From positions 1 to 64,000 of the forward strand of contig CAUJHQ010000115.1 of NCBI GenBank assembly GCA_963204815.1: a stretch of 64,000 bases of DNA, in the 5' to 3' direction. The translations under genes were made by a program, and so were the position numbers. Below the pieces are notes generated by a model, which was not told the DNA's origin, searched no databases, and saw only the letters and a program-made list of their open reading frames with translations. How positions within the stretch are numbered: the stretch's first letter is position 1; each line of letters begins with the position of its first letter. This document shows, one piece after another, positions 1-64,000 of this stretch. The stretch comes from Pseudomonadota bacterium. Lineage in GTDB: Bacteria > Pseudomonadota > Gammaproteobacteria > Burkholderiales > Burkholderiaceae_C.

Positions 1-288
1 CAGTCATCGAGGCGCTCGGGGAACAGAACGCTCTGGGTGCGATCCTGGCCTTCGACGTACCGTCCCATCGTCCGCTCCACTCGGTCTGATGGGAGCTATG
101 ACATCGACCAGGGCCAAGAGTTTCCACACAGCCTCGGTCGAGAGGCGCCAATGCACCCATCCGCATGAACGTCCTCGACCCGCAAATCCCAACCCCACGT
201 CAGCCTGATCGAAACGCGCCGCCGATCCGGCGCATGCACCACCCCAGGACTGGAAACCGCTCGCCCGCCCCGCCCGCCCCGCCCGCCC

Positions 289-1260
289 TCAGCGCCCCCG
301 CGTCGCCGGCGCATGGGCCGCCTTGCGGATGGCCAAGGCCAGCGAGCGGATGGTCGGGTTCGCCGCCAGGTGCCGGGTGACGAAGAAGCTCACCGGCGGC
401 AGGTTCCAGGTCAGCTTGTAGGGCAGGGCGGCGCACTCGCCGCGCTGCACCAGGTCGGCGGCGATGTCCTTGGCCAGCAGCGTCACGCCGTTGGGCAGGT
501 GGCGCATCACGGTCTCGATCGTGCGCAGCGACATCGTCTCGACCACCGGCGGCGGCGGCTGCACGCCCGCGCTCAGGAACATCGCCGTGAAGGTGCGCCG
601 CATCGGTGTGTTCGGCGGCGGGAAGATCCAGTCCAGCCCGGCCAGGCGCGCCCAGTCCAGCGGACCGCGCGACAGGCGCGACTGGCTGCGTGCCGGCACC
701 AGCAGGCAGGGCTCCTGCTCGTAGATGGGTTCCTGCTCGACCTCGATGCCGAACTGGTGGTCGAACGAGCGGCCGATGGCGCAGTCGATCTCGCGCGCCG
801 AGAGCGCCGCCACCAGCTCGTCGGTCGTGCCCTCGCGCGACAGCACCGCCACGCGCGGCGTCTGCCCCAGCAGGTGCGTGACGGCGGCGTTCAGCAGGCC
901 CTCCGGCACCTGCGGCGTGATGCCCAGGCGCACGCGGTCGATGAGCCCGGTGTCGATGGCCGTCAGCACGTGGGCCGTGGCGTCGACGTCGGCCAGCGTC
1001 ACCTGCGCCAGCCGCAGCACCGCGCGGCCGGCGGCGGTGGTCGTCAGGCCGCGGCTCGTGCGCTCGAACAGCCGCGTCATGAAGATGTCCTCGATCTCGC
1101 GCAGCGCCTTCGTGATGGCGGGCTGGCTGAGGTTCATTTCCGCGGCCACGCGGCTCAGCGTGCGGTGGCGCTCCAGGCTCTGCAGCAGCGCCAGGTGGCG
1201 CAGCTTCAGGCGCGAGCCCACGCTGTGGCGCAGGCGCGAGGAACGTTCCAGTTCGGGCAT
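289..1260 (-). CDS. LysR-family transcriptional regulator
   Basis: 323 aa; N-terminal HTH (LKLRHLALLQSLERHRTLSRVAAEMNLSQPAITKALREIE) typical of LysR, followed by substrate-binding domain. Confidence 0.93.
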   Translation of the reverse strand: MPELERSSRLRHSVGSRLKLRHLALLQSLERHRTLSRVAAEMNLSQPAITKALREIEDIFMTRLFERTSRGLTTTAAGRAVLRLAQVTLADVDATAHVLTAIDTGLIDRVRLGITPQVPEGLLNAAVTHLLGQTPRVAVLSREGTTDELVAALSAREIDCAIGRSFDHQFGIEVEQEPIYEQEPCLLVPARSQSRLSRGPLDWARLAGLDWIFPPPNTPMRRTFTAMFLSAGVQPPPPVVETMSLRTIETVMRHLPNGVTLLAKDIAADLVQRGECAALPYKLTWNLPPVSFFVTRHLAANPTIRSLALAIRKAAHAPATRGR

Positions 1261-1329
1261 GCCACGCAGGTTATACGACCATCAGAATATTGTCTGCCAA
1301 GGTAATTGCCCGATCCTAGACTCGGCTGC

Positions 1330-1896
1330 ATGTCCACCGCCTGCCCGGCCACGACGCCCCTCGGCGCCACGCTCAGCGTGGGCCTCTGCGCGAACCTGCT
1401 CGACGCCATCGCCGAGGCGCCCGGCGCCGACGCCGCGCTCGCGAAGGTGGACGCCTATCGCCGCCTGCTGGCCGGGCCCGGCATCTTCAGCATCCAGCTC
1501 AACGTGACGACGCGCGACGACCCCGGCAACGAGATCCGGCTGCAGCGGCTGTACTCGTCGGCGGGCGGCGAGTTCCCGGTGCAGGGCCGCAAGCGCAAGA
1601 CGCTGACGCCGTGGACCGAGACGCTGTTCGGGCGCGGCGAGGTGTTCGTGGCCGAAGGCAGCGACGCCCTCGAACGCACCTTCGACGACTACGCGCAGAT
1701 GCGCCCGCTGGGCCTGAACGCCGTCGTCAACGTGCCGATGATGGCGGGCCGCCTGTGCTACGCCACCTTCAACGTCTTCGGCACGCGCGGCGCGTGGCAG
1801 CCTTCGGAGGTACTGGCGCTGCGGCTGCTGGCGCTGGCCGCGGCCCGCTGGGTGTCGCCCGCGCCCGACCTCGCCTATTCGCTGACCCCCCGATGA
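1330..1896 (+). CDS. GAF-domain-like soluble protein
   Basis: ATG at 1330 inside the 1306 ORF; GAF-like sequence (LLAGPGIFSIQLNV...GLNAVVNVPMMAGRLCYATFNVF), no output domain visible. Confidence 0.75.
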   Translation: MSTACPATTPLGATLSVGLCANLLDAIAEAPGADAALAKVDAYRRLLAGPGIFSIQLNVTTRDDPGNEIRLQRLYSSAGGEFPVQGRKRKTLTPWTETLFGRGEVFVAEGSDALERTFDDYAQMRPLGLNAVVNVPMMAGRLCYATFNVFGTRGAWQPSEVLALRLLALAAARWVSPAPDLAYSLTPR

Positions 1897-1960
1897 ACCC
1901 CCCGCCGCCGGCCCTGCACCGCGGCCGGGCCTGACCGCCACCCTCCAGGAAGGACCGAGC

Positions 1961-3097
1961 ATGTTGCGCACCCCGTTGTATTCCCTCATCGCCAGCGCCG
2001 TGCTGCTGGCCGCCGGCCCGGCCCGCGCCGACCTCGGCGAGGACTGGCTGGCCGGCAAGGTCGCCACCGGCAACCCGGCCATCACCTACGCGGGGGCGCC
2101 GATCGAGTTCAAGTACAGCCACCCGTCGCCGCCGGCGTCGATCCTCGTTCCGCCGACGCAGGCGAACCTGAAGCGCATCGCCGCGGCCAGCAACGGCAAG
2201 CTCGTCTTCAAGGAGTACGGCTCGGGCAGCCTGTTCGGCGCGCGCGACGGCTTCAAGGGCGTGCGCACCGGCGTCGGCGAGTGGGGCGTCTGCTACCCCA
2301 CGTACGAAGGCCGCGGCATGTCGCTGTCGCGCGTGTGGGAGCAGCCCTTCGTGACCCCGTCCAACCCGATGGTGGCCACGCGCATCGCGCAGGAGCTGGC
2401 GGCGAAGTACTTCGTGCCCGAGTTCAAGAAGCAGGGCGTCGCCTGGGGCAACCACGTCGCGTTCCAGCCCGCCGACATCCTGAGCAAGAAGCCGATCCGC
2501 AAGCTGGAAGACCTGCAGGGCCTGAAGGTCGGCGCGCAGGGCATGTCGCCCGACGTCGCGAAGGCGCTCGGCGTGGCGCTGGTCAACCTGCCGTACCCCG
2601 AGCTCTACACCGCGCTGCAGCAGGGCGTGATCGACGCCGTGTTCTGGGTCGACGCGGGCTTCGTGCCGTTCAAGCTGCACGAGGTGGCCAAGTTCCACAC
2701 CTCGCTGGGCCTGACCGGCGGCGGCGCCTGGACCTGCTACAACCCCGAGGCCGTCGCCAAGCTGCCGCCGGACCTGCAGCAGCTGTACCTGCGCGGCCTG
2801 GAACCGTTCGCGATGGTCAACACCAAGATCTCCGGCGTCGACTTCTCGGTCAAGGCGCGCGACGCCTACAAGGCCGCCGGCGTCGAGATGATCACGCTGG
2901 CCCCGGCCGAGCTGCAGCGCTTCAAGGACCGCCTGCAGCCGGTGGTCGACGCCTGGGCGAACGACCTCGAAAAGGACAAGGTCCCGGCCAAGGCGCTGCT
3001 GAAGGACATCCAGGCGCTGTCGGCCAAGTACCAGGCGCTGTCGCCGAACGACCTGATGAAGCTGTCGATCGAGAACCCGGTGGTGGTGCAGCAGTGA
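1961..3097 (+). CDS. TRAP transporter substrate-binding protein (DctP-type)
   Basis: Signal peptide plus DctP-like fold motifs (LEDLQGLKVGAQG..., LYTALQQGVIDAVFW); followed by DctQ and DctM genes. Confidence 0.9.
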   Translation: MLRTPLYSLIASAVLLAAGPARADLGEDWLAGKVATGNPAITYAGAPIEFKYSHPSPPASILVPPTQANLKRIAAASNGKLVFKEYGSGSLFGARDGFKGVRTGVGEWGVCYPTYEGRGMSLSRVWEQPFVTPSNPMVATRIAQELAAKYFVPEFKKQGVAWGNHVAFQPADILSKKPIRKLEDLQGLKVGAQGMSPDVAKALGVALVNLPYPELYTALQQGVIDAVFWVDAGFVPFKLHEVAKFHTSLGLTGGGAWTCYNPEAVAKLPPDLQQLYLRGLEPFAMVNTKISGVDFSVKARDAYKAAGVEMITLAPAELQRFKDRLQPVVDAWANDLEKDKVPAKALLKDIQALSAKYQALSPNDLMKLSIENPVVVQQ

Positions 3098-3155
3098 ACG
3101 CGCCGGGCCGCTCCCGCGCGCTTGCCGCGCCGCCCGCCGGGCGGAGGGCCGGCCC

Positions 3156-3734
3156 GTGAACGACGACCCGGTGCTCGACTCGCAGGACGCGCGCGACCAG
3201 GGCCTGGCGCCGCCGGCGCTGGAGCCCGACGCGCTGGGCGGCCGCTGGCTCAACGCCGGCCTGCCGAAGCTGCTGCGCGACATCGCGGCCTTCGTGCTGC
3301 TGCCGCTGATCGTCGGCGTGATCGCGGTCGACGTCGTCGGCCGCTACTTCTTCAGCCACCCCTTCCAGTGGTCGCAGGAGATCGCCACGCTGGCGCTGCT
3401 GATGCTGTTCGTGGCCGCCATTCCGTTCACCACCGCTTCGAACGGCCACGTGCGCACCGAGTCGCTGTACGAGAAGTACCCGCCGCGCGTGCGCGCGGCG
3501 ACCGACGCGGTGGGCGCGCTGTGCGGCGCGGTGTTCATGGGCGTGGTGGCGTACTGGCAGTTCCGCGAACTGCCGGGCATGGTCGCGCGCGACGAAGGGG
3601 CCGAGTTCATCGACCTGCCGTACTGGCCGATCAGTCTCTTCGTCGCGCTGTGCATGCTGTTCGGGCTGGTGCAGCTGCTGCTGCGCGCCGTGCAGCGCGC
3701 GCGTGACGCGCTGGCGCCGGAGGCGCGGCCTTGA
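3156..3734 (+). CDS. TRAP transporter small permease (DctQ-type)
   Basis: 4-TM small protein between DctP and DctM; VDVVGRYFF and FQWSQEIATLALLMLFV motifs. Confidence 0.9.
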   Translation: MNDDPVLDSQDARDQGLAPPALEPDALGGRWLNAGLPKLLRDIAAFVLLPLIVGVIAVDVVGRYFFSHPFQWSQEIATLALLMLFVAAIPFTTASNGHVRTESLYEKYPPRVRAATDAVGALCGAVFMGVVAYWQFRELPGMVARDEGAEFIDLPYWPISLFVALCMLFGLVQLLLRAVQRARDALAPEARP

Positions 3735-5032
3735 GCCTGATCGCGGTCGGCTACATCGCCATCGTCGCGATGCTGGCGCTGATCCTGCTGGGCATCCCGA
3801 TCGGCTGGGCGATGGCGATCGTCGGCGTGCTGGGCGAACTCCACGTCACCGGCTTCACGGTCGCTGCATCGAAGCTGAGCCTGACGCTGTGGGAGAACGG
3901 CACGCTGTTCGTCTTCATCGCGTTGCCGCTGTTCCTGCTGATGGGCCAGCTGGCCTACCGCACCGGCATCACCGACGACCTGTACGACTGCATCAGCAAG
4001 TGGTTCGGCCACATGCCCGGCGGCATCGCTGTGTCGGCGGTGCTGTCCAACGCGGCCTACGGGGCCGTCACCGGCAGCAGCATCGCGTCCGTCGCCACGC
4101 TCGGGCCGATGGTGATGCCGGAGTTCCGCAAGTACCGCTACGACCTCAGCCTGGCCACCGGCACGCTGGCCTCGGCCGGCACGCTGGCGGTGCTGGTGCC
4201 GCCGAGCACGCTGCTGGTGATCTACGGCGTCTGGACCGAGACCTCGATCGCCGAGCTCTTCATGGCCGGCATCGTGCCCTGCCTGCTGCTGACGGTGGTG
4301 TACTGCGCCGTGCTGGCGCTGTGGTGCACGCTGAAGCCGGAAGTCGGGCCGCGCGGCCCGCGCCACCCCTGGCCGGTGCGCCTGGCCTCGCTGCGCAAGC
4401 TGCTGCCGGCGCTGGTGCTCATCACCATCGTGCTCGGCGGCATCTACGGCGGCGTGATGACGCCTTCGGAGTCGGCCGCCGTGGGCGTGCTCGGCGTGCT
4501 GGCCATCGCCCTCGCGATGCGGCGCTTCCGCTGGGCGGCGCTGGCCGAGTCGCTGCGCCAGACCATCGCGACCTCGGGCATGGTGTTCGTGATCGTGGTC
4601 ACCGGCATCATGTTCACGCGCTTCATGGTGCACACCAACGTCACGGCCGACTTCGTGGCGATGATCGCCGGCTGGGATCTCGGCCGCACCGGCCTGCTGC
4701 TGGCGATGCTGCTGCTGTACTTCGTGCTCGGCACCGCGCTCGACGGCCTGGGCATGCTGATCCTCAGCCTGCCCTTCGTGATGCCGCTGATGGCCACCGC
4801 CGGCGTCGACAAGGTCTGGTTCGGCATCTTCCTGTGCGTGATGATGGAACTGGCCGCGGTGAGCCCGCCGGTCGGCATCACGGTGGCCGTGATGCGCAGC
4901 GTGGCGCCGGACGTGCCGACGAACGTGATCTTCCGCGGCTGCTACCCGTTCCTGGGCCTGACGGTCCTGCTGACCTTCGCGCTGATCGCCTGGCCCGCGC
5001 TGGCGCTGTGGCTGCCGGCCGCGATGCGCTAG
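3731..5032 (+). CDS. TRAP transporter large permease (DctM-type)
   Basis: 433 aa multi-TM; motifs SNAAYGAVTGSSIASVATLG and VMMELAAVSPPVGI; 4-nt overlap with the DctQ gene. Confidence 0.93.
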   Translation: MSLIAVGYIAIVAMLALILLGIPIGWAMAIVGVLGELHVTGFTVAASKLSLTLWENGTLFVFIALPLFLLMGQLAYRTGITDDLYDCISKWFGHMPGGIAVSAVLSNAAYGAVTGSSIASVATLGPMVMPEFRKYRYDLSLATGTLASAGTLAVLVPPSTLLVIYGVWTETSIAELFMAGIVPCLLLTVVYCAVLALWCTLKPEVGPRGPRHPWPVRLASLRKLLPALVLITIVLGGIYGGVMTPSESAAVGVLGVLAIALAMRRFRWAALAESLRQTIATSGMVFVIVVTGIMFTRFMVHTNVTADFVAMIAGWDLGRTGLLLAMLLLYFVLGTALDGLGMLILSLPFVMPLMATAGVDKVWFGIFLCVMMELAAVSPPVGITVAVMRSVAPDVPTNVIFRGCYPFLGLTVLLTFALIAWPALALWLPAAMR

Positions 5033-5076
5033 CGCCGGCCGGGCGCCGCACCTCCGAACCCGTTGGGGACCTCGAC

Positions 5077-5484
5077 ATGCCCGTGACCGCCTTGCACCAC
5101 TTCACGATCCGCTGCACGCCGGACGAACTGCCGCCGCTGGTGGACTTCTACACGCGGGTCATGCGCCTCGAGGTCGGCGCGCGGCCGGACATCCCGGCGC
5201 CCGGCGCCTGGCTGTACGCCGACGGCCAGCCGATCGTGCACCTGTACGCGTTCCTCCAGCAGCCCGACCGGCCGGTCGAGCCCGTCACCGGCCCGGTCGA
5301 CCACATCTCGTTCCGCTCGCGCGGCCTCGTCGAGATGCGCGCGCACCTGGCCGCGCAGGGCGTGCCGTTCGCCGAAGCGCCGGTGCCGGGCTGGCCGCTG
5401 CACCAGGTCTTCGTGCACGACCCGCGCGGCCTGAAGATCGAGATGACCTTCTTCCTGGACCAGGAAGCCGGGTCCGCCGCATGA
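5077..5484 (+). CDS. VOC-family (glyoxalase/dioxygenase superfamily) protein
   Basis: ATG at 5077; HHFTIRC, DHISF and KIEMTF metal-ligand-like positions. Confidence 0.85.
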   Translation: MPVTALHHFTIRCTPDELPPLVDFYTRVMRLEVGARPDIPAPGAWLYADGQPIVHLYAFLQQPDRPVEPVTGPVDHISFRSRGLVEMRAHLAAQGVPFAEAPVPGWPLHQVFVHDPRGLKIEMTFFLDQEAGSAA

Positions 5485-6275
5485 CGCGCTTCGTGCAGGC
5501 CGGCGACCTGCGCATCGCCTTCGAGCGCGAGGGCGACGGCCCGCCGCTGCTGCTGATGCACGGTGCCGAGGCGTCGCGGTCGATGTTCGCGGCGCTGACG
5601 CCCCACCTCGCCCGGCACTTCAGCGTGATCGCGTACGACCAGCGCGATTGCGGCGACAGCGAAGGGCCGGAGCGGCCGTCGACGCTGGCCGACCTCGCCG
5701 ACGACGCGGCCGCGCTGGTCCGTGCGCTCGGCCTGGGCCGCGTGCACGTGTTCGGCTCGTCATTCGGCGGCCGGGTGGCGCAGGCGCTGGCGCTGCGGCA
5801 TCCGGCGCTCGTCGACCGGCTCGTGCTGGGCAGCACCTGGCCCGTGCCCGCGGCCTACGACGCGCTGTGTCCCGATGCCGGCCGCCTCGCGGACCTGCGC
5901 GCGCGCCTGCCGGACACGGCCGAGGAACTGGCCGGCTGGTTCTTCCCCGAGCCCTTCCTCGCGCAACGGCCGGAACTGCGCCGCGTGTTCGCCGGCGCGC
6001 GGGCCGCATCGGCGCGCGCCGTGCGCCGCACGGCCACCGTGCAGACGACGCTGGCCGGCGACGCCGCCGCGATCGCTGCGCCGACGCTGCTGCTGGCCGG
6101 CGAACTCGACCGCGTCGTGCCGCCGGCGGTGACGCTGGCGATGGCCGACCGCATCCCCCATGCCCGCGCGGCCGTGCTGCCGGGCGTGGGCCACGCCACC
6201 GCGCTGCAGGCCCCGGCGCTGCTGGCGCAGCACATCGACGCCTTCCTGCGGGACGGCGAACCCGACAAGGAGTGA
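5481..6275 (+). CDS. alpha/beta-fold hydrolase
   Basis: Nucleophile elbow FGSSFGG, oxyanion HG motif, catalytic His VGHATALQ; overlaps upstream stop by 4 nt. Confidence 0.9.
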   Translation: MTRFVQAGDLRIAFEREGDGPPLLLMHGAEASRSMFAALTPHLARHFSVIAYDQRDCGDSEGPERPSTLADLADDAAALVRALGLGRVHVFGSSFGGRVAQALALRHPALVDRLVLGSTWPVPAAYDALCPDAGRLADLRARLPDTAEELAGWFFPEPFLAQRPELRRVFAGARAASARAVRRTATVQTTLAGDAAAIAAPTLLLAGELDRVVPPAVTLAMADRIPHARAAVLPGVGHATALQAPALLAQHIDAFLRDGEPDKE

Positions 6276-6279
6276 TCCG

Positions 6280-7410
6280 ATGGACGTTCTCATCGCCGGC
6301 GCCAGCATGGCCGGCCTCACGGCCGCCCACTGGTTCGCGCGCCTCGGCCACCGCGTCACGGTGGTCGAGCGGGCCGAGGGGCTGCGCCCCGGCGGCGCGC
6401 CGATCGACGTACGCGGCCAGGCACTCGGCACCGCCGAGCGCATGGGCATCCTCGACCGCATCGAGGCCGAGAAGGTCTCCATCGTCGAGCCGATGCCGGT
6501 GCTGGACGGTACCGGCACGCCGGTGGCCAGCCTGGACCTGCGCTGGTTCGCCAACGAGACCGACCGCGACGTCGAGATCACGCGCGACCGCCTGAACCGC
6601 ATCCTGCGCGAAGCGGTGCCCGACACGGTCGAGTTTCGCTTCGGCACCAGCGTGACCTCCATCGCCGACGGGCCCGACGGCGTGGTCGCGGGCCTGTCCG
6701 ACGGCCGGCAGGCGCGCCACGACCTCGTCGTCGGTGCCGACGGGCTGCACTCCAGCGTGCGCCGGCTCGCCTTCGGGCCGGAGAAGGACTTCGTGCGCCA
6801 CTTCGGCTACTACGTGGCGCTGGTCGACCTGCCCGAGCTGCCGGGTGGCCGCGACTGGCAGCGCGCGATGCTGAACGTGCCCGGCCTGACGATCGTCGTG
6901 CGCGACGCCGGCGACGGCCCGCAGGCCATGATGCTCGCGGCCAGCCCCGAGATCGACTACGACCACCGCGACCTGCAGGTCCAGCGCCGCATGATCGACG
7001 GCCTGCTCGCGCGCGTCGACGCCTGGCAGGTGCCGGCGCTGCGGGCGGCGTTCGCCGACCCCGCCGCGAAGGGCTTCTATTTCGATTCCGTGAGCCAGAC
7101 GCACATGCCGAGCTGGATCCGCGGCCGCGTGGCCGTGATCGGCGACGCCGGCCACTGCGGGGCGCTGCTGTCGGGCATGGGCACCACGCTGGCGATGGTG
7201 TCGGCGGAGACCCTGGCCACCACCTGGACGGCGCATGGCGGCGACGCGGCCGCCGCGTCGCCGGCGTACCACGAGCGCCTGCGCCCGTACGTCGACCAGT
7301 GCCAGGCCTTCGCGCACGAAGGCGCGCCGATCATGGTGCCGGCCACGCAGGCCGCGCTCGACGCCCGCAACGCGATGTTCCGCGAGGCCGCCGCGAAGGC
7401 CGGCGCGTGA
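6280..7410 (+). CDS. FAD-dependent monooxygenase
   Basis: N-terminal Rossmann DVLIAGASMAGLTAAHWFARLGHRVTVVERA, VGADGLHSSVRR, VAVIGDAGH. Confidence 0.9.
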   Translation: MDVLIAGASMAGLTAAHWFARLGHRVTVVERAEGLRPGGAPIDVRGQALGTAERMGILDRIEAEKVSIVEPMPVLDGTGTPVASLDLRWFANETDRDVEITRDRLNRILREAVPDTVEFRFGTSVTSIADGPDGVVAGLSDGRQARHDLVVGADGLHSSVRRLAFGPEKDFVRHFGYYVALVDLPELPGGRDWQRAMLNVPGLTIVVRDAGDGPQAMMLAASPEIDYDHRDLQVQRRMIDGLLARVDAWQVPALRAAFADPAAKGFYFDSVSQTHMPSWIRGRVAVIGDAGHCGALLSGMGTTLAMVSAETLATTWTAHGGDAAAASPAYHERLRPYVDQCQAFAHEGAPIMVPATQAALDARNAMFREAAAKAGA

Positions 7411-7495
7411 CATCGCCGGGTCAGATCGACATCCGCCGCCGCACAGGCCGTGGCGTCCGAACGGATGTCCGACACATCGACGACCCGGCGACCGG

Positions 7496-8119
7496 CTACG
7501 CTGCGCCCGAGGTCGCCTGGGGCCGGCGCCGGGCCGCCACGCCGGCGACGAAGCGTTCGAAGGCGTCGAGCAGCGGCGCGGCGTCGAAGGTCGGGCCTTC
7601 CAGCATCGCCAGCGCCTGCACGGTGGCTTCCAGCGTCGAGACCTGATCGGCTCGCCGCGCCGCGCGGATCGCGCGGTAGCGTGTCGGCGCCGGGGCGTCC
7701 AGCGACAGCCGCGGCAGCGCGGCCAGCGCCGGGTGTTCGAGCAGCATGCGCAGGCTCTTGCGCCACGTCGCGTCGAGCACCACCAGGCGCAGCGGAGCGC
7801 CGGCCGTCGTGCCCTGAGCGGGCGGCGCGGGCGCGGCCGGCACGTCCGGGTAGAGCAGCCACGTGTGCCGCGGCGGGCGGTGCAGCAGGGCGTCCAGCGC
7901 CGCGGGCGCGAAGCGCTCGCCGACGACGACCTCGCAGTGCGCCAGAGACAGGCGCAGCATCGCCACGCTGTTCTTCGCCTGCCGCTGTTCCTGCGGGTGC
8001 TGCAGCACCAGCACCTCGGTGCGATGGGCGGTCGGCCGCGCCAGCGCACACAGGCAGGTGGCCTGCGGGCGCAGGCAGCGCACGCAGACCGCGCGGCGGT
8101 GGGTGGGCGGGCCGTTCAC
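7496..8119 (-). CDS. DTW-domain protein (putative tRNA-uridine aminocarboxypropyltransferase)
   Basis: C-x2-C-x4-C N-terminus (CVRCLRPQATCLC), HPQE, LVVLDATWRKS signature. Confidence 0.88.
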   Translation of the reverse strand: MNGPPTHRRAVCVRCLRPQATCLCALARPTAHRTEVLVLQHPQEQRQAKNSVAMLRLSLAHCEVVVGERFAPAALDALLHRPPRHTWLLYPDVPAAPAPPAQGTTAGAPLRLVVLDATWRKSLRMLLEHPALAALPRLSLDAPAPTRYRAIRAARRADQVSTLEATVQALAMLEGPTFDAAPLLDAFERFVAGVAARRRPQATSGAA

Positions 8120-8187
8120 GCGGGAATGGTCGCACGCCGGTCCCGTCCATCGGGCGCCCGGCGCCCGGCGCGCGACGAGCCGCGACC

Positions 8188-8884
8188 CTAGATCGACATC
8201 TTCCGCCGCACCCCGTCGGCTTCCATGTCGGCGCCGCGGCCGCGGGCGACGATCTCGCCGCGTTCCATCACGAGGTACTGGTCGGCCAGTTCGGCGGCGA
8301 AGTCGTAGTACTGCTCGACGAGCACGATGGCCATCGTCTTGCGGTCGGCCAGCATGCGGATGACGCGGCCGATGTCCTTGATGATGCTCGGCTGGATGCC
8401 TTCGGTCGGCTCGTCCAGCATCAGGAGCTTCGGCCCCGCCGCCAGCGCGCGCGCGATCGCCAGCTGCTGCTGCTGGCCGCCGGAGAGGTCACCGCCGCGG
8501 CGGCCGATGAACTGCTTGAGGATCGGGAACAGGTCGAACAGCTCGGCCGGGATCGGCGTGCCGCCGGGCTTCACGGCCAGGCCCATGCGCAGGTTCTCTT
8601 CCACCGTCAGGCGGCCGAAGATCTCGCGCCCCTGCGGCACGTAGCCGATGCCGCGGCGCACACGTTCGTACGGGGTGGCCTTCGTGATGTCGGCGCCGTC
8701 GAGCTTCACGCTGCCGGTCTTCGCCGGCACCACGCCCATCAGGCTCTTCAGCAGCGTCGTCTTGCCGACGCCGTTGCGGCCCAGCACGACCGTCACCTCG
8801 CCGATGCGCGCCTCGAAGCCGAGGTTGCGCAGGATGTGGCTGCCGCCGTAGTACTGGTTCAGCCCGTCGACCTTGAGCAAGGCT

Positions 8885-8895
<11 letters not shown>
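8188..8895 (-). CDS. urtE: Urea ABC transporter ATP-binding subunit UrtE
   Basis: Walker A GRNGVGKTT, LSGGQQQQLAIARAL; TTG start at 8895 overlapping the urtD stop. Confidence 0.9.
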
Positions 8896-9732
<837 letters not shown>

Positions 9733-9736
<4 letters not shown>

Positions 9737-10812
9737 GAACGTTCTTCCTTCCTGCGCTTGAAGAGGCCGACGACACCGTTCGGCAGGAACAGCGTCACCG
9801 CGATGAACAGCGCGCCCAGGAAGAACAGCCAGAACTCCGGGAAGGCCACCGTGAACCAGCTCTTCGCGCCGTTGACAAAGAAGGCGCCGATGATCGGGCC
9901 GATGAGCGTGGCGCGCCCGCCCACCGCGGCCCAGATCGCGATCTCGATGCTGGCCGCCGGGCTCATCTCGCCCGGGTTGATGATGCCCACCTGCGGCACG
10001 TAGAGCGCACCGGCCACGCTGCACATCACGGCGCTCAGCGTCCAGATGCTGAGCTTGTAGGCGATGGGGTCGTAGCCGGTGAACATGACGCGGCTCTCGG
10101 CATCGCGGATCGCCTGCAGCACGCGGCCGTACTTGCTGTGCACGATGACGCGCGCCATCAGGAAGAAGCCGATCAGCACCAGCCCGGAGAGCACGCACAG
10201 GAACACGCGCATGCCCGGCGTGGCCACCGGAACGCCGAGGATGCGTTTGAAGTCGGTGAAGCCGTTGTTGCCGCCGAAGCCGGTCTCGTTGCGGAAGAAG
10301 AGCAGCATCGCCGCGAACGTGAGCGCCTGCGTGATGATCGAGAAGTACACGCCCTTGATGCGCGAGCGGAACGCGAAGTAGCCGAACACGAAGGCCAGCA
10401 GCCCCGGCACCAGGATCACCAGCAGCAACTGCGCGACGAAGCTGTCGGAGACTGCCCAGTGCCACGGGAATTCCTTCCAGTTCAGGAACACCATGAAGTC
10501 GGGCATCGGCAAACGGTACTGGCCGTCGCTGCCGATCTGGCGCATCAGGTACATGCCCATGCCGTAGCCGCCGAGCGCGAAGAACAGGCCGTGCCCCAGG
10601 CTCAGGATGCCGGTGTAGCCCCAGATCAGGTCCATCGCCAGCGCACAGATCGCGTAGCAGAGGATCTTGCCGAGCAGGCTGACGCTGTAGTCGGACAGGT
10701 GGAACACGCTGCCTTCCGGCACCGCCAGGCTCAGCACCGGCACCAGCACGGCGATGGTGACGGTGGCCGCTGCGACGGCGGCCCAGCCTTTGACTCCGAG
10801 CATCGTCTTCAT
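9733..10812 (-). CDS. urtC: Urea ABC transporter permease UrtC
   Basis: LivM-like permease; ATG at 10812 (MKTMLGVKGW); order urtABCDE preserved. Confidence 0.93.
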
Positions 10813-12398
10813 GCTTCGGCACTCCGGCCCTTCATCGCGAAGATGCCCTGCGGCCGCTTCTGGATGAAGATGACGATGAAGACCAGCACCATGATCTTGG
10901 CCAGCACCGCGCCCTGCCAGCCTTCGAGCAGCTTGTTCAGGATGCCCAGGCCCAGGCCGGCGTAGACGGTGCCCGCGAGCTGCCCGACGCCGCCCAGCAC
11001 CACCACCATGAAGCTGTCGACGATGTAGCCCTGGCCGAGGTCGGGGCCGACGTTGCCGACCTGGCTCAACGCGCAGCCTGCCAGCCCGGCGATGCCGGCG
11101 CCGAGCGCGAAGGCGTAGGTGTCCACGCGCGCCGTGTTCACGCCCATGCAGGAGGCCATGCGCCGGTTCTGCGTCACGCCGCGCACGAACAGGCCGAGCC
11201 GCGTCTTCGAGATCAGCAGCGCCATGCCTACCAGCACCGCGGCGGCGAAGGCGAGGATGGCCAGCCGGTTGTACGGCAGCACCAGGTTCGGCAGCACCTG
11301 CACGCCGCCCGAGAGCCACGAGGGGTTCTCGACGCCGACGTTCTGCGCGCCGAAGATCGAGCGCACCGCCTGCATCAGGATCAGGCTGATGCCCCAGGTG
11401 GCCAGCAGCGTCTCCAGCGGCCGGCCGTAGAGCCAGCGGATGACGCTGCGTTCGAGCGCGGCGCCCACCAGCGCGGCGGCGAGAAAGCTCACCGGGACGG
11501 CGGCGACGATGTACCAGTCGAACGCGCCCGGCAACGCGCTGCGGAACACGTTCTGCACCAGGTAGGTGGCGTAGGCGCCGATCATCATCAGCTCGCCGTG
11601 CGCCATGTTGATGACGCCCATCAGTCCGTAGGTGATGGCCAGGCCCAGCGCCACCAGCAGCAGGATCGAGCCGAGGCTGACGCCGGTGAACAGCAGGCCC
11701 AGGCGTTCGCCCCAGGCCAGGCGCGACTGCACGGTGTCCAGCGTGGCATTGAGCGCGGCCTTGACCTCGGCATCGGGCTCGGCGGCCAGGCGTTCGAGGA
11801 TGAGCGACTTGGTGGCCGGCTGGTCGCTGCCGGCCAGCAGCTTGGCGGCGGCCAGACGCTTCGCCTTGTCGGCCGAGGAGATCAGCACCGCGGCCTTCAG
11901 CATCGCGAGCTGGCCCTTCAGCGCGGCGTAGGTCTCGGCGGCTTCGGCGCGCTCGATGACGGCCAGCTTGCCTTCGTCGGCCTGATCCTTCAGTTCCGCG
12001 ATGGCCTTTGCGCGCACGGAGCGATCAGGGGCGAAGAGCTGCAGTGCGGCGAGCGCAGCTTCCATCTCGCGCCGCATGCGGTTGTTGTTGACGACGTCTT
12101 CGGCGCCGTCGGGCAGCGGGGCCGCGGCCCCGCTGCCGGCTTCGACGGCCTTGCCGTCGCGCACGATGAAGGCCTTGCCGCCGGCCACCTTCACTTCGTC
12201 CGCGAGCAGGGCCTGCAGGAAGGCGGCGACGGCCGGGTCGCCGGCCGCCACCGCTTCGTTCAGGGCGGCGATGCGGGCATCGCTGTCGCCCGCCGCGATG
12301 CGCCCCGCCTGTTCAGGCGTGAGCGCGAAGGCCGCGCTGCCGAGGATCGAGAGGAACGCTGCGGCACACAGTCCGCGCAAGGCCTTCGCGAGCAGCAT
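10809..12398 (-). CDS. urtB: Urea ABC transporter permease UrtB
   Basis: 529 aa LivH-like permease with the long N-terminal extension typical of UrtB. Confidence 0.93.
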   Translation of the reverse strand: MLLAKALRGLCAAAFLSILGSAAFALTPEQAGRIAAGDSDARIAALNEAVAAGDPAVAAFLQALLADEVKVAGGKAFIVRDGKAVEAGSGAAAPLPDGAEDVVNNNRMRREMEAALAALQLFAPDRSVRAKAIAELKDQADEGKLAVIERAEAAETYAALKGQLAMLKAAVLISSADKAKRLAAAKLLAGSDQPATKSLILERLAAEPDAEVKAALNATLDTVQSRLAWGERLGLLFTGVSLGSILLLVALGLAITYGLMGVINMAHGELMMIGAYATYLVQNVFRSALPGAFDWYIVAAVPVSFLAAALVGAALERSVIRWLYGRPLETLLATWGISLILMQAVRSIFGAQNVGVENPSWLSGGVQVLPNLVLPYNRLAILAFAAAVLVGMALLISKTRLGLFVRGVTQNRRMASCMGVNTARVDTYAFALGAGIAGLAGCALSQVGNVGPDLGQGYIVDSFMVVVLGGVGQLAGTVYAGLGLGILNKLLEGWQGAVLAKIMVLVFIVIFIQKRPQGIFAMKGRSAEA

Positions 12399-13667
12399 TT
12401 ACTTCTTCTCGGGCTCGTCCTTCTTGCCCTTGTTCTCGGGGATGAACGGGCTCCACGGCTGGGCCTTCACCGGGCCCGGCGTCTTCCACACCACGTTGAA
12501 CTGGCCGTCGGCCTTGATCTCGCCGATGAACACGCTCTTGTGCAGGTGGTGGTTCTTCTCGTCCATCTTGCTGACGATGCCGCTCGGCGCCTTCACGGTC
12601 TGGCCGGCCATCGCGGCGATGACCTTGTCGGTGTCGGTGCTCTTGGCCTTGGTCACGGCCTGCGTCCACATGCGGAAGCCGATCACGCTGGCTTCCATCG
12701 GGTCGTTCGTCAGCGGCTTGTCCTTGTGGCCGGCGATGCCCTTGGCCTTGGCGTAGGCGCTCCACTGCTTGATGAACTCGTCGTTCGTCGGGTTCTTGAT
12801 GCTCTGGAAGTAGTTCCACGCCGCCAGGTGGCCCACCAGCGGCTTGGTGTCGACGCCGCGCAGTTCCTCTTCACCGACCGAGAAGGCCACCACCGGCACG
12901 TCGGTCGCCTTCAGGCCCTGGTTGCCCAGTTCCTTGTAGAAGGGCACGTTGCTGTCGCCGTTGATCGTCGAGACGACGGCGGTCTTCTTGCCTTCGCTCG
13001 AGAACTTCTTGATCTTGGCGATGATGCTCTGGTAGTCGGAGTGCCCGAACGGGGTGTACTCCTCCATGATGTCGGCCTCGGCGACGCCCTTGCTCTTCAG
13101 GAACGAGCGCAGGATCTTGTTCGTCGTGCGCGGGTACACGTAGTCGGTGCCCAGCAGCACCCAGCGCTTGGCGCTGCCGCCGTCCTTGCTCATCAGGTAT
13201 TCCACGGCGGGAATGGCCTGCTGGTTCGGCGCGGCGCCGGTGTAGAAGACGTTCTTGCTGAGCTCTTCGCCCTCGTACTGCACGGGGTAGAACAGCAGGC
13301 CGTTCAGTTCCTCGACGACCGGCAGCACGCTCTTGCGCGACACGCTGGTCCAGCAGCCGAAGATCACGGCAACCTTGTCCTTGCTGATCAGCTGGCGCGT
13401 CTTCTCGGCGAACAGCGGCCAGTTCGACGCCGGGTCCACGACCACCGGCTCGAGCTTCTTGCCGAGCAGGCCGCCCTTGGCGTTGATGGCGTCGATCTCC
13501 ATCAGGATCGTGTCCTTCAGGACCGTCTCCGAGATGGCCATCGTGCCCGACAGCGAGTGCAGCACGCCGACCTTGATGGTCTCCTGCGCGTGCGCGGCGG
13601 GGAGGCCGAAGGCCAGCGTGGCGGCTGCCACGGCTTGCAGCGTGAACGAACGGCGGGTGGTGCTCAT
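12399..13667 (-). CDS. urtA: Urea ABC transporter substrate-binding protein UrtA
   Basis: ATG at 13667 preceded by AGGAGGAG; ETIKVGVLHSLSGTMAISETVLKDT and GTDYVYPRTTNKI motifs. Confidence 0.95.
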   Translation of the reverse strand: MSTTRRSFTLQAVAAATLAFGLPAAHAQETIKVGVLHSLSGTMAISETVLKDTILMEIDAINAKGGLLGKKLEPVVVDPASNWPLFAEKTRQLISKDKVAVIFGCWTSVSRKSVLPVVEELNGLLFYPVQYEGEELSKNVFYTGAAPNQQAIPAVEYLMSKDGGSAKRWVLLGTDYVYPRTTNKILRSFLKSKGVAEADIMEEYTPFGHSDYQSIIAKIKKFSSEGKKTAVVSTINGDSNVPFYKELGNQGLKATDVPVVAFSVGEEELRGVDTKPLVGHLAAWNYFQSIKNPTNDEFIKQWSAYAKAKGIAGHKDKPLTNDPMEASVIGFRMWTQAVTKAKSTDTDKVIAAMAGQTVKAPSGIVSKMDEKNHHLHKSVFIGEIKADGQFNVVWKTPGPVKAQPWSPFIPENKGKKDEPEKK

Positions 13668-13782
13668 GGGCGTTTCTCCTCCTGGGAGCGTGTGGGTGAC
13701 GACGCTTCGCAGGCTAGGGGCCGGCCCCGCCACGGCCAATACGACAGATGGCGTATGCGCGGCGCTGCGCCAGAATCGGCCC

Positions 13783-15291
13783 ATGGCTGCGCCCGACGAC
13801 GACTTCGTGCTCGACGTGTCCTCGCTGTCCGCGGTGCTGGACCTGCTGCCCGCGGCCACCAGCGTCTGGGACCGCGCCATGCGCAACGTCTACGCGAGCA
13901 GCCTGCACGAGAGCTGGTTCGGCCTCTCGCCGGCGGCGATGCGCGGCCGCTTGGTCGACGACGTCATCGGTGCCGAGGCCGCGCGCGTGCGCCGGCCGCT
14001 GTACGAGGCGGTGCTCGCCGGCGACGCCGGCCGCTACGAAGGCAGCATCACCACGCCGGCCGGACGCCGCCGTGTCGAGACCCGGCTGGCCCCCTACCGC
14101 GACGCCGCGGGCCGCGTCGTCGCCATCGTCGCGCTCGTCACCGACATCACCGAGGCGCACGAGGCGCAGCGCGGCCTGCGCGCACAGGGCGAGCGCCTGC
14201 GCCTGCTGTACGAACAGACGCCGGCGCTGCTGCTGTCGATCGACGCCGCCGGCCGCGTGCTGGCCGTGACCGACCGCTGCCTGGCCGCGCTGGGCAGCGA
14301 GCGCGCCGACGTCGTGGGGCGCGCGCTCGTCGACTTCCTCACCGAAGAGTCGCGCCGGCGCCTGGCCACGCTGGGCCTGCCGGTGCTGTTCCGCGACGGC
14401 CGCCTCGACCGCTGGGCCTTCGTGCTGCGGCGGCCCGACGGCCTCGAGCGCAACGTGCTGCTGTCGGCCATCGTCGAGCAGGGCGGGGCCGGCCAGCCGG
14501 TGCGCGCGCTGGCCACGCTGGACGACGTGACCGGCGAACTCGCGCGTGCCGCCGAGCTCTGGCGCGAACACGAGCTGCGCCTGCAGGTCGAGCGCCACGC
14601 GCGCGAGCTCGACGAGCTGCTGACCGAGCGCGGCGTCATGATCGACGTGCTCGCGCACGAGGTGCGGCAGCCGCTGAACAACGCCTCGGCGGCGCTGCAG
14701 AGCGCGGCCGTGCTGCTGGCGCACAAGGGCGACGCCGACACCTCGGCGCGGCTGGCGCGCGCGCAGGCCGTGCTCGGCGAGGTGCTGGCCGGCGTCGACA
14801 ACACGCTGGCCGCGGCCACGCTGCTGGCGCGCGCCGGCCCGCCGGCGCTGGCCGACGCCGACATCGACACGCTGCTGGCCGTCGTCATCGGCGACCTGCC
14901 GCCGGCGGTGCGGCCGCGCATCCGCATCGAGCGCCACACGCCCACCCGCACCGCGGTGCTCGACCTCGGCCTCGTGCGGCTGGCGCTGCGCAACCTGCTG
15001 GCCAACGCGCTGGCGTGGTCGCCGCCGGACGCGCCGGTGACGGTGCGGCTGAGCGACAGCGACGAACCGCTGGCGCTGCTGGTCGACGTCGTCGACCACG
15101 GCCCCGGCATCGCGCCGGAGGTGCTGCCGCGCGTGTTCGAGCGCGGCGTGCGCGCCGGCCTGCGTGGCGGCCACGGGCTGGGCCTGTTCATCGCCCGCCG
15201 CGCGATGGAACTGCAGGGCGGGCACGCCACCGTGCTGGCCACCGGGCCCGAAGGCACGACGATGCGGCTGGCGCTGGCGCAGAGCGGCTGA
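13783..15291 (+). CDS. PAS-domain sensor histidine kinase
   Basis: H-box VLAHEVRQPLNNAS, N-box LRNLLANALAWS, G-boxes DHGPGI and GGHGLGLFIARR. Confidence 0.9.
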   Translation: MAAPDDDFVLDVSSLSAVLDLLPAATSVWDRAMRNVYASSLHESWFGLSPAAMRGRLVDDVIGAEAARVRRPLYEAVLAGDAGRYEGSITTPAGRRRVETRLAPYRDAAGRVVAIVALVTDITEAHEAQRGLRAQGERLRLLYEQTPALLLSIDAAGRVLAVTDRCLAALGSERADVVGRALVDFLTEESRRRLATLGLPVLFRDGRLDRWAFVLRRPDGLERNVLLSAIVEQGGAGQPVRALATLDDVTGELARAAELWREHELRLQVERHARELDELLTERGVMIDVLAHEVRQPLNNASAALQSAAVLLAHKGDADTSARLARAQAVLGEVLAGVDNTLAAATLLARAGPPALADADIDTLLAVVIGDLPPAVRPRIRIERHTPTRTAVLDLGLVRLALRNLLANALAWSPPDAPVTVRLSDSDEPLALLVDVVDHGPGIAPEVLPRVFERGVRAGLRGGHGLGLFIARRAMELQGGHATVLATGPEGTTMRLALAQSG

Positions 15292-15315
15292 GGCCGCGCG
15301 GCCGGCGTGCGCGGC

Positions 15316-16005
15316 TCAGGCCAGTGCGAGCGGCGCGCGGAAGGTGTAGCCGATGCGCGACTTCGACTGCAGCGGCACCATCAGCGGTGTCGCGCGCTCG
15401 ATGCGGCGGCGCAGGCGGTAGATGGTGGCGTTGAGGTTGTCGTCGGCCTCGCCGGCCTCGCCGTGGCCCAGGCGCTGGCGCAGCGCCTCGCGCGTGACGG
15501 TCTCGCCCTGCGCGGCGATGAAGCAGTCCATCACCGCCAGGTCGCTGTCGGACAGCGGCACGCGGGCGCCGTCGGGCGCGATCAACTCGCGCTGGCGGCG
15601 GTCGAGCCGCCACGCGGCGTGCGTGCTCTTGCCGTCGTTGCGTGCGCGCCGGTAGACCGCCGTGATGGCCAGCGCCACCTGCTCGAACTGCACCGGCTTC
15701 GCGAGGTACATGTCGGCGCCGGCGCCGAGCACCTCGCTGAAGGCCTGCGGCGCCACCTGGCCGCTGATGACGAGGATGCCGCAGTCGTTGCGCAAGCGCA
15801 GGATCTTGATCAGCTGCACGCCGTTCACACCCGGCAGCGTGAGGTCGACGACGTAGAAGTCGAAGCCGTACGCACCGTCGTCGGCGAGCAGCGCGTTGCT
15901 GTCGTTGAAGACGCGCACTTCGACGCCCTGGGAGCGCAGGTGCTGGGCCAGGTATTCGGTGAACTCGCTGTCGTCGTCGATCAGCGCCAGGGTTCTCGGC
16001 AGCAT
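15316..16005 (-). CDS. OmpR-type response regulator (receiver plus winged helix)
   Basis: LALIDDDSEF, DFYVVDLTLPGVNG, YLAKPVQ; C-terminal wHTH (NATIYRLRRRIE...SKSRIGYTF); ATG at 16005. Confidence 0.9.
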   Translation of the reverse strand: MLPRTLALIDDDSEFTEYLAQHLRSQGVEVRVFNDSNALLADDGAYGFDFYVVDLTLPGVNGVQLIKILRLRNDCGILVISGQVAPQAFSEVLGAGADMYLAKPVQFEQVALAITAVYRRARNDGKSTHAAWRLDRRQRELIAPDGARVPLSDSDLAVMDCFIAAQGETVTREALRQRLGHGEAGEADDNLNATIYRLRRRIERATPLMVPLQSKSRIGYTFRAPLALA

Positions 16006-16240
16006 GTCGGTCGGATTCTCCAGCCGCACGGGTCGCGGCTTCAACGCCGGTGTTCCCCGGCGTGAAGATGTGGCGTGCCACGCCGCGATTCTTGCGCAGC
16101 GGCAGAACTGACTCAATTCCCGCAGTTCTGTGTCCGATGTTGGCCACATCAGGCACCGAAAGGGATTGCGAAATCGTCGAATCGACAGTAAACGCGCAAA
16201 CCGTTGCGCGAGCGGGCAGGCCCCGCGCTAGGCTTCGTCC

Positions 16241-16585
16241 ATGACGGCAGCTGACGAGACCCCTCCCGACCTCGGCTGGATCGCCCCCGGCCACCATGGC
16301 ACGCCGGCGCAGACGATGGCGCGGCTGCGGGCCATCTGCGCCGCGGTGCCCGACCTGCACGGCGCCTGCCTGGCCGCGCTGGCCACGCACCAGGGCCTGC
16401 CGCGCGAGATCCTGGCCGCCGCGCTGCTGCAATGCCGGCCCGACGCGCGCGCCTACAAGCGCGAGGACATGGTGTCGCTGCTGACGGCGCTCCACACCGG
16501 CGGCCGCGAAGCCTTCGAGGCCGTGCAGCGCTCGCGCCGCACGGCCGACCGCAAGGCCGCCGCCATGCCCTGGGTGAAGGACTGA
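16241..16585 (+). CDS. Hypothetical protein
   Basis: 114 aa ORF with coherent composition between the response regulator and adenosine deaminase genes. Confidence 0.55.
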
Positions 16586-16640
16586 CCTTCCGGCGGCCCC
16601 GCTACAGTGGCGGCACCGCCCCGACCGCCGACGAGCCGCC

Positions 16641-17651
16641 ATGAACCTGCCCCGCCTGCTGCGTGCCATGCCCAAGGCCGAGCTGCACATCCACATCGAA
16701 GGGTCGCTCGAACCCGAGCTGATCTTCCGCCTCGCGCAGCGCAACGGCGTCGCGCTGCCGTATGCCAGCGTGGACGCGCTGCGCGCCGCCTACGCGTTCC
16801 AGGACCTGCAGAGCTTCCTGGACATCTACTACGCCGGCGCCAGCGTGCTGCTGAAGGAAGCCGATTTCTTCGACATGGCCTGGGCCTACTTCGAGCGCGC
16901 CGCCGCCGACAACGTCGTCCACGCCGAGCTCTTCTTCGACCCGCAGACGCACACCGCGCGCGGCGTGCCGATGCAGACCGTCATCGTCGGCCTGCACCAC
17001 GCCTGCCAGCGCGCGCATGTCGAGTTCGGCCTCAGCGCGAAGCTGATCCTGTGCTTCCTGCGCCACCTGAGCGAGGACGAAGCCTTCGCCACGCTCGAAG
17101 CGGCGCTGCCGTACCGCCACCACTTCATCGGCGTCGGCCTGGACAGCAGCGAACGCGGCCACCCGCCGGAGAAGTTCGCGCGCGTGTTCGCGAAGTGCCG
17201 CGAACTCGGGCTGCACGTCGTCGCCCATGCGGGCGAGGAAGGGCCGCCGGCCTACATCGAGAGCGCGCTCGACGTGCTGAAGGTCGAGCGCATCGACCAC
17301 GGCGTGCGCTGCGTCGAGAGCCCGGCGTTGGTGCAGCGGCTGGCGGCGCTGCGCATGCCGCTCACCGTGTGCCCGCTGTCGAACGTGAAGCTGCGCGTCT
17401 TCGACACGCTGGCGCAGCACAACCTGAAGGCGCTGCTCGATGCCGGGCTCGTCGCCACCGTCAACAGCGACGACCCGGCCTACTTCGGCGGCTACCTGAA
17501 CGAGAACTTCGTGCAGACGTTCGCCGCGCTGCCGGCGCTGACGCGTGCCGATGCCTACACGCTGGCGAAGAACAGCTTCGACGCCAGTTTTGCGGCACCC
17601 GAGCAGAAGGCCGCGTGGACCAAGCAGCTCGACGAGGTCTTCGCCACCTGA
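16641..17651 (+). CDS. Adenosine/adenine deaminase
   Basis: [42 protein letters not shown]. Confidence 0.93.
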
Positions 17652-17656
17652 CCCCG

Positions 17657-18253
17657 ATGGCGAAGCTGTTCTTCCGCTACGCCGCGATGAACGCCGGCAA
17701 GTCGACCGCGCTGCTGCAGGTGGCGCACAACTACGAAGAGCGCGGCATGCAGGTGCGCCTGTTCACCGCCGCCTTCGACGACCGCTCCGGCCACGGCGTC
17801 ATCGCCTCGCGCCTCGGCCTGGCGCGCGAGGCCGACACCTTCGGCCCCGACACCGCGTTCGAGCGCGCGCACTTCGACGCCGCGCTCGCCTGCCTGCTGA
17901 TCGACGAGGCGCAGTTCCTGACGCCCGCGCAGGTGCGCCAGCTGCACCGCCTGGCGCACGTGGGCGACCTGCCGGTCATCTGCTGGGGCCTGCGCAGCGA
18001 CTTTCGCGGCGACGCCTTTCCCGGCGCTGCCGCGCTGCTGACGCTGGCCGACGACCTGGAGGAGATGAAGTCGGTCTGCGCCTGCGGCCGCAAGGCCGGC
18101 TTCAACCTGCGGCTGGACGGCCAGGGCCGGCGCGTGCGCGACGGCGAGCTGGTCGTGATCGGCGGCATCGAGCGCTACCGCGCCGTCTGCCCGAGCTGCT
18201 TCTACAACGACGACGCCGTCGCGCCCGAGCAGGCGCCCGGCCTGTTCGGCTGA
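17657..18253 (+). CDS. tdk: Thymidine kinase
   Basis: FFRYAAMNAGKSTALLQVAHNYEERG, LIDEAQFLTPAQV, CxxC zinc motifs (CAC.. / CPSC). Confidence 0.94.
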   Translation: MAKLFFRYAAMNAGKSTALLQVAHNYEERGMQVRLFTAAFDDRSGHGVIASRLGLAREADTFGPDTAFERAHFDAALACLLIDEAQFLTPAQVRQLHRLAHVGDLPVICWGLRSDFRGDAFPGAAALLTLADDLEEMKSVCACGRKAGFNLRLDGQGRRVRDGELVVIGGIERYRAVCPSCFYNDDAVAPEQAPGLFG

Positions 18254-18259
18254 ACGGCG

Positions 18260-18856
18260 ATGGGCACCGGTCCGGCCGCCGACGCCTTCGCGCCCGCCGT
18301 GCTCGAAGCGGTGGCGCGCATTCCCGCCGCGCGCGTGCGGCGCAGCCGCGAACCCGCCGACGCCGCGCGCCGCCTCGCGCGCCAGGCCGCGCTGAAGGCG
18401 GCCGCCACCGCCGGCGTGCTGGCGCTGCCCAGCGGCCCGCTGGGCTGGCTGACGCTGTTGCCTGAGATGCGCTCGGTGTGGAAGATCCAGGCCCAGCTGG
18501 TGGCCGACATCGCCGCGCTGCATGGCCGCAAGAGCGAGCTGACGAAGGAGCAGATGCTGTACTGCCTGTTCCGCGACGACGCGGCGAACGTGCTGCGCGA
18601 CGTCGTCACGCGGGTCGGCGAACGCTTCGTCGTGCGGCCGCCGTCGTCGCGCCTGATGCAGCGCCTGGTGCGCGAGATCGCGCTGCGGCTCACGCAGCGC
18701 GTGCTCGGCAAGGGCGTGGCGCGCTGGCTGCCGGTGGCCGGCGCGGTGGGCGTCGGCGCCTATGCGTACCACGAAACCCAGCGCGTGGCGCAGGCGGCGC
18801 TGGAGCTGTTCGCGTCCGAAGTCGAGACCGTCACCGAGCCGGAGGGCACGCCATGA
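18260..18856 (+). CDS. EcsC-family-like protein
   Basis: 198 aa; LPEMRSVWKIQAQLVADIAALHG region resembles EcsC-like proteins. Confidence 0.6.
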   Translation: MGTGPAADAFAPAVLEAVARIPAARVRRSREPADAARRLARQAALKAAATAGVLALPSGPLGWLTLLPEMRSVWKIQAQLVADIAALHGRKSELTKEQMLYCLFRDDAANVLRDVVTRVGERFVVRPPSSRLMQRLVREIALRLTQRVLGKGVARWLPVAGAVGVGAYAYHETQRVAQAALELFASEVETVTEPEGTP

Positions 18857-19125
18857 TCGAACTGCCCAAGGAAGCGCGCGAGCGCGCGATCCTGTCCATT
18901 CAGCGCTACGCCGAAGAGAACCTGGAAGAGAAGATGGGCAACATCGCCGCCGGCGCGCTGCTCGGCTTCTTCCTGCAGGAGATCGCGCCCAGCGTCTACA
19001 ACCAGGCGGTGGCCGACGTGCAGGAGAAACTGCAGGCGCGCGTCGCCGAACTCGACCTCGAGGTGCACGAGGACGAGTTCGGCTACTGGCGTGCGCAGGG
19101 CGGCGTGCGCCGCGGCCGCACCTGA
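18853..19125 (+). CDS. DUF2164-family protein
   Basis: 90 aa; LPKEARERAILSIQRYAEENLEEKMGNIAAGALLGFFLQEIAPSVYNQAVADVQ; overlaps the EcsC-like stop. Confidence 0.75.
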   Translation: MIELPKEARERAILSIQRYAEENLEEKMGNIAAGALLGFFLQEIAPSVYNQAVADVQEKLQARVAELDLEVHEDEFGYWRAQGGVRRGRT

Positions 19126-19131
19126 GCCGCT

Positions 19132-20211
19132 TCAGGCGCCGCGCAGGCGCGGCAGGATGCGCAGCGCGTTCTCGCGCTCGATGGCGCGCAGGTCGGCGCC
19201 GCTGAAGATCGCCGCCAGGCCCTTCGTGTGCTCGGCGGCCGAGCGGTACGGGTAGTCGGTGCCGTAGACGATCTGCGAGGTCGGGACCAACTTCGTCAGC
19301 GCGGCCATCGCGACCGGGTTCGAGGTCTGCGCGGTGTCGTAGTAGAAGCGGCGCAGCTCGCCGAGCACGCGCTCGGCGGTGAACCCGGGCTTGGCGTAGG
19401 GCGGCCGCATCATCTGCACCAGGAAGCGCTCGGTCACCGAGCCCAGCGTGCCGCCGGCGTGCGAGAAGATGAAGTTGATGTCCGGGCAGCGCTGCGCGGT
19501 GCCGCTGAACACCAGGCTGGCGATCGTGCGTGTCGTGTCGGTGCCGTATTCGATGATGACCGGCGGCACGCTGCTGGCGATGTTCAGGCAGCACGACGGG
19601 TCGTTCGGGTGCGTGTAGGCGGTGGCCTTGCGGCGGTTCAGCTCGTCCATCACCGGCGCGAACGCGGGGTCGCCGAGGTACTGGTTGCCGTAGCTCGTCA
19701 TGAAGGCCACGCCGTCGGCCTTCAGCACGTCCAGCGCGTAGGCGATCTCCTTCAGCGTGGCGTCCACGTGCGGCATCGGCAGCAGCGCGAACATGCGCAG
19801 GCGGCCCTTCGAATCGTCGGACAGCTTGCGCGCGTACTCGTTCGAGGCGCGCGCCACCGCGGCGGCATCGGCGGCGTTCAGGAATCCGACCGCCGGCAGC
19901 GTGGGCGAGGTGATCGCGGTGGCGACGCCGCCGGCGTCGAGGTCGTCGATGGACTTCTGCGGCGTCCAGTTGTTGACCGGCGGCGAGTCGAGCTTGGCGG
20001 CCTTCAGCGCCGTCACCCACGGCGGCGGCGAGATGTGGTGGTGCACGTCGATGCGGTGCGGGCCGGCTGGTGTTGGCGTGGTGCAGCCGGCCGCCGCCAG
20101 CGCACCGAGCGCGGCCGCGCCGCCGAGCAGTCGGCGCCGGCCGGCGCTCGCCGGGGCGCAGGCCGCACAGGTGCCGGCGACGGGCCTGATGATTCCGTTG
20201 TAGTCGAACAT
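19132..20211 (-). CDS. Amidohydrolase-family protein, probably Tat-exported lipoprotein
   Basis: GRRRLLGGAAALGALAAAGC Tat/lipobox-like N-terminus; RIDVHHHISPP, HAGG, YGTDYPY. Confidence 0.85.
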   Translation of the reverse strand: MFDYNGIIRPVAGTCAACAPASAGRRRLLGGAAALGALAAAGCTTPTPAGPHRIDVHHHISPPPWVTALKAAKLDSPPVNNWTPQKSIDDLDAGGVATAITSPTLPAVGFLNAADAAAVARASNEYARKLSDDSKGRLRMFALLPMPHVDATLKEIAYALDVLKADGVAFMTSYGNQYLGDPAFAPVMDELNRRKATAYTHPNDPSCCLNIASSVPPVIIEYGTDTTRTIASLVFSGTAQRCPDINFIFSHAGGTLGSVTERFLVQMMRPPYAKPGFTAERVLGELRRFYYDTAQTSNPVAMAALTKLVPTSQIVYGTDYPYRSAAEHTKGLAAIFSGADLRAIERENALRILPRLRGA

Positions 20212-20237
20212 GGGGTCTCCTCCGGTTGTTCTGCCGC

Positions 20238-21137
20238 TCAGGCCAGGTGGCGCCGGAAGAACGCGATCGTGCGCTCCCAGGCCAGCCGTGCCGCCGCCGC
20301 GTCGTGGCGCGGCGTGGTGTCGTTGTTGAAGCCGTGCTGGGTGCCGGCGTACTGGTGCATCTCGTGGCGCACGCCGGCCGCCTTCAGCGCCGCTTCATAG
20401 GCCGGCCAGGCGGCGTTGATGCGTTCGTCGACGCCGGCCAGCTGCACCATCAGCGGCGCCTTCACGCGTGCCGCCAGTTCGGGCGCCGGGCTGTTGCCGT
20501 AGAAGGGCACGGCGGCGTTCAGGTCGGGCAGTTCGGTCGCCAGCCAGTGCACGATGCCGCCGCCGTAGCAGAAGCCCACCGCGCCCAGCTTGCCACTGCC
20601 GTCGGGGCGGGCGCGCAGCCACTTCACCGACAGCAGGAAGGCGGCGCGCGTCTTCGACTGGTCCAACGTGGCGAAGGCGGCGCGCGCCTTGTCCTCGTCG
20701 CCCGGGTAGCCGCCCAGCGGCGTCAGCGCGTCGGGCGCGAAGGCCATGAAGCCGTCGAGCGCGAGGCGGCGCGTGATGTCCTCGATGTGCGGGTTGAGGC
20801 CGCGGTTCTCGTGGATCACCAGCACCGCGGGCAGGCGGTTGCGGCCGGCCGCGGCGGGGCGCGCCAGGTAGCCCTTGATGGCAACCTCACCGCCTTCGGT
20901 GGGCACGGTCGCCCACTCGGTCTTCAGGCGCGCGTCGTCGGGGCTCACCTGCTGGCCCATCGCGAAGTCGGGGCTCAGCGCGGCGAGCAGGCCGGCGGCG
21001 GTGGCACCGGCCTTCGCGAAGCGCTGCGCCTTGTCGAGGAAGCCGCGGCGGTCGACGTCGCCGTGCACGTAGGCGTCGAAGAGGATCAGCAGTTCCTGGT
21101 CGAAGTCCTGTGCGGTCAGGCGCGGCGGCATCGGCAT
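20238..21137 (-). CDS. Dienelactone hydrolase-family protein (Tat-like signal)
   Basis: RRGFLDKAQRFAKAGATAAGL; AVGFCYGGG nucleophile; GTQHGF catalytic His. Confidence 0.9.
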   Translation of the reverse strand: MPMPPRLTAQDFDQELLILFDAYVHGDVDRRGFLDKAQRFAKAGATAAGLLAALSPDFAMGQQVSPDDARLKTEWATVPTEGGEVAIKGYLARPAAAGRNRLPAVLVIHENRGLNPHIEDITRRLALDGFMAFAPDALTPLGGYPGDEDKARAAFATLDQSKTRAAFLLSVKWLRARPDGSGKLGAVGFCYGGGIVHWLATELPDLNAAVPFYGNSPAPELAARVKAPLMVQLAGVDERINAAWPAYEAALKAAGVRHEMHQYAGTQHGFNNDTTPRHDAAAARLAWERTIAFFRRHLA

Positions 21138-21224
21138 GCTCCTGCGAGGGGCGGCGCACGAGGCTACGCCGCGCGCTGCCGCGCCACCACCGGGATTGCG
21201 CTGGGCCCACGCCGGCCCAATGCC

Positions 21225-21863
21225 TCAGGTGCCGCGCACGTAGGGGTTGCTGCGGCGCTCGCGGCCGAAGGTGCTCTCCGGGCCATGGCCGGGAATGAAC
21301 ACGGTGTCGTCGCCCATCGGCCACAGGCGCTGCGTGATGCTCGAAATGAGTGTGTCGTGGTCGCCGCCGGGGAAGTCGGTGCGGCCGATGCTGCCGGCGA
21401 ACAGCACGTCGCCGACGAAGGCACGCTGCGCCTCGGCGCTGTGGAACACCACGTGGCCCGGCGTGTGCCCCGGGCAGTGGCGCACGGCGAGCACGCTGTC
21501 GCCGACCTGCACCGTGTCGCCGTCTTCCAGCCAGCGCGTCGGCGTGAACGGCTCGGCCGGCGCGAAGCCGAACATGCGCGCCTGCTGTGCGAGGCCGTCG
21601 ATCCAGAACTGGTCGCCGCGGTGTGGCCCGACGATCGGCAGGCCCATTTCGCGCGCCAGCGTGCCCGTGCCGCCGGCGTGGTCGATGTGGGCGTGCGTGA
21701 GCAGGATCTGCGTCAGCCGCACGCCGTGGCGTGCGGCCGCCGCGCGCACGCGCGGCAGGTCGCCGCCGGGGTCGATCACGGCGCCTTCGAGCGTGCGCGG
21801 GCACCAGACGACGGAGCAGTTCTGGGCGAAGTTCGTGACGGGGACGGTTTCGTAGTTCAGCAT
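21225..21863 (-). CDS. MBL-fold hydrolase (glyoxalase II-like)
   Basis: LTHAHIDHAGG (HxHxDH), CPGHTPGHVVF, GDVLFAGSIGRTDFPGGD. Confidence 0.92.
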   Translation of the reverse strand: MLNYETVPVTNFAQNCSVVWCPRTLEGAVIDPGGDLPRVRAAAARHGVRLTQILLTHAHIDHAGGTGTLAREMGLPIVGPHRGDQFWIDGLAQQARMFGFAPAEPFTPTRWLEDGDTVQVGDSVLAVRHCPGHTPGHVVFHSAEAQRAFVGDVLFAGSIGRTDFPGGDHDTLISSITQRLWPMGDDTVFIPGHGPESTFGRERRSNPYVRGT

Positions 21864-21866
21864 CGT

Positions 21867-22688
21867 TCAGCGGGGGAGCCGGATCGCCTTCAGGCGGCCC
21901 TCGAGCGCGGCGGCGTTCAGCACGCCGACATGGGCGTCGACGAGCCGCCCTTGCGCATCGTAGAACAGCGTGGTCGGCAGGCCGCGCGAGCCGACCGCCG
22001 TGCCGAGCGCGGACCCACGGTCGAGCAGCACCTCGCGCGGCGGCGGCGCCAGCGTGGCCAGGTAGGCGCGCACGGCGCCGGCGCTCTCGCCCTGGTTCAC
22101 GAAGAGGAAGCCGACGCCGGTCTCGCGCTGCTGCGCGGTCGCCAGCGTCGGCATCTCCTGGCGGCAGGGCCCGCACCAGGTGGCCCACAGATTGACGACG
22201 ACCGGCCGCCCGGCGGCGGCGGCGCGCAGGTCGAGTGGCCGTTCGCCGTCGAGGGCGACGAGCGCGGTCGCGGGCAGCGCCGCGCCACGGTGTTTGCCGG
22301 CGAGCCACGTGCCGGCACCCCAGATCGCCAGCCCGGCCGCCGCCGCCACCGCCAGCGGCCGCCGCAGCGGCGGCAGGCGCCCGCCGCGCCACGCCAGCCA
22401 GGCCGCGCCGGCGGCGGCGCCGGCGGGCGCGTGCCAGCCGCCGTCGCGCAGGTCCAGCATCGACAGCGGGGCCGCGAGGTACGGCGCCGCGTTCGACGCC
22501 AGGTGCACCAGCCGGGCCGCCAGCAGGCCGAGCCCGGCAGCGACGAAGACGGCATGGCCCGCGGCGTCGCCGCCGTGCGCGTGCGCGGCGGCCAGCCGCG
22601 CCGCCACCCCGGCGGCGGCCCACACCGCGGCCAACAGCAGCAGCGGCGCCACCGGCAGGGCGATCGGGCCGAGGGTGAGCGACAGCAC
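21867..22688 (-). CDS. Membrane-anchored TlpA-like thioredoxin-fold protein
   Basis: N-terminal TM region then VVVNLWATWCGPCRQEMPTL (WCGPC). Confidence 0.85.
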   Translation of the reverse strand: MLSLTLGPIALPVAPLLLLAAVWAAAGVAARLAAAHAHGGDAAGHAVFVAAGLGLLAARLVHLASNAAPYLAAPLSMLDLRDGGWHAPAGAAAGAAWLAWRGGRLPPLRRPLAVAAAAGLAIWGAGTWLAGKHRGAALPATALVALDGERPLDLRAAAAGRPVVVNLWATWCGPCRQEMPTLATAQQRETGVGFLFVNQGESAGAVRAYLATLAPPPREVLLDRGSALGTAVGSRGLPTTLFYDAQGRLVDAHVGVLNAAALEGRLKAIRLPR

Positions 22689-22692
22689 GGGC

Positions 22693-23571
22693 TCAGGCGG
22701 CGCAGGCGTCGCGCAGGAACCCGACCACGGCGCCGGCGTGCGGCGCGAGCGCCTGCCGCAGGTCGTGGTCGCCGTCGACCGGCAGCCAGCGCGCCCGCGC
22801 GTTGCGGGCCACCAGGCGCTCGGCGTCGCCGGCTGGCACCACGCGGTCGGCGCGCCCGTGCACCACGAGCACCGGGCACTGTACGGCGGCGATGGTGTTC
22901 ACCGGCGCGATGTCGTCGAAGCGGGCGCCGATCACGTGCTGCACGTGCCGCATCACGTACCAGCCCAGCACCGGGTAGGGCACGCGCTTCTCGGCCATGA
23001 AGCTGCGCATCACCTCGCGCGGGTGCGCGAAGCACGACAGGCTCACCACCGCCCGCACGTCGTGCCGGCGCGAGGCGTGCAGCAGCGCGGCGGCGGCGCC
23101 CACCGAATGGCCCAGCAGCGCCAGCCGGCCGGCCGCGACCTCGGGCTGGCGCTGCAGCCACGCCAGGCTGGCGGCGATGTCCTCGGCGAAGCGCGGCATC
23201 GACGTGAAGGGCTCGTCGGCGCTCTGCCCGTGGCAGCGGGCGTCGACCAGCAGCACGGCGAAACCGGCGGCGTGCAGCGGCGGCACCACCGGCCACATCA
23301 GCGCGGCGTTGGCGCCCCAGCCGTGCATCACCAGCACCGCCGGCACGGGGAACTGCTGCGGCACCGGCGGCAGCACCCACCAGCCCGACAGGTGCCGCCC
23401 GCCCGGCCCGGCGACCGCCACGCCGTGCACGCGGTCGTCGGCAACGCCGGGGTGCCGGTGCGCCAGGTCGTGCGCGATGCGCGGCGCGCGCAGGCCGCGC
23501 AGGATCGCGCGGTGGGCCAGGCGCTGCAGGCCCCAGGCGCCGGCGAGCGCCGCGCCGGTCTCGACGAGCAC
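22693..23571 (-). CDS. alpha/beta hydrolase
   Basis: LVMHGWGANA, LLGHSVGAAAAL, VHGRADRVVP; probable GTG start at 23571. Confidence 0.8.
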   Translation of the reverse strand: MLVETGAALAGAWGLQRLAHRAILRGLRAPRIAHDLAHRHPGVADDRVHGVAVAGPGGRHLSGWWVLPPVPQQFPVPAVLVMHGWGANAALMWPVVPPLHAAGFAVLLVDARCHGQSADEPFTSMPRFAEDIAASLAWLQRQPEVAAGRLALLGHSVGAAAALLHASRRHDVRAVVSLSCFAHPREVMRSFMAEKRVPYPVLGWYVMRHVQHVIGARFDDIAPVNTIAAVQCPVLVVHGRADRVVPAGDAERLVARNARARWLPVDGDHDLRQALAPHAGAVVGFLRDACAA

Positions 23572-23576
23572 GCTGC

Positions 23577-23948
23577 CTAGGCCGACTTCGCCGCCGCGGC
23601 GCGCGCGAACTCGTCGAAGGCCGCGCCGGCGTTGGCGGCATACATCAGCGACGGGCCGCCGCCCATGTAGGTGGTGACGCCCAGGGTCTCGTCGACTTCC
23701 TGCCGCGTCGCGCCCAGCCGCGCCAGCGCCTTGGCGTGAAAGCCGATGCAGGGGTCGCAGCGCGCGGCGACGCTCAGCGCCAGCGCGATCAGTTCCTTGG
23801 TCTTGGCGTCGAGCGCGCCGTCGGCCGTCGCGGCGCGGCCGAGCTCGCTGAAGCTCTTCATCACGTCGGGCGTCGAGCTGCGCAGCGGCGCCAGCCCGGC
23901 GGAGATGGACTGCGTGAGCTCGCGGTACTTGTTCGTCGGTTCGGTCAT
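23577..23948 (-). CDS. Carboxymuconolactone decarboxylase/AhpD-like family protein
   Basis: KELIALALSVAARCDPCIGFHAKALARLGATRQEV (CxxC-xxxH motif). Confidence 0.88.
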   Translation of the reverse strand: MTEPTNKYRELTQSISAGLAPLRSSTPDVMKSFSELGRAATADGALDAKTKELIALALSVAARCDPCIGFHAKALARLGATRQEVDETLGVTTYMGGGPSLMYAANAGAAFDEFARAAAAKSA

Positions 23949-23972
23949 GAGGGCCACCTTTCTGCAGGGCAC

Positions 23973-23990
23973 TATACCCAAATGGGTATA
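23973..23990. promoter_or_regulatory. Perfect operator-like dyad TATACCCA-AA-TGGGTATA
   Basis: 8-bp arms, 2-bp spacer, 25 nt upstream of the CMD-family start codon (minus strand). Confidence 0.65.
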
Positions 23991-24034
23991 AGAACATCAT
24001 TGTGCTGGCGCAATGGCCGGTGCCGTGCGGGCGC

Positions 24035-25177
24035 CTATGCCGGCGTGCCGAAGCGCCGCATGAACCGGCGGTCGATGCGGTCCTTCCAGCGCCACACCCA
24101 GCGCCCGCTCCACGACCAGCGGCCCCAGGTGGCCAGCGCGTGGCGGTCGCCGGTGGCGACGAGGTACAGCGCCTGCCGCTGCGGCGTCCACGGCTGCAGC
24201 GCCCGCCCTTCGCAGAAGGCGCGCAGGTTGTGCGACAGCACCGGCCCGGCGCGCACCGCGAAGACACCGGACTTCGGGCGCGCGTCTGCCAGCGCGGCGA
24301 CGTCGCCGGCGGCGAAGACCTGCGGGTGCGACACGCTCCGCAGCGTGCGGTCGACGCGGACGAAACCGCCAGCGTCGGTCGCCAGGCCGCTGGCGGCCGG
24401 CCAGGCTGGCGCGGCGGCGCCGGTCGACACGAGGCAGGCATCGAAGGGCACCGGCGGGCCGGCGTCGATCCGCACCTGGCCGGCGTCCAGGCCGGTGGCC
24501 CGCACGCCACCGCGCCACGCGATGCCGCGCTGCGCCAGCAGCCGCGCGGCGTGCCGGCGCGTCGCCTCCGGCATGCCGGCCAGCGGCAGCGCGTCGGCGC
24601 CCAGCACGCTGACGAAGAGGTGCGACCAGCCTTCCAGCGCCGCGCGGTGCCGGACCGCGAACGCCAGCTCGACGCCGGCCGCGCCGGCGCCGACGATGAC
24701 GAGGTCGAAGCGCCGGCACTGGCCGAGCAGCCGGTCCACCAGCGCAGGCCAGGCGGCGATGAACTGCTCGATGGGCCGCACCGGCAGCGCATGCGTGGCG
24801 GCGCCGGGCAGGGCCTGCAGCGCGGGCATCGGGCCGGTGTCGATGGACAGCGCGTCGAAGGGCAGCGTCGTGCCGTCGGCACCGAGCACGGCGCCGCGCG
24901 CCAGGTCCAGCGCGACGCCCGCGGTTTCATGGAAGGTGGCTCCGGCCGCCGCGGCCAGCGCGTCGAGGCGGATCGCGCAAGCCTCGATCGGGTAGTGGCC
25001 GGCCACCCAGCCGGGCAGCATGCCGGAATAGACCTGGCGCCGGTGCGGCGACACCAGGTGCACCTGCCAGCCGGTGAGCGGCCGGGCCGCCAGGTCGGCC
25101 AGCACGCGCACATGCGCGTGCCCGCCGCCCAGCAGCAGCAGCCGCTTGATGGCGCCGCCGCGCGGCTCAGCGCGCAT
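24035..25177 (-). CDS. FAD/NAD(P)-dependent oxidoreductase (SelD-associated-type/NDH-2-like)
   Basis: KRLLLLGGGHAHVRVL, LVIVGAGAAGVELAFAV, VFAAGDVAAL, C-terminal WKDRIDRRFM; ATG at 25177. Confidence 0.85.
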   Translation of the reverse strand: MRAEPRGGAIKRLLLLGGGHAHVRVLADLAARPLTGWQVHLVSPHRRQVYSGMLPGWVAGHYPIEACAIRLDALAAAAGATFHETAGVALDLARGAVLGADGTTLPFDALSIDTGPMPALQALPGAATHALPVRPIEQFIAAWPALVDRLLGQCRRFDLVIVGAGAAGVELAFAVRHRAALEGWSHLFVSVLGADALPLAGMPEATRRHAARLLAQRGIAWRGGVRATGLDAGQVRIDAGPPVPFDACLVSTGAAAPAWPAASGLATDAGGFVRVDRTLRSVSHPQVFAAGDVAALADARPKSGVFAVRAGPVLSHNLRAFCEGRALQPWTPQRQALYLVATGDRHALATWGRWSWSGRWVWRWKDRIDRRFMRRFGTPA

Positions 25178-26003
25178 CGTTGAGCGCCCAGTCGTAGTCC
25201 AGGTGGACCAGTCTGTAGCGGCCGGCGCGCAGGTCGGCCTGCGCCTGCGGCGTGGTGGCCAGCACGTCGGCATGGCGCGCGAACAGCGCCTGCAGCGAGC
25301 CGTAGCCCTGGTGCCCGCGCTCGAAGTCCTGGCGGTACCAGTCGAAGATCTTCGACACCGCCAGCACGCCGCTGCCGGCGTCGAAGCGGTTGCGGCTGCG
25401 GTCGGACAGGAAGCGGCGCAGCGCGTCGTCGAACTGGGCGTCGAGCCGGTCGGCGACGTAGGCTTCGGGGCGCAGCATCGGGCAGCCGATGGACGCGCAC
25501 ACCACCGCCGCGTGGATGCGCGGGTCGTCGAAGACGCCGGGGGCGCGGATCATGCCGTGCTCGATCTCGTCGAGCGAACGCTCGCGGCCGAGCAGCCGGA
25601 AGAACTTCCGCTTCCACGGGCTCTGCAGGAAGCTGCCGAGGTCCTTGATGGAGGCCAGGTCCGGGTAGCGCGTGAGCACGAGCGCGACCGTGAACGCGTT
25701 GTACGCGTTGACCAGGAAGGCCAGCTGCTGCGGCCGCGGCCAGGCGCCGTAGGCCGCCGCCGGCACCGCCGACAGCGTCTCGAGGTAGGCGTCCAGGGCC
25801 GGGCGCTGCGCCTGCACGGCGGCATAACGCAATGCCGACGCGTTGCCGCCCGCGGCCAGCACCACGTGCTGGCGAAGCAGCGCGTCCCAGGCGCCGTGGC
25901 GGTGGTCGAAGGCGACGGCCGGGGCCTGCGCGGCAGCGTGGCCTGCCAGCGCCAGCGGCAACGACGCCAGCAGCGCGCGGCGGCGCATGCCGTCGCCCGT
26001 CAT
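25167..26003 (-). CDS. DUF547-domain secreted protein
   Basis: Signal peptide; FLVNAYNAFTVALVL, ASIGCPMLRPEAYVADRLDAQ signatures. Confidence 0.85.
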   Translation of the reverse strand: MTGDGMRRRALLASLPLALAGHAAAQAPAVAFDHRHGAWDALLRQHVVLAAGGNASALRYAAVQAQRPALDAYLETLSAVPAAAYGAWPRPQQLAFLVNAYNAFTVALVLTRYPDLASIKDLGSFLQSPWKRKFFRLLGRERSLDEIEHGMIRAPGVFDDPRIHAAVVCASIGCPMLRPEAYVADRLDAQFDDALRRFLSDRSRNRFDAGSGVLAVSKIFDWYRQDFERGHQGYGSLQALFARHADVLATTPQAQADLRAGRYRLVHLDYDWALNDAR

Positions 26004-26016
26004 CGGGTGCTGCGGC

Positions 26017-28173
26017 CTAGCCACGCCGCCACGCATGGAAGCGCCCGACCCAAGCCAGCAGCGCCTGCGGCGCATGCGCGCGCTTCCACGCGCCGGCGGC
26101 GTACTTGCTGGCCTCGGCCATCGTCGGGTAGGTGTGGATGGTGCCGAGGATGCGGTTCAGGCCGATGCCGTGCTTCATCGCCAGCACGTACTCGGCGAGC
26201 AGGTCGCCGGCGTGCGCCCCGACGATCGTGACGCCCAGGATGCGGTCCTTGCCCGGCACCGTCAGCACCTTCACGAAGCCATGCGCCTCGCTGTCGGCGA
26301 TGGCGCGGTCGAGGTCGTCGAGGCCGTAGACCGTGACCTCGTGGGGAACCTGCCGCTCCTTCGCCTCGAGCTCGTTCAGGCCGACGCGCGCGACCTCGGG
26401 CTCGACGAAGGTCGCCCACGGAATCACGCGGTAGTCGGCGCTGAACTTCCTGAACGGATCGAAGAGCGCGTTGACGGCCGCGTACCACGCCTGGTGGGCG
26501 GCGACGTGGGTGAACTGGTAGGGCCCTGCCACGTCGCCGGCGGCATAGATGTTCGGGAAGTTGGTCTGCAGGTAGCCGTTCACTTCGACCGTTCGGCCGG
26601 TCGTCACGCCCAGTTCTTCCAGGCCGTAGCCCTTCAGGTTGGCGCTGCGGCCGACGGCGACGAGGATGGCATCGAACGGGATCTCCCGTTCCCGGCCTTC
26701 GGCTTCGCAGACCAGCCGCCTGTCCGCGCCGCTGCCCTGCACGCGCAGCGCCTGGTGGCCCGTCAGCACGGTGATGCCCTCGGCGCGGAAGCGGGCGGCG
26801 ACGAGTTCGGAGACGTCCGGGTCTTCGCGCGCGAGCAGGCGCGGCAGCATCTCCACCTGCGTCACCCGCGAGCCCAGCCGCGCGAAGGCCTGCGCGAGCT
26901 CGCTGCCGATCGGGCCGCCGCCCAGCACCACCAGGCGTTCGGGCCGCCGGCGCAGCTGCCAGACGTTGTCCGAGGTCAGCAGCTCGTGCGCGCCGAGCCC
27001 GTCCAGCCCCGGGATCGGCGGCACGAAGGGCCGCGCGCCGGCCGCGATGACGATCGCGCGCGTGCTGAGCGTCTGCACGCGCCCGTCGTGGTGGCGGATC
27101 TCGACCTCCCACGGCGACACGATGCGCGCCGTGCCCTGCGCCACGTCGACGCCCAGGCCGGTGTAGCGCGCCACGGAGTCGTGCGGCTCGATGGCCCGGA
27201 TGACGCGCTGCACGCGTTCCATCACCTCGCCGAAGTCGAACTCGGCCGTCGCGCCGCGCATGCCGAACTCGCGCGCGCGCTGCACCTGCGACACGAAGCG
27301 GGCCGAGCGGATCAGCGCCTTCGACGGCACGCAGCCGGTGTTCAGGCAGTCGCCGCCCAGCGCGTGCTGTTCCACCAGCGTGACCTCGGCCTTCAGCGCC
27401 GCCGCGATGTACGCCGTGACCAGCCCGGCCGAGCCGCCGCCGATGACGACGAGGTTGCGGTCGAAGCGCGCCGGCCGGCGGAACTTCGCGTAGACCCGGC
27501 GCGCCTGGAACAGGTCGAGCGCCTTCTTCGCGGCGAGCGGAAACACCCCCAGCAGCACCAGCGAGCCCAGCACGCCGGGCGAGACGATGCCCGACAGCGA
27601 CTCGATGCGCGCCAGCTGCGTACCGGCGTTCACGTAGACCAGCGTGCCGGCCAGCATGCCGAGCTGGCTGACCCAGTAGAAGGTCCAGGTGCGCAGGCCC
27701 GTCACGCCCATCGCCAGGTTGATGGCGAAGAAGGGCAGCACCGGCACCAGGCGCAGCGTGAAGAGGTAGAAGCCGCCTTCCTTCGCGATGCCGGCGTTGA
27801 CCGCCGCCAGCCGGTCGCCGAAGCGCGCCTGCACCCAGCCCCCGAGCAGCCAGCGCGCGGCCAAGAAGGCGAGGGTGGCGCCGATGGACGACGCGAACGA
27901 CACGATCAGCGTGCCCCAGCCCAGGCCGAACAGCGCGCCGGCGGCGAGCGTCATCACCGCCGCGCCCGGCAGCGACAGCGCGGTCACCGCCACGTAGCCG
28001 GCGAAGAACAGCAGGCCGGCCGCCAGCGGCTGCGCGTCGCGCCAGGCCTGCAGGTCGGCCTGGCGCGCCTGGATGGCCGCCAGGCTGAGGTGGCGGCCGA
28101 GGTCGAGCCCAAAGAAAAGCGCCAGCAGGCCCGCCAGCGCCAACAGCACCCACCACCGCTTGTCCCGAAGCAT
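26017..28173 (-). CDS. VTT (TVP38/TMEM64) domain fused to pyridine-nucleotide disulfide oxidoreductase (mercuric reductase-like)
   Basis: N-terminal LPGAAVMTLAAGALFGLGWGTLIVSFASSIGATLAFL (VTT); C-terminal VIGGGSAGLVTAYIAA, GGDCLNTGCVPSKALI redox-active Cys pair; SD AAGGAA upstream. Confidence 0.92.
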   Translation of the reverse strand: MLRDKRWWVLLALAGLLALFFGLDLGRHLSLAAIQARQADLQAWRDAQPLAAGLLFFAGYVAVTALSLPGAAVMTLAAGALFGLGWGTLIVSFASSIGATLAFLAARWLLGGWVQARFGDRLAAVNAGIAKEGGFYLFTLRLVPVLPFFAINLAMGVTGLRTWTFYWVSQLGMLAGTLVYVNAGTQLARIESLSGIVSPGVLGSLVLLGVFPLAAKKALDLFQARRVYAKFRRPARFDRNLVVIGGGSAGLVTAYIAAALKAEVTLVEQHALGGDCLNTGCVPSKALIRSARFVSQVQRAREFGMRGATAEFDFGEVMERVQRVIRAIEPHDSVARYTGLGVDVAQGTARIVSPWEVEIRHHDGRVQTLSTRAIVIAAGARPFVPPIPGLDGLGAHELLTSDNVWQLRRRPERLVVLGGGPIGSELAQAFARLGSRVTQVEMLPRLLAREDPDVSELVAARFRAEGITVLTGHQALRVQGSGADRRLVCEAEGREREIPFDAILVAVGRSANLKGYGLEELGVTTGRTVEVNGYLQTNFPNIYAAGDVAGPYQFTHVAAHQAWYAAVNALFDPFRKFSADYRVIPWATFVEPEVARVGLNELEAKERQVPHEVTVYGLDDLDRAIADSEAHGFVKVLTVPGKDRILGVTIVGAHAGDLLAEYVLAMKHGIGLNRILGTIHTYPTMAEASKYAAGAWKRAHAPQALLAWVGRFHAWRRG

Positions 28174-28335
28174 TCAGTTCCTTTTCCGTGTTGGCCCCGG
28201 CGCATGCGCCTCCGGCCGCGATTAGACGCGCTGGCGCGCCCGTTCCTTACACGCAGGGTTGGAAGGCCCCGCGTGCTCCAATGCGGGCCCGAGGCCCGGG
28301 CCTCGACGACACCCACGGCCCGACCGTCCGCCCGC

Positions 28336-28845
28336 ATGCCCCTGCCACGCCGTTTCGATGACGCCCTGATGGAGCCGCCGGCGCCGCGCGCCGCGCCCGA
28401 CGCCGCGCTGCTGCGCTCGCTGCGCGCGTGGTGCGAAGCCGGCGCGTGGCCGGCGCTCACGCTGCCGCTGGCCGCCGCCAGCATCGCGCCGCACGGTGGC
28501 CTGGAGGGGGCCGCCGGCGAACTCGACGGCAGCCACGCGCTCGCCCGCCTGGGGCGCTGGCGCGGCCTCGCATGGCGGCTGCAGCTGCTGCTGCGCGAAC
28601 GTGCGCCCGGCCACCGGCCGCGCCCCGCCGACCCCTGGGACTGCGGCTGGTGGCGCGACGGCGCGCTCGCCGCCGCCACCGCCTTCCGCCCGCGCCGGCC
28701 CACGCTGCTGCTGGTGCGCGAGGCCTCGGCCGCGGCGGCGCCGGCGCTGCTGGCCGCGCTGCAGGCCCAGCAGGCGCACTACGCGCGGCCGCTGCGGGTG
28801 CTGCAGGTGAGCGCCGCGCCCGTGCCCGGTTGGCCCCGGCTCTGA
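28336..28845 (+). CDS. Hypothetical protein
   Basis: 169 aa ORF from ATG at 28336; no recognised domain. Confidence 0.5.
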   Translation: MPLPRRFDDALMEPPAPRAAPDAALLRSLRAWCEAGAWPALTLPLAAASIAPHGGLEGAAGELDGSHALARLGRWRGLAWRLQLLLRERAPGHRPRPADPWDCGWWRDGALAAATAFRPRRPTLLLVREASAAAAPALLAALQAQQAHYARPLRVLQVSAAPVPGWPRL

Positions 28846-28877
28846 CGCGGCGCCGCGCCGGCTGTCATCATTGACCG

Positions 28878-29345
28878 ATGCTGAAGACGCTGAAGGACCT
28901 CTTCGACAGTCTGGTGCCGCCCGCGCCCGGCACCGCGCCGGCGGCCGGCGAGCACGCGCTGCAGCTCGCCACCGCGGTGATGCTGGTCGAGGTGATGCGC
29001 GCCGACACCAGCTTCCACGAAGGCGAGCGTGCCGCCGTGCTGGCCGCGCTGCGCGACAAGTTCGCGCTCGCCGACGACGAGGCCGCGCGCCTGGCCGAGC
29101 TGGCCGAGGCCGCCGCGAAGCAGGCCACCGACCTCTTCGCGTTCACCTCGCGCATCAACGAACGCTTCGAGATGCCGCAGAAGCTGCGCATGCTCGAACA
29201 CATGTGGCGCGTGGCCTACGCCGACGGCCGCCTCAGCGAGCACGAGCGCCACGTGCTGTGGCGCATCGCCGACCTGCTGCACGTGCCGCAGGGCGCCTAC
29301 GTGCATGCGCGCCTGCGGGCGCAGCAGGAAGCCGGCCTGGCGTGA
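28878..29345 (+). CDS. TerB-family protein
   Basis: ATAVMLVEVMRADTSFHEGERAAV... and MLEHMWRVAYADGRLSEHERHVLWRIADLLHV repeats. Confidence 0.88.
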   Translation: MLKTLKDLFDSLVPPAPGTAPAAGEHALQLATAVMLVEVMRADTSFHEGERAAVLAALRDKFALADDEAARLAELAEAAAKQATDLFAFTSRINERFEMPQKLRMLEHMWRVAYADGRLSEHERHVLWRIADLLHVPQGAYVHARLRAQQEAGLA

Positions 29346-29515
29346 CACGCTGCGCGCCGCGGCGCGCGATCGCAGCAACGCCACCTTCGGCGACCCGCTG
29401 TTCGGCACGGCGAAGTCCTTCGGGCGCTGCCGCGGTCTTCAGCCCGCGCTCGGAATGCCGATAGCAGAGGATGGCGCGCTCCGCCGGCGCGCGCCGCCTC
29501 CGCATTCACGTCCCC

Positions 29516-30721
29516 ATGGCCTCGCCGCTGCTGCCCGATCTGTCCTCCGCCGTCTGGGCGGTGGGGGTGCAGTTCCTGCTGTACGCCGCCGGTTGGGCGC
29601 TGTGCAGCCTGCTGCTGCGCGAGAACCGCCGCGCCGTGCTGTACTGGAGCCTGTTCATGGCGCTCGTCGGCGCCGGCCTGCTGCTGGCGAGCACGCGCGA
29701 CGCGCAGCGCGGCTGGTGGGCCTTCGTCGGCGCCGACCTCGCCTTCGTCGGCGCCTACGTGTCGCTGCGGCGCGGGCTCGAGCATTTCCTGTCGCTGCCG
29801 AGGCGGCCGCTGGAGCATGCGCTCACGCTGCTGCCGTTCGGCGCGGCGATGCTCGCGCTCGGCCCCGGCGTCGAGCACGCGCCGTGGCGGGTGACGCTCA
29901 CCTACGGCATCGGCGCCATCGTCGTCGTGCGCATGCTGTGGGTCACGGTGCCGCGCGGCAGCGCCGAGTTCGGCGGGCGCCTGATGGCGCTGCTGGCGGT
30001 GCCGGCGGTGCTGCTCGGCGCGATGCTCGCGCTGCGCACCGTGCAGCAGCTGGCCGACCCGTCGCACGCGCTGGAGATGCACCTCACGAACGCGGGCAAC
30101 CGCTCGCTGCTGCTGTCCTACCTGGTCGGCGCCGCGCTCTTCAGCTTCAGCTTCATGGCGCTGCTGGTGGCGCGCCTGGTCGACCGGCTGCGCCGCCTGA
30201 GCCTGGAGGACCCGCTCACCGGCCTGCTGAACCGGCGCGCCTTCGACGCCGAGCTGCAGCGCGAATGGCAGCGTGCGCTGCGCGGCCGCGGCGCCTTCGC
30301 GCTGCTGGCGCTGGACCTGGACCACTTCAAGCGCGTGAACGACGCCCACGGCCATGCCGGCGGTGACCACGTGCTGCGCGAGGTGGCGAGCCGCCTGCGC
30401 ACCACGCTGCGCGTCACCGACGTCGCGGCGCGCACCGGCGGCGAGGAGTTCGTCGTCATCGTGCCGGGTGCGGACGAGCCGGCCGCGTGCGCGCTCGCCG
30501 AGCGCCTGCGCACCAGCATCGCCAGCCAGCCGGTGGCGCTGGCGGCCGGGCCGATCCGCATCACCGCCAGCGTCGGCGTGGCCGTCGTCAGCGCGGCCGA
30601 CGCCGATGCCGAGCGCCCGCTGCGGCGTGCCGACGAGGCGCTCTACGCGGCCACGCGCGCCGGCCGCGACCGCGTGCAGGTGGCCGCGCCGCCGGCCACC
30701 GCCGACGCCCAGGCGGCCTGA
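29516..30721 (+). CDS. GGDEF-domain diguanylate cyclase with membrane N-terminus
   Basis: DPLTGLLNRRAFDAEL, LDLDHFKRVNDAHGHAGGDHVLREV, RTGGEEFVV. Confidence 0.93.
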   Translation: MASPLLPDLSSAVWAVGVQFLLYAAGWALCSLLLRENRRAVLYWSLFMALVGAGLLLASTRDAQRGWWAFVGADLAFVGAYVSLRRGLEHFLSLPRRPLEHALTLLPFGAAMLALGPGVEHAPWRVTLTYGIGAIVVVRMLWVTVPRGSAEFGGRLMALLAVPAVLLGAMLALRTVQQLADPSHALEMHLTNAGNRSLLLSYLVGAALFSFSFMALLVARLVDRLRRLSLEDPLTGLLNRRAFDAELQREWQRALRGRGAFALLALDLDHFKRVNDAHGHAGGDHVLREVASRLRTTLRVTDVAARTGGEEFVVIVPGADEPAACALAERLRTSIASQPVALAAGPIRITASVGVAVVSAADADAERPLRRADEALYAATRAGRDRVQVAAPPATADAQAA

Positions 30722-30801
30722 GCGCCGCGCGGGTTCGACCGGATCGGCGCGCGCAGGGTGCCGGCCGATACTGCCGCGCCGTCCACCCCTGCCGTACCCC
30801 G

Positions 30802-31788
30802 ATGACCCACCCCACCCGCCGCGCCTTCCATCACCGCCTGCTCGGGCTGGCCGCGGCCGCCCTGGCCAGCCCGGCCGTGCGCGCCCAGGCCTACCCCGCG
30901 AAGCCGCTGACGCTGATCGCGCCGTACCCGCCGGGCGGCGGCGTCGACGTCGTCGCGCGCCTCATCGCCGAGAAGCTCGCGGCGCGCCTGGGCCAGGCCG
31001 TCAACGTCGACAACAAGCCGGGCGCCGGCGCCACGCTGGGCGCCACCGCGCTCGCGCGCAGCGCGGCCGACGGCCACACGCTGATGCTGGGCAGCATCGT
31101 CGACTACGCGATCGCGCCGCACGTGCACAAGAGCCTGCCGTTCGACCAGCAGAAGGACTTCGTGCCCATCGTCGAGGCCGGCTTCGGCACGGTGGCGCTG
31201 ATCGTGCACGCCGACCTGCCGGCGAAGACCGTGGCCGAGCTGGTCGCGCTGGCGAAGGCCAAGCCGAACGAGCTGAGCTACGCGTCGTCGGGCGTCGGCG
31301 GCCTGCAGCACCTGAACGCCGAGATGTTCAAGCAGATGGCCGGCGTGGAGCTGGTGCACGTGCCGTACAAGGGCACGGCGCAGCTGCTGCCCGACCTGAT
31401 CGCCGGCCGCATCCCGCTGGCCATCGACAGCCTGCCGGCGCACCTGCCGCACCTGAAGAGCGGCAAGACGCGTGCGCTGGCGGTGGCCAGCCGCACGCGC
31501 AGCCCGATCCTGCCCGAGGTGCCGACAATGATCGAAGCCGGCCTCGCCGGCTACGAGACGGCCACCAACTACACGCTGTTCGCGCCGGCGAAGACGCCGA
31601 CCGAGATCGTGGCGCGCCTGAACGCCGAGACCAACGCGGTGCTCAAGCTGCCCGAGGTGGTGGACAAGCTCACCTCGCTGGGCATCGTCATCACCGGCGG
31701 CAGCACCGAGGCGGCGGTGGCCCGCACCGCCACCGAAGTGGCGAAGTGGGGCAACGTCATCCGCAAGGGCAACCTGCAGCTGTCGTGA
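30802..31788 (+). CDS. Bug/TctC-family tripartite tricarboxylate-type substrate-binding protein
   Basis: YPAKPLTLIAPYPPGGGVDVVARLIAEKL and VPYKGTAQLLPDLIAGRI. Confidence 0.93.
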   Translation: MTHPTRRAFHHRLLGLAAAALASPAVRAQAYPAKPLTLIAPYPPGGGVDVVARLIAEKLAARLGQAVNVDNKPGAGATLGATALARSAADGHTLMLGSIVDYAIAPHVHKSLPFDQQKDFVPIVEAGFGTVALIVHADLPAKTVAELVALAKAKPNELSYASSGVGGLQHLNAEMFKQMAGVELVHVPYKGTAQLLPDLIAGRIPLAIDSLPAHLPHLKSGKTRALAVASRTRSPILPEVPTMIEAGLAGYETATNYTLFAPAKTPTEIVARLNAETNAVLKLPEVVDKLTSLGIVITGGSTEAAVARTATEVAKWGNVIRKGNLQLS

Positions 31789-31813
31789 GCGCGCTGGTGC
31801 GGCTGTCGCGCGC

Positions 31814-34800
31814 TCACTGCGCCAGCCGCAGGCTGCCGCCGGTGACGCGGTAGTTCAGCCCGGCGCCCGTGACCACGCTGCAGCTCAGCGCGCCGCAGGG
31901 CGCGGTGCCCAGCAGGTAGCGGCCCTGCGCGTTGGCGCCCTGCACGTTGGGCGCGAAGGTGTTGCCCACCGCGTTCACCGTCACGCCGGCGGCCACGTTC
32001 ACGTTCAGCCCGCTGGTGGTGGTGCCGCTGCCGTTGCCCTGGATCAGGTTGTTGCCCGGCGAGGCGGCGGTGCCGAGGTCGAACACCGAAGACGCGTTGC
32101 CGCCCATCGTGACACCCGAATTGCTGACGGCTTCGGCGTTGCTGCCGGCGCTGGTCACGTGGCCGGTGATGCTGGTGTCGCGCAGCTTCAGCTGGTAGGT
32201 CTTGTTCGCCATGCCCAGCCACAGGCCGCCGTGGAAGGTGACGGCGTTGGCCGCCGGGTCGGTGGTGGCGTTCTGACTGAACTGGCTGCCCGCGAGGTCG
32301 ATGCTGCAGGCGTCGCGGCAGGCCACGCCGCCGTGCGTGTTGCCGCTCACCGTGACGTTGCTGCCGGTCCAGGTGAGCGAAGAGGCGGTCGACCCGGTCT
32401 CGGTGACGAAGACGCCGGTGTTGTTTCCCGACAGCGTGCTGTTCGTCGTCGACAGGGTCAGCGCCGCGCCCGGCTGTGCGAAGCTGCCGACGGCGATGCC
32501 CGCCGAGTTGTGGGAGTAGCCCTGGTTGAAGCCGGTGATCTGCGAATTCACCAGCGTGATCTGCGGCGTGCCCTTCACGGCGTGGATGCCGTAGCCCGGC
32601 CCGCTGTTGGCGGCGGCGTTCAGCAGCGTGCCGTTCAGGTTCACCTGGGTCGCGGCGCCGAACATGAAGATGCCGCTCGAATCCACGTTCAGCACCACGT
32701 TGTTCAGGTCCAGCCGGCTCGACCCCGTGAGGTTGAACGCACCGCGGTTGAAGGCGCCGCTCACGCCGTCGGCGCCGCCGAGCGCGGCGCCGCCGAAGCT
32801 GCCGCCGTTGACCGTGAGCCAGGCATTGCCGGCCAGGCTGGCGTAGATGGCGGTGGCCTGGCCGGCCGGGGCCAGCTGGGCGACGTAGTCGGTCACGTCG
32901 CCTGGTGTCAGGGTGGCGTGCACCGAGCCCGACAGCACCAGCACCGCCGGGAAGGTGCCGTTGCTGACCACGCCGCCGGCCACCTTCAGACCGTCGATCG
33001 ACACGTTGCCGGCCGAGGCCGCGATCGACCCCCAGTCGCCGGCGAAGAAGCGCCTCAGCACCACGCCCACCACCGAGGCGTTGCCCTGCAGCACGATCTG
33101 CTGGCCGATGGCCGCCTGCCCCGGCGTCAGCGCGCGCAGAGTCAGCCCGGCCGGCACCGTGATCGGCGCCGGCTGCGTGCTGCCGTCATAGATGCCGTTC
33201 ATCAGCCACACGGTCTGGTTGGCCGCGGCGGTGGCGGCGGCCAGCGCGATGGAACGGCAGGGGCTGGCCTGGCTGCAGGTGGTGTTGCCGGCATCGGTGC
33301 CGGTGGGGCTGGCGTAGGTGTCGCCGCTGGAAGGCGCGGTCACCACCACGCTGGCCGCGGCGCTGGTGGCCACGTTGTTCTGCGCGTCGTAGGCCTTCGC
33401 GGTGAAGGCGAGGGTGCCGAGGTCGGCCGCGGTGAGGTTCACCGTGGTCTGGAACGGCGCGCTGCTGGTGGTGGCCAGCAGAGTGCTGCCGCGGAAGAAC
33501 TCGACCTTGGTGACGCCGATGTCGTCGCTGGCCGTGGCCAGCAGCGTGGTGGCGCCGGGGGCCAGCACGTTGGCCGGGTTGGCCGCCAGGCTCACGCTGG
33601 GCGGCGTGGTGTCGGGTGCCACGCTGACGTTGACCACCGCGCTGGTGGTGCTGTTGTTGGCGGCATCGAAGGCCTTGGCGGTGAAGGCCACGGTGCCCGC
33701 GTCGGCCGGCGTGAACGACACCGCCTGCGTGTACGGCGCCGTCGTGTCGGTGCCCAGCAGCGTGGTGCCGCGCCAGAACTCCACCTTCGTGACGGCGGCG
33801 TTGTCGCTCGCGCTGGCGCTGAGCGTGGTGCTGCCCGGCGCCACCACGGTGGCCGGGCTGGCCACCAGCGTCACCGTGGGCGGCGTCGTGTCGGTGCCCA
33901 GCGTGACGGTGACGGTGGCCGTCTTGGTGGCGCGCCGGGGGTGGGTGGCGGTCAGCGTGAAGGTGGTGGTGGCGCTGACGTTCACGCTCACCGAACCGAT
34001 CGTCGAGACGTCGATGGCGGGGCTGCTGGCGTGCGAGCCGCCGCCGTTGTCGATGCTCACGTTGCTGGCCCCGAAGACCGACCACGACAGCGTGACCGGC
34101 CCGCCGGGGAAGGCCACGCTGGCGGGCGCCACGGTGAAGCGGTCGATCTCGATGCGGGCGACCACGAAGTCCAGCGACATCGGCTGCGACAGGCTGCTGT
34201 TGCCGGCGCGGTCGAAGGAACGCGCCATGAAGCGGCGCTTGCCGCCGGTGGTGCTGCCGAAGGGCAGCTGCACGGTGCCGCTGTCGTAGCGCGTGCCGCC
34301 CGTCCCGCTGAAGGCCGAAGCCGGGGCCTGCCACACGCGGCTCACCGCCAGCTGGCCCACCTGCGCGCCGCTGTTGAAGGGCGCCGGCGGCGTGCTGCCG
34401 CTGGGGAACACTTCCAGGATCTCCACCGTGCCCAGGCCCTGCGGGTCGGTGGCCACGATGCCGGCTTCGAACACCGCGGCGGTGTCCAGTTCGTCGCGCT
34501 GCGCCACGCTGCCGCCACCGGCGCCACGCACCGTGAACGTGGGGTCCGCCGGCGGGTTCTTGTCCCACATCACCGAGTAGGTGCCGCTGGGCAGCTTGGG
34601 CGCGATGCAGACGAACTTGCCGCCCTTGGGCTGGCAGTTGATGGCGCTGGAGCGCCCGCCGCTGGCCAGCGTGGGCGGCGTGCGGTCGCCGTTGCGCTGG
34701 CAGACGCGGCCGTAGCCGTAGGCGTTGGCCAGCGTTTCGAACTCGGCTTCGCCCGTGACTTCACGGTAGCCGGCCGGGCAGGTGGTGACGGCGGGCACCA

Positions 34801-35389
34801 CGAACACATCCTGCGAAGGCGTGCACAGGTGGATCTGCGGCGTGGGGCTCCAGGCGTCGATGCAGCCGGGCGCGGGTGCCTGCGGGCATGCGGTGCCGTC
34901 GAGGTAGAGCACGCTCTGCGCCGTCTGGCTGCCGTCCAGCACCGAAGGCGCGTTCACCAGGCAGGTGGGCGGCGGCACGTAGCCGGGCGCGAAGGCCAGC
35001 GCGCTGCGGCGCCCGGGCAGCGCGGTTGCGGGGGTGGTGGCCGCGCTGACGGCGGCCGGCGATTCGATCTCGATCACCACCTGGTCGGGCACTTGGATGT
35101 CGGGCGCGGTGTAGGTGTAGGTCGTGCCGGCCACGTAGCCGGGGTCGGCGGCGGTCTCGGCGTCGGGGGTGGCGGGCACCACGCTCACCGTGGCCGGCGC
35201 CTGCAGCGCGTTGTCGCCCACGCTGACGCTCACCTTGCCGTCGCTGGACCGCACGGTGCCGGCCGCCGGCCCCAGCGTGCCGGGCGCCGCCGGGGTGTCG
35301 CCACCACCACCGCCTCCGCCGCCGCAGGCGACAAGGCCGAACACGACCGCGGCGAGCGCGATCCCCTGGGACAAGCGGGGCAATGACAT
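31814..35389 (-). CDS. Large secreted lipoprotein with Ig-like repeats and beta-helix (DUF1565-like) C-terminus
   Basis: Lipobox LVACGGGGGGGG; two Ig-like repeats (TTPPxVxLxAxPAxVxAPGxTTL...); YASPTGTDAGNTTCSQASPCRSIALA beta-helix start; SD AGGAG upstream. Confidence 0.85.
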   Translation of the reverse strand: MSLPRLSQGIALAAVVFGLVACGGGGGGGGDTPAAPGTLGPAAGTVRSSDGKVSVSVGDNALQAPATVSVVPATPDAETAADPGYVAGTTYTYTAPDIQVPDQVVIEIESPAAVSAATTPATALPGRRSALAFAPGYVPPPTCLVNAPSVLDGSQTAQSVLYLDGTACPQAPAPGCIDAWSPTPQIHLCTPSQDVFVVPAVTTCPAGYREVTGEAEFETLANAYGYGRVCQRNGDRTPPTLASGGRSSAINCQPKGGKFVCIAPKLPSGTYSVMWDKNPPADPTFTVRGAGGGSVAQRDELDTAAVFEAGIVATDPQGLGTVEILEVFPSGSTPPAPFNSGAQVGQLAVSRVWQAPASAFSGTGGTRYDSGTVQLPFGSTTGGKRRFMARSFDRAGNSSLSQPMSLDFVVARIEIDRFTVAPASVAFPGGPVTLSWSVFGASNVSIDNGGGSHASSPAIDVSTIGSVSVNVSATTTFTLTATHPRRATKTATVTVTLGTDTTPPTVTLVASPATVVAPGSTTLSASASDNAAVTKVEFWRGTTLLGTDTTAPYTQAVSFTPADAGTVAFTAKAFDAANNSTTSAVVNVSVAPDTTPPSVSLAANPANVLAPGATTLLATASDDIGVTKVEFFRGSTLLATTSSAPFQTTVNLTAADLGTLAFTAKAYDAQNNVATSAAASVVVTAPSSGDTYASPTGTDAGNTTCSQASPCRSIALAAATAAANQTVWLMNGIYDGSTQPAPITVPAGLTLRALTPGQAAIGQQIVLQGNASVVGVVLRRFFAGDWGSIAASAGNVSIDGLKVAGGVVSNGTFPAVLVLSGSVHATLTPGDVTDYVAQLAPAGQATAIYASLAGNAWLTVNGGSFGGAALGGADGVSGAFNRGAFNLTGSSRLDLNNVVLNVDSSGIFMFGAATQVNLNGTLLNAAANSGPGYGIHAVKGTPQITLVNSQITGFNQGYSHNSAGIAVGSFAQPGAALTLSTTNSTLSGNNTGVFVTETGSTASSLTWTGSNVTVSGNTHGGVACRDACSIDLAGSQFSQNATTDPAANAVTFHGGLWLGMANKTYQLKLRDTSITGHVTSAGSNAEAVSNSGVTMGGNASSVFDLGTAASPGNNLIQGNGSGTTTSGLNVNVAAGVTVNAVGNTFAPNVQGANAQGRYLLGTAPCGALSCSVVTGAGLNYRVTGGSLRLAQ
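33320..33895 (-). repeat. Two tandem Ig-like coding repeats inside the secreted lipoprotein
   Basis: Protein repeats DTTPPTVTLVASPATVVAPGSTTLSASASDNAAVTKVEFWRGTTLL... and DTTPPSVSLAANPANVLAPGATTLLATASDDIGVTKVEFFRGSTLL...; coordinates approximate. Confidence 0.75.
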
Positions 35390-35401
35390 GGCGTGGCTCC
35401 T

Positions 35402-35614
35402 TCAGCGCAGACCCGGCGGGCGCGGCGACGCTGCGTCCGTGAACTCGGTGAGGTACAGCAGCAGGTCGATCGGCCGCTCGAACTGCAGCGGCGCTGCAGC
35501 GCCGGGCGCCGTGACCTCGGCGTGCCAGGCATGCGCCGGCGTGGGCGGCCAGACGGCGAGCGCGAAGCGCCGCACGGCGGCGGGCGGCTCGGCACCAGGG
35601 GCAGACGGTTGCAT
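35402..35614 (-). CDS. Small orphan protein between SARP-like regulator and secreted lipoprotein
   Basis: ATG at 35614 preceded by GGAGGT (35626 also possible); 70 aa; ends 12 bp before the lipoprotein start. Confidence 0.55.
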   Translation of the reverse strand: MQPSAPGAEPPAAVRRFALAVWPPTPAHAWHAEVTAPGAAAPLQFERPIDLLLYLTEFTDAASPRPPGLR

Positions 35615-35704
35615 GGGCACCTCCATGGGTGCACTGTCGGCGGCCGCCGTTTCCGCTGCGTTCCCGCGCCGCGGCGGCGCCGTTCCCGCCCTCGGGCCGG
35701 GGGC

Positions 35705-38700
35705 TCAGGTCAGCAGATCGAGGTGGCGGCGGATGAAGGCCGACTGCAGCGCCGGCTCGGCGCGCAGGGAATCGGCCAGGCGCTGCGCGGTCTGGCGCGC
35801 CGCGGCGTCGAACCGGTCGCCGCCGAGCGCGCGCTGCAGCGCCAGGGCCTGCAAAGGCGGCAGGCGGCCGCTGGCCAGCGTGGCGGCGGCGGCCTCGCGC
35901 GCCGCCGGGTCGGGCGCGCCTTCGAGGGCCGCCGCCCGCAGGCGCACGGCCAGCGCGCCGGCTTCGAGCGCGCGGCTGTGGCACAGGCCCTGCACGGTGG
36001 CACGCGCGGTCGCCGCGTCGCCGCCGGCGAGCGCCGCTTCGGCGAGTGCCAGGCGTGCCGATTCCAGCGCCGGCGGCAGCATGCGGTCGGCGAAAGGCCG
36101 GGCCAGCGCGGCGCGCAGGTCGGCCACCGCGGCCAGCGCGGCGGCCGGGTCATGCCGCAGCGCGAGCGCGGCGCGCAGCTCGGCCGCCGGCAGCAGCGGC
36201 ACGTCGACGCCGGGGCGGCGCAGCGCCTCGGCGCTGTGCACGCTGGCCAGCGCGCGCTCGTCGGCACCGGCGGCGGCCAGCAAGCGGGCCGCGAGCAGGC
36301 GCGACTCACGCTGTGTGGCCAGCGAGTCGGGCTGCAGGTCGGCCGCGGCCACCGCGTCGTGCGCGCTGCGGATCGCGGCGCCCAGGTCACCGGCCAGTTC
36401 GTGCACCACCGCCGCGGTAAGCGCGGCCAGGAAGCGCGGCACCGCTTCGCGCGCGTCGACGAATCCCTGCACCAGGTCCTGCAGGGCCTGGCGCGCGGCT
36501 TCGAGCTGGCCGTCGTCGACCAGCGTCTCGCAGAGGTTGGCGTGGTAGATGTTCAGGTAGACCGGTTGGCCGGCGCGGCGCGCGATGTCCACCGCCTGCT
36601 GCTGGCGTGCCAGCGCGGTGGCGCGCTGCCCTTCGGCGCGGTCGACGAAGGTCACCTTGCTCAGCACCTGGGCGTGGTGGATGGTGCCCAGCGTGGCCTG
36701 GCAGGCAACGAGCGCCAGGTCGCGCTGCTCGCGCGCCTGCGCCGGCTGGTTCGCCTGCAGCGCCCAGACGGCGGCGCTGCCGCGCATCATCGCTTCGCCG
36801 CGTGCGTTGCCGCCGACCTGCGCGACGGCCGCCGCCTCCAGGTGCGCGGCCAGCGCATCGGCCGGCCGGTCCAGCAGACCGGCCGCCTGCGCGACCACCG
36901 ACAGCGCGTGCACGTGCAGCACCACGCTGGGCGGCGCGAACTCGCGCACCGCGCGCAGCGCCAGCCGTTCGGCACCCGGCGGGTCGCGGTCGTCCAGCGC
37001 CGCCACGGCGGCAAAGGTGAGCGCGCTGAACTGGTCGGCCGGCGCCCCCGAACGCTCGGCGCTGGCCAGCAGCGCGGCCAGCACCGTCTGCCGTTCACCG
37101 GTGGTGCCGGCCGCGCGGATCGCCGTGAAGGCCTTCGCGTGCAGCGCCACGGCGGCCGGGGCGTCGGCCGTCAGCGAGGCGGCGCGCGTGTAGTGCGTGC
37201 TGGCCTCGCGCACGGCGCCCAGGGCCATGGCCGCGTCGGCCGCGCGCGCCCACGCCAGCGCGGCGGCGCCGGCGTCGCCCGCGCTTTCCCAGTGGGCGGC
37301 AATGCGTGCCGGCGCCGCGTGCAGCGGTTCCAGCGCGGCCGCCAGCTTGGCGTGCGTGAGGCGCTGGCGTTCCGGCGACAGCGCCGTGCGCAGCGCACTG
37401 CGGAAGAGATCGTGCACGAAGCGGTAGCCCGCGCCGGCGCGGTCGATCACGCGCGCCGCGATGGCGCGTTCGATGCCCTCCAGCGCTTCCCACTCGGTGA
37501 GCGCGGTGGCGCCCTGGATCTCGGCCAGCGTGCTGCCGTCTTCGGCCAGCGCGGCGGTTTCCAGCAGGCGCTGCGCCGCCGGGCCCAGGCGCGCCACGCG
37601 GGCGCGCACCGCGTCCACCACGCTGGCGGGCAGCGGCAGTTCGGCGTAGTCGGTGGTGGTGTCGTCGTAGCGCGTGCTCCAGCCTTCGTGCGCGTCGGCG
37701 CGCAGCTCGCCGGCTTCGAAGAGGGCGCGGATGGTTTCGAGCGCGAAGAAGACGTTGCCGCCGGTGGCCGCGCCCAGCCGGGTGGCGAAGCGCAGACCGC
37801 CTTCGCTGCGCGACAGCCGCTGCACCAGCTGCAGCATCGACCAGTCGTCGAAGGCGCCCAGCGACAGTCGGGCGAGCACGCCTTCGCGGGCGAGTTCGTC
37901 CAGCACCACCTGCGCCGCCGTGTTCGCCGCCAGCTCGCCGGGGCGCGCGGTGGCGACGACCCGCGGCAGCGCGGCCGGCGCGTGCGCGCGCCGCCGCACC
38001 AGGTGCGCCAGCAGTTCCAGGCTGGAGGCGTCGGCCCACTGCAGGTCGTCCAGCACCAGCAGGCGCGCCGGCCCGGCGGCCAGCGCCAGCGCCTGCACCA
38101 GCGCTTCGAGCAGGCGGCTGCGCGCTTCCTCGGCGGCGGGCGGCGCGGGCTCGGTCGCGGCAGTGGGGCGCAGTTCGGGCAGCAGGCGCGCCAGGTCGCG
38201 CTGCCAGGCCGGGTCCAGCCGCGCCAGCAGCGGCGCCCGCGCGGGGGCGCGCAGCGCGTCGGCCACGGCGTGGAACGGCGTGGCGGTCGACAGCTCGGAA
38301 AAGCGCAGCACCAGCGCGGGCGCGTCGTCGCCCGTCGCGGCCGCGCGGCGCCAGGCTTCGAGTGCCACGCGCGACTTGCCCACGCCGGCCTCGCCTTCCA
38401 CCAGCAGCACCGGCGCCGTGCTGGCGGCGATCTCGGCCAGTTCGCGCTCGCGCGCCACCAGCGGCACCGCCTGGCGGTCGAACACGGCGGCCACCGGCGC
38501 TGGCATCGGCGCCGACGCCGGGCCGGCCGCCACCGCGCCGCGGCCGCGGATGCGGTCGGCCAGCAGGCGCGTTTCGGGCAGCGGTTCGAGCTGCAGTTCT
38601 TCGCGCAGCACGCGTTCGCAGCGCGCGCAGGCTTCCAGCGCGGCGGCGCGCTCGCCCAGCGCGTCGAGCAGGCGCATGTGCTCGCGGTGGCTGGCTTCCT

Positions 38701-39238
38701 GCAGCGGGTCGCTCTCCAGCAGGCGCGCGTGCAGCGCGGCGGCGGCGCGCAGGTCGCCGGCGCCTTCGCGCAAGGCGGCCAGGCGCTGCAGCGCGTGGCG
38801 CCAGTCGCGGTCGAAGCGTTCGCGCCGCAGCGCCAGCCAGTCGTCGAAGGCGGGCGCGTCGCCCAGGTCCAGGCCTTCGCACAGGCGGCCGGGCTGCAGC
38901 GCTTCGGCCTCGCCCCAGCGCGCGTCCTGCACGGCGCTTTCGAAGGCCTGCAGGTCGGTGCTGGCACCGCGCAGTGCCACGTGGTCGTCGTCGGCGAACA
39001 GTGCGTCGTCCAAGCCCGCTTCGCGCAGGCGGTGCAAGGCGCGGCGCAGGTTGCGGCGCGCGGTGGCTTCGCCGAGCTGGCCCCAGAACATCTCGGCCAG
39101 CCGCGCGCGCGAGGCACCGCCTTCCACCGCCAGGTAGACCGCCAGCGCCAGTGTCTTGCGCACCGTGATCGCCAGCGGCCGGCCGCCGCTGGACACGCGC
39201 GGCACGCCCAGAAGCGCCAGGTGCAGAGCAGCCACCAT
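35705..39238 (-). CDS. BTAD/AAA-ATPase (SARP/AfsR-like) transcriptional regulator
   Basis: 1177 aa; N-terminal wHTH plus BTAD (ARRNLRRALHRLREAGL..., RLLESDPLQEASHREHMRLLDALGERAAALEACARCERVLREELQLEP); Walker A VEGEAGVGKS, Walker B LLVLDDLQWAD. Confidence 0.9.
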   Translation of the reverse strand: MVAALHLALLGVPRVSSGGRPLAITVRKTLALAVYLAVEGGASRARLAEMFWGQLGEATARRNLRRALHRLREAGLDDALFADDDHVALRGASTDLQAFESAVQDARWGEAEALQPGRLCEGLDLGDAPAFDDWLALRRERFDRDWRHALQRLAALREGAGDLRAAAALHARLLESDPLQEASHREHMRLLDALGERAAALEACARCERVLREELQLEPLPETRLLADRIRGRGAVAAGPASAPMPAPVAAVFDRQAVPLVARERELAEIAASTAPVLLVEGEAGVGKSRVALEAWRRAAATGDDAPALVLRFSELSTATPFHAVADALRAPARAPLLARLDPAWQRDLARLLPELRPTAATEPAPPAAEEARSRLLEALVQALALAAGPARLLVLDDLQWADASSLELLAHLVRRRAHAPAALPRVVATARPGELAANTAAQVVLDELAREGVLARLSLGAFDDWSMLQLVQRLSRSEGGLRFATRLGAATGGNVFFALETIRALFEAGELRADAHEGWSTRYDDTTTDYAELPLPASVVDAVRARVARLGPAAQRLLETAALAEDGSTLAEIQGATALTEWEALEGIERAIAARVIDRAGAGYRFVHDLFRSALRTALSPERQRLTHAKLAAALEPLHAAPARIAAHWESAGDAGAAALAWARAADAAMALGAVREASTHYTRAASLTADAPAAVALHAKAFTAIRAAGTTGERQTVLAALLASAERSGAPADQFSALTFAAVAALDDRDPPGAERLALRAVREFAPPSVVLHVHALSVVAQAAGLLDRPADALAAHLEAAAVAQVGGNARGEAMMRGSAAVWALQANQPAQAREQRDLALVACQATLGTIHHAQVLSKVTFVDRAEGQRATALARQQQAVDIARRAGQPVYLNIYHANLCETLVDDGQLEAARQALQDLVQGFVDAREAVPRFLAALTAAVVHELAGDLGAAIRSAHDAVAAADLQPDSLATQRESRLLAARLLAAAGADERALASVHSAEALRRPGVDVPLLPAAELRAALALRHDPAAALAAVADLRAALARPFADRMLPPALESARLALAEAALAGGDAATARATVQGLCHSRALEAGALAVRLRAAALEGAPDPAAREAAAATLASGRLPPLQALALQRALGGDRFDAAARQTAQRLADSLRAEPALQSAFIRRHLDLLT

Positions 39239-39276
39239 GGCGGCCGATGATAGGGGCGGCCCCGGCCGCCGTTCGC

Positions 39277-40449
39277 TCAGCGCGCCGTGCGCAGCGGGCG
39301 GAAGAACTCGCGGATCTCGTGCGCCAGCACCTCGGGCTGCTCCAGCGCGGCGAAGTGGCCGCCACGCGGGTGCTCGGTCCAGCGCCGGATGTCGGTGTAC
39401 AGGTGCTGCGCCACGGCGCGCGGCGGCCGCAGGATCTCGCGCGGGAACTGCGCGTAGCCCATCGGCACGTTCACCGTCTGCCCCGGCGGCACCGGCCAGG
39501 GCCGGTGCGCGCGCGCGAAGTACGGCCAGAACGAAGAGCCGATGGCGCCGGTGGCCCAGTACAGCGTGATGTTGGCCAGCATCTCGTCGCGCGGCACGGC
39601 CTGCGCGGGGTCGCCGTTGTTGTCGGTCCAGCTGCGGAACTTCTCGACGATCCAGGCCGCCAGGCCGGCCGGCGAATCGGTCATCGCGAAGGCCAGCGTC
39701 TGCGGCTTCGTGCCCTGGATCGCCTGGTAGCCGGTCTCCTCCTTCAGGAACCGCTGCAGCTCTTCGACGAAACGGCGCACTTCGGGCGTGGGGTCGGTGA
39801 GCAGGCGCGGGTCGCGCTGCACGGCCAGCAGGTTCAGGTGGATGCCGACCAGCTTCTCGGCATGCGCGTAGCCCAGCCGCGTGGTGATGAACGAACCCCA
39901 GTCGCCGCCCTGCGCGGCAAAGCGCGGGTAGCCCAGCACGCCGGTCATCAGGGCGGCGAAGGCGTCGGCCATCTCCTCGACGCCGAAGCGCGGCTGCCCG
40001 GGCCGGAACGACAGCGTGTAGCCCGGCAGCGAAGGCGCGACCACGGTGAACGCATCGGCCGGGTCGGCGCCGAAGCGCGCCGGGTCGGTGAGCATCGGGA
40101 TGAGCCGGCGGAACTCGAACACCGAACCCGGCCAGCCGTGCGACAGCAGCAGCGGCAGCGGCGCCGGCCCGCGCCCGGGTTCGTGGATGAAGTGCAGGTC
40201 GATGCCGGCCAGCGGCACGGTGTACTGGTGGAAGGCGTTCAGCGCCGCTTCCTGCGCGCGCCAGTCGAAGCCGGTGCGCCAGTGGTCGCACAGTCCCTGC
40301 ACGTAGGCCAGGTCGCTGCCGTGGGCCCAGGGCTCGCCGGGCGTCTGGTCGGGCCAGCGCGTGCGCGCCAGGCGTTCGCGCAGGTCGGCCAGCACGGCGT
40401 CGTCGACGTGCAGGCGGAAGGGGGTGGGCGTGGGGGCGGCTGGCGGCAT
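39277..40449 (-). CDS. Epoxide hydrolase-like alpha/beta hydrolase
   Basis: FRLHVDDAVLADLRERLARTRWPDQ N-terminus, LLLSHGWPGSVFEF, AQGGDWGSFI. Confidence 0.92.
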   Translation of the reverse strand: MPPAAPTPTPFRLHVDDAVLADLRERLARTRWPDQTPGEPWAHGSDLAYVQGLCDHWRTGFDWRAQEAALNAFHQYTVPLAGIDLHFIHEPGRGPAPLPLLLSHGWPGSVFEFRRLIPMLTDPARFGADPADAFTVVAPSLPGYTLSFRPGQPRFGVEEMADAFAALMTGVLGYPRFAAQGGDWGSFITTRLGYAHAEKLVGIHLNLLAVQRDPRLLTDPTPEVRRFVEELQRFLKEETGYQAIQGTKPQTLAFAMTDSPAGLAAWIVEKFRSWTDNNGDPAQAVPRDEMLANITLYWATGAIGSSFWPYFARAHRPWPVPPGQTVNVPMGYAQFPREILRPPRAVAQHLYTDIRRWTEHPRGGHFAALEQPEVLAHEIREFFRPLRTAR

Positions 40450-40542
40450 CGGGACCTCTCCGTCGCATCGTAGCGGCGCGCGTCGAGGGCCGGCCCGGCC
40501 GCGTCCGCCGCGCACCGCGTGCGGGCGGGTGCAATCGAGTTC

Positions 40543-40569
40543 GGGTTAACCCTCCATCGCGGGCATAAT
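40543..40569 (+). promoter_or_regulatory. Candidate promoter region with 10-bp palindrome GGGTTAACCC and CATAAT -10-like element
   Basis: GGGTTAACCC at 40543-40552; CATAAT at 40564-40569, about 50 nt upstream of the riboswitch aptamers. Confidence 0.4.
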
Positions 40570-40617
40570 CGGCGCTTCTTCGCAAGGCTCGGCCTTGCGG
40601 GCCAAAAGCCCGATGGG

Positions 40618-40806
40618 CATCGGGAGAGACCGCGTTCGACGCGCGGCGCCGAAGGAGCAACCGCCCCGGAAACTCTCAGGCAAACGGACCGATGCCGTGG
40701 ATGAACTCTGCAGAGTCACCGGCTGCCTGACGTCCGCCGGTGCGCCGAAGGAGCAAGCGCCGCCCCATGGAGCGGCGCGAATCTCTCAGGTGACAGCGAC
40801 AGAGGG
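40618..40806 (+). ncRNA. Tandem glycine riboswitch (two aptamers)
   Basis: Aptamer 1: GGGAGAGACC...GCGCCGAAGGAGCAACC...AACTCTCAGGCAAACGGACC; aptamer 2: CTCTGCAGAGTC...GCGCCGAAGGAGCAAGC...AATCTCTCAGGTGACAGCGACAGAG; P1 CTCTG/CAGAG pairing. Confidence 0.93.
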
Positions 40807-40870
40807 GGCGACGACCACCGGAGGTCCGGTGGCGTCATCGAATCCCGCCGACGTCGTACCGAGAGACTCC

Positions 40871-42013
40871 ATGACTTCCCGCACCTTCCGCCTCGGCTGC
40901 GTCGCCGCGGCCTGCTTCACCCTGTCCGCGCATGCCGCGGAACCCCTGGTCGTGCGCATCGGCCACGTCGCCGCGCTCAGCGGCCCGGCGGCGCACCTGG
41001 GCCGCGACAACGAGAACGGCGTCCGCATGGCGATCGAGGAACTGAACGCCAAGGGCGTGCAGATCGGCGGCCGCACGGCCCGCTTCGAGCTCGTCGCCGA
41101 AGACGACGCCGGCGACCCCAAGCAGGGCACCGCCGCGGCGCAGAAGCTCGTCGACCGCCAGGTCCACGGCGTCGTCGGCCACCTGAACTCGGGCACCGCG
41201 ATCCCGGCCGCGCGCATCTACGCCGACGCCGGCATCCCGCAGATCGCGCCCTCGGTGACGAACCCGCGCTACACGCGCCAGGGTTTCAAGACCACCTTCC
41301 GCATGGTCGCCGACGACGCGCAGCTCGGCGGCACGCTGGGCCGCTACGCGGTGCAGACGCTGAAGGCGAAGACGGTGGCCGTGATCGACGACCGCACCGC
41401 CTACGGCCAGGGCGTGGCCGCCGAGTTCGAGAAGGCCGCGAAGGCCGCCGGCGCGACCATTGCCAAGCGCGAGTTCACGAACGACAAGGCGACCGACTTC
41501 ACCGGCATCCTCACCGGCATCAAGTCGGCGAAGCCCGACGTCATCTTCTACGGCGGCATGGACGCGGTGGCCGGCCCGATGCTGCGCCAGATGAAGCAGC
41601 TGGGCGTGGCCTCGAAGTTCATGGGCGGCGACGGCGTCTGCACGGCCGAACTGCCGAAGTTGGCGTCCGGCCAGGTGCCGGACGGCCAGGTCGTCTGCGC
41701 CATCGCCGGCGGCGTCGATGCCGCGCAGCGCCCGGCCTTCGACAAGTTCAAGGCCGACTTCAAGAAGAAGTTCGGCACCGAGGTGCAGATCTACTCGCCC
41801 TACACCTACGACGCGACGAAGGTGCTGGTCGAGGCGATGGTGAAGGCCGGCTCGGCCGAACCTGCGAAGGTGCTGCCGGTGCTGCAGAAGATCAGCTACC
41901 CCGGCGTCACCGGCACGATCGCGTTCGACGAGCGGGGCGACATCCGCAACGGCGCGCTGACGCTCTACACGTACAAGGCCGGCCAGCGCGAGGAACTCGG
42001 CGTCGTTCGCTGA
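40871..42013 (+). CDS. Branched-chain amino-acid-type (LivK-like) ABC substrate-binding protein
   Basis: Signal peptide; VVRIGHVAALSGPAAHLGRDNENGVRMAIEELNAKG; FRMVADDAQLGGTLG. Confidence 0.93.
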   Translation: MTSRTFRLGCVAAACFTLSAHAAEPLVVRIGHVAALSGPAAHLGRDNENGVRMAIEELNAKGVQIGGRTARFELVAEDDAGDPKQGTAAAQKLVDRQVHGVVGHLNSGTAIPAARIYADAGIPQIAPSVTNPRYTRQGFKTTFRMVADDAQLGGTLGRYAVQTLKAKTVAVIDDRTAYGQGVAAEFEKAAKAAGATIAKREFTNDKATDFTGILTGIKSAKPDVIFYGGMDAVAGPMLRQMKQLGVASKFMGGDGVCTAELPKLASGQVPDGQVVCAIAGGVDAAQRPAFDKFKADFKKKFGTEVQIYSPYTYDATKVLVEAMVKAGSAEPAKVLPVLQKISYPGVTGTIAFDERGDIRNGALTLYTYKAGQREELGVVR

Positions 42014-42128
42014 GCCCGCGCGTGCGACGCCGGGAGGCGTTGCACGGCTGGCGAAGGGCAGCGGGCCTGCAAGCCCGCTGCGCGGCCTGCAAGGCTAGGA
42101 CATCTCACGGCGGCCGAGGCCGCCCGCC

Positions 42129-42608
42129 TCAGCCGCGCCGTGCCGCCTCGATCGCGGCGATGTCGATCTTCGTCATCTCCATCATCGCCGTGAAGGCGCG
42201 CCGCGCGGCCGCCGGGTCGGGGTCGGCGATGGCGTCGGTCAGCGCGCGCGGCGTGATCTGCCACGACAGGCCCCAGCGGTCCTTGCACCAGCCGCAGGCG
42301 CTGGCCTGGCCGCCGTGGCCGACGATCGCGTTCCACAGGCGGTCGGTCTCGGCCTGGTCGTCGGTGGCGACCTGGAACGAGAAGGCCTCTGTGTGCCGGA
42401 ACGCCGGGCCGCCGTTCAGCCCCAGGCAGGGGATGCCGAGCACGGTGAACTGCACGGTCAGCACGTCGCCCGCCTTGCCCATCGGGTAGTCGGCGGGCGC
42501 GCGGTGGACGGCGCCCACCGCGCTGTCGGGGAAGGTCTCGGCGTAGAAGCGCGCGGCGTCGAGCGCCGTGCCGTCGTACCAGAGGCAGATCGTGTTCCGG
42601 GGGGTCAT
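42129..42608 (-). CDS. VOC-family (PhnB/3-demethylubiquinone methyltransferase-like) protein
   Basis: TICLWYDGTALDAARFYAETFPDSAVG, DRLWNAIVGHGGQASACGWCKDRWGLSWQITP. Confidence 0.92.
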   Translation of the reverse strand: MTPRNTICLWYDGTALDAARFYAETFPDSAVGAVHRAPADYPMGKAGDVLTVQFTVLGIPCLGLNGGPAFRHTEAFSFQVATDDQAETDRLWNAIVGHGGQASACGWCKDRWGLSWQITPRALTDAIADPDPAAARRAFTAMMEMTKIDIAAIEAARRG

Positions 42609-42742
42609 GGCGTTCTCCTTCGAACGTTCGTCGTGCAGGCGGGCGGGCGGCGGCGCCGCGGCGTGGCCCCGCTCCGGCACGACGAACGAGGGGCGCCAGG
42701 ATCGACGCCGGCCCTGGCCCTGGGCATCGTAGCGGCGCGGCT

Positions 42743-42772
42743 TGTCACCTTTCGGCGGCGGGCGACGTCTAA
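42743..42772 (+). promoter_or_regulatory. Candidate ECF-sigma-type promoter upstream of the ECF gene
   Basis: TGTCACC (42743-42749), 16-nt spacer, CGTCTAA (42766-42772). Confidence 0.45.
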
Positions 42773-42796
42773 TGACCGAAGCCCGAGCCCCGGATC

Positions 42797-43504
42797 ATGA
42801 CCGCCGACACCCGCCTCCACGAAGCCGACCGCGAGATCGCGGCACGCGCCGCCGCCGGCGACGCCCGTGCCTTCGAGGCGCTGATGCGGCGTCACAACCG
42901 GCTGCTGTTCCGCGCCGCGCGCGGCATCGCCGGCGACGACGCCGAGGCCGAAGACGCCGTGCAGGACGCCTGGCTGCGTGCCTTCGAGCGCCTAGGCGCC
43001 TACCGCGGCGAAGCGGCGCTGGGCACCTGGCTGGCGCGCATCGCCGTCAACGCCGCCCTCGACGCGCAGCGCCGGCGCGGCCGCGTCGTCGACTGGAACG
43101 CCGCCCCCGCCGAAGACGCCGAAGCGATGGAGACGCGCACGATGGCTCTGCACGCCGAATCCCCCGACACGCCGGACACGGCCGCCGAACGCGGCGAACT
43201 GCGCCTGCTGCTGGAGCACGCGGTGCGCGCGCTGCCGCCGCGCTACCGCAGCGTCTTCATGCTGCGCGCGGTGCAGGAGCTGAGCGTCGACGAGACCGCC
43301 TACGCGCTGCAGCTGAGCCACGACGTCGTGAAGACGCGCCTGCTGCGCGCCCGCGCGATGCTGCGCGACGCGCTGGCCGCGCACCTGGACCGCGGCGCGC
43401 CGCAGGCCTTCGCCTTCGCCGGCGAGCGCTGCGACCGCGTGGTGGCGCAGGTGCTGGGCACCTTGCAGCGGCTCGGCCGCCTGCGCAGCGACGGGCCTGC
43501 CTGA
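42797..43504 (+). CDS. ECF-type RNA polymerase sigma factor
   Basis: Region 2 DAEDAVQDAWLRAFERLGAYRGEAALGTWLARIAVNAALD; region 4 PPRYRSVFMLRAVQELSVDETAYALQLSHDVVKTRLLRAR. Confidence 0.92.
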   Translation: MTADTRLHEADREIAARAAAGDARAFEALMRRHNRLLFRAARGIAGDDAEAEDAVQDAWLRAFERLGAYRGEAALGTWLARIAVNAALDAQRRRGRVVDWNAAPAEDAEAMETRTMALHAESPDTPDTAAERGELRLLLEHAVRALPPRYRSVFMLRAVQELSVDETAYALQLSHDVVKTRLLRARAMLRDALAAHLDRGAPQAFAFAGERCDRVVAQVLGTLQRLGRLRSDGPA

Positions 43505-43557
43505 GGCCGCGCCGCCCCTTCCACTTCGGTTCTTCCCCCCACCCCAAGGAGATGGCC

Positions 43558-44148
43558 ATGAACGGTCAGGACCTGCTGTTGCCCTTCGATTCCCTGAACA
43601 CCGACCTGCGGCAGGCGCGCCGGCGCGCGCTGGCCGGCGGCGGCCTCGTGCTGTCGGCCGCGGCGCTGGCGCTGCTGGGCGGACGCGACGCGCTGGCGGC
43701 CGGCAGCGCTGCCAACGAGTCGGACCTGCGCATCCTGAACAGCGCGCTCGGCGCCGAGCTGGAGGCCATCGCCGCCTACCAGCTGGGCGCCGACAGCGGC
43801 CTGCTGACGAAGGACGTGCGCCCGCTCGCGATGACCTTCCAGGGCCACCACAAGGAACATGCCGACGCGCTGGCCGCCACCGTGCGCAAGCTCGGCGGCC
43901 AGGCCGTGACGCCGAAGGCGAAGTACGGCTTTCCGGTCGACCAGCTGAAGAACCAGGCCGACGTGCTGCGCTTCGCCGCCGGGCTGGAGAAGGGCGCGGT
44001 GTCGGCCTACCTGGGCGCGGTGCCGCTGTTCGGCGACCGCGCGCTCGCGCAGGTGGCGGCCAGCATCCTGGGCGACGAGGCCATGCACTGGGCCGTGCTG
44101 CGGCAGGCGCTGGGCGAAGCGCCGGTGCCGGCAGCCTTCGTGTCGTGA
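43558..44148 (+). CDS. Tat-exported ferritin-like domain protein
   Basis: RQARRRALAGGGLVLSAAALALLGG signal; helical NSALGAELEAIAAYQLG... HHKEHADALAATVRKLGG; SD AAGGAG. Confidence 0.85.
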   Translation: MNGQDLLLPFDSLNTDLRQARRRALAGGGLVLSAAALALLGGRDALAAGSAANESDLRILNSALGAELEAIAAYQLGADSGLLTKDVRPLAMTFQGHHKEHADALAATVRKLGGQAVTPKAKYGFPVDQLKNQADVLRFAAGLEKGAVSAYLGAVPLFGDRALAQVAASILGDEAMHWAVLRQALGEAPVPAAFVS

Positions 44149-44528
44149 GCGCGCTCGCGCTGCAGCTGGCCGCGGCACTGGCGCTGCAGGCGGCGCCGGC
44201 CGCCGCCTCGCTGGCGCGCGGCGAGCAGGTCTACACCCGCTGCGCCGCCTGCCACGCGATCGACACCCACCGCACCGGCCCGCGGCACTGCGGCCTGTTC
44301 GGCCGCCGCGCCGGCAGCGCGCCGGGCTTCGAAGGCTACTCGGCGGCGCTGCGCGCGTCCGGGATCGTGTGGGACGCAAACACGCTCGACCGCTTCCTGC
44401 GTGCGCCCTTCGACGCCGTGCCCGGCACGACGATGGGCTATGCCGGCGTGAAGGACGACGGCGAGCGTGCCGATCTCATCGCCTGGCTGCGCGTGGCCAC
44501 GGCGCAGGGGCGCTGCACGCCGCGCTGA
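44145..44528 (+). CDS. c-type cytochrome
   Basis: Signal peptide; CAACHAI heme motif; distal Met in TTMGYAGV; GTG start overlapping upstream stop. Confidence 0.88.
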   Translation: MSALALQLAAALALQAAPAAASLARGEQVYTRCAACHAIDTHRTGPRHCGLFGRRAGSAPGFEGYSAALRASGIVWDANTLDRFLRAPFDAVPGTTMGYAGVKDDGERADLIAWLRVATAQGRCTPR

Positions 44529-44529
44529 G

Positions 44530-44547
44530 CGCGCCGCCGGCGGCGCG
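44530..44547. terminator. Perfect 18-bp palindrome immediately after the cytochrome stop (terminator-like hairpin without U-tract)
   Basis: CGCGCCGCCGGCGGCGCG two nt after TGA at 44526-44528. Confidence 0.35.
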
Positions 44548-44657
44548 TCCGTCGCCGCGGTGCCGGATTCAGGCGGCTGGCAGCGGCGTTCGTCTCAACG
44601 ACAGGGGCGCTCCTTGCGGCCCGCGGGCCTTCGTGCCACGCTGGTGGCGGAGTGCGC

Positions 44658-45809
44658 ATGAGCTCGACCCTCGGCACGTCGGCCCCGGACACCGCCTCGG
44701 TGCAGGCGAAGCGCGGGCGCGCGCCAGCGGCCTCGCGGGCGGTTGCGGGTACGCCGCGGCGCGGGATCGTCGGCCTGGCGCTCGCGCTGGCGCTCGTCTT
44801 CTCGACCCAGTTCTTTGCCCAGGACTTCGTCTGGCGCCACTGGGAGCGCAGCGAGGTGCTGTGGGCGGGGGTCGGCATCCTCGCCGAACGCGCCGCGGTG
44901 GGGCTGGCCGTCGCGGCGGCGGTGCTGCTGGCGCTGCGCGGCTTCGAGCGGCGGCCTTCGCTGCCGCGCGCGGCGCGGACGGTGCTCTACACCGCGGCCG
45001 TGGTGGCCGCGGTGGTGGCGGCGGAGTGGTTGCTCGTGGCGCTGGACACGGCCGACGCCGCCGGCGACCCGGTCGCCTTCGGCGAACACGTGCTGCGCTG
45101 GACCGGCGTGGCGCTGGCCATCACCGGCCTCTGGCTGGCCTGGCAGCGCGCCGTGCACGCCGAGGCGGCGGCCGATCGCCTGCGCCAGGCCGATCAGGGG
45201 GCACAGGCGCAGATCGCCGAACTGCGCCTGCAGACCTTGCAGTCGCAGATCGAGCCGCACTTCCTGTTCAACACGCTGGCCACCGTGCGGCGGCTGGGGG
45301 CCACCGAGCCGGCGCAGTGCCTGCAGCTGCTGAACCACCTGGTCGACTTCGTCGCGCTGTCGCAGGCGGCGCAGCCGGGGCGGCGGCGCTGGTGCGTTGC
45401 CGATGAGCTCTCGCTCGTGCGCGCCTACCTGAGCGTGATCGAGCTGCGCATGGAAGGGCGCCTGCGCCTGCGCTTCGACGTCGACCCCGCCGTGCTCGGG
45501 CACGAGGCGCCGCCGCTGGCGCTGGCCACGCTCGTCGAGAACGCCGTCAAGCACGGCATCACGCCTTCCACCACCGGCGGCGAGATCGCCGTGCGCGCGC
45601 ACCTGGCCGACGGCGAGGTGCGGCTCGCGGTGGCCGACACCGGCGTCGGCCTGCGCGGCGGCGGCGGCAGCGGCATCGGCCTGGCGAACACGCGCGCGCG
45701 GCTGCGCACGCTGTACGGCGACATGGCGCGCCTGCGGCTGGCCGCCCACCGGCCGACCGGCGTGGTCGCCACGCTGCAATGGCCGCTGCAGCGCGCGGAG
45801 CCGCGGTGA
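44658..45809 (+). CDS. LytS-type sensor histidine kinase
   Basis: LQSQIEPHFLFNTLATVRRLG (H-box), LVENAVKHGI (N-box), DTGVGL...GSGIGLANTRARL. Confidence 0.92.
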   Translation: MSSTLGTSAPDTASVQAKRGRAPAASRAVAGTPRRGIVGLALALALVFSTQFFAQDFVWRHWERSEVLWAGVGILAERAAVGLAVAAAVLLALRGFERRPSLPRAARTVLYTAAVVAAVVAAEWLLVALDTADAAGDPVAFGEHVLRWTGVALAITGLWLAWQRAVHAEAAADRLRQADQGAQAQIAELRLQTLQSQIEPHFLFNTLATVRRLGATEPAQCLQLLNHLVDFVALSQAAQPGRRRWCVADELSLVRAYLSVIELRMEGRLRLRFDVDPAVLGHEAPPLALATLVENAVKHGITPSTTGGEIAVRAHLADGEVRLAVADTGVGLRGGGGSGIGLANTRARLRTLYGDMARLRLAAHRPTGVVATLQWPLQRAEPR

Positions 45810-46852
45810 GCGAGGCCCTGCCCATCGACCTGCGGCGCTGCCTGGTGCAGTCGCTGCTGGTGTCGGCGATGCAGATGGTGATGTTCCAGCCGGGCTACCT
45901 GATCTACATGTCGACGCAGGACCCCCGCCTCGTGCCGCTGCAGGCGCTGGTGCTGCTGGCCTCGTTCCTGGCGTTCGCGATGACGATGTCCGTTGCCGCG
46001 CAGTGGGTGGAGGGCCGCTGGTCGTGGCCCGCCGTCGCGGCGCTCGGGCTGGCGCTGTGCACGGCGCTGGCGCTGCTGCAGCGGCCGGCCAACGCGGCGG
46101 TGCACGTCTGGCTGGGCCTGCCCACGCTGAGCCTGTCGCCCTGGTTCGCGGCGTGGATCGCCTTCGCGAGCGGGCTGCCGTTCTTCGCCTACTGTCTGAT
46201 CGTGCAGCGCTCGGTGCGCGTGCGCGCGCTGCTCGGCCGTGCCGAGTTCGAGCGCACGCGCACGGCGGCCCTGGTCGGCCAGGCGCGCGCCGACACGCTG
46301 GAAGGGCGCGTCGACCCGGCGCTGCTGCAGCGCGCGCTGGTGGCGCTGCGCGCCGCCTACGCGGGCCCGCGCGAGCGCGCCGAGGGCCTGCTAGACGCGC
46401 TGGTCGACTTCCTGCGGCAGGCGATGCCGGCGATCCGCAGCGGCCGCTCGACGCTGATGGAAGAGCTGACGCTGCTGCGCCGCTACGCCACGCTGGTGCA
46501 GCGGGTCGATGGCGGCCGCGGCCTGTGCGAGGTGAGCGCCGAAGCGCCGCCGCGCGACCCGCCGTTCGCGCCGCTGCTGCTGATCCCGCTGGTCGAAGCG
46601 CTGGCGGGCGCGGGCGGACGCGCCGGCCCGGTGCGCCTGGCGCTGCGCGTGCAGGCGGCCGGCGCGATGCTGGCCTTCGACGTGCCGGCACCCGGCCCGC
46701 CGCTGGACGAGCGCTGGTGCCAGCGGCTCGACCGCGCCCTGCGCACCACACCCGACGCCGCCGGCGCGCGCTACGACGTCGGCGGCTCGCACGCCCTGAC
46801 GCTGTGGCTGCCCTTGCCACCCCTGCCCGAGGAGAAGACCGATGGACACTGA
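45806..46852 (+). CDS. Degenerate LytS-like membrane protein (putative pseudo-histidine kinase)
   Basis: GTG start overlapping upstream TGA; DHp-like RADTLEGRVDPALLQRALVALRAA (His lost), PLVEALAGAG in place of LVENAVKHG, no G-box. Confidence 0.75.
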   Translation: MSEALPIDLRRCLVQSLLVSAMQMVMFQPGYLIYMSTQDPRLVPLQALVLLASFLAFAMTMSVAAQWVEGRWSWPAVAALGLALCTALALLQRPANAAVHVWLGLPTLSLSPWFAAWIAFASGLPFFAYCLIVQRSVRVRALLGRAEFERTRTAALVGQARADTLEGRVDPALLQRALVALRAAYAGPRERAEGLLDALVDFLRQAMPAIRSGRSTLMEELTLLRRYATLVQRVDGGRGLCEVSAEAPPRDPPFAPLLLIPLVEALAGAGGRAGPVRLALRVQAAGAMLAFDVPAPGPPLDERWCQRLDRALRTTPDAAGARYDVGGSHALTLWLPLPPLPEEKTDGH

Positions 46853-47267
46853 TCCCCGCCCGAACGAAGCGCCCGGCCCGGTCGACGACGCGCGGCGCGC
46901 CCTCGCGGCGCTGCTGCCCGCCTTCGTCTTCGCGCCCGCCGCGCAGGCGCAGGACGCTGCCAAGGTGCAGCCCGCCGCCTACAAGGTGGTGCTCGACAAC
47001 CACGCCATGCGCGTGCTGGAGTTCAACAGCCGCCCCGGCATGGGCATCTGCGGCGAGGGCATGCACTCGCACCCGGCGCACCTGACCGTGCTGCTGTCCG
47101 ACCTGTCGCAGGCGCGCATCCGCCTGCCCGACGGCAAGACCTTCGGCGGCAGCAAGAAGCTCGGCGACGTGTTCTGGAGCGAGGCCGAGACGCACGAGGT
47201 GGAGAACCTGTCCGGCCGCCACGTGCGCACGCTGATCGTCGAGCTGAAGACGGCCGGCAAGGCCTGA
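46842..47267 (+). CDS. Cupin-fold protein with signal peptide
   Basis: RRALAALLPAFVFAPAAQAQD signal-like; GEGMHSHPAHLTVLLSD and ETHEVENLSG cupin-like His motifs. Confidence 0.8.
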   Translation: MDTDPRPNEAPGPVDDARRALAALLPAFVFAPAAQAQDAAKVQPAAYKVVLDNHAMRVLEFNSRPGMGICGEGMHSHPAHLTVLLSDLSQARIRLPDGKTFGGSKKLGDVFWSEAETHEVENLSGRHVRTLIVELKTAGKA

Positions 47268-47281
47268 ACCGGCGCAACGCG

Positions 47282-48040
47282 ATGCCTGCCCCCAGCGCCC
47301 TCGTCGCCGAGGACGAAAGCGTGCTGCGCGACGAGCTGTGCGCGCACCTGTCGGCGCTGTGGCCCGAACTGCGCATCGTGGCGCGCGCCGCCAACGGCCT
47401 GGAAGCGTTGCAGCTGCAGGAGCGGCACCGCCCCGACGTGCTGTTCCTGGACATCGAGATGCCCGGCCTCAGCGGCCTGGAAGTGGCGCGCCAGGCCGAG
47501 CGGCGCCAGCACCTGGTGTTCATCACCGCCTACGACGCGCACGCGGTGGCGGCGTTCGAGCGCGGCGCGGTCGACTACGTGCTGAAGCCGTACACCGCGG
47601 CGCGGCTCGCCGAGTCGGTGCGCCGCGTGAAGGAGCGGCTCGGCCGCGCGGTGCCGGCGCCCGAGGCGCTCGACAGCGTGCTGCGCGAGCTGGCCGCGGT
47701 GGCGCAGCCGCGCGAGCACCTGCGCTGGATCAACGCCTCGTCAGGCACCGAGGTGCGCGTCATCACGGTCGACGAGGTCTGCTACTTCCGCGCCGACACC
47801 AAGTACACGCTGGTCGCCACGGCCGAGGGCGAGGCGCTGATCCGCCGCACGCTGAAGGAACTGCTGGACCAGCTCGATCCGGCGCAGTTCTGGCAGGTGC
47901 ACCGCTCGACCATCGTCAACGCCAACGCGATCGCCGGTGTCACGCGCGACTTCCGCGGCCGCGTGCACCTGAAGCTGAAGGCGCGCAGCGAGAAGCTGCC
48001 GGTGAGCGAGCAGCACGAGCACCTGTTCCGCCAGATGTAG
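47282..48040 (+). CDS. LytTR-family response regulator (AlgR/LytR-like)
   Basis: ALVAEDESVLRDEL, DVLFLDIEMPGLSGLEVAR, YVLKPY; LytTR VDEVCYFRADTKYTLVAT...FWQVHRSTIVN. Confidence 0.95.
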   Translation: MPAPSALVAEDESVLRDELCAHLSALWPELRIVARAANGLEALQLQERHRPDVLFLDIEMPGLSGLEVARQAERRQHLVFITAYDAHAVAAFERGAVDYVLKPYTAARLAESVRRVKERLGRAVPAPEALDSVLRELAAVAQPREHLRWINASSGTEVRVITVDEVCYFRADTKYTLVATAEGEALIRRTLKELLDQLDPAQFWQVHRSTIVNANAIAGVTRDFRGRVHLKLKARSEKLPVSEQHEHLFRQM

Positions 48041-48160
48041 CGCGGTGGCGGGCCGGTGGGCCGCGTTCGATGCCGCTTTCGCCGCGTTCGTCCGAAAGCG
48101 CTGCGGGCGCGGCGGCGGCGTCGAATCATCCGCGCACCCAACCACTCCCGCGAGGCCGCC

Positions 48161-49438
48161 ATGCACCGAACCGCCACGATTCCCCTGAGCCCGATCGCCG
48201 CCGTGCTGCTGTCGGCGCTGGCCGGCTGCGGCAGCCTCGGCAGCCCTGCACCCGACGCCGCCACGGGCCGCGAAGTGACGATCAGCCCGCGCGGCGACAA
48301 CGTCGTCGCCACCTGGGGCCAGGTGGCCTTCAAGGCCATCGGCAGCACGAACCAGGACCTCGTCACCGTGCACCTGGCGATGTACGACGCCGTGATGGCG
48401 ATCGCCCGCACGCACCAGCCCTACGCGATCCGGCCCGCGACCAGCGGCGCCGGCGCGGGCGAGGTGGGCATGAAGGCGGCCGCCGTCGAGGCCGCGTACC
48501 GCACGCTGCGCGCGCTGGCGCCGGCCGGCGGCGCGACCTACGAGCCGCCCTACGCCGCCGACCTGGCGGCGCTGCCCGAGGGCGACGCGAAGCGCCGCGG
48601 CCTGGCGATCGGCGCCGAGGTCGCCGCCGGCCTGCTGGCGCTGCGCGCCAACGATGGCCGCGCCACCGTGCTGCCGCCCTACGTGGCGGGCACGCAGCCG
48701 GGGCAGTTCCGCGGCGCCAACCCGATCAACCGCATCGGCCCCTTCATCAAGCCCTTCGCGACGCGCAGCCACGACCAGTTCCGCGCCCCCGGGCCGCCGC
48801 CGCTGGCGAGCGAGGCCTACGCCGCCGACCTGAACGAGGTGCAGCGGCTGGCGTCGGCCACGAGCACGGTGCGCAGTGCCGCGCAAACCGAGGTGGCACG
48901 CTTCCACACCGAGCCGCCGCCGCCGTTCTGGACGCGCAACCTGCGTCGCTTCGCGACCGCGAGCGACAGCCTGGCCGACAACGCGCGCCTGTCGGCGATG
49001 CTGTACACGGCGCACCACGACGCGGTCGCCGCCTGCTTCGAGAGCAAGTACCACCACAACTTCTGGCGCCCGGTGAGCGCGATCCAGCAGGCCGACACCG
49101 ACGGCAACGCCGCCACCCGGCCCGACCCGGCGTGGGCGCCGCACGTGCCGACGCCCAACCACCCGGAGTACCCGGCCGCGCACAGCTGCGCCTGCGCCGC
49201 GGTGGCCGAGGTGCTGCGATCGTTCTACGGCACGAGCCGGGTGCGCTTCGAGTTCGACAGCACGGTGGCGGGCACGCAGCCGCACCGCTATGCGGGCCCC
49301 GACGACCTGGTGCGCGAGATCGCCGACGCGCGCGTCTGGGGCGGCATGCACTTCCGCTTCTCGACCACCGACGGCGCCGTGCTCGGGCGGCGCGTGGCCG
49401 AGTGGGTGGTGAAGCAGCACTTCCGGCCGGCCGACTGA
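48161..49438 (+). CDS. Vanadium-dependent haloperoxidase/PAP2-superfamily lipoprotein
   Basis: Lipobox LAGC; KYHHNFWRP (K-x6-RP), PEYPAAHS (PxxH), ARVWGGMHF ((S/A)RxxxGxH). Confidence 0.88.
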   Translation: MHRTATIPLSPIAAVLLSALAGCGSLGSPAPDAATGREVTISPRGDNVVATWGQVAFKAIGSTNQDLVTVHLAMYDAVMAIARTHQPYAIRPATSGAGAGEVGMKAAAVEAAYRTLRALAPAGGATYEPPYAADLAALPEGDAKRRGLAIGAEVAAGLLALRANDGRATVLPPYVAGTQPGQFRGANPINRIGPFIKPFATRSHDQFRAPGPPPLASEAYAADLNEVQRLASATSTVRSAAQTEVARFHTEPPPPFWTRNLRRFATASDSLADNARLSAMLYTAHHDAVAACFESKYHHNFWRPVSAIQQADTDGNAATRPDPAWAPHVPTPNHPEYPAAHSCACAAVAEVLRSFYGTSRVRFEFDSTVAGTQPHRYAGPDDLVREIADARVWGGMHFRFSTTDGAVLGRRVAEWVVKQHFRPAD

Positions 49439-49468
49439 CGCCGCCGGCCGGTGGCCACCCGGGCGGCC

Positions 49469-49500
49469 GGCGTCACGGCGTCAGGGCGTCACGGCATCAG
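49469..49500. repeat. Tandem 16-bp duplication with one mismatch
   Basis: GGCGTCACGGCGTCAG (49469-49484) and GGCGTCACGGCATCAG (49485-49500). Confidence 0.85.
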
Positions 49501-50453
49501 TACAGCTGCCAGGGCAGCGGGTCGTAGGCGTAGCCGCCGCCGTCGCGCACGCGCAGCTTGCCGATGCCGGGGAAGGGCAGGTGCACGGCGCCGATGAACA
49601 TGTCCTCCTTCACCGCCATCGCGAACAGCTCCTCGCGGCGCGCGCGCGCGAGGTCCTGGCGGAAGTCGAACATCACCGTGATCTCCGGCCGCGGGAACTG
49701 CACCGGCGCCACGTGCATCGTGTCGCCGAGCAACAGAAGCTTCGCGTCGCCCGAGCTCACGAGGTAGCAGCTGTGCCCCGGCGTGTGGCCCACGCCCGCC
49801 ACCGAGCGGATGCCCGGCGTGAGCTCGGCGCCGAGCTCGAAGGTCTGCAGGCGGTCGCCGCAGGCCGCGATGGCACGCTTGGCGGGAACGAAGCGGCCCT
49901 TCTGGTTGTCGGGCGCCGCGGCCTCGACGGCGGCGCTGCCCCAGTAGTCGACGTCGAGCTTGGCCACGCGCAGCACCGCGTTCGGGAACAGCTTCGCGCC
50001 TTCGGGCGTGACGGCGCCGTGCAGGTGGTCGCCGTGCATGTGCGTGATGTAGACCTCGTCGACCTGCTCGGGCGCGACGCCGGCCGCGGCCAGCGCCTGC
50101 GGCAGCCGGCCGGCGGTGGGGCCCAGCATCTTCGCGCCGCCGGTGTCCACCAGCACCAGCTTGCTGCCGGTGTTGACGAGGAAGGTGTTGACGGCGGTGC
50201 GGAACGGCGCCTTCGTCTTCGCGGCCTCGAGCGCGCGCTGGATGGCGTCGGCGTCGCCCTGCAGCACGGCGCCGGGCAGGTCGATGAAGCCGTCGAGCAG
50301 CGTCGTCACCTCGAAGCTGCCGAGCTTCATGCGGTGCACGCCGAGCGCACCGCCGCCGGCCAGCGGCGCAGCGGCGAACAGCGGCGGCGCCACGCCGACG
50401 GCGGACGCCGCGAGCATCTGGCCCAGGAAACGGCGGCGCGGGTCGTTCTTCAT
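49497..50453 (-). CDS. Tat-exported MBL-fold metallo-hydrolase
   Basis: RRRFLGQMLAASAVGVAPP; THMHGDHLHGAV (HxHxDH); GHTPGHSCYLV. Confidence 0.93.
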   Translation of the reverse strand: MKNDPRRRFLGQMLAASAVGVAPPLFAAAPLAGGGALGVHRMKLGSFEVTTLLDGFIDLPGAVLQGDADAIQRALEAAKTKAPFRTAVNTFLVNTGSKLVLVDTGGAKMLGPTAGRLPQALAAAGVAPEQVDEVYITHMHGDHLHGAVTPEGAKLFPNAVLRVAKLDVDYWGSAAVEAAAPDNQKGRFVPAKRAIAACGDRLQTFELGAELTPGIRSVAGVGHTPGHSCYLVSSGDAKLLLLGDTMHVAPVQFPRPEITVMFDFRQDLARARREELFAMAVKEDMFIGAVHLPFPGIGKLRVRDGGGYAYDPLPWQLY

Positions 50454-50527
50454 CGGTCTCCTCCGGAAGTTGCGGGCAGTGTAGGCAGCGCCCCGGCGGG
50501 CGTCCTGAGTGGCAACCCCCGGCCCAA

Positions 50528-51214
50528 TCAGCGCCAGGCGAAGTGCGGCTGCTCGAAGTGCGCCACGCGCGTCGGCCGGCCCAGCAGGCACCACTCGCGG
50601 AACTGGTAGAGCACGGCCGCGGTGGGCGCGGCGATCCAGCTGTCGCCCACCGGCATGCGCAGCACCGGGTGCGCGCTGCCGGCCAGCGCGTCGAGCAGCG
50701 GTGCGTCTTCGCGCAGCAGTTCGTCGACCGGGATGCGGTGCACGCTCTCCACTTCGCCGGGGTTCGGCACCAGCGCGTCGCCGACGCCCGCCCACACCAC
50801 CACCGGCGTGATGACGAAGCCGGAGCGCGTGGCGAAGTCGTCCAGGCGGCCGAGCACCGCGCCCGCGTCGACGGCGAGGCCGGTCTCTTCGTGCAGCTCG
50901 CGCAGCGCGGCGGCCTCGGGCGTCTCGCCGGCGTCGAGGCGGCCGCCGGGCAGGGCCCACTGGCCGGCGTGGGCGCGCAGCGCGGCCGAGCGGCGCGTCA
51001 GCAGCAGCGCGGCGCGGTCGCTCGGGGCGCTGAAGGCCGGCAGGCCCGCCACGCCCGCGCCCGGCCCTTCGTCGATGACGGCCAGCGCCACCGCCGCATG
51101 GCGCTCGGCGCCTTCGGCGAGCGAGCGCACGTCGAAGGCGCGCAGGCGCTCGGCGAGCGCGGCGCGCAGGGCGGCGGTGCGGCGGGTGGGAACGGGTGCG
51201 GGCGGCGGTGTCAT
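50528..51214 (-). CDS. NUDIX hydrolase (CoA pyrophosphatase-like)
   Basis: GGRLDAGETPEAAALRELHEETGL Nudix box; LLTRRSAALRAHAGQWALPGG. Confidence 0.93.
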   Translation of the reverse strand: MTPPPAPVPTRRTAALRAALAERLRAFDVRSLAEGAERHAAVALAVIDEGPGAGVAGLPAFSAPSDRAALLLTRRSAALRAHAGQWALPGGRLDAGETPEAAALRELHEETGLAVDAGAVLGRLDDFATRSGFVITPVVVWAGVGDALVPNPGEVESVHRIPVDELLREDAPLLDALAGSAHPVLRMPVGDSWIAAPTAAVLYQFREWCLLGRPTRVAHFEQPHFAWR

Positions 51215-51290
51215 CGGCGGACCATTGTGCAGCGTGGTACGCGGGCCGGTATGCTGCGGCCCCTTTGCACGAGCCTGCTGGAGACTCATC

Positions 51291-51758
51291 GTGATCGCGT
51301 CCCTCTTTCCCCTCGGCTGGTGGCACTACCTCGCCGGCGGGCTGTGCATCGGCCTCGGCACCGCGCTGCTGTACGTGGCCACCGGCCGCCTCGCCGGCAT
51401 GAGCTCGGTGTTCAGCTCGACCTGGTCGTACCTGTCGGCGCGCGCCTTCTTCCAGCAACCGCGCTGGCTCGAAAGCCGCGCCTGGCGCCTGCAGCTGGCA
51501 TTGGGCCTGGTGCTCGGCGCGGCGCTGTGGTGGCTGTGGCTCGGCCCGGCCGAAGCGCTGTCGACGACGGTGCCGACCTGGCGCCTCGTGCTCGGCGGCG
51601 TGGTCGCCGGCTACGGCGCGCGGCTGGCCGGCGGCTGCACGTCGGGCCACGGCATCTGCGGCCTGGGCTCGCTGAAGCTGCCGTCGCTGGGGGCGGTGCT
51701 GACCTTCATGGCCACCGGCTTCGTCACCGCGCAACTGCTGGCGGGGTGGGGCGCATGA
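51291..51758 (+). CDS. YeeE/YedE-family protein (N-terminal half-type)
   Basis: GTG start; GLCIGLGTALLYVATGRLAGMSS, GARLAGGCTSGHGICGL. Confidence 0.9.
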   Translation: MIASLFPLGWWHYLAGGLCIGLGTALLYVATGRLAGMSSVFSSTWSYLSARAFFQQPRWLESRAWRLQLALGLVLGAALWWLWLGPAEALSTTVPTWRLVLGGVVAGYGARLAGGCTSGHGICGLGSLKLPSLGAVLTFMATGFVTAQLLAGWGA

Positions 51759-52192
51759 GCGGCGTCCCGCGTTCGATCGCCGTCGTCGCCGCCGGCGCGC
51801 TGTTCGGCTTCGGCCTCGCGCTCAGCGGCATGGTGCGGCCCGAGGTGGTGCTGTCGTTCCTGCAGTTCAAGGACTGGGGGCTGATGCTGGTGATGGGCGG
51901 CGGCCTCGCCGTCACGCTGCTGGCCTACCAGCTCACCCCGCGGCTGGCGCCGCGGCCGCTGCTCGGCGGCGTGTTCGAGGCGCACACGGCGCGCATGCAC
52001 CGCGACACCTTCGTCGGCTCGGCGCTGTTCGGCGTCGGCTGGGGCTTGTCGGGTGTGTGCCCGGGTCCGGCGATCGCGGGGCTGGGCACCGGCAACCTGC
52101 AGTTGCTGTGGGTGCTGGCCGGGCTGGCCGCCGGCGCCTGGCTGCACGGCGCCACCGCCGGCGCGCCGGCTGCCGCGCCGCAGGAGGGCTGA
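51755..52192 (+). CDS. YeeE/YedE-family protein (C-terminal half-type)
   Basis: FGFGLALSGMVRPEVVLSFLQ, GVGWGLSGVCPGPAI; 4-nt overlap with preceding gene. Confidence 0.9.
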   Translation: MSGVPRSIAVVAAGALFGFGLALSGMVRPEVVLSFLQFKDWGLMLVMGGGLAVTLLAYQLTPRLAPRPLLGGVFEAHTARMHRDTFVGSALFGVGWGLSGVCPGPAIAGLGTGNLQLLWVLAGLAAGAWLHGATAGAPAAAPQEG

Positions 52193-52196
52193 CGCC

Positions 52197-53048
52197 TCAG
52201 GCGGCGGCGTCTGCCAGCGCGGCGGCCTGCGGCCCGAACGCGTAGGCGTCCATGCCGAGGTCGCCGAAGGTCAGGCTGTCGTGCACGCGCCGCCCCGGCG
52301 TGCCGGCGCCGGCCGCGCCGGCGGCGACGTAGAACGGCAGCAGGTGCTCGTCGGTCGGGTGCATCAGCGCGGCGTGCGGCGCCTTCGTCCGGTACTCGAA
52401 GAGCGCGGGCCAGTCGGCCGCCGCGGTCTTGTCCAGGAACCAGTGGCGGAACGCGGTGCTCTCCGGCGTGGCCGGGCGGTCGACCGCGCTCATGCGGCCC
52501 TGCGAGAACACGCGCCCCAGGTTGTGCGTGATGCTGCCCGAGCCGACGATGAGCACGCCCTCGTCGGCCAGCGGCGCCAGCGCCTGGCCCAGTTCGTACA
52601 GCCTCGCCGGCGGCCAGTTGGGCGGCCAGGCGAGCGGCAGCACGGGGACGTCGGCGCCCGGCCACATCGAACGCAGCGGCACCCAGATGCCGTGGTCCAG
52701 CCCGCCTTCGTCGACGCGGTGCACCGGCAGCCCGGCGGCGGCCAGCAGCGCCTGCACGCGGCCGGCGAGTTCCGGCGCGCCGGGGGCGTCGTAGCGCAGC
52801 GTGTAGAGCTTGGGGTCGAAGCCGCCGAAGTCGTAGACGGCCTCGTGGCGCGGTGCCGCCAGCAGCACGGGCTCACGCGTCAGGCTGTGTGCGCTGATCG
52901 CGAGCACCGCCTTCGGGCGGCCGATGGCGGCGTCGATGGCGGGGCCGAGCCGGGACCACCACGCGCCGGCTTCGCGCGGTTCGAGCGCGGTCATCGGCGA
53001 GCCGTGGGACAGGAAGAGGGTGGGCAGGCGTTCCATGATGCTGCCCAT
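52197..53048 (-). CDS. DODA-type extradiol aromatic ring-opening dioxygenase (YgiD-like)
   Basis: LPTLFLSHGSPM, AISAHSLTREP, GLDHGIWVPL, GSGSITHNLG. Confidence 0.93.
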   Translation of the reverse strand: MGSIMERLPTLFLSHGSPMTALEPREAGAWWSRLGPAIDAAIGRPKAVLAISAHSLTREPVLLAAPRHEAVYDFGGFDPKLYTLRYDAPGAPELAGRVQALLAAAGLPVHRVDEGGLDHGIWVPLRSMWPGADVPVLPLAWPPNWPPARLYELGQALAPLADEGVLIVGSGSITHNLGRVFSQGRMSAVDRPATPESTAFRHWFLDKTAAADWPALFEYRTKAPHAALMHPTDEHLLPFYVAAGAAGAGTPGRRVHDSLTFGDLGMDAYAFGPQAAALADAAA

Positions 53049-53124
53049 TGAACCACCGGCCGCGGCCCCGGGGCTTCAGGCCGATTGCACGCTCGGTTCA
53101 AGCGTTTCGGGTACCGTGCGCGCC

Positions 53125-55662
53125 ATGAACGAAGCCCCCTCGATCTTCAGGCTGGCCTGGCGGCAGGCGCTGCGCGACTTCCGCGCCGGCGAACTGCGCC
53201 TGCTGGCGGTGGCCGTGCTGCTGGCGGTGGCGGCGCTCACCGCGGTCGGCTTCTTCGCCGACCGGCTGAACGGCGGCCTCGCGCGCGACGCCCGCCAGCT
53301 GCTCGGCGGCGACGCCATCATCAGCAGCGACAAGCCGCCGCCGCCCGAGTTGCTGGCGCGCGCGCAGGCGCTCGGCCTGAACGTCGCGCAGAGCGCCAGC
53401 TTCCCCAGCATGGCGCGCGCCGCCGACGCGCAAGGCGGTGCCACGCGCCTGGTGGCCGTGAAGGCGGTCGGCCCGGCCTACCCGCTGCGCGGTCAGCTGC
53501 AGCTGAAGGCGGCGCCCGACGCGCGCGTGGAGCGCGTGGCCGCGGCGCCCGCGCCCGGCACGGTGTGGGTCGACGCCGCTCTGCTCGGCGCGCTCCAGCT
53601 GAACGTCGGCGACCCGCTGCTGCTGGGCGACGCCACGCTGACGATCGCGAAGCTCATCGTCATCGAGCCCGACCGCGGCTCCGGCTTCAGCAGCTTCGCG
53701 CCGCGCGTGATGCTGGCCGAGGCCGACCTGCCGGCCACGCGTCTGGTGCAGCCGGCCAGCCGCGTGAGCTACCGCCTCGCGGTGGCGGCGCCGGCCGGCC
53801 GGGACGCCGCCGTGACGCGCTTCGTGCAGGACAGCGAGGCGCTCATCAAGAGCGTGCCGCTGCGCGGCGTGCGTGTCGAGTCGCTGGAGTCCGGCCGCCC
53901 CGAGATGCGCCAGACGCTGGACCGCGCCGGCAAGTTCCTCAACCTCGTGGCGCTGCTGGCGGCGCTGCTGGCGGCGGTGGCGGTGGGCATCGCGTCGCGC
54001 GACTTCGCGGCGCGCCACCTCGACGACTGCGCGATGCTGCGCGTGCTGGGCCTGTCGCAGAACCGCATCGCCGGCGCCTACGCGCTCGAGTTCGCTGCCG
54101 TCGGCCTGCTGGCCAGCGCGGCCGGCGTCGCGCTCGGCTTCGCGGTCCACTACGTCTTCGTCTGGCTGCTCGGCAGCTTCGTCGACACGCAACTGCCCTG
54201 GCCGGGCCCGTGGCCGGCGCTGTTCGGCATCGGCGTGGGCATGACGCTGCTGCTGGGCTTCGGCCTGCCGCCGGTGCTGCAGCTGGCGCGCGTGCCGCCG
54301 CTGCGCGTGATCCGGCGCGACGTCGGCGAGCTGAAGGCCTCGTCGCTGCTGGTGCTGGCGGCGGGCACCGCCGGCTTCGCGGCCTTGCTGATGGCGGTGT
54401 CGTCCGACCTCACGCTGGGCGCCATCGCGGTGGGCGGCTTCGCCGCCGCGGTGGCGGTGTTCGCGCTGCTGTCCTGGGGCGCGGTGACGCTGCTCAAGCG
54501 CGCGGTGCCGGAATCGCGGGCGCCGCGGTGGCTGATCCTCGCGACGCGGCAGATCGCCGCGCGGCCGGCCTTCGCGGTGCTGCAGGTGTCGGCGCTGGCG
54601 GTCGGCCTGCTGGCGCTGGTGCTGCTGGTGCTGCTGCGCACCGACCTCATCGACAGCTGGCGCCGCGCCACGCCGCCCGACGCGCCGAACCGCTTCGTCA
54701 TCAACCTGCAGCCCGAGCAGGGCGACGCGTTCCGCCAGCGCCTGGGCGAGGCCGGCGTCGCGCGCTACGACTGGTACCCGATGATCCGCGGCCGCCTGGT
54801 GGCGATCAACGGCAAGGCCGTCAGCGCCGAAAGCTACACCGAGCCGCGCGCCTCGCGCCTGGTCGACCGCGAATTCAATCTCAGCCACGACGCGAAGCCG
54901 CCGGCGCACAACCAGGTCGTCGGCGGGCGCTGGGTGGCCGACGAGGCCGACGGGCTGTCGGTGGAAGACGGCATCGCGCAGACGCTGGGCCTGAAGCTCG
55001 GCGACACGCTGCGCTTCGACATCGCCGGCACGCTGAAGGAGGCGCGCATCACCAGCCTGCGCAAGGTGGACTGGGGCTCGATGCGCGTCAACTTCTTCGT
55101 CATGTTCCCGCTCGCGCGCATGGACGACGTGCCCGTCACCTACATCAGCGCCTTCCGCGCGCCGGCGACGGCGGGCTTCGACAGCGCGCTGTCGCGCGAA
55201 TTCCCGAACATCACCACAGTCGACGTGTCGGCGTCGATCGCGCAGGTGCAGCAGGTGCTGGACCAGGTCATACGCGCCGTCGAGTTCCTGTTCGGATTCA
55301 CGCTGGTGGCCGGCCTCGTGGTGCTGTTCGCCGCCGTCAGCGCCACGCGCGAGACGCGCGCGCGCGAGTTCGCGGTGATGCGCGCGATGGGCGCCGGCGG
55401 CGGCCTGCTCGCGCAGGTGCAGCGCGCCGAACTGCTGGGCGTGGGCGCGCTCGCCGGCTTCCTGGCGTCGATCGCGGCGGTGGCGGTGGGCTGGGCGCTG
55501 GCGCGCTTCGCCTTCGAGTTCAGCTGGAACCCGCAGCTCGCGGTGCCGCTGTACGGCAGCGTGGCCGGCGCGCTGCTCGCGCTGGCGGCCGGCTGGTGGG
55601 GCCTGCGCGACGTGCTGCGCCGGCCGGTGGTGGAAACGCTGCGCCGCGCGGCGGCCGACTAG
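53125..55662 (+). CDS. FtsX-like ABC transporter permease (YbbP-like)
   Basis: 845 aa; [41 protein letters not shown]; two FtsX-like blocks (ASRDFAARHLDDCAMLRVLGLSQ, AREFAVMRAMGAGGG). Confidence 0.92.
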   Translation: MNEAPSIFRLAWRQALRDFRAGELRLLAVAVLLAVAALTAVGFFADRLNGGLARDARQLLGGDAIISSDKPPPPELLARAQALGLNVAQSASFPSMARAADAQGGATRLVAVKAVGPAYPLRGQLQLKAAPDARVERVAAAPAPGTVWVDAALLGALQLNVGDPLLLGDATLTIAKLIVIEPDRGSGFSSFAPRVMLAEADLPATRLVQPASRVSYRLAVAAPAGRDAAVTRFVQDSEALIKSVPLRGVRVESLESGRPEMRQTLDRAGKFLNLVALLAALLAAVAVGIASRDFAARHLDDCAMLRVLGLSQNRIAGAYALEFAAVGLLASAAGVALGFAVHYVFVWLLGSFVDTQLPWPGPWPALFGIGVGMTLLLGFGLPPVLQLARVPPLRVIRRDVGELKASSLLVLAAGTAGFAALLMAVSSDLTLGAIAVGGFAAAVAVFALLSWGAVTLLKRAVPESRAPRWLILATRQIAARPAFAVLQVSALAVGLLALVLLVLLRTDLIDSWRRATPPDAPNRFVINLQPEQGDAFRQRLGEAGVARYDWYPMIRGRLVAINGKAVSAESYTEPRASRLVDREFNLSHDAKPPAHNQVVGGRWVADEADGLSVEDGIAQTLGLKLGDTLRFDIAGTLKEARITSLRKVDWGSMRVNFFVMFPLARMDDVPVTYISAFRAPATAGFDSALSREFPNITTVDVSASIAQVQQVLDQVIRAVEFLFGFTLVAGLVVLFAAVSATRETRAREFAVMRAMGAGGGLLAQVQRAELLGVGALAGFLASIAAVAVGWALARFAFEFSWNPQLAVPLYGSVAGALLALAAGWWGLRDVLRRPVVETLRRAAAD

Positions 55663-58253
55663 GGCGCGGCGTTGCCGATGCGCCGCTGCACCAGGTCGAG
55701 CAGGCGCTCCATCTCCACCGGCTTCGTCAGGTAGTCGGCGAAGCCGGCGTCGCGTGCGGCGCTGAGGTCGGCATCGGTCGCGTTGGCGCTCACGGCGACG
55801 ACCGGCACCGTGCGCGTGGCGGCGTCGGCGCGCAGGCGGCGCAGCACCTCGTAGCCGTTCATGCCGGGCAGCTGGATGTCGAGCAGCACGAGGTCGGGGC
55901 GCGCGTCGAGCGCGATCTCCAGGCCGGCCACCGGGTGCTCGGCGGTGAGCAGGCGCACGCCGGGGCAGCGCGCCAGCATGGCCTCCATCAGCACCACGTT
56001 CACCGGGTTGTCCTCGATGTAGAGCACGGTGCGCGCCGCGGCCGCCGGCGCCGCGGCGGCGGGCTCGGCGGCCGGCGCGGCGGGCTCGGCCGCCACCGCG
56101 CCCGGCGCCTTCGCCAGCCGCACCCAGAACGTGCTGCCGCGGCCGAGCTCGCTGGCGACGCCGATCTCGCCGTGCATCAGCTCGACCAGCCACTTGCTGA
56201 GCGCGAGGCCCAGGCCGGCGCCGTCGGCGTGCGGGGCGTCGACGCGCTCGAAGGCCTCGAACAGGCGCTGCTGCTGCGCGCTGCTGATGCCGGGGCCTTC
56301 GTCGCTCACCTCCAGGCGCAGCCGTGCGCCGTCGTCGCGGCAGCCCAGGCGCACCGTGCTGCCGGCGCGGCCGAACTTGACGGCGTTGGACAGCAGGTTG
56401 AGCAGCACCTGCTCGAGCCGCAGGCGGTCGGCCTCGGCGAATGCGACGCCGGCGGCCGGCGGCTCCGTGACGACGGCGATGCCGCGCTCGGCCGCCAGCG
56501 GCTGCACGCGGCGCGCGGCTTCGGCGATCAGCGGCGCCAGCGCCACCAGCGCCAGCTTCAGCTGCAGGGCGCCGGACTCCAGCCGCGCGATGTCCAGCAC
56601 CTCGTTGATGAGCGTCAGCAGGTGGCGCCCGCCGCGCAGGATCTCCTGCACGCGCGCGCGCTGCGAAGGCGCCAGCGGCTCGGCGCGGTCGGTCTCCATC
56701 AGCTGGCCGAAGCCGAGCACCGCGTTCAGCGGCGTGCGCAGTTCGTGCGACATGCGCGAGAGGAAGTCCGTCTTCACGCGGTTGGCGCGCTCGGCCTCGT
56801 TGCGCGCCGCGACCAGCGCCGCCTCGGCGGCCTTGCGCTCGTCGATGTGCCAGCCGTAGCAGATGAAGCCCTCGAAGCGCCCGCTGCTGTCGTGGCGCGG
56901 GATGCCGGTGTCGGCGATCCAGGTGCTGCGGCCGTCGGCGCGGCGCAGGCGGAACTCGATCTCGAAGCGCGTGCGCGCCTTGAAGGCAGCGGTGAACGCC
57001 TCGGCGCAGCGCTCGTAGTCGAGCGGGTCGATGCGCGCCCGCCAGGAGCTTGCGAGCTCCTGGTCCAGCGTGCGGCCGGTGTGTTCGAGCCAGCGCTGGT
57101 TGAACCAGTGCGGGCGGCCGTCGGCGTCGCTCTGCCAGACGAGCGCCGGCGCCCCGTCGGCCATGCGGCGGAAGCGCGACTCGCTTTCCGCCAGCGCGCG
57201 CTGCGCGCGCACGCTGTCGGTGACGTCGCTGTAGGTGCGCACGAGGCTGCCGTCGGGCGCGAAGTGCGACTGCACGTCGAGCACCACGCCGTCCTGCCGC
57301 ACGCGCTGGTAGCGCTGGGCGATCGCGCGCGGGTCGCCGCCGACGAAGCGCTGCAGGCCGTCGCGGCCGACGTCGTCCATCTGCTGCAGCGCCGGCCCGA
57401 AGTGGCCCTGCGCGATCTGCCAGCGCGCCAGCGCATCGAGCGTGGGCCGCTGCAGCAGCAGCGATTCGGGCAGCTGCAGCAGGTCGAGCGCACGCCGGTT
57501 GTAGGCGTTCACGCGGCCTTCGGCATCGAGGCTGAGCACGCCCTGCGACAGGCTCTCCAGCGTGACCTCGAGCACGCGCGACTTCTGCGCCAGCAGTGCA
57601 TCGCTGCGCGCCACGAGCGCGCCGCGGTCGGCTTCGGCGATGCGCGCGGCGGCGAGCGCAGCGCGTTCGCGTGCGACGCGGCGCGCTGCGCTGGCGTAGA
57701 CGAAGAACAGCAGCCCGAGCATCGCCGCGGCGACGACGATCAGCTCGGGCACCGGCTGCGCCGCGGCCACCAGCCGCAGCGCCAGCGGCGCCAGCGTGGG
57801 CACGCTGAAGAGCAGCGCGGACACGCCGTCGTACAGCGCCAGCATCATGCTGCCGGCCGCCAGGCCGGCCAGCAGCAGCGTCAGCGTCGCCAGCGTGGTG
57901 CCGCTGGCCGCGGCCGGCAGCAGCAGGGCCGCGCCGCCCCAGGCCAGCCCGTGCAGCAGCGCGCCGCCGCGAAAGAAGGTCAGCCAGTGCGCCGACGGTG
58001 CGGCATCGGCACGGCCGGCGTGGCGCCGCCACAGCACCAGCCGCGCCAGCAGCACCAGCGCCAGCATCGCGGCCCAGGCGGCGAGCGCCCGGCCGTCGAC
58101 GACACCGTGCAACGTGATGGCCAGCACGGCGGCCGCGCAGGCCGACGCCACCACCGCGGGCACCACGGCATCGGCGTGCGAGCGCAGCAACGCCGCCAGG
58201 ACGGCGGCGTCGATGCGGGGGTCGCGGGCCGCTGGCCGGCGCTCGGGGAGCAT
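55659..58253 (-). CDS. Hybrid sensor histidine kinase (PAS, HisKA, HATPase, receiver)
   Basis: FLSRMSHELRTPLNAVLGFGQL; LEVSDEGPGIS; receiver VLYIEDNPVN...DLVLLDIQLPGMNGYE...YLTKPV. Confidence 0.95.
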   Translation of the reverse strand: MLPERRPAARDPRIDAAVLAALLRSHADAVVPAVVASACAAAVLAITLHGVVDGRALAAWAAMLALVLLARLVLWRRHAGRADAAPSAHWLTFFRGGALLHGLAWGGAALLLPAAASGTTLATLTLLLAGLAAGSMMLALYDGVSALLFSVPTLAPLALRLVAAAQPVPELIVVAAAMLGLLFFVYASAARRVARERAALAAARIAEADRGALVARSDALLAQKSRVLEVTLESLSQGVLSLDAEGRVNAYNRRALDLLQLPESLLLQRPTLDALARWQIAQGHFGPALQQMDDVGRDGLQRFVGGDPRAIAQRYQRVRQDGVVLDVQSHFAPDGSLVRTYSDVTDSVRAQRALAESESRFRRMADGAPALVWQSDADGRPHWFNQRWLEHTGRTLDQELASSWRARIDPLDYERCAEAFTAAFKARTRFEIEFRLRRADGRSTWIADTGIPRHDSSGRFEGFICYGWHIDERKAAEAALVAARNEAERANRVKTDFLSRMSHELRTPLNAVLGFGQLMETDRAEPLAPSQRARVQEILRGGRHLLTLINEVLDIARLESGALQLKLALVALAPLIAEAARRVQPLAAERGIAVVTEPPAAGVAFAEADRLRLEQVLLNLLSNAVKFGRAGSTVRLGCRDDGARLRLEVSDEGPGISSAQQQRLFEAFERVDAPHADGAGLGLALSKWLVELMHGEIGVASELGRGSTFWVRLAKAPGAVAAEPAAPAAEPAAAAPAAAARTVLYIEDNPVNVVLMEAMLARCPGVRLLTAEHPVAGLEIALDARPDLVLLDIQLPGMNGYEVLRRLRADAATRTVPVVAVSANATDADLSAARDAGFADYLTKPVEMERLLDLVQRRIGNAAP

Positions 58254-58305
58254 GCCCCGATTCTGCCGGCGGCCGGACGCCGTGGCGGCCGTGCGAGCCG
58301 GTGGG

Positions 58306-59844
58306 TCAGCCCGGCCGCAGCGTGAAGCGCTGCACGACTTCGCCCAGTCGTGCGGCCTGTTCCTTCAGCGATTCGGCGGCGGCGGCGCTCTGCTCGACGA
58401 GCGCGGCGTTCTGCTGCGTCATGTGATCCAGGTGCGTGACGGCGCCGTTGACCTGGCCGATGCCGCTGCTCTGCTCGCCGGCGGCGGCGCTGATCTCGCC
58501 GATGATGTCGCTCACGCGCTGCACGCTGGCGACGATCTCGCCCATCGTGCTGCCGGCGTCGGCGACCAGACGCGAGCCCGACTCGACCTTGTCGACCGAG
58601 TTGCCGATGAGCGCCTTGATCTCGCGCGCCGCCTCGGCGCTTCGGCCGGCCAGCGAGCGCACCTCGCTGGCGACGACGGCGAAGCCGCGGCCCTGCTCGC
58701 CGGCGCGTGCGGCCTCCACCGCGGCATTGAGCGCGAGGATGTTGGTCTGGAACGCGATGCCGTCGATGACGCCGATGATGTCGGCGATCTTCTTCGAGCT
58801 GGCGGTGATCTCGTCCATCGTCGAGACCACCTCGGCGACGACGCGGCCGCCGCGCTGCGCGACTTCGGCGGCCGAGCTGGCGAGCTGGTTGGCCTGGCGC
58901 GCCGAGTCGGCGCTCTGCGTGACGGTGCTGGTCAGCTGCTCCATCGACGCCGCGGTCTGCTGCAGCGAGCTGGCGGCCTGCTCGGTGCGCGAGGACAGGT
59001 CGAGGTTGCCGCCGGCGATCTCCACCGTCGCGGTGTGGATCGACTGCGTCGAGGCCTGCACCGTGCGCAGCGAGTCGGCGAGCGCCTCGGTCATGCGGCC
59101 CATCGAGCGCAGCATGTCGCCGACCTCGTCGTTGCGCGTGCTGCTCGGCACGGCGTCGAGCCGGCCTTCGGACACGCGCGCCGCCACGCGGCCGGCCTCG
59201 GCGAGGTCGGCCACCAGCCGGCGCTGCATCAGCCACGAAGCGGCTACGGCGCCCAGCGCGGCCAGCAGGCCCAGCGCGCCGAGCGCCAGGCTGGTGCGCA
59301 GCGCCGCCTGGCGCGCCGAGACGGCGGCCTCGTCGTTGAGCTCGCCGATGCGCTTGACCACCGCCGCCGCGCCGAGCGCGAGCTTGGCGAAGGTGGCGTC
59401 GGCGCCCTGCATCGCGGCGATGCCGGTGTTGGGGTCGACGCTGGCCATGTCGATCGCGTTGTCGGCCTGCTTCAGGTAGCGGTCGACCTCGTCGGCGGCG
59501 CGCCCGATGGTGGCGCGCAACTCGTCGTCGTCGGCGCCGCTGGCCACCGCGCCGAGCGTGCGCTTGGCGCCGTCGAGCTGGGTCTTCAGCTGGGCCCGCA
59601 CCGCGGTCATCTTCGCCTCGTCGAGCGAGCCCGACAGCAGCACCGTGCGGTAGGCCGACGCGTGCAGTTCGCCGAGCTGTGTCTGCACCGCCGAGAGCTT
59701 CTTGAAGTCGTCGAGGTGGCCCTTGAAGTCGGCCTGGCTCGACGCCGCCTGCCCGACGAGCAGCACGCTGTTCACCTGGCCGGCGGCCAGCAGCAGCACG
59801 GCCGTGGCCAGCGGCGCCAGGATCAGCTTGGCTCCGAGTTTCAT
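58306..59844 (-). CDS. Methyl-accepting chemotaxis protein (4-helix-bundle-like sensor plus HAMP)
   Basis: Canonical MCP hairpin [40 protein letters not shown]; ends ...RFTLRPG. Confidence 0.95.
58374..58990 (-). repeat. MCP signalling-domain repeat copy 1
   Basis: Near-identical DNA to 61562-62185 and 63002-63620 by eye; limits approximate. Confidence 0.85.
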
Positions 59845-59898
59845 CTTGTGTCCCTGCGAATCCGGTTCCCGGCGCAGCGCGTGGCGCCGCGCCGTCGT

Positions 59899-60375
59899 TT
59901 ACTTGTAGACACCGCCGCAGACGACGGCATCGTCCAGCTTCTCGCAGTACATGCTCTTCGGCTCGATCTTCTTGGACACCGGGTTGGTGAACTTGTAGTC
60001 CTGCCAGAAGGTGCCCTTGGCCTGCGCCAGTTCGACACGCTCCTTCACGAAGGCCTTGCCGTCGATGTCCTTCAGCTCGATCAGGTTCTTCCCGACCATC
60101 TTCTCGTTCGCGCCGTGCGCGCGCACGACGCCGTCGAGGCCGTAGACCACGAGGTACAGGTCGCGGTCGATGAAGCTGCCGGCCTTGTTGCTGATCTCGG
60201 CGTAGCCCTTGTCCTTGCCGTTCGACTTGATGAAGGCGACGCCCTTCTTGACCATCGAGGTCGCCTCGGCCGGCGTGGCGTTGCCGCTCGGCGCGGCGCT
60301 GGCGGCCAGCGGCGCCGCGGCCACCAGGGCGGCGACGGCGAAGGCCAGCGTGCGGGGGGTGCAGGACAGGGTCAT
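59899..60375 (-). CDS. Periplasmic single-Cache-like domain protein
   Basis: Signal peptide; DRDLYLVVYGLDGVVRAHGANEKMVGKNLIELKDIDGKAFVKE...GTFWQDYKF. Confidence 0.88.
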   Translation of the reverse strand: MTLSCTPRTLAFAVAALVAAAPLAASAAPSGNATPAEATSMVKKGVAFIKSNGKDKGYAEISNKAGSFIDRDLYLVVYGLDGVVRAHGANEKMVGKNLIELKDIDGKAFVKERVELAQAKGTFWQDYKFTNPVSKKIEPKSMYCEKLDDAVVCGGVYK

Positions 60376-60497
60376 GGTGCGCTCCGTCGAAGTGAGGCGT
60401 TGGGGGATGAGTGCGAATTCACTCGATCTTCCAATTTCGGCGTTTTCCGCGCCGGCTTGAGGCCGCGCCAGGCACCCGGCCGCAACGCGGCGCACAA

Positions 60498-60527
60498 AGC
60501 AAAAAGACCGCACGGCGGCGGTCTTGG
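60498..60527 (-). terminator. Rho-independent terminator downstream of the CheW gene
   Basis: AAGACCGC (60504-60511)/GCGGTCTT (60518-60525) perfect 8-bp stem, 6-nt loop, followed by a T run on the minus strand. Confidence 0.8.
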
Positions 60528-60574
60528 TCGGAGGGCGGGTGAACCGGGCGCCGCGCGGGCGCCGGGCGCGGCGC

Positions 60575-61144
60575 TCAGTTGTTGCCCATCAGCCCCATGT
60601 CGGCGCCGCTCATCAGCGCTTCGATGTCCATCAGGATCAGCATGCGCTCGGTCGACTTCTCGCCGTCGCCGTTCTTCACGGTGCCGATGCCGGTGATGAA
60701 GTCGGCGTCGATGCTGGAGCTGAGTTCGGGCGCGGGGCGGATCTGCTCCTTGCCGAGTTCGAGCACGTCGGACACCGAGTCGACGACGGCGCCGACGACG
60801 CGGCCCCGCACGTTGAGCACGATGACGACGGTGAAGCCGTTGTACTCGGCGCTGTCGCATCCCAGCTTCAGGCGCAGGTCGACGATCGGCACGATGACGC
60901 CGCGCAGGTTGACCACGCCCTTCAGGAACGACGGCGCGTTGGCGATGCGGGTCGGCGGCTCGTAGGAGCGGATCTCCTGCACGCGCAGGATGTCGATGCC
61001 GTATTCCTCGGCGCCGAGGCGGAAGGTCAGGAACTCGCCGCCGGAGTGGGCTTCGCGTTCGCCCGCGACGCCACCCTGGGCGGCGTTGAGGGCACGGCTG
61101 GCTTCGTGGCGGGCGACGTGGCTGGCTTCGGTGATCATGTCCAT
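60575..61144 (-). CDS. cheW: Chemotaxis protein CheW
   Basis: [58 protein letters not shown]. Confidence 0.95.
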
Positions 61145-61206
61145 GGCGGAAATCCTGTGCAGTCGTGTGTGGGGTATCGGCGCGGGCTCGGACTACTTGA
61201 GCCCGC

Positions 61207-62901
61207 TCAGAACGTTTCCCAGTCGCCGTCGGCAGCGGTGGCGACCTTGGCGGCCGCGCTGCTCGCCGCGGCTGGGGCCGGGGCGGCGGGCCGGGCCACG
61301 GTCTTCTTCGCCGGCGCCGGCGCCACCGCAGCAGGAGCGGCGGCGGGCTTCGCAGTCGGCTTCGCGGCTGGCTTCGAGGAGGGTTTCGAGGCCGGCTTCG
61401 AGGCCGGCTTCACGGCCGCCTTCGCCGCCAGCCTGGGCGGCGCCGCGGCCGCGCTGGCGATGGCCTTCGACGCCAGTCGGGCTGGCGCGACGGCCGGCGC
61501 GGCGGCACCGTCGAGCTTGAACTGGGCCACCAGCGCGGCGAGCTTGTCGGCCTGCAGCTTCATCGCCTCGGCGGCGGCGGCGCTCTGCTCGACGAGCGCG
61601 GCGTTCTGCTGCGTCATCTGGTCGAGCTGGGTGACGGCGCCGTTGACCTGGCCGATGCCGCTGCTCTGCTCGCCGGCGGCGGCGCTGATCTCGCCGATGA
61701 TGTCGCTCACGCGCTGCACGCTGGCGACGATCTCGCCCATCGTGCTGCCGGCGTCGGCGACCAGGCGCGAACCGGACTCGACCTTGTCGACCGAGTTGCC
61801 GATGAGCGCCTTGATCTCGCGCGCCGCTTCGGCGCTGCGGCCGGCCAGCGAGCGCACCACGCTGGCAACGACCGCGAAGCCGCGGCCCAGCTCGCCGGCG
61901 CGGGCCGCCTCTACCGCGGCATTGAGCGCGAGGATGTTGGTCTGGAACGCGATGCCGTCGATGACACCGATGATGTCGGCGATCTTCTTGGAGCTGGCGG
62001 TGATCTCGTCCATCGTCGAGACCACCTCGGCAACGACGCGGCCGCCGCGCTGCGCGACTTCGGCGGCCGAGCTGGCGAGCTGGTTGGCCTGGCGCGCCGA
62101 GTCGGCGCTCTGCGTGACGGTGCTGGTCAACTGCTCCATCGACGACGCGGTCTGCTGCAGCGAGCTGGCGGTCTGTTCGGTGCGGCGGCTCAGGTCGTCG
62201 TTGCCGCTGGCGATCTCGGTCGAGCCGGTGCGGATCGAGTCGGCGCTGCTGCGCACCTGGCCGAGCACCTGCTCGATGTGCGCCAGCGCCCGCTGCAGCT
62301 GCCGCGTCTGCGCCGAGTTCACGGTGCCGTGCGTCGCCGTGAAGTCGATCGCCCCGTGCTCGTCGATCAAGCGGTCGGCGATGCGGGCCAGTTCCTGGCC
62401 GGCGGCGGCGTCCTTGTGGGCGCGCGCGGCCAGCAGGATCAGGATGCCGGCCTCGGCGACGACGTAGCTCGCGTGCTCGATGACGACGCCCAGCCCCGGC
62501 TTCGTGAAGCAGATCGGGCCCCAGCCCCACTCCTGGAAGAAGTTGAAGCTCAGGTGGTGCACGGCGATCGTCGCCGCGCCGGCGACCACGGCGTCCCAGC
62601 GCCGGTAGACGGAGGTGACGGCGAGGAAGGCGAAGACGGCGAAGTGCGCCTCGGCCTGGCCGCGCGCGGCGTGGATCAGCAGGCCGACCATCGCCATGCC
62701 CAGCACCGGCAGGCCGAGTGCGGCGCCGGTGCCGCCGCGCGACGCCGCCGCCACCGCGAAGGCGACGCCGAGCAGCGGCAGCCCGACCATCAGGATGGTG
62801 CCCAGGCCGGCGTTCGCCGCGCCGTAGGCCAGCGCACCGACCAGCGTGACGCCGATGGCGACGAGCACGAGCCGGTCGTCGTGTGCAAGGACTGCCTTCA
62901 T
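61207..62901 (-). CDS. Methyl-accepting chemotaxis protein with multi-TM N-terminus and C-terminal DWETF
   Basis: About six hydrophobic segments, no obvious periplasmic domain; canonical MCP hairpin; Lys/Pro/Ala linker; terminal DWETF. Confidence 0.93.
61346..61429 (-). repeat. 12-bp minisatellite (about 7 units) in the MCP C-terminal linker
   Basis: GGCTTCGCAGTC GGCTTCGCGGCT GGCTTCGAGGAG GGTTTCGAGGCC GGCTTCGAGGCC GGCTTCACGGCC GCCTTCGCCGCC; encodes (A/S)KPx repeats. Confidence 0.85.
61562..62185 (-). repeat. MCP signalling-domain repeat copy 2
   Basis: Near-identical DNA to the other two MCP signalling domains; limits approximate. Confidence 0.85.
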
Positions 62902-62929
62902 GGAGGCGCTCTCTTTCGGGTGAGGTGGA

Positions 62930-64000
62930 CTACGCGGCCTGGGTGCCGCTCTGGAGACGGAAGGTGGCCACCAGCGTCGACAGCCGCGCGGCCTGTTCCT
63001 TCAGCGATTCGGCGGCGGCGGCGCTCTGCTCGACGAGGGCGGCGTTCTGCTGCGTCATCTGGTCGAGCTGGGTGACGGCGCCGTTGACCTGGCCGATGCC
63101 GCTGCTCTGTTCGCCGGCAGCGGCGCTGATCTCGCCGATGATGTCGCTCACGCGCTGCACGCTGGCGACGATCTCGCCCATCGTGCTGCCGGCGTCGGCG
63201 ACCAGGCGCGAGCCCGACTCGACCTTGTCGACCGAGTTGCCGATGAGCGCCTTGATCTCGCGCGCCGCCTCGGCGCTGCGGCCGGCCAGCGAGCGCACCT
63301 CGCTGGCGACGACGGCGAAGCCGCGGCCCTGCTCGCCGGCACGCGCCGCCTCCACCGCGGCGTTGAGCGCGAGGATGTTGGTCTGGAACGCGATGCCGTC
63401 GATGACGCCGATGATGTCGGCGATCTTCTTGGAGCTGGCGGTGATCTCGTCCATCGTCGAGACCACCTCGGCGACGACGCGGCCGCCGCGCTGCGCGACT
63501 TCGGCGGCGGAGCTGGCGAGCTGGCTGGCCTGGCGTGCCGAGTCGGCACTCTGCGTGACGGTGCCGGTGAGTTGCGTCATCGAGCTCGCCGTCTGCTGCA
63601 GCGAGCCGGCGGCCTGCTCCGTGCGGTGGCTGAGGTCGACGTTGCCGGACGCCACCTCGCTGCTGGCGGCCTGGATGCTCTGCGACGACGCGTGCACCTC
63701 GCGCACCACGCGCGCCAGGCTGGACTGCATGGTCTGCAGCGCGGCCAGCAGGTCGCTCGCCTCGTCGCGACCCTCGACGCGGATCGGCCGCGTCAGGTCG
63801 CCACCGGCGATGGCCTGCGCCACCGTGCGCGCGTAGCCGATCGGCCCGGTGATCGACACCGAGTTCAACGCCGTCAGCGGCGCCACGACCACCACGACGG
63901 CGACGACGATGGCGACGAAGACGATGAACAGCGTCTTCATCATCGACGTGAAGGCGGCCTGCGTGGCGCCGACCTCGTCGTGCACGATGGTGTTGATCTT
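62930..64000 (-). CDS. Methyl-accepting chemotaxis protein (N-terminus truncated by window edge)
   Basis: HAMP-like [38 protein letters not shown] plus canonical MCP hairpin; reading frame stays open to 64000. Confidence 0.93.
63002..63620 (-). repeat. MCP signalling-domain repeat copy 3
   Basis: Near-identical DNA to the other two MCP signalling domains; limits approximate. Confidence 0.85.

Follow-up and report, generated by a model that had tools for sequence, protein, structure and literature searches.

The second of two adjacent LytS-type genes in the window (the whole stretch of DNA analysed here, 64,000 nucleotides) is predicted to encode a histidine pseudokinase, K2, in which the kinase fold appears to be retained and the catalytic residues have been lost in a conserved way. 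Adjacent pairs of K2 and the LytS kinase that precedes it, K1, were found at 12 loci, from five families within one order, and their sequences support the view of K2 as a maintained, conserved pseudokinase. Judged by its residues, K1 alone should be able to bind ATP and accept phosphate, K2 being left only to sense and dimerise. The histidine kinases of bacteria are taught as homodimers, and the natural kinase/pseudokinase pairs known to us are few and mostly one-offs. The K1-K2 pairing recurs in five families, in three of which the dead partner is reduced to its membrane and dimerisation parts, and the series of pairs is natural material for asking what a pseudokinase contributes.

K1 and K2 in the Window

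The features of the locus are as follows.

44658..45809, + strand: K1, intact LytS-family (His_kinase/HATPase_c) membrane sensor kinase, 383 aa
45806..46852, + strand: K2, LytS-type pseudokinase, 348 aa, with at least three hydrophobic segments, DHp-like helices and a degenerate ATPase domain
46842..47267, + strand: cupin, 141 aa, with a degenerate twin-arginine-like leader and the motif PGMGICGEGMHSHPAH ... ETHEVEN
47282..48040, + strand: LytTR-type response regulator (receiver plus LytTR), 252 aa, receiver Asp kept (FLDIEMPG)
48060..48090, + strand: candidate operator, direct repeat GCCGCGTTCG / GCCGCGTTCG with N11 between, 21 nt start to start
48161..49438, + strand: predicted output gene, exported vanadium-haloperoxidase/PAP2-like protein with a lipoprotein-like leader
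44585..44614, + strand: degenerate copy of the repeat upstream of K1, GGCGTTCGT ... GGCGCTCCT, 21 nt apart, 7/9 positions alike

K1 has all that marks a LytS-type sensor kinase (PF06580 plus HATPase_c): the His, the Asn and the G-boxes are present and the curated score is reached, with Pfam matches at 1.6e-15 for PF06580 and 3.5e-8 for HATPase_c. Its motifs are IEPHFLFN (H-box), LVENAVKHG (N-box) and DTGVGL and GSGIGLAN (G-boxes), and both EPHFLFN and the N-box are conserved across 11 aligned K1 relatives. K2, which overlaps K1 by 4 nt (GTGA, 45806-45809), scores 20.4 bits against PF06580, below the curated cut-off of 25.2, and has no HATPase match; at the catalytic sites it reads VDPALLQRAL (H-box), LVEALAGAG (N-box) and VPAPGPPL (G1 box). 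It cannot be classed as an active LytS-type kinase, the phospho-acceptor His and the ATP-binding boxes being gone. The structural model of K2, built from an 11-sequence alignment (mean pLDDT 73.8), shows membrane helices, a long linking helix, DHp-like helices and a reduced alpha/beta domain; its top PDB match is the GanS kinase domain, with DivL and RetS lower in the list.

A sequence-only reading of this DNA had placed four genes here, all of which are open at those positions (GC3 of the frames, 0.95-0.96). Its account of the first kinase as intact in H-, N- and G-boxes is borne out by motifs and Pfam scores, and its account of the second, as overlapping the first by 4 nt, degenerate at the His site, N-box and glycine box, and keeping a membrane and DHp-like layout, agrees with the overlap, the motifs, the absent HATPase match and the K2 model.

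K1-K2 Pairs in Other Genomes

The search for further pairs began from a same-genus neighbour, G017. Seven pairs are from the same genus (the window, G017, G100, G025, G097, G070, and G004) and five from four other families of the order (G467, G058, G490, G220, and G223); two of the compared genomes are MAGs. A profile search across the class, covering 369 genomes with the 30 top loci read, gave no further pairs, and a K2 profile search of genome contigs matched only G017, G100, and one normal kinase (L086). These counts are lower bounds, because K2 profiles score active kinases almost equally high.

The His has been lost from 11 of the 12 K2 proteins, G004 alone retaining it, and in all 12 either the N-box is lost or the ATPase domain is absent. 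Three K2 proteins from three families (G058, G220, and G223) have had the ATPase domain deleted, with the membrane part and DHp remaining. At the His site the eleven others have A, A, G, Q, Q, Q, E, E, E, D, and T, with no common replacement. Among 164 unique LytS proteins aligned at the H-box column (a sample rather than a census, since top-scoring loci were taken), 11 have no His, and every one of these is the K2 of a pair. The sequence-only reading had named orthologs retaining the His and ATP-binding residues as the mark of sporadic decay; what we found is loss of the His in 11/12 and of the N-box in 12/12. The K2 of G004 (L159 5701-6756) has its His (VEPHVLFE) and has lost its N-box, and may represent a half-way state or a FasC-like phospho-acceptor. 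Elsewhere, at L080 1228-2166 (G278:C34), an in-frame stop (TAG) splits a LytS kinase between its DHp and ATPase parts.

The start of K2 overlaps K1 by 4 nt in six of nine tabulated pairs, as well as in G220 and G004. Mean pairwise identity between K2 proteins is 32% in the DHp versus 24% in the ATPase region; between K1 proteins it is 48% and 50%, respectively. Distances among K1 and among K2 proteins correlate (r 0.72, Mantel p 0.0002, n 11), a relationship that also follows from shared species history. The two trees mirror each other in parts, with window/G017, G100/G004 and G467/(G070,G097) recurring in both. K2 forms one clade (SH-aLRT 99) when all columns are used; with the ATPase region cut and the H-box masked, the K2 sequences are still together in the best tree and the support is gone. 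A single origin of K2 is likely from these alignments.

Cupin, Regulator and Candidate Operator

The cupin gene overlaps K2 by 11 nt (46842-46852). Its product is too divergent for Pfam, falling below the cut-offs, and its placement among the cupins (double-stranded beta-helix, HxH...H) comes from a model (pLDDT 84) that matches the solved cupins 3lag, 9u8n, and 2fqp, with HSHP and ETH kept at a predicted metal site. The sequence-only reading, which had reported the overlap and HxH...H, was right in this. RPA4178 (3lag), BP2299 (2fqp) and AzcA (9u8n) share the fold at 22-28% identity, but they are domain chains of ~96 residues, whereas the window cupin adds a leader and a CGxG loop before HxHP. 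The signal-like N-terminus that had also been reported is weak in the window taken alone, where the leader is degenerate; it is clear as a twin-arginine leader, KARRQLLLAGLGSLGAQIALGEAYAQ, in the G220 cupin, and all four members of the subfamily (window, G017, G220, and G100) retain the RR pair.

Three of the 12 pairs, from two families, carry the cupin (window, G017, and G220), and at each it follows K2 and precedes the regulator, with coupling or fusion to K2. G220, from another family, has K1, a K2 without ATPase domain, the cupin (ATGA overlap with K2) and the regulator, in that order. In G017 (L044 5846-7573) a single open frame covers both K2 and cupin, with an Ala-rich repeat linker and a hydrophobic stretch connecting them; this fusion is known from one assembly, and the linker, which holds four near-identical AADPETAAR repeats, is low-complexity. 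Because the cupin is missing from 9/12 pairs, K1-K2 does not need it; its recurrence at G220 and, fused, at G017, together with shared subfamily motifs, makes it a repeated, optional part of the layout that is tied to K2. The co-occurrence with the kinases expected by the sequence-only reading thus holds at three loci in two families, one of them an in-frame fusion, and does not extend to the other nine pairs.

A search of 399 genomes of the order ranked the window (234 bits) and G220 (153 bits) as the best two, the next reaching 91, and PLSDB plasmids gave no match to the cupin. A fourth cupin, in G100 (C292, L052 1545-2983), adjoins a LytTR regulator that has unrelated sequence in place of its receiver N-terminus; it lies near a transposase-like gene and looks like a broken or misassembled relative. 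The motif PGxG[IV]CGxGxH[SW]HP is common to these four cupins and was seen only at LytTR loci, and CGxG is absent from 17 other cupins recovered in the searches. Related small exported cupins also occur without a kinase nearby, and the genome of the window itself has a second, distant one with no adjoining kinase genes (L048 around 4603-4950; G000:C115:92602-92949).

The regulator has the receiver and LytTR domain of a LytTR response regulator intact (Response_reg 69.2 bits, LytTR 82 bits); the sequence-only reading had placed a LytTR regulator after the cupin. Among NCBIfam models it matches BtsR best, at 133.6 bits where the cut-off is 246. Between it and the haloperoxidase-like gene lies the direct repeat, which that reading did not mention, nor did it mention the gene. 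Shuffled sequences gave 0.00 expected copies of GCCGCGTTCG N11 GCCGCGTTCG, and the repeat is unique in the 455 kb scanned of this genome (about 10%). Published LytTR sites are 9-bp direct repeats with 11-13 bp between them (PMC6193735), and the repeat, its 11 bp falling in that range, qualifies by sequence and spacing as a candidate LytTR operator that identifies a candidate target promoter. G017 has the same repeat, at 20 nt spacing, upstream of K1, so that its position differs: before the output gene in the window, before K1 in G017. The copy at 44585..44614 may be a weak relative of the repeat and is suggestive only. None of the other pair loci yielded the CGCGTTCG operator; G220 has a weak ATTCGTC repeat, probably by chance.

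The product of 48161..49438 scores 29.4 bits against VCPO_2nd (cut-off 27) and has KYHHNFWRP and GGMHFR; its vanadate/phosphate loop reads PAAH where PSGH is usual, and among its relatives G017 reads PAAH and G220 PSGH. The gene lies after the regulator in the window, as does its counterpart in G017 (49% identity), and G220 has a homologous fragment upstream; a gene of this kind was seen at all three cupin loci but at none of the eight compared pair loci that have no cupin, some of which lie on short contigs. Directly 5' of K1, the window (42797-44528) encodes an ECF sigma factor, a ferritin-like protein with a twin-arginine-like leader, and a cytochrome c. In G220, K1 is likewise preceded by a cytochrome c, along with a SoxC-like sulfite dehydrogenase; in G017 it is not.

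A Proposed Mechanism and Its Alternatives

We propose that duplication of a LytS kinase gave rise to K2, and that K2 is now retained as an obligate partner of its active neighbour K1. Translational coupling would make the two proteins together, and they would pair through their DHp helices, K2 providing only membrane sensing and a dimer surface and K1 providing ATP binding and the phospho-acceptor His from which the LytTR regulator is phosphorylated. In the cupin variant (window, G017, and G220), the periplasmic signal would be carried by a cupin that is exported, binds a metal or ligand, and is tied to K2. The phosphorylated regulator would then bind the CGCGTTCG direct repeat and turn on the haloperoxidase/PAP2-like gene and, in G017, also its own operon. 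We infer the heteromer, the direction of signalling by the cupin, the target of the regulator and the nature of the signal, and regard the explanation as a whole, with K2 as obligate K1 partner through the DHp, the cupin as input and the regulator acting on the repeat, as on balance probable.

The K1-K2 heteromer itself, whether its effect is activation or inhibition, seems to us quite probable from the sequences, and is the most economical reading because of strict adjacency, coupling and co-evolution. K2 might be an antagonist, pairing with K1 to keep it inactive, as RetS acts on GacS, until a signal through cupin or K2 lifts the block. The conservation of K1 and K2 together fits any functional link, inhibition included; RetS, moreover, is among the fold matches of K2 and has been described as an inhibitor of GacS (PMC12675982). 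Nothing in the sequence sets the sign, however, and FasC, the nearest genetic analogue, acts with FasB to activate a regulator, which leaves antagonism unlikely in our judgement. The His kept in G004 beside a lost N-box has the half-way look expected if K2 were a phospho-relay variant, using another residue or receiving phosphate in trans as FasC may through its own His, but the eleven other His sites (A, G, Q, E, D, or T) have no replacement in common, and we hold this to be highly improbable. Sporadic decay of K2 is rejected on the evidence of the 12 loci, because relatives from five families have lost the same residues. Rapid evolution and a degenerate ATPase region would suit a decaying duplicate carried along by coupling, but the frames are open with normal GC3, the DHp is better kept than the ATPase part, and K1-K2 distances are correlated; decay of this kind is strongly disfavoured and hardly credible.

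For the cupin, we favour a role as periplasmic input, at about even confidence, because it precedes the regulator, is coupled or fused to K2, and has an apparent export leader. It may instead be an output or accessory enzyme (e.g., for detoxification) that merely shares the operon, K2 alone being the sensor partner. That reading draws on the optional nature of the cupin (3/12), on the small exported cupins without neighbouring kinases, and on its co-occurrence with the haloperoxidase-like gene, by which it could belong to the output; placement before the regulator with coupling or fusion to K2 at 3/3 loci, and the restriction of the subfamily motif to LytTR loci, weigh against it, and we consider it a lesser possibility. 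With the cupin taken as input, this variant yields a clear hypothesis of the way in which a LytS sensor could be supplied by a periplasmic binding protein. From the site rich in Cys and His, and from the haloperoxidase-like output, we speculate that the signal is a metal, halide or oxidant. A rather doubtful extension is a four-part sensor, in which a Tat-exported, probably metal- or redox-binding cupin receptor docks on, or is fused to, a pseudokinase free of phosphate chemistry, which gates its LytS partner and through it the LytTR regulator and the haloperoxidase-like enzyme.

The sequence-only reading had called the arrangement a new signalling layout, which is overstated, since heteromers of active kinases with pseudokinase-like partners have precedents in FasBC/FasA, RetS/GacS, DivL/CckA, and ChrS/HrrS, and the cupin is optional. 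K1 and the regulator belong with LytS/LytTR two-component systems such as BtsS/BtsR and YpdA/YpdB; those, as far as we know, have one active kinase per regulator and neither a coupled pseudokinase nor a cupin. RetS/GacS, DivL/CckA, and evolved ChrS/HrrS are alike in that a kinase-like protein modulates another, active kinase, but they are of other kinase families, without a LytTR regulator or a cupin. Their partners are not known to be encoded together. The nearest published system is FasBCA of group A Streptococcus, with two adjacent sensor kinase genes and one regulator; FasC, however, keeps the His that 11/12 K2 proteins have lost, and FasBCA has no exported cupin. The FasBC kinases are of an AgrC-like subfamily, not LytS/PF06580. 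Two-hybrid data exist for a FasB-FasC heterodimer, and FasC has been proposed to be a pseudokinase with a dispensable kinase domain and H246 as the likely phosphorylation site (PMC12675982); the evolved ChrS pseudokinase acts through HrrS (PMC9491836). In the literature searched, we found nothing joining LytTR with a cupin, or a haloperoxidase with a response regulator, in a relevant way. LytTR regulatory systems (LRS) resemble the window locus in having a LytTR regulator and direct-repeat operators with matching spacing, but in them the regulator is controlled by a membrane inhibitor protein and has no cognate kinase (PMC6193735), whereas the window locus, with its full kinase and receiver Asp, falls outside that class.
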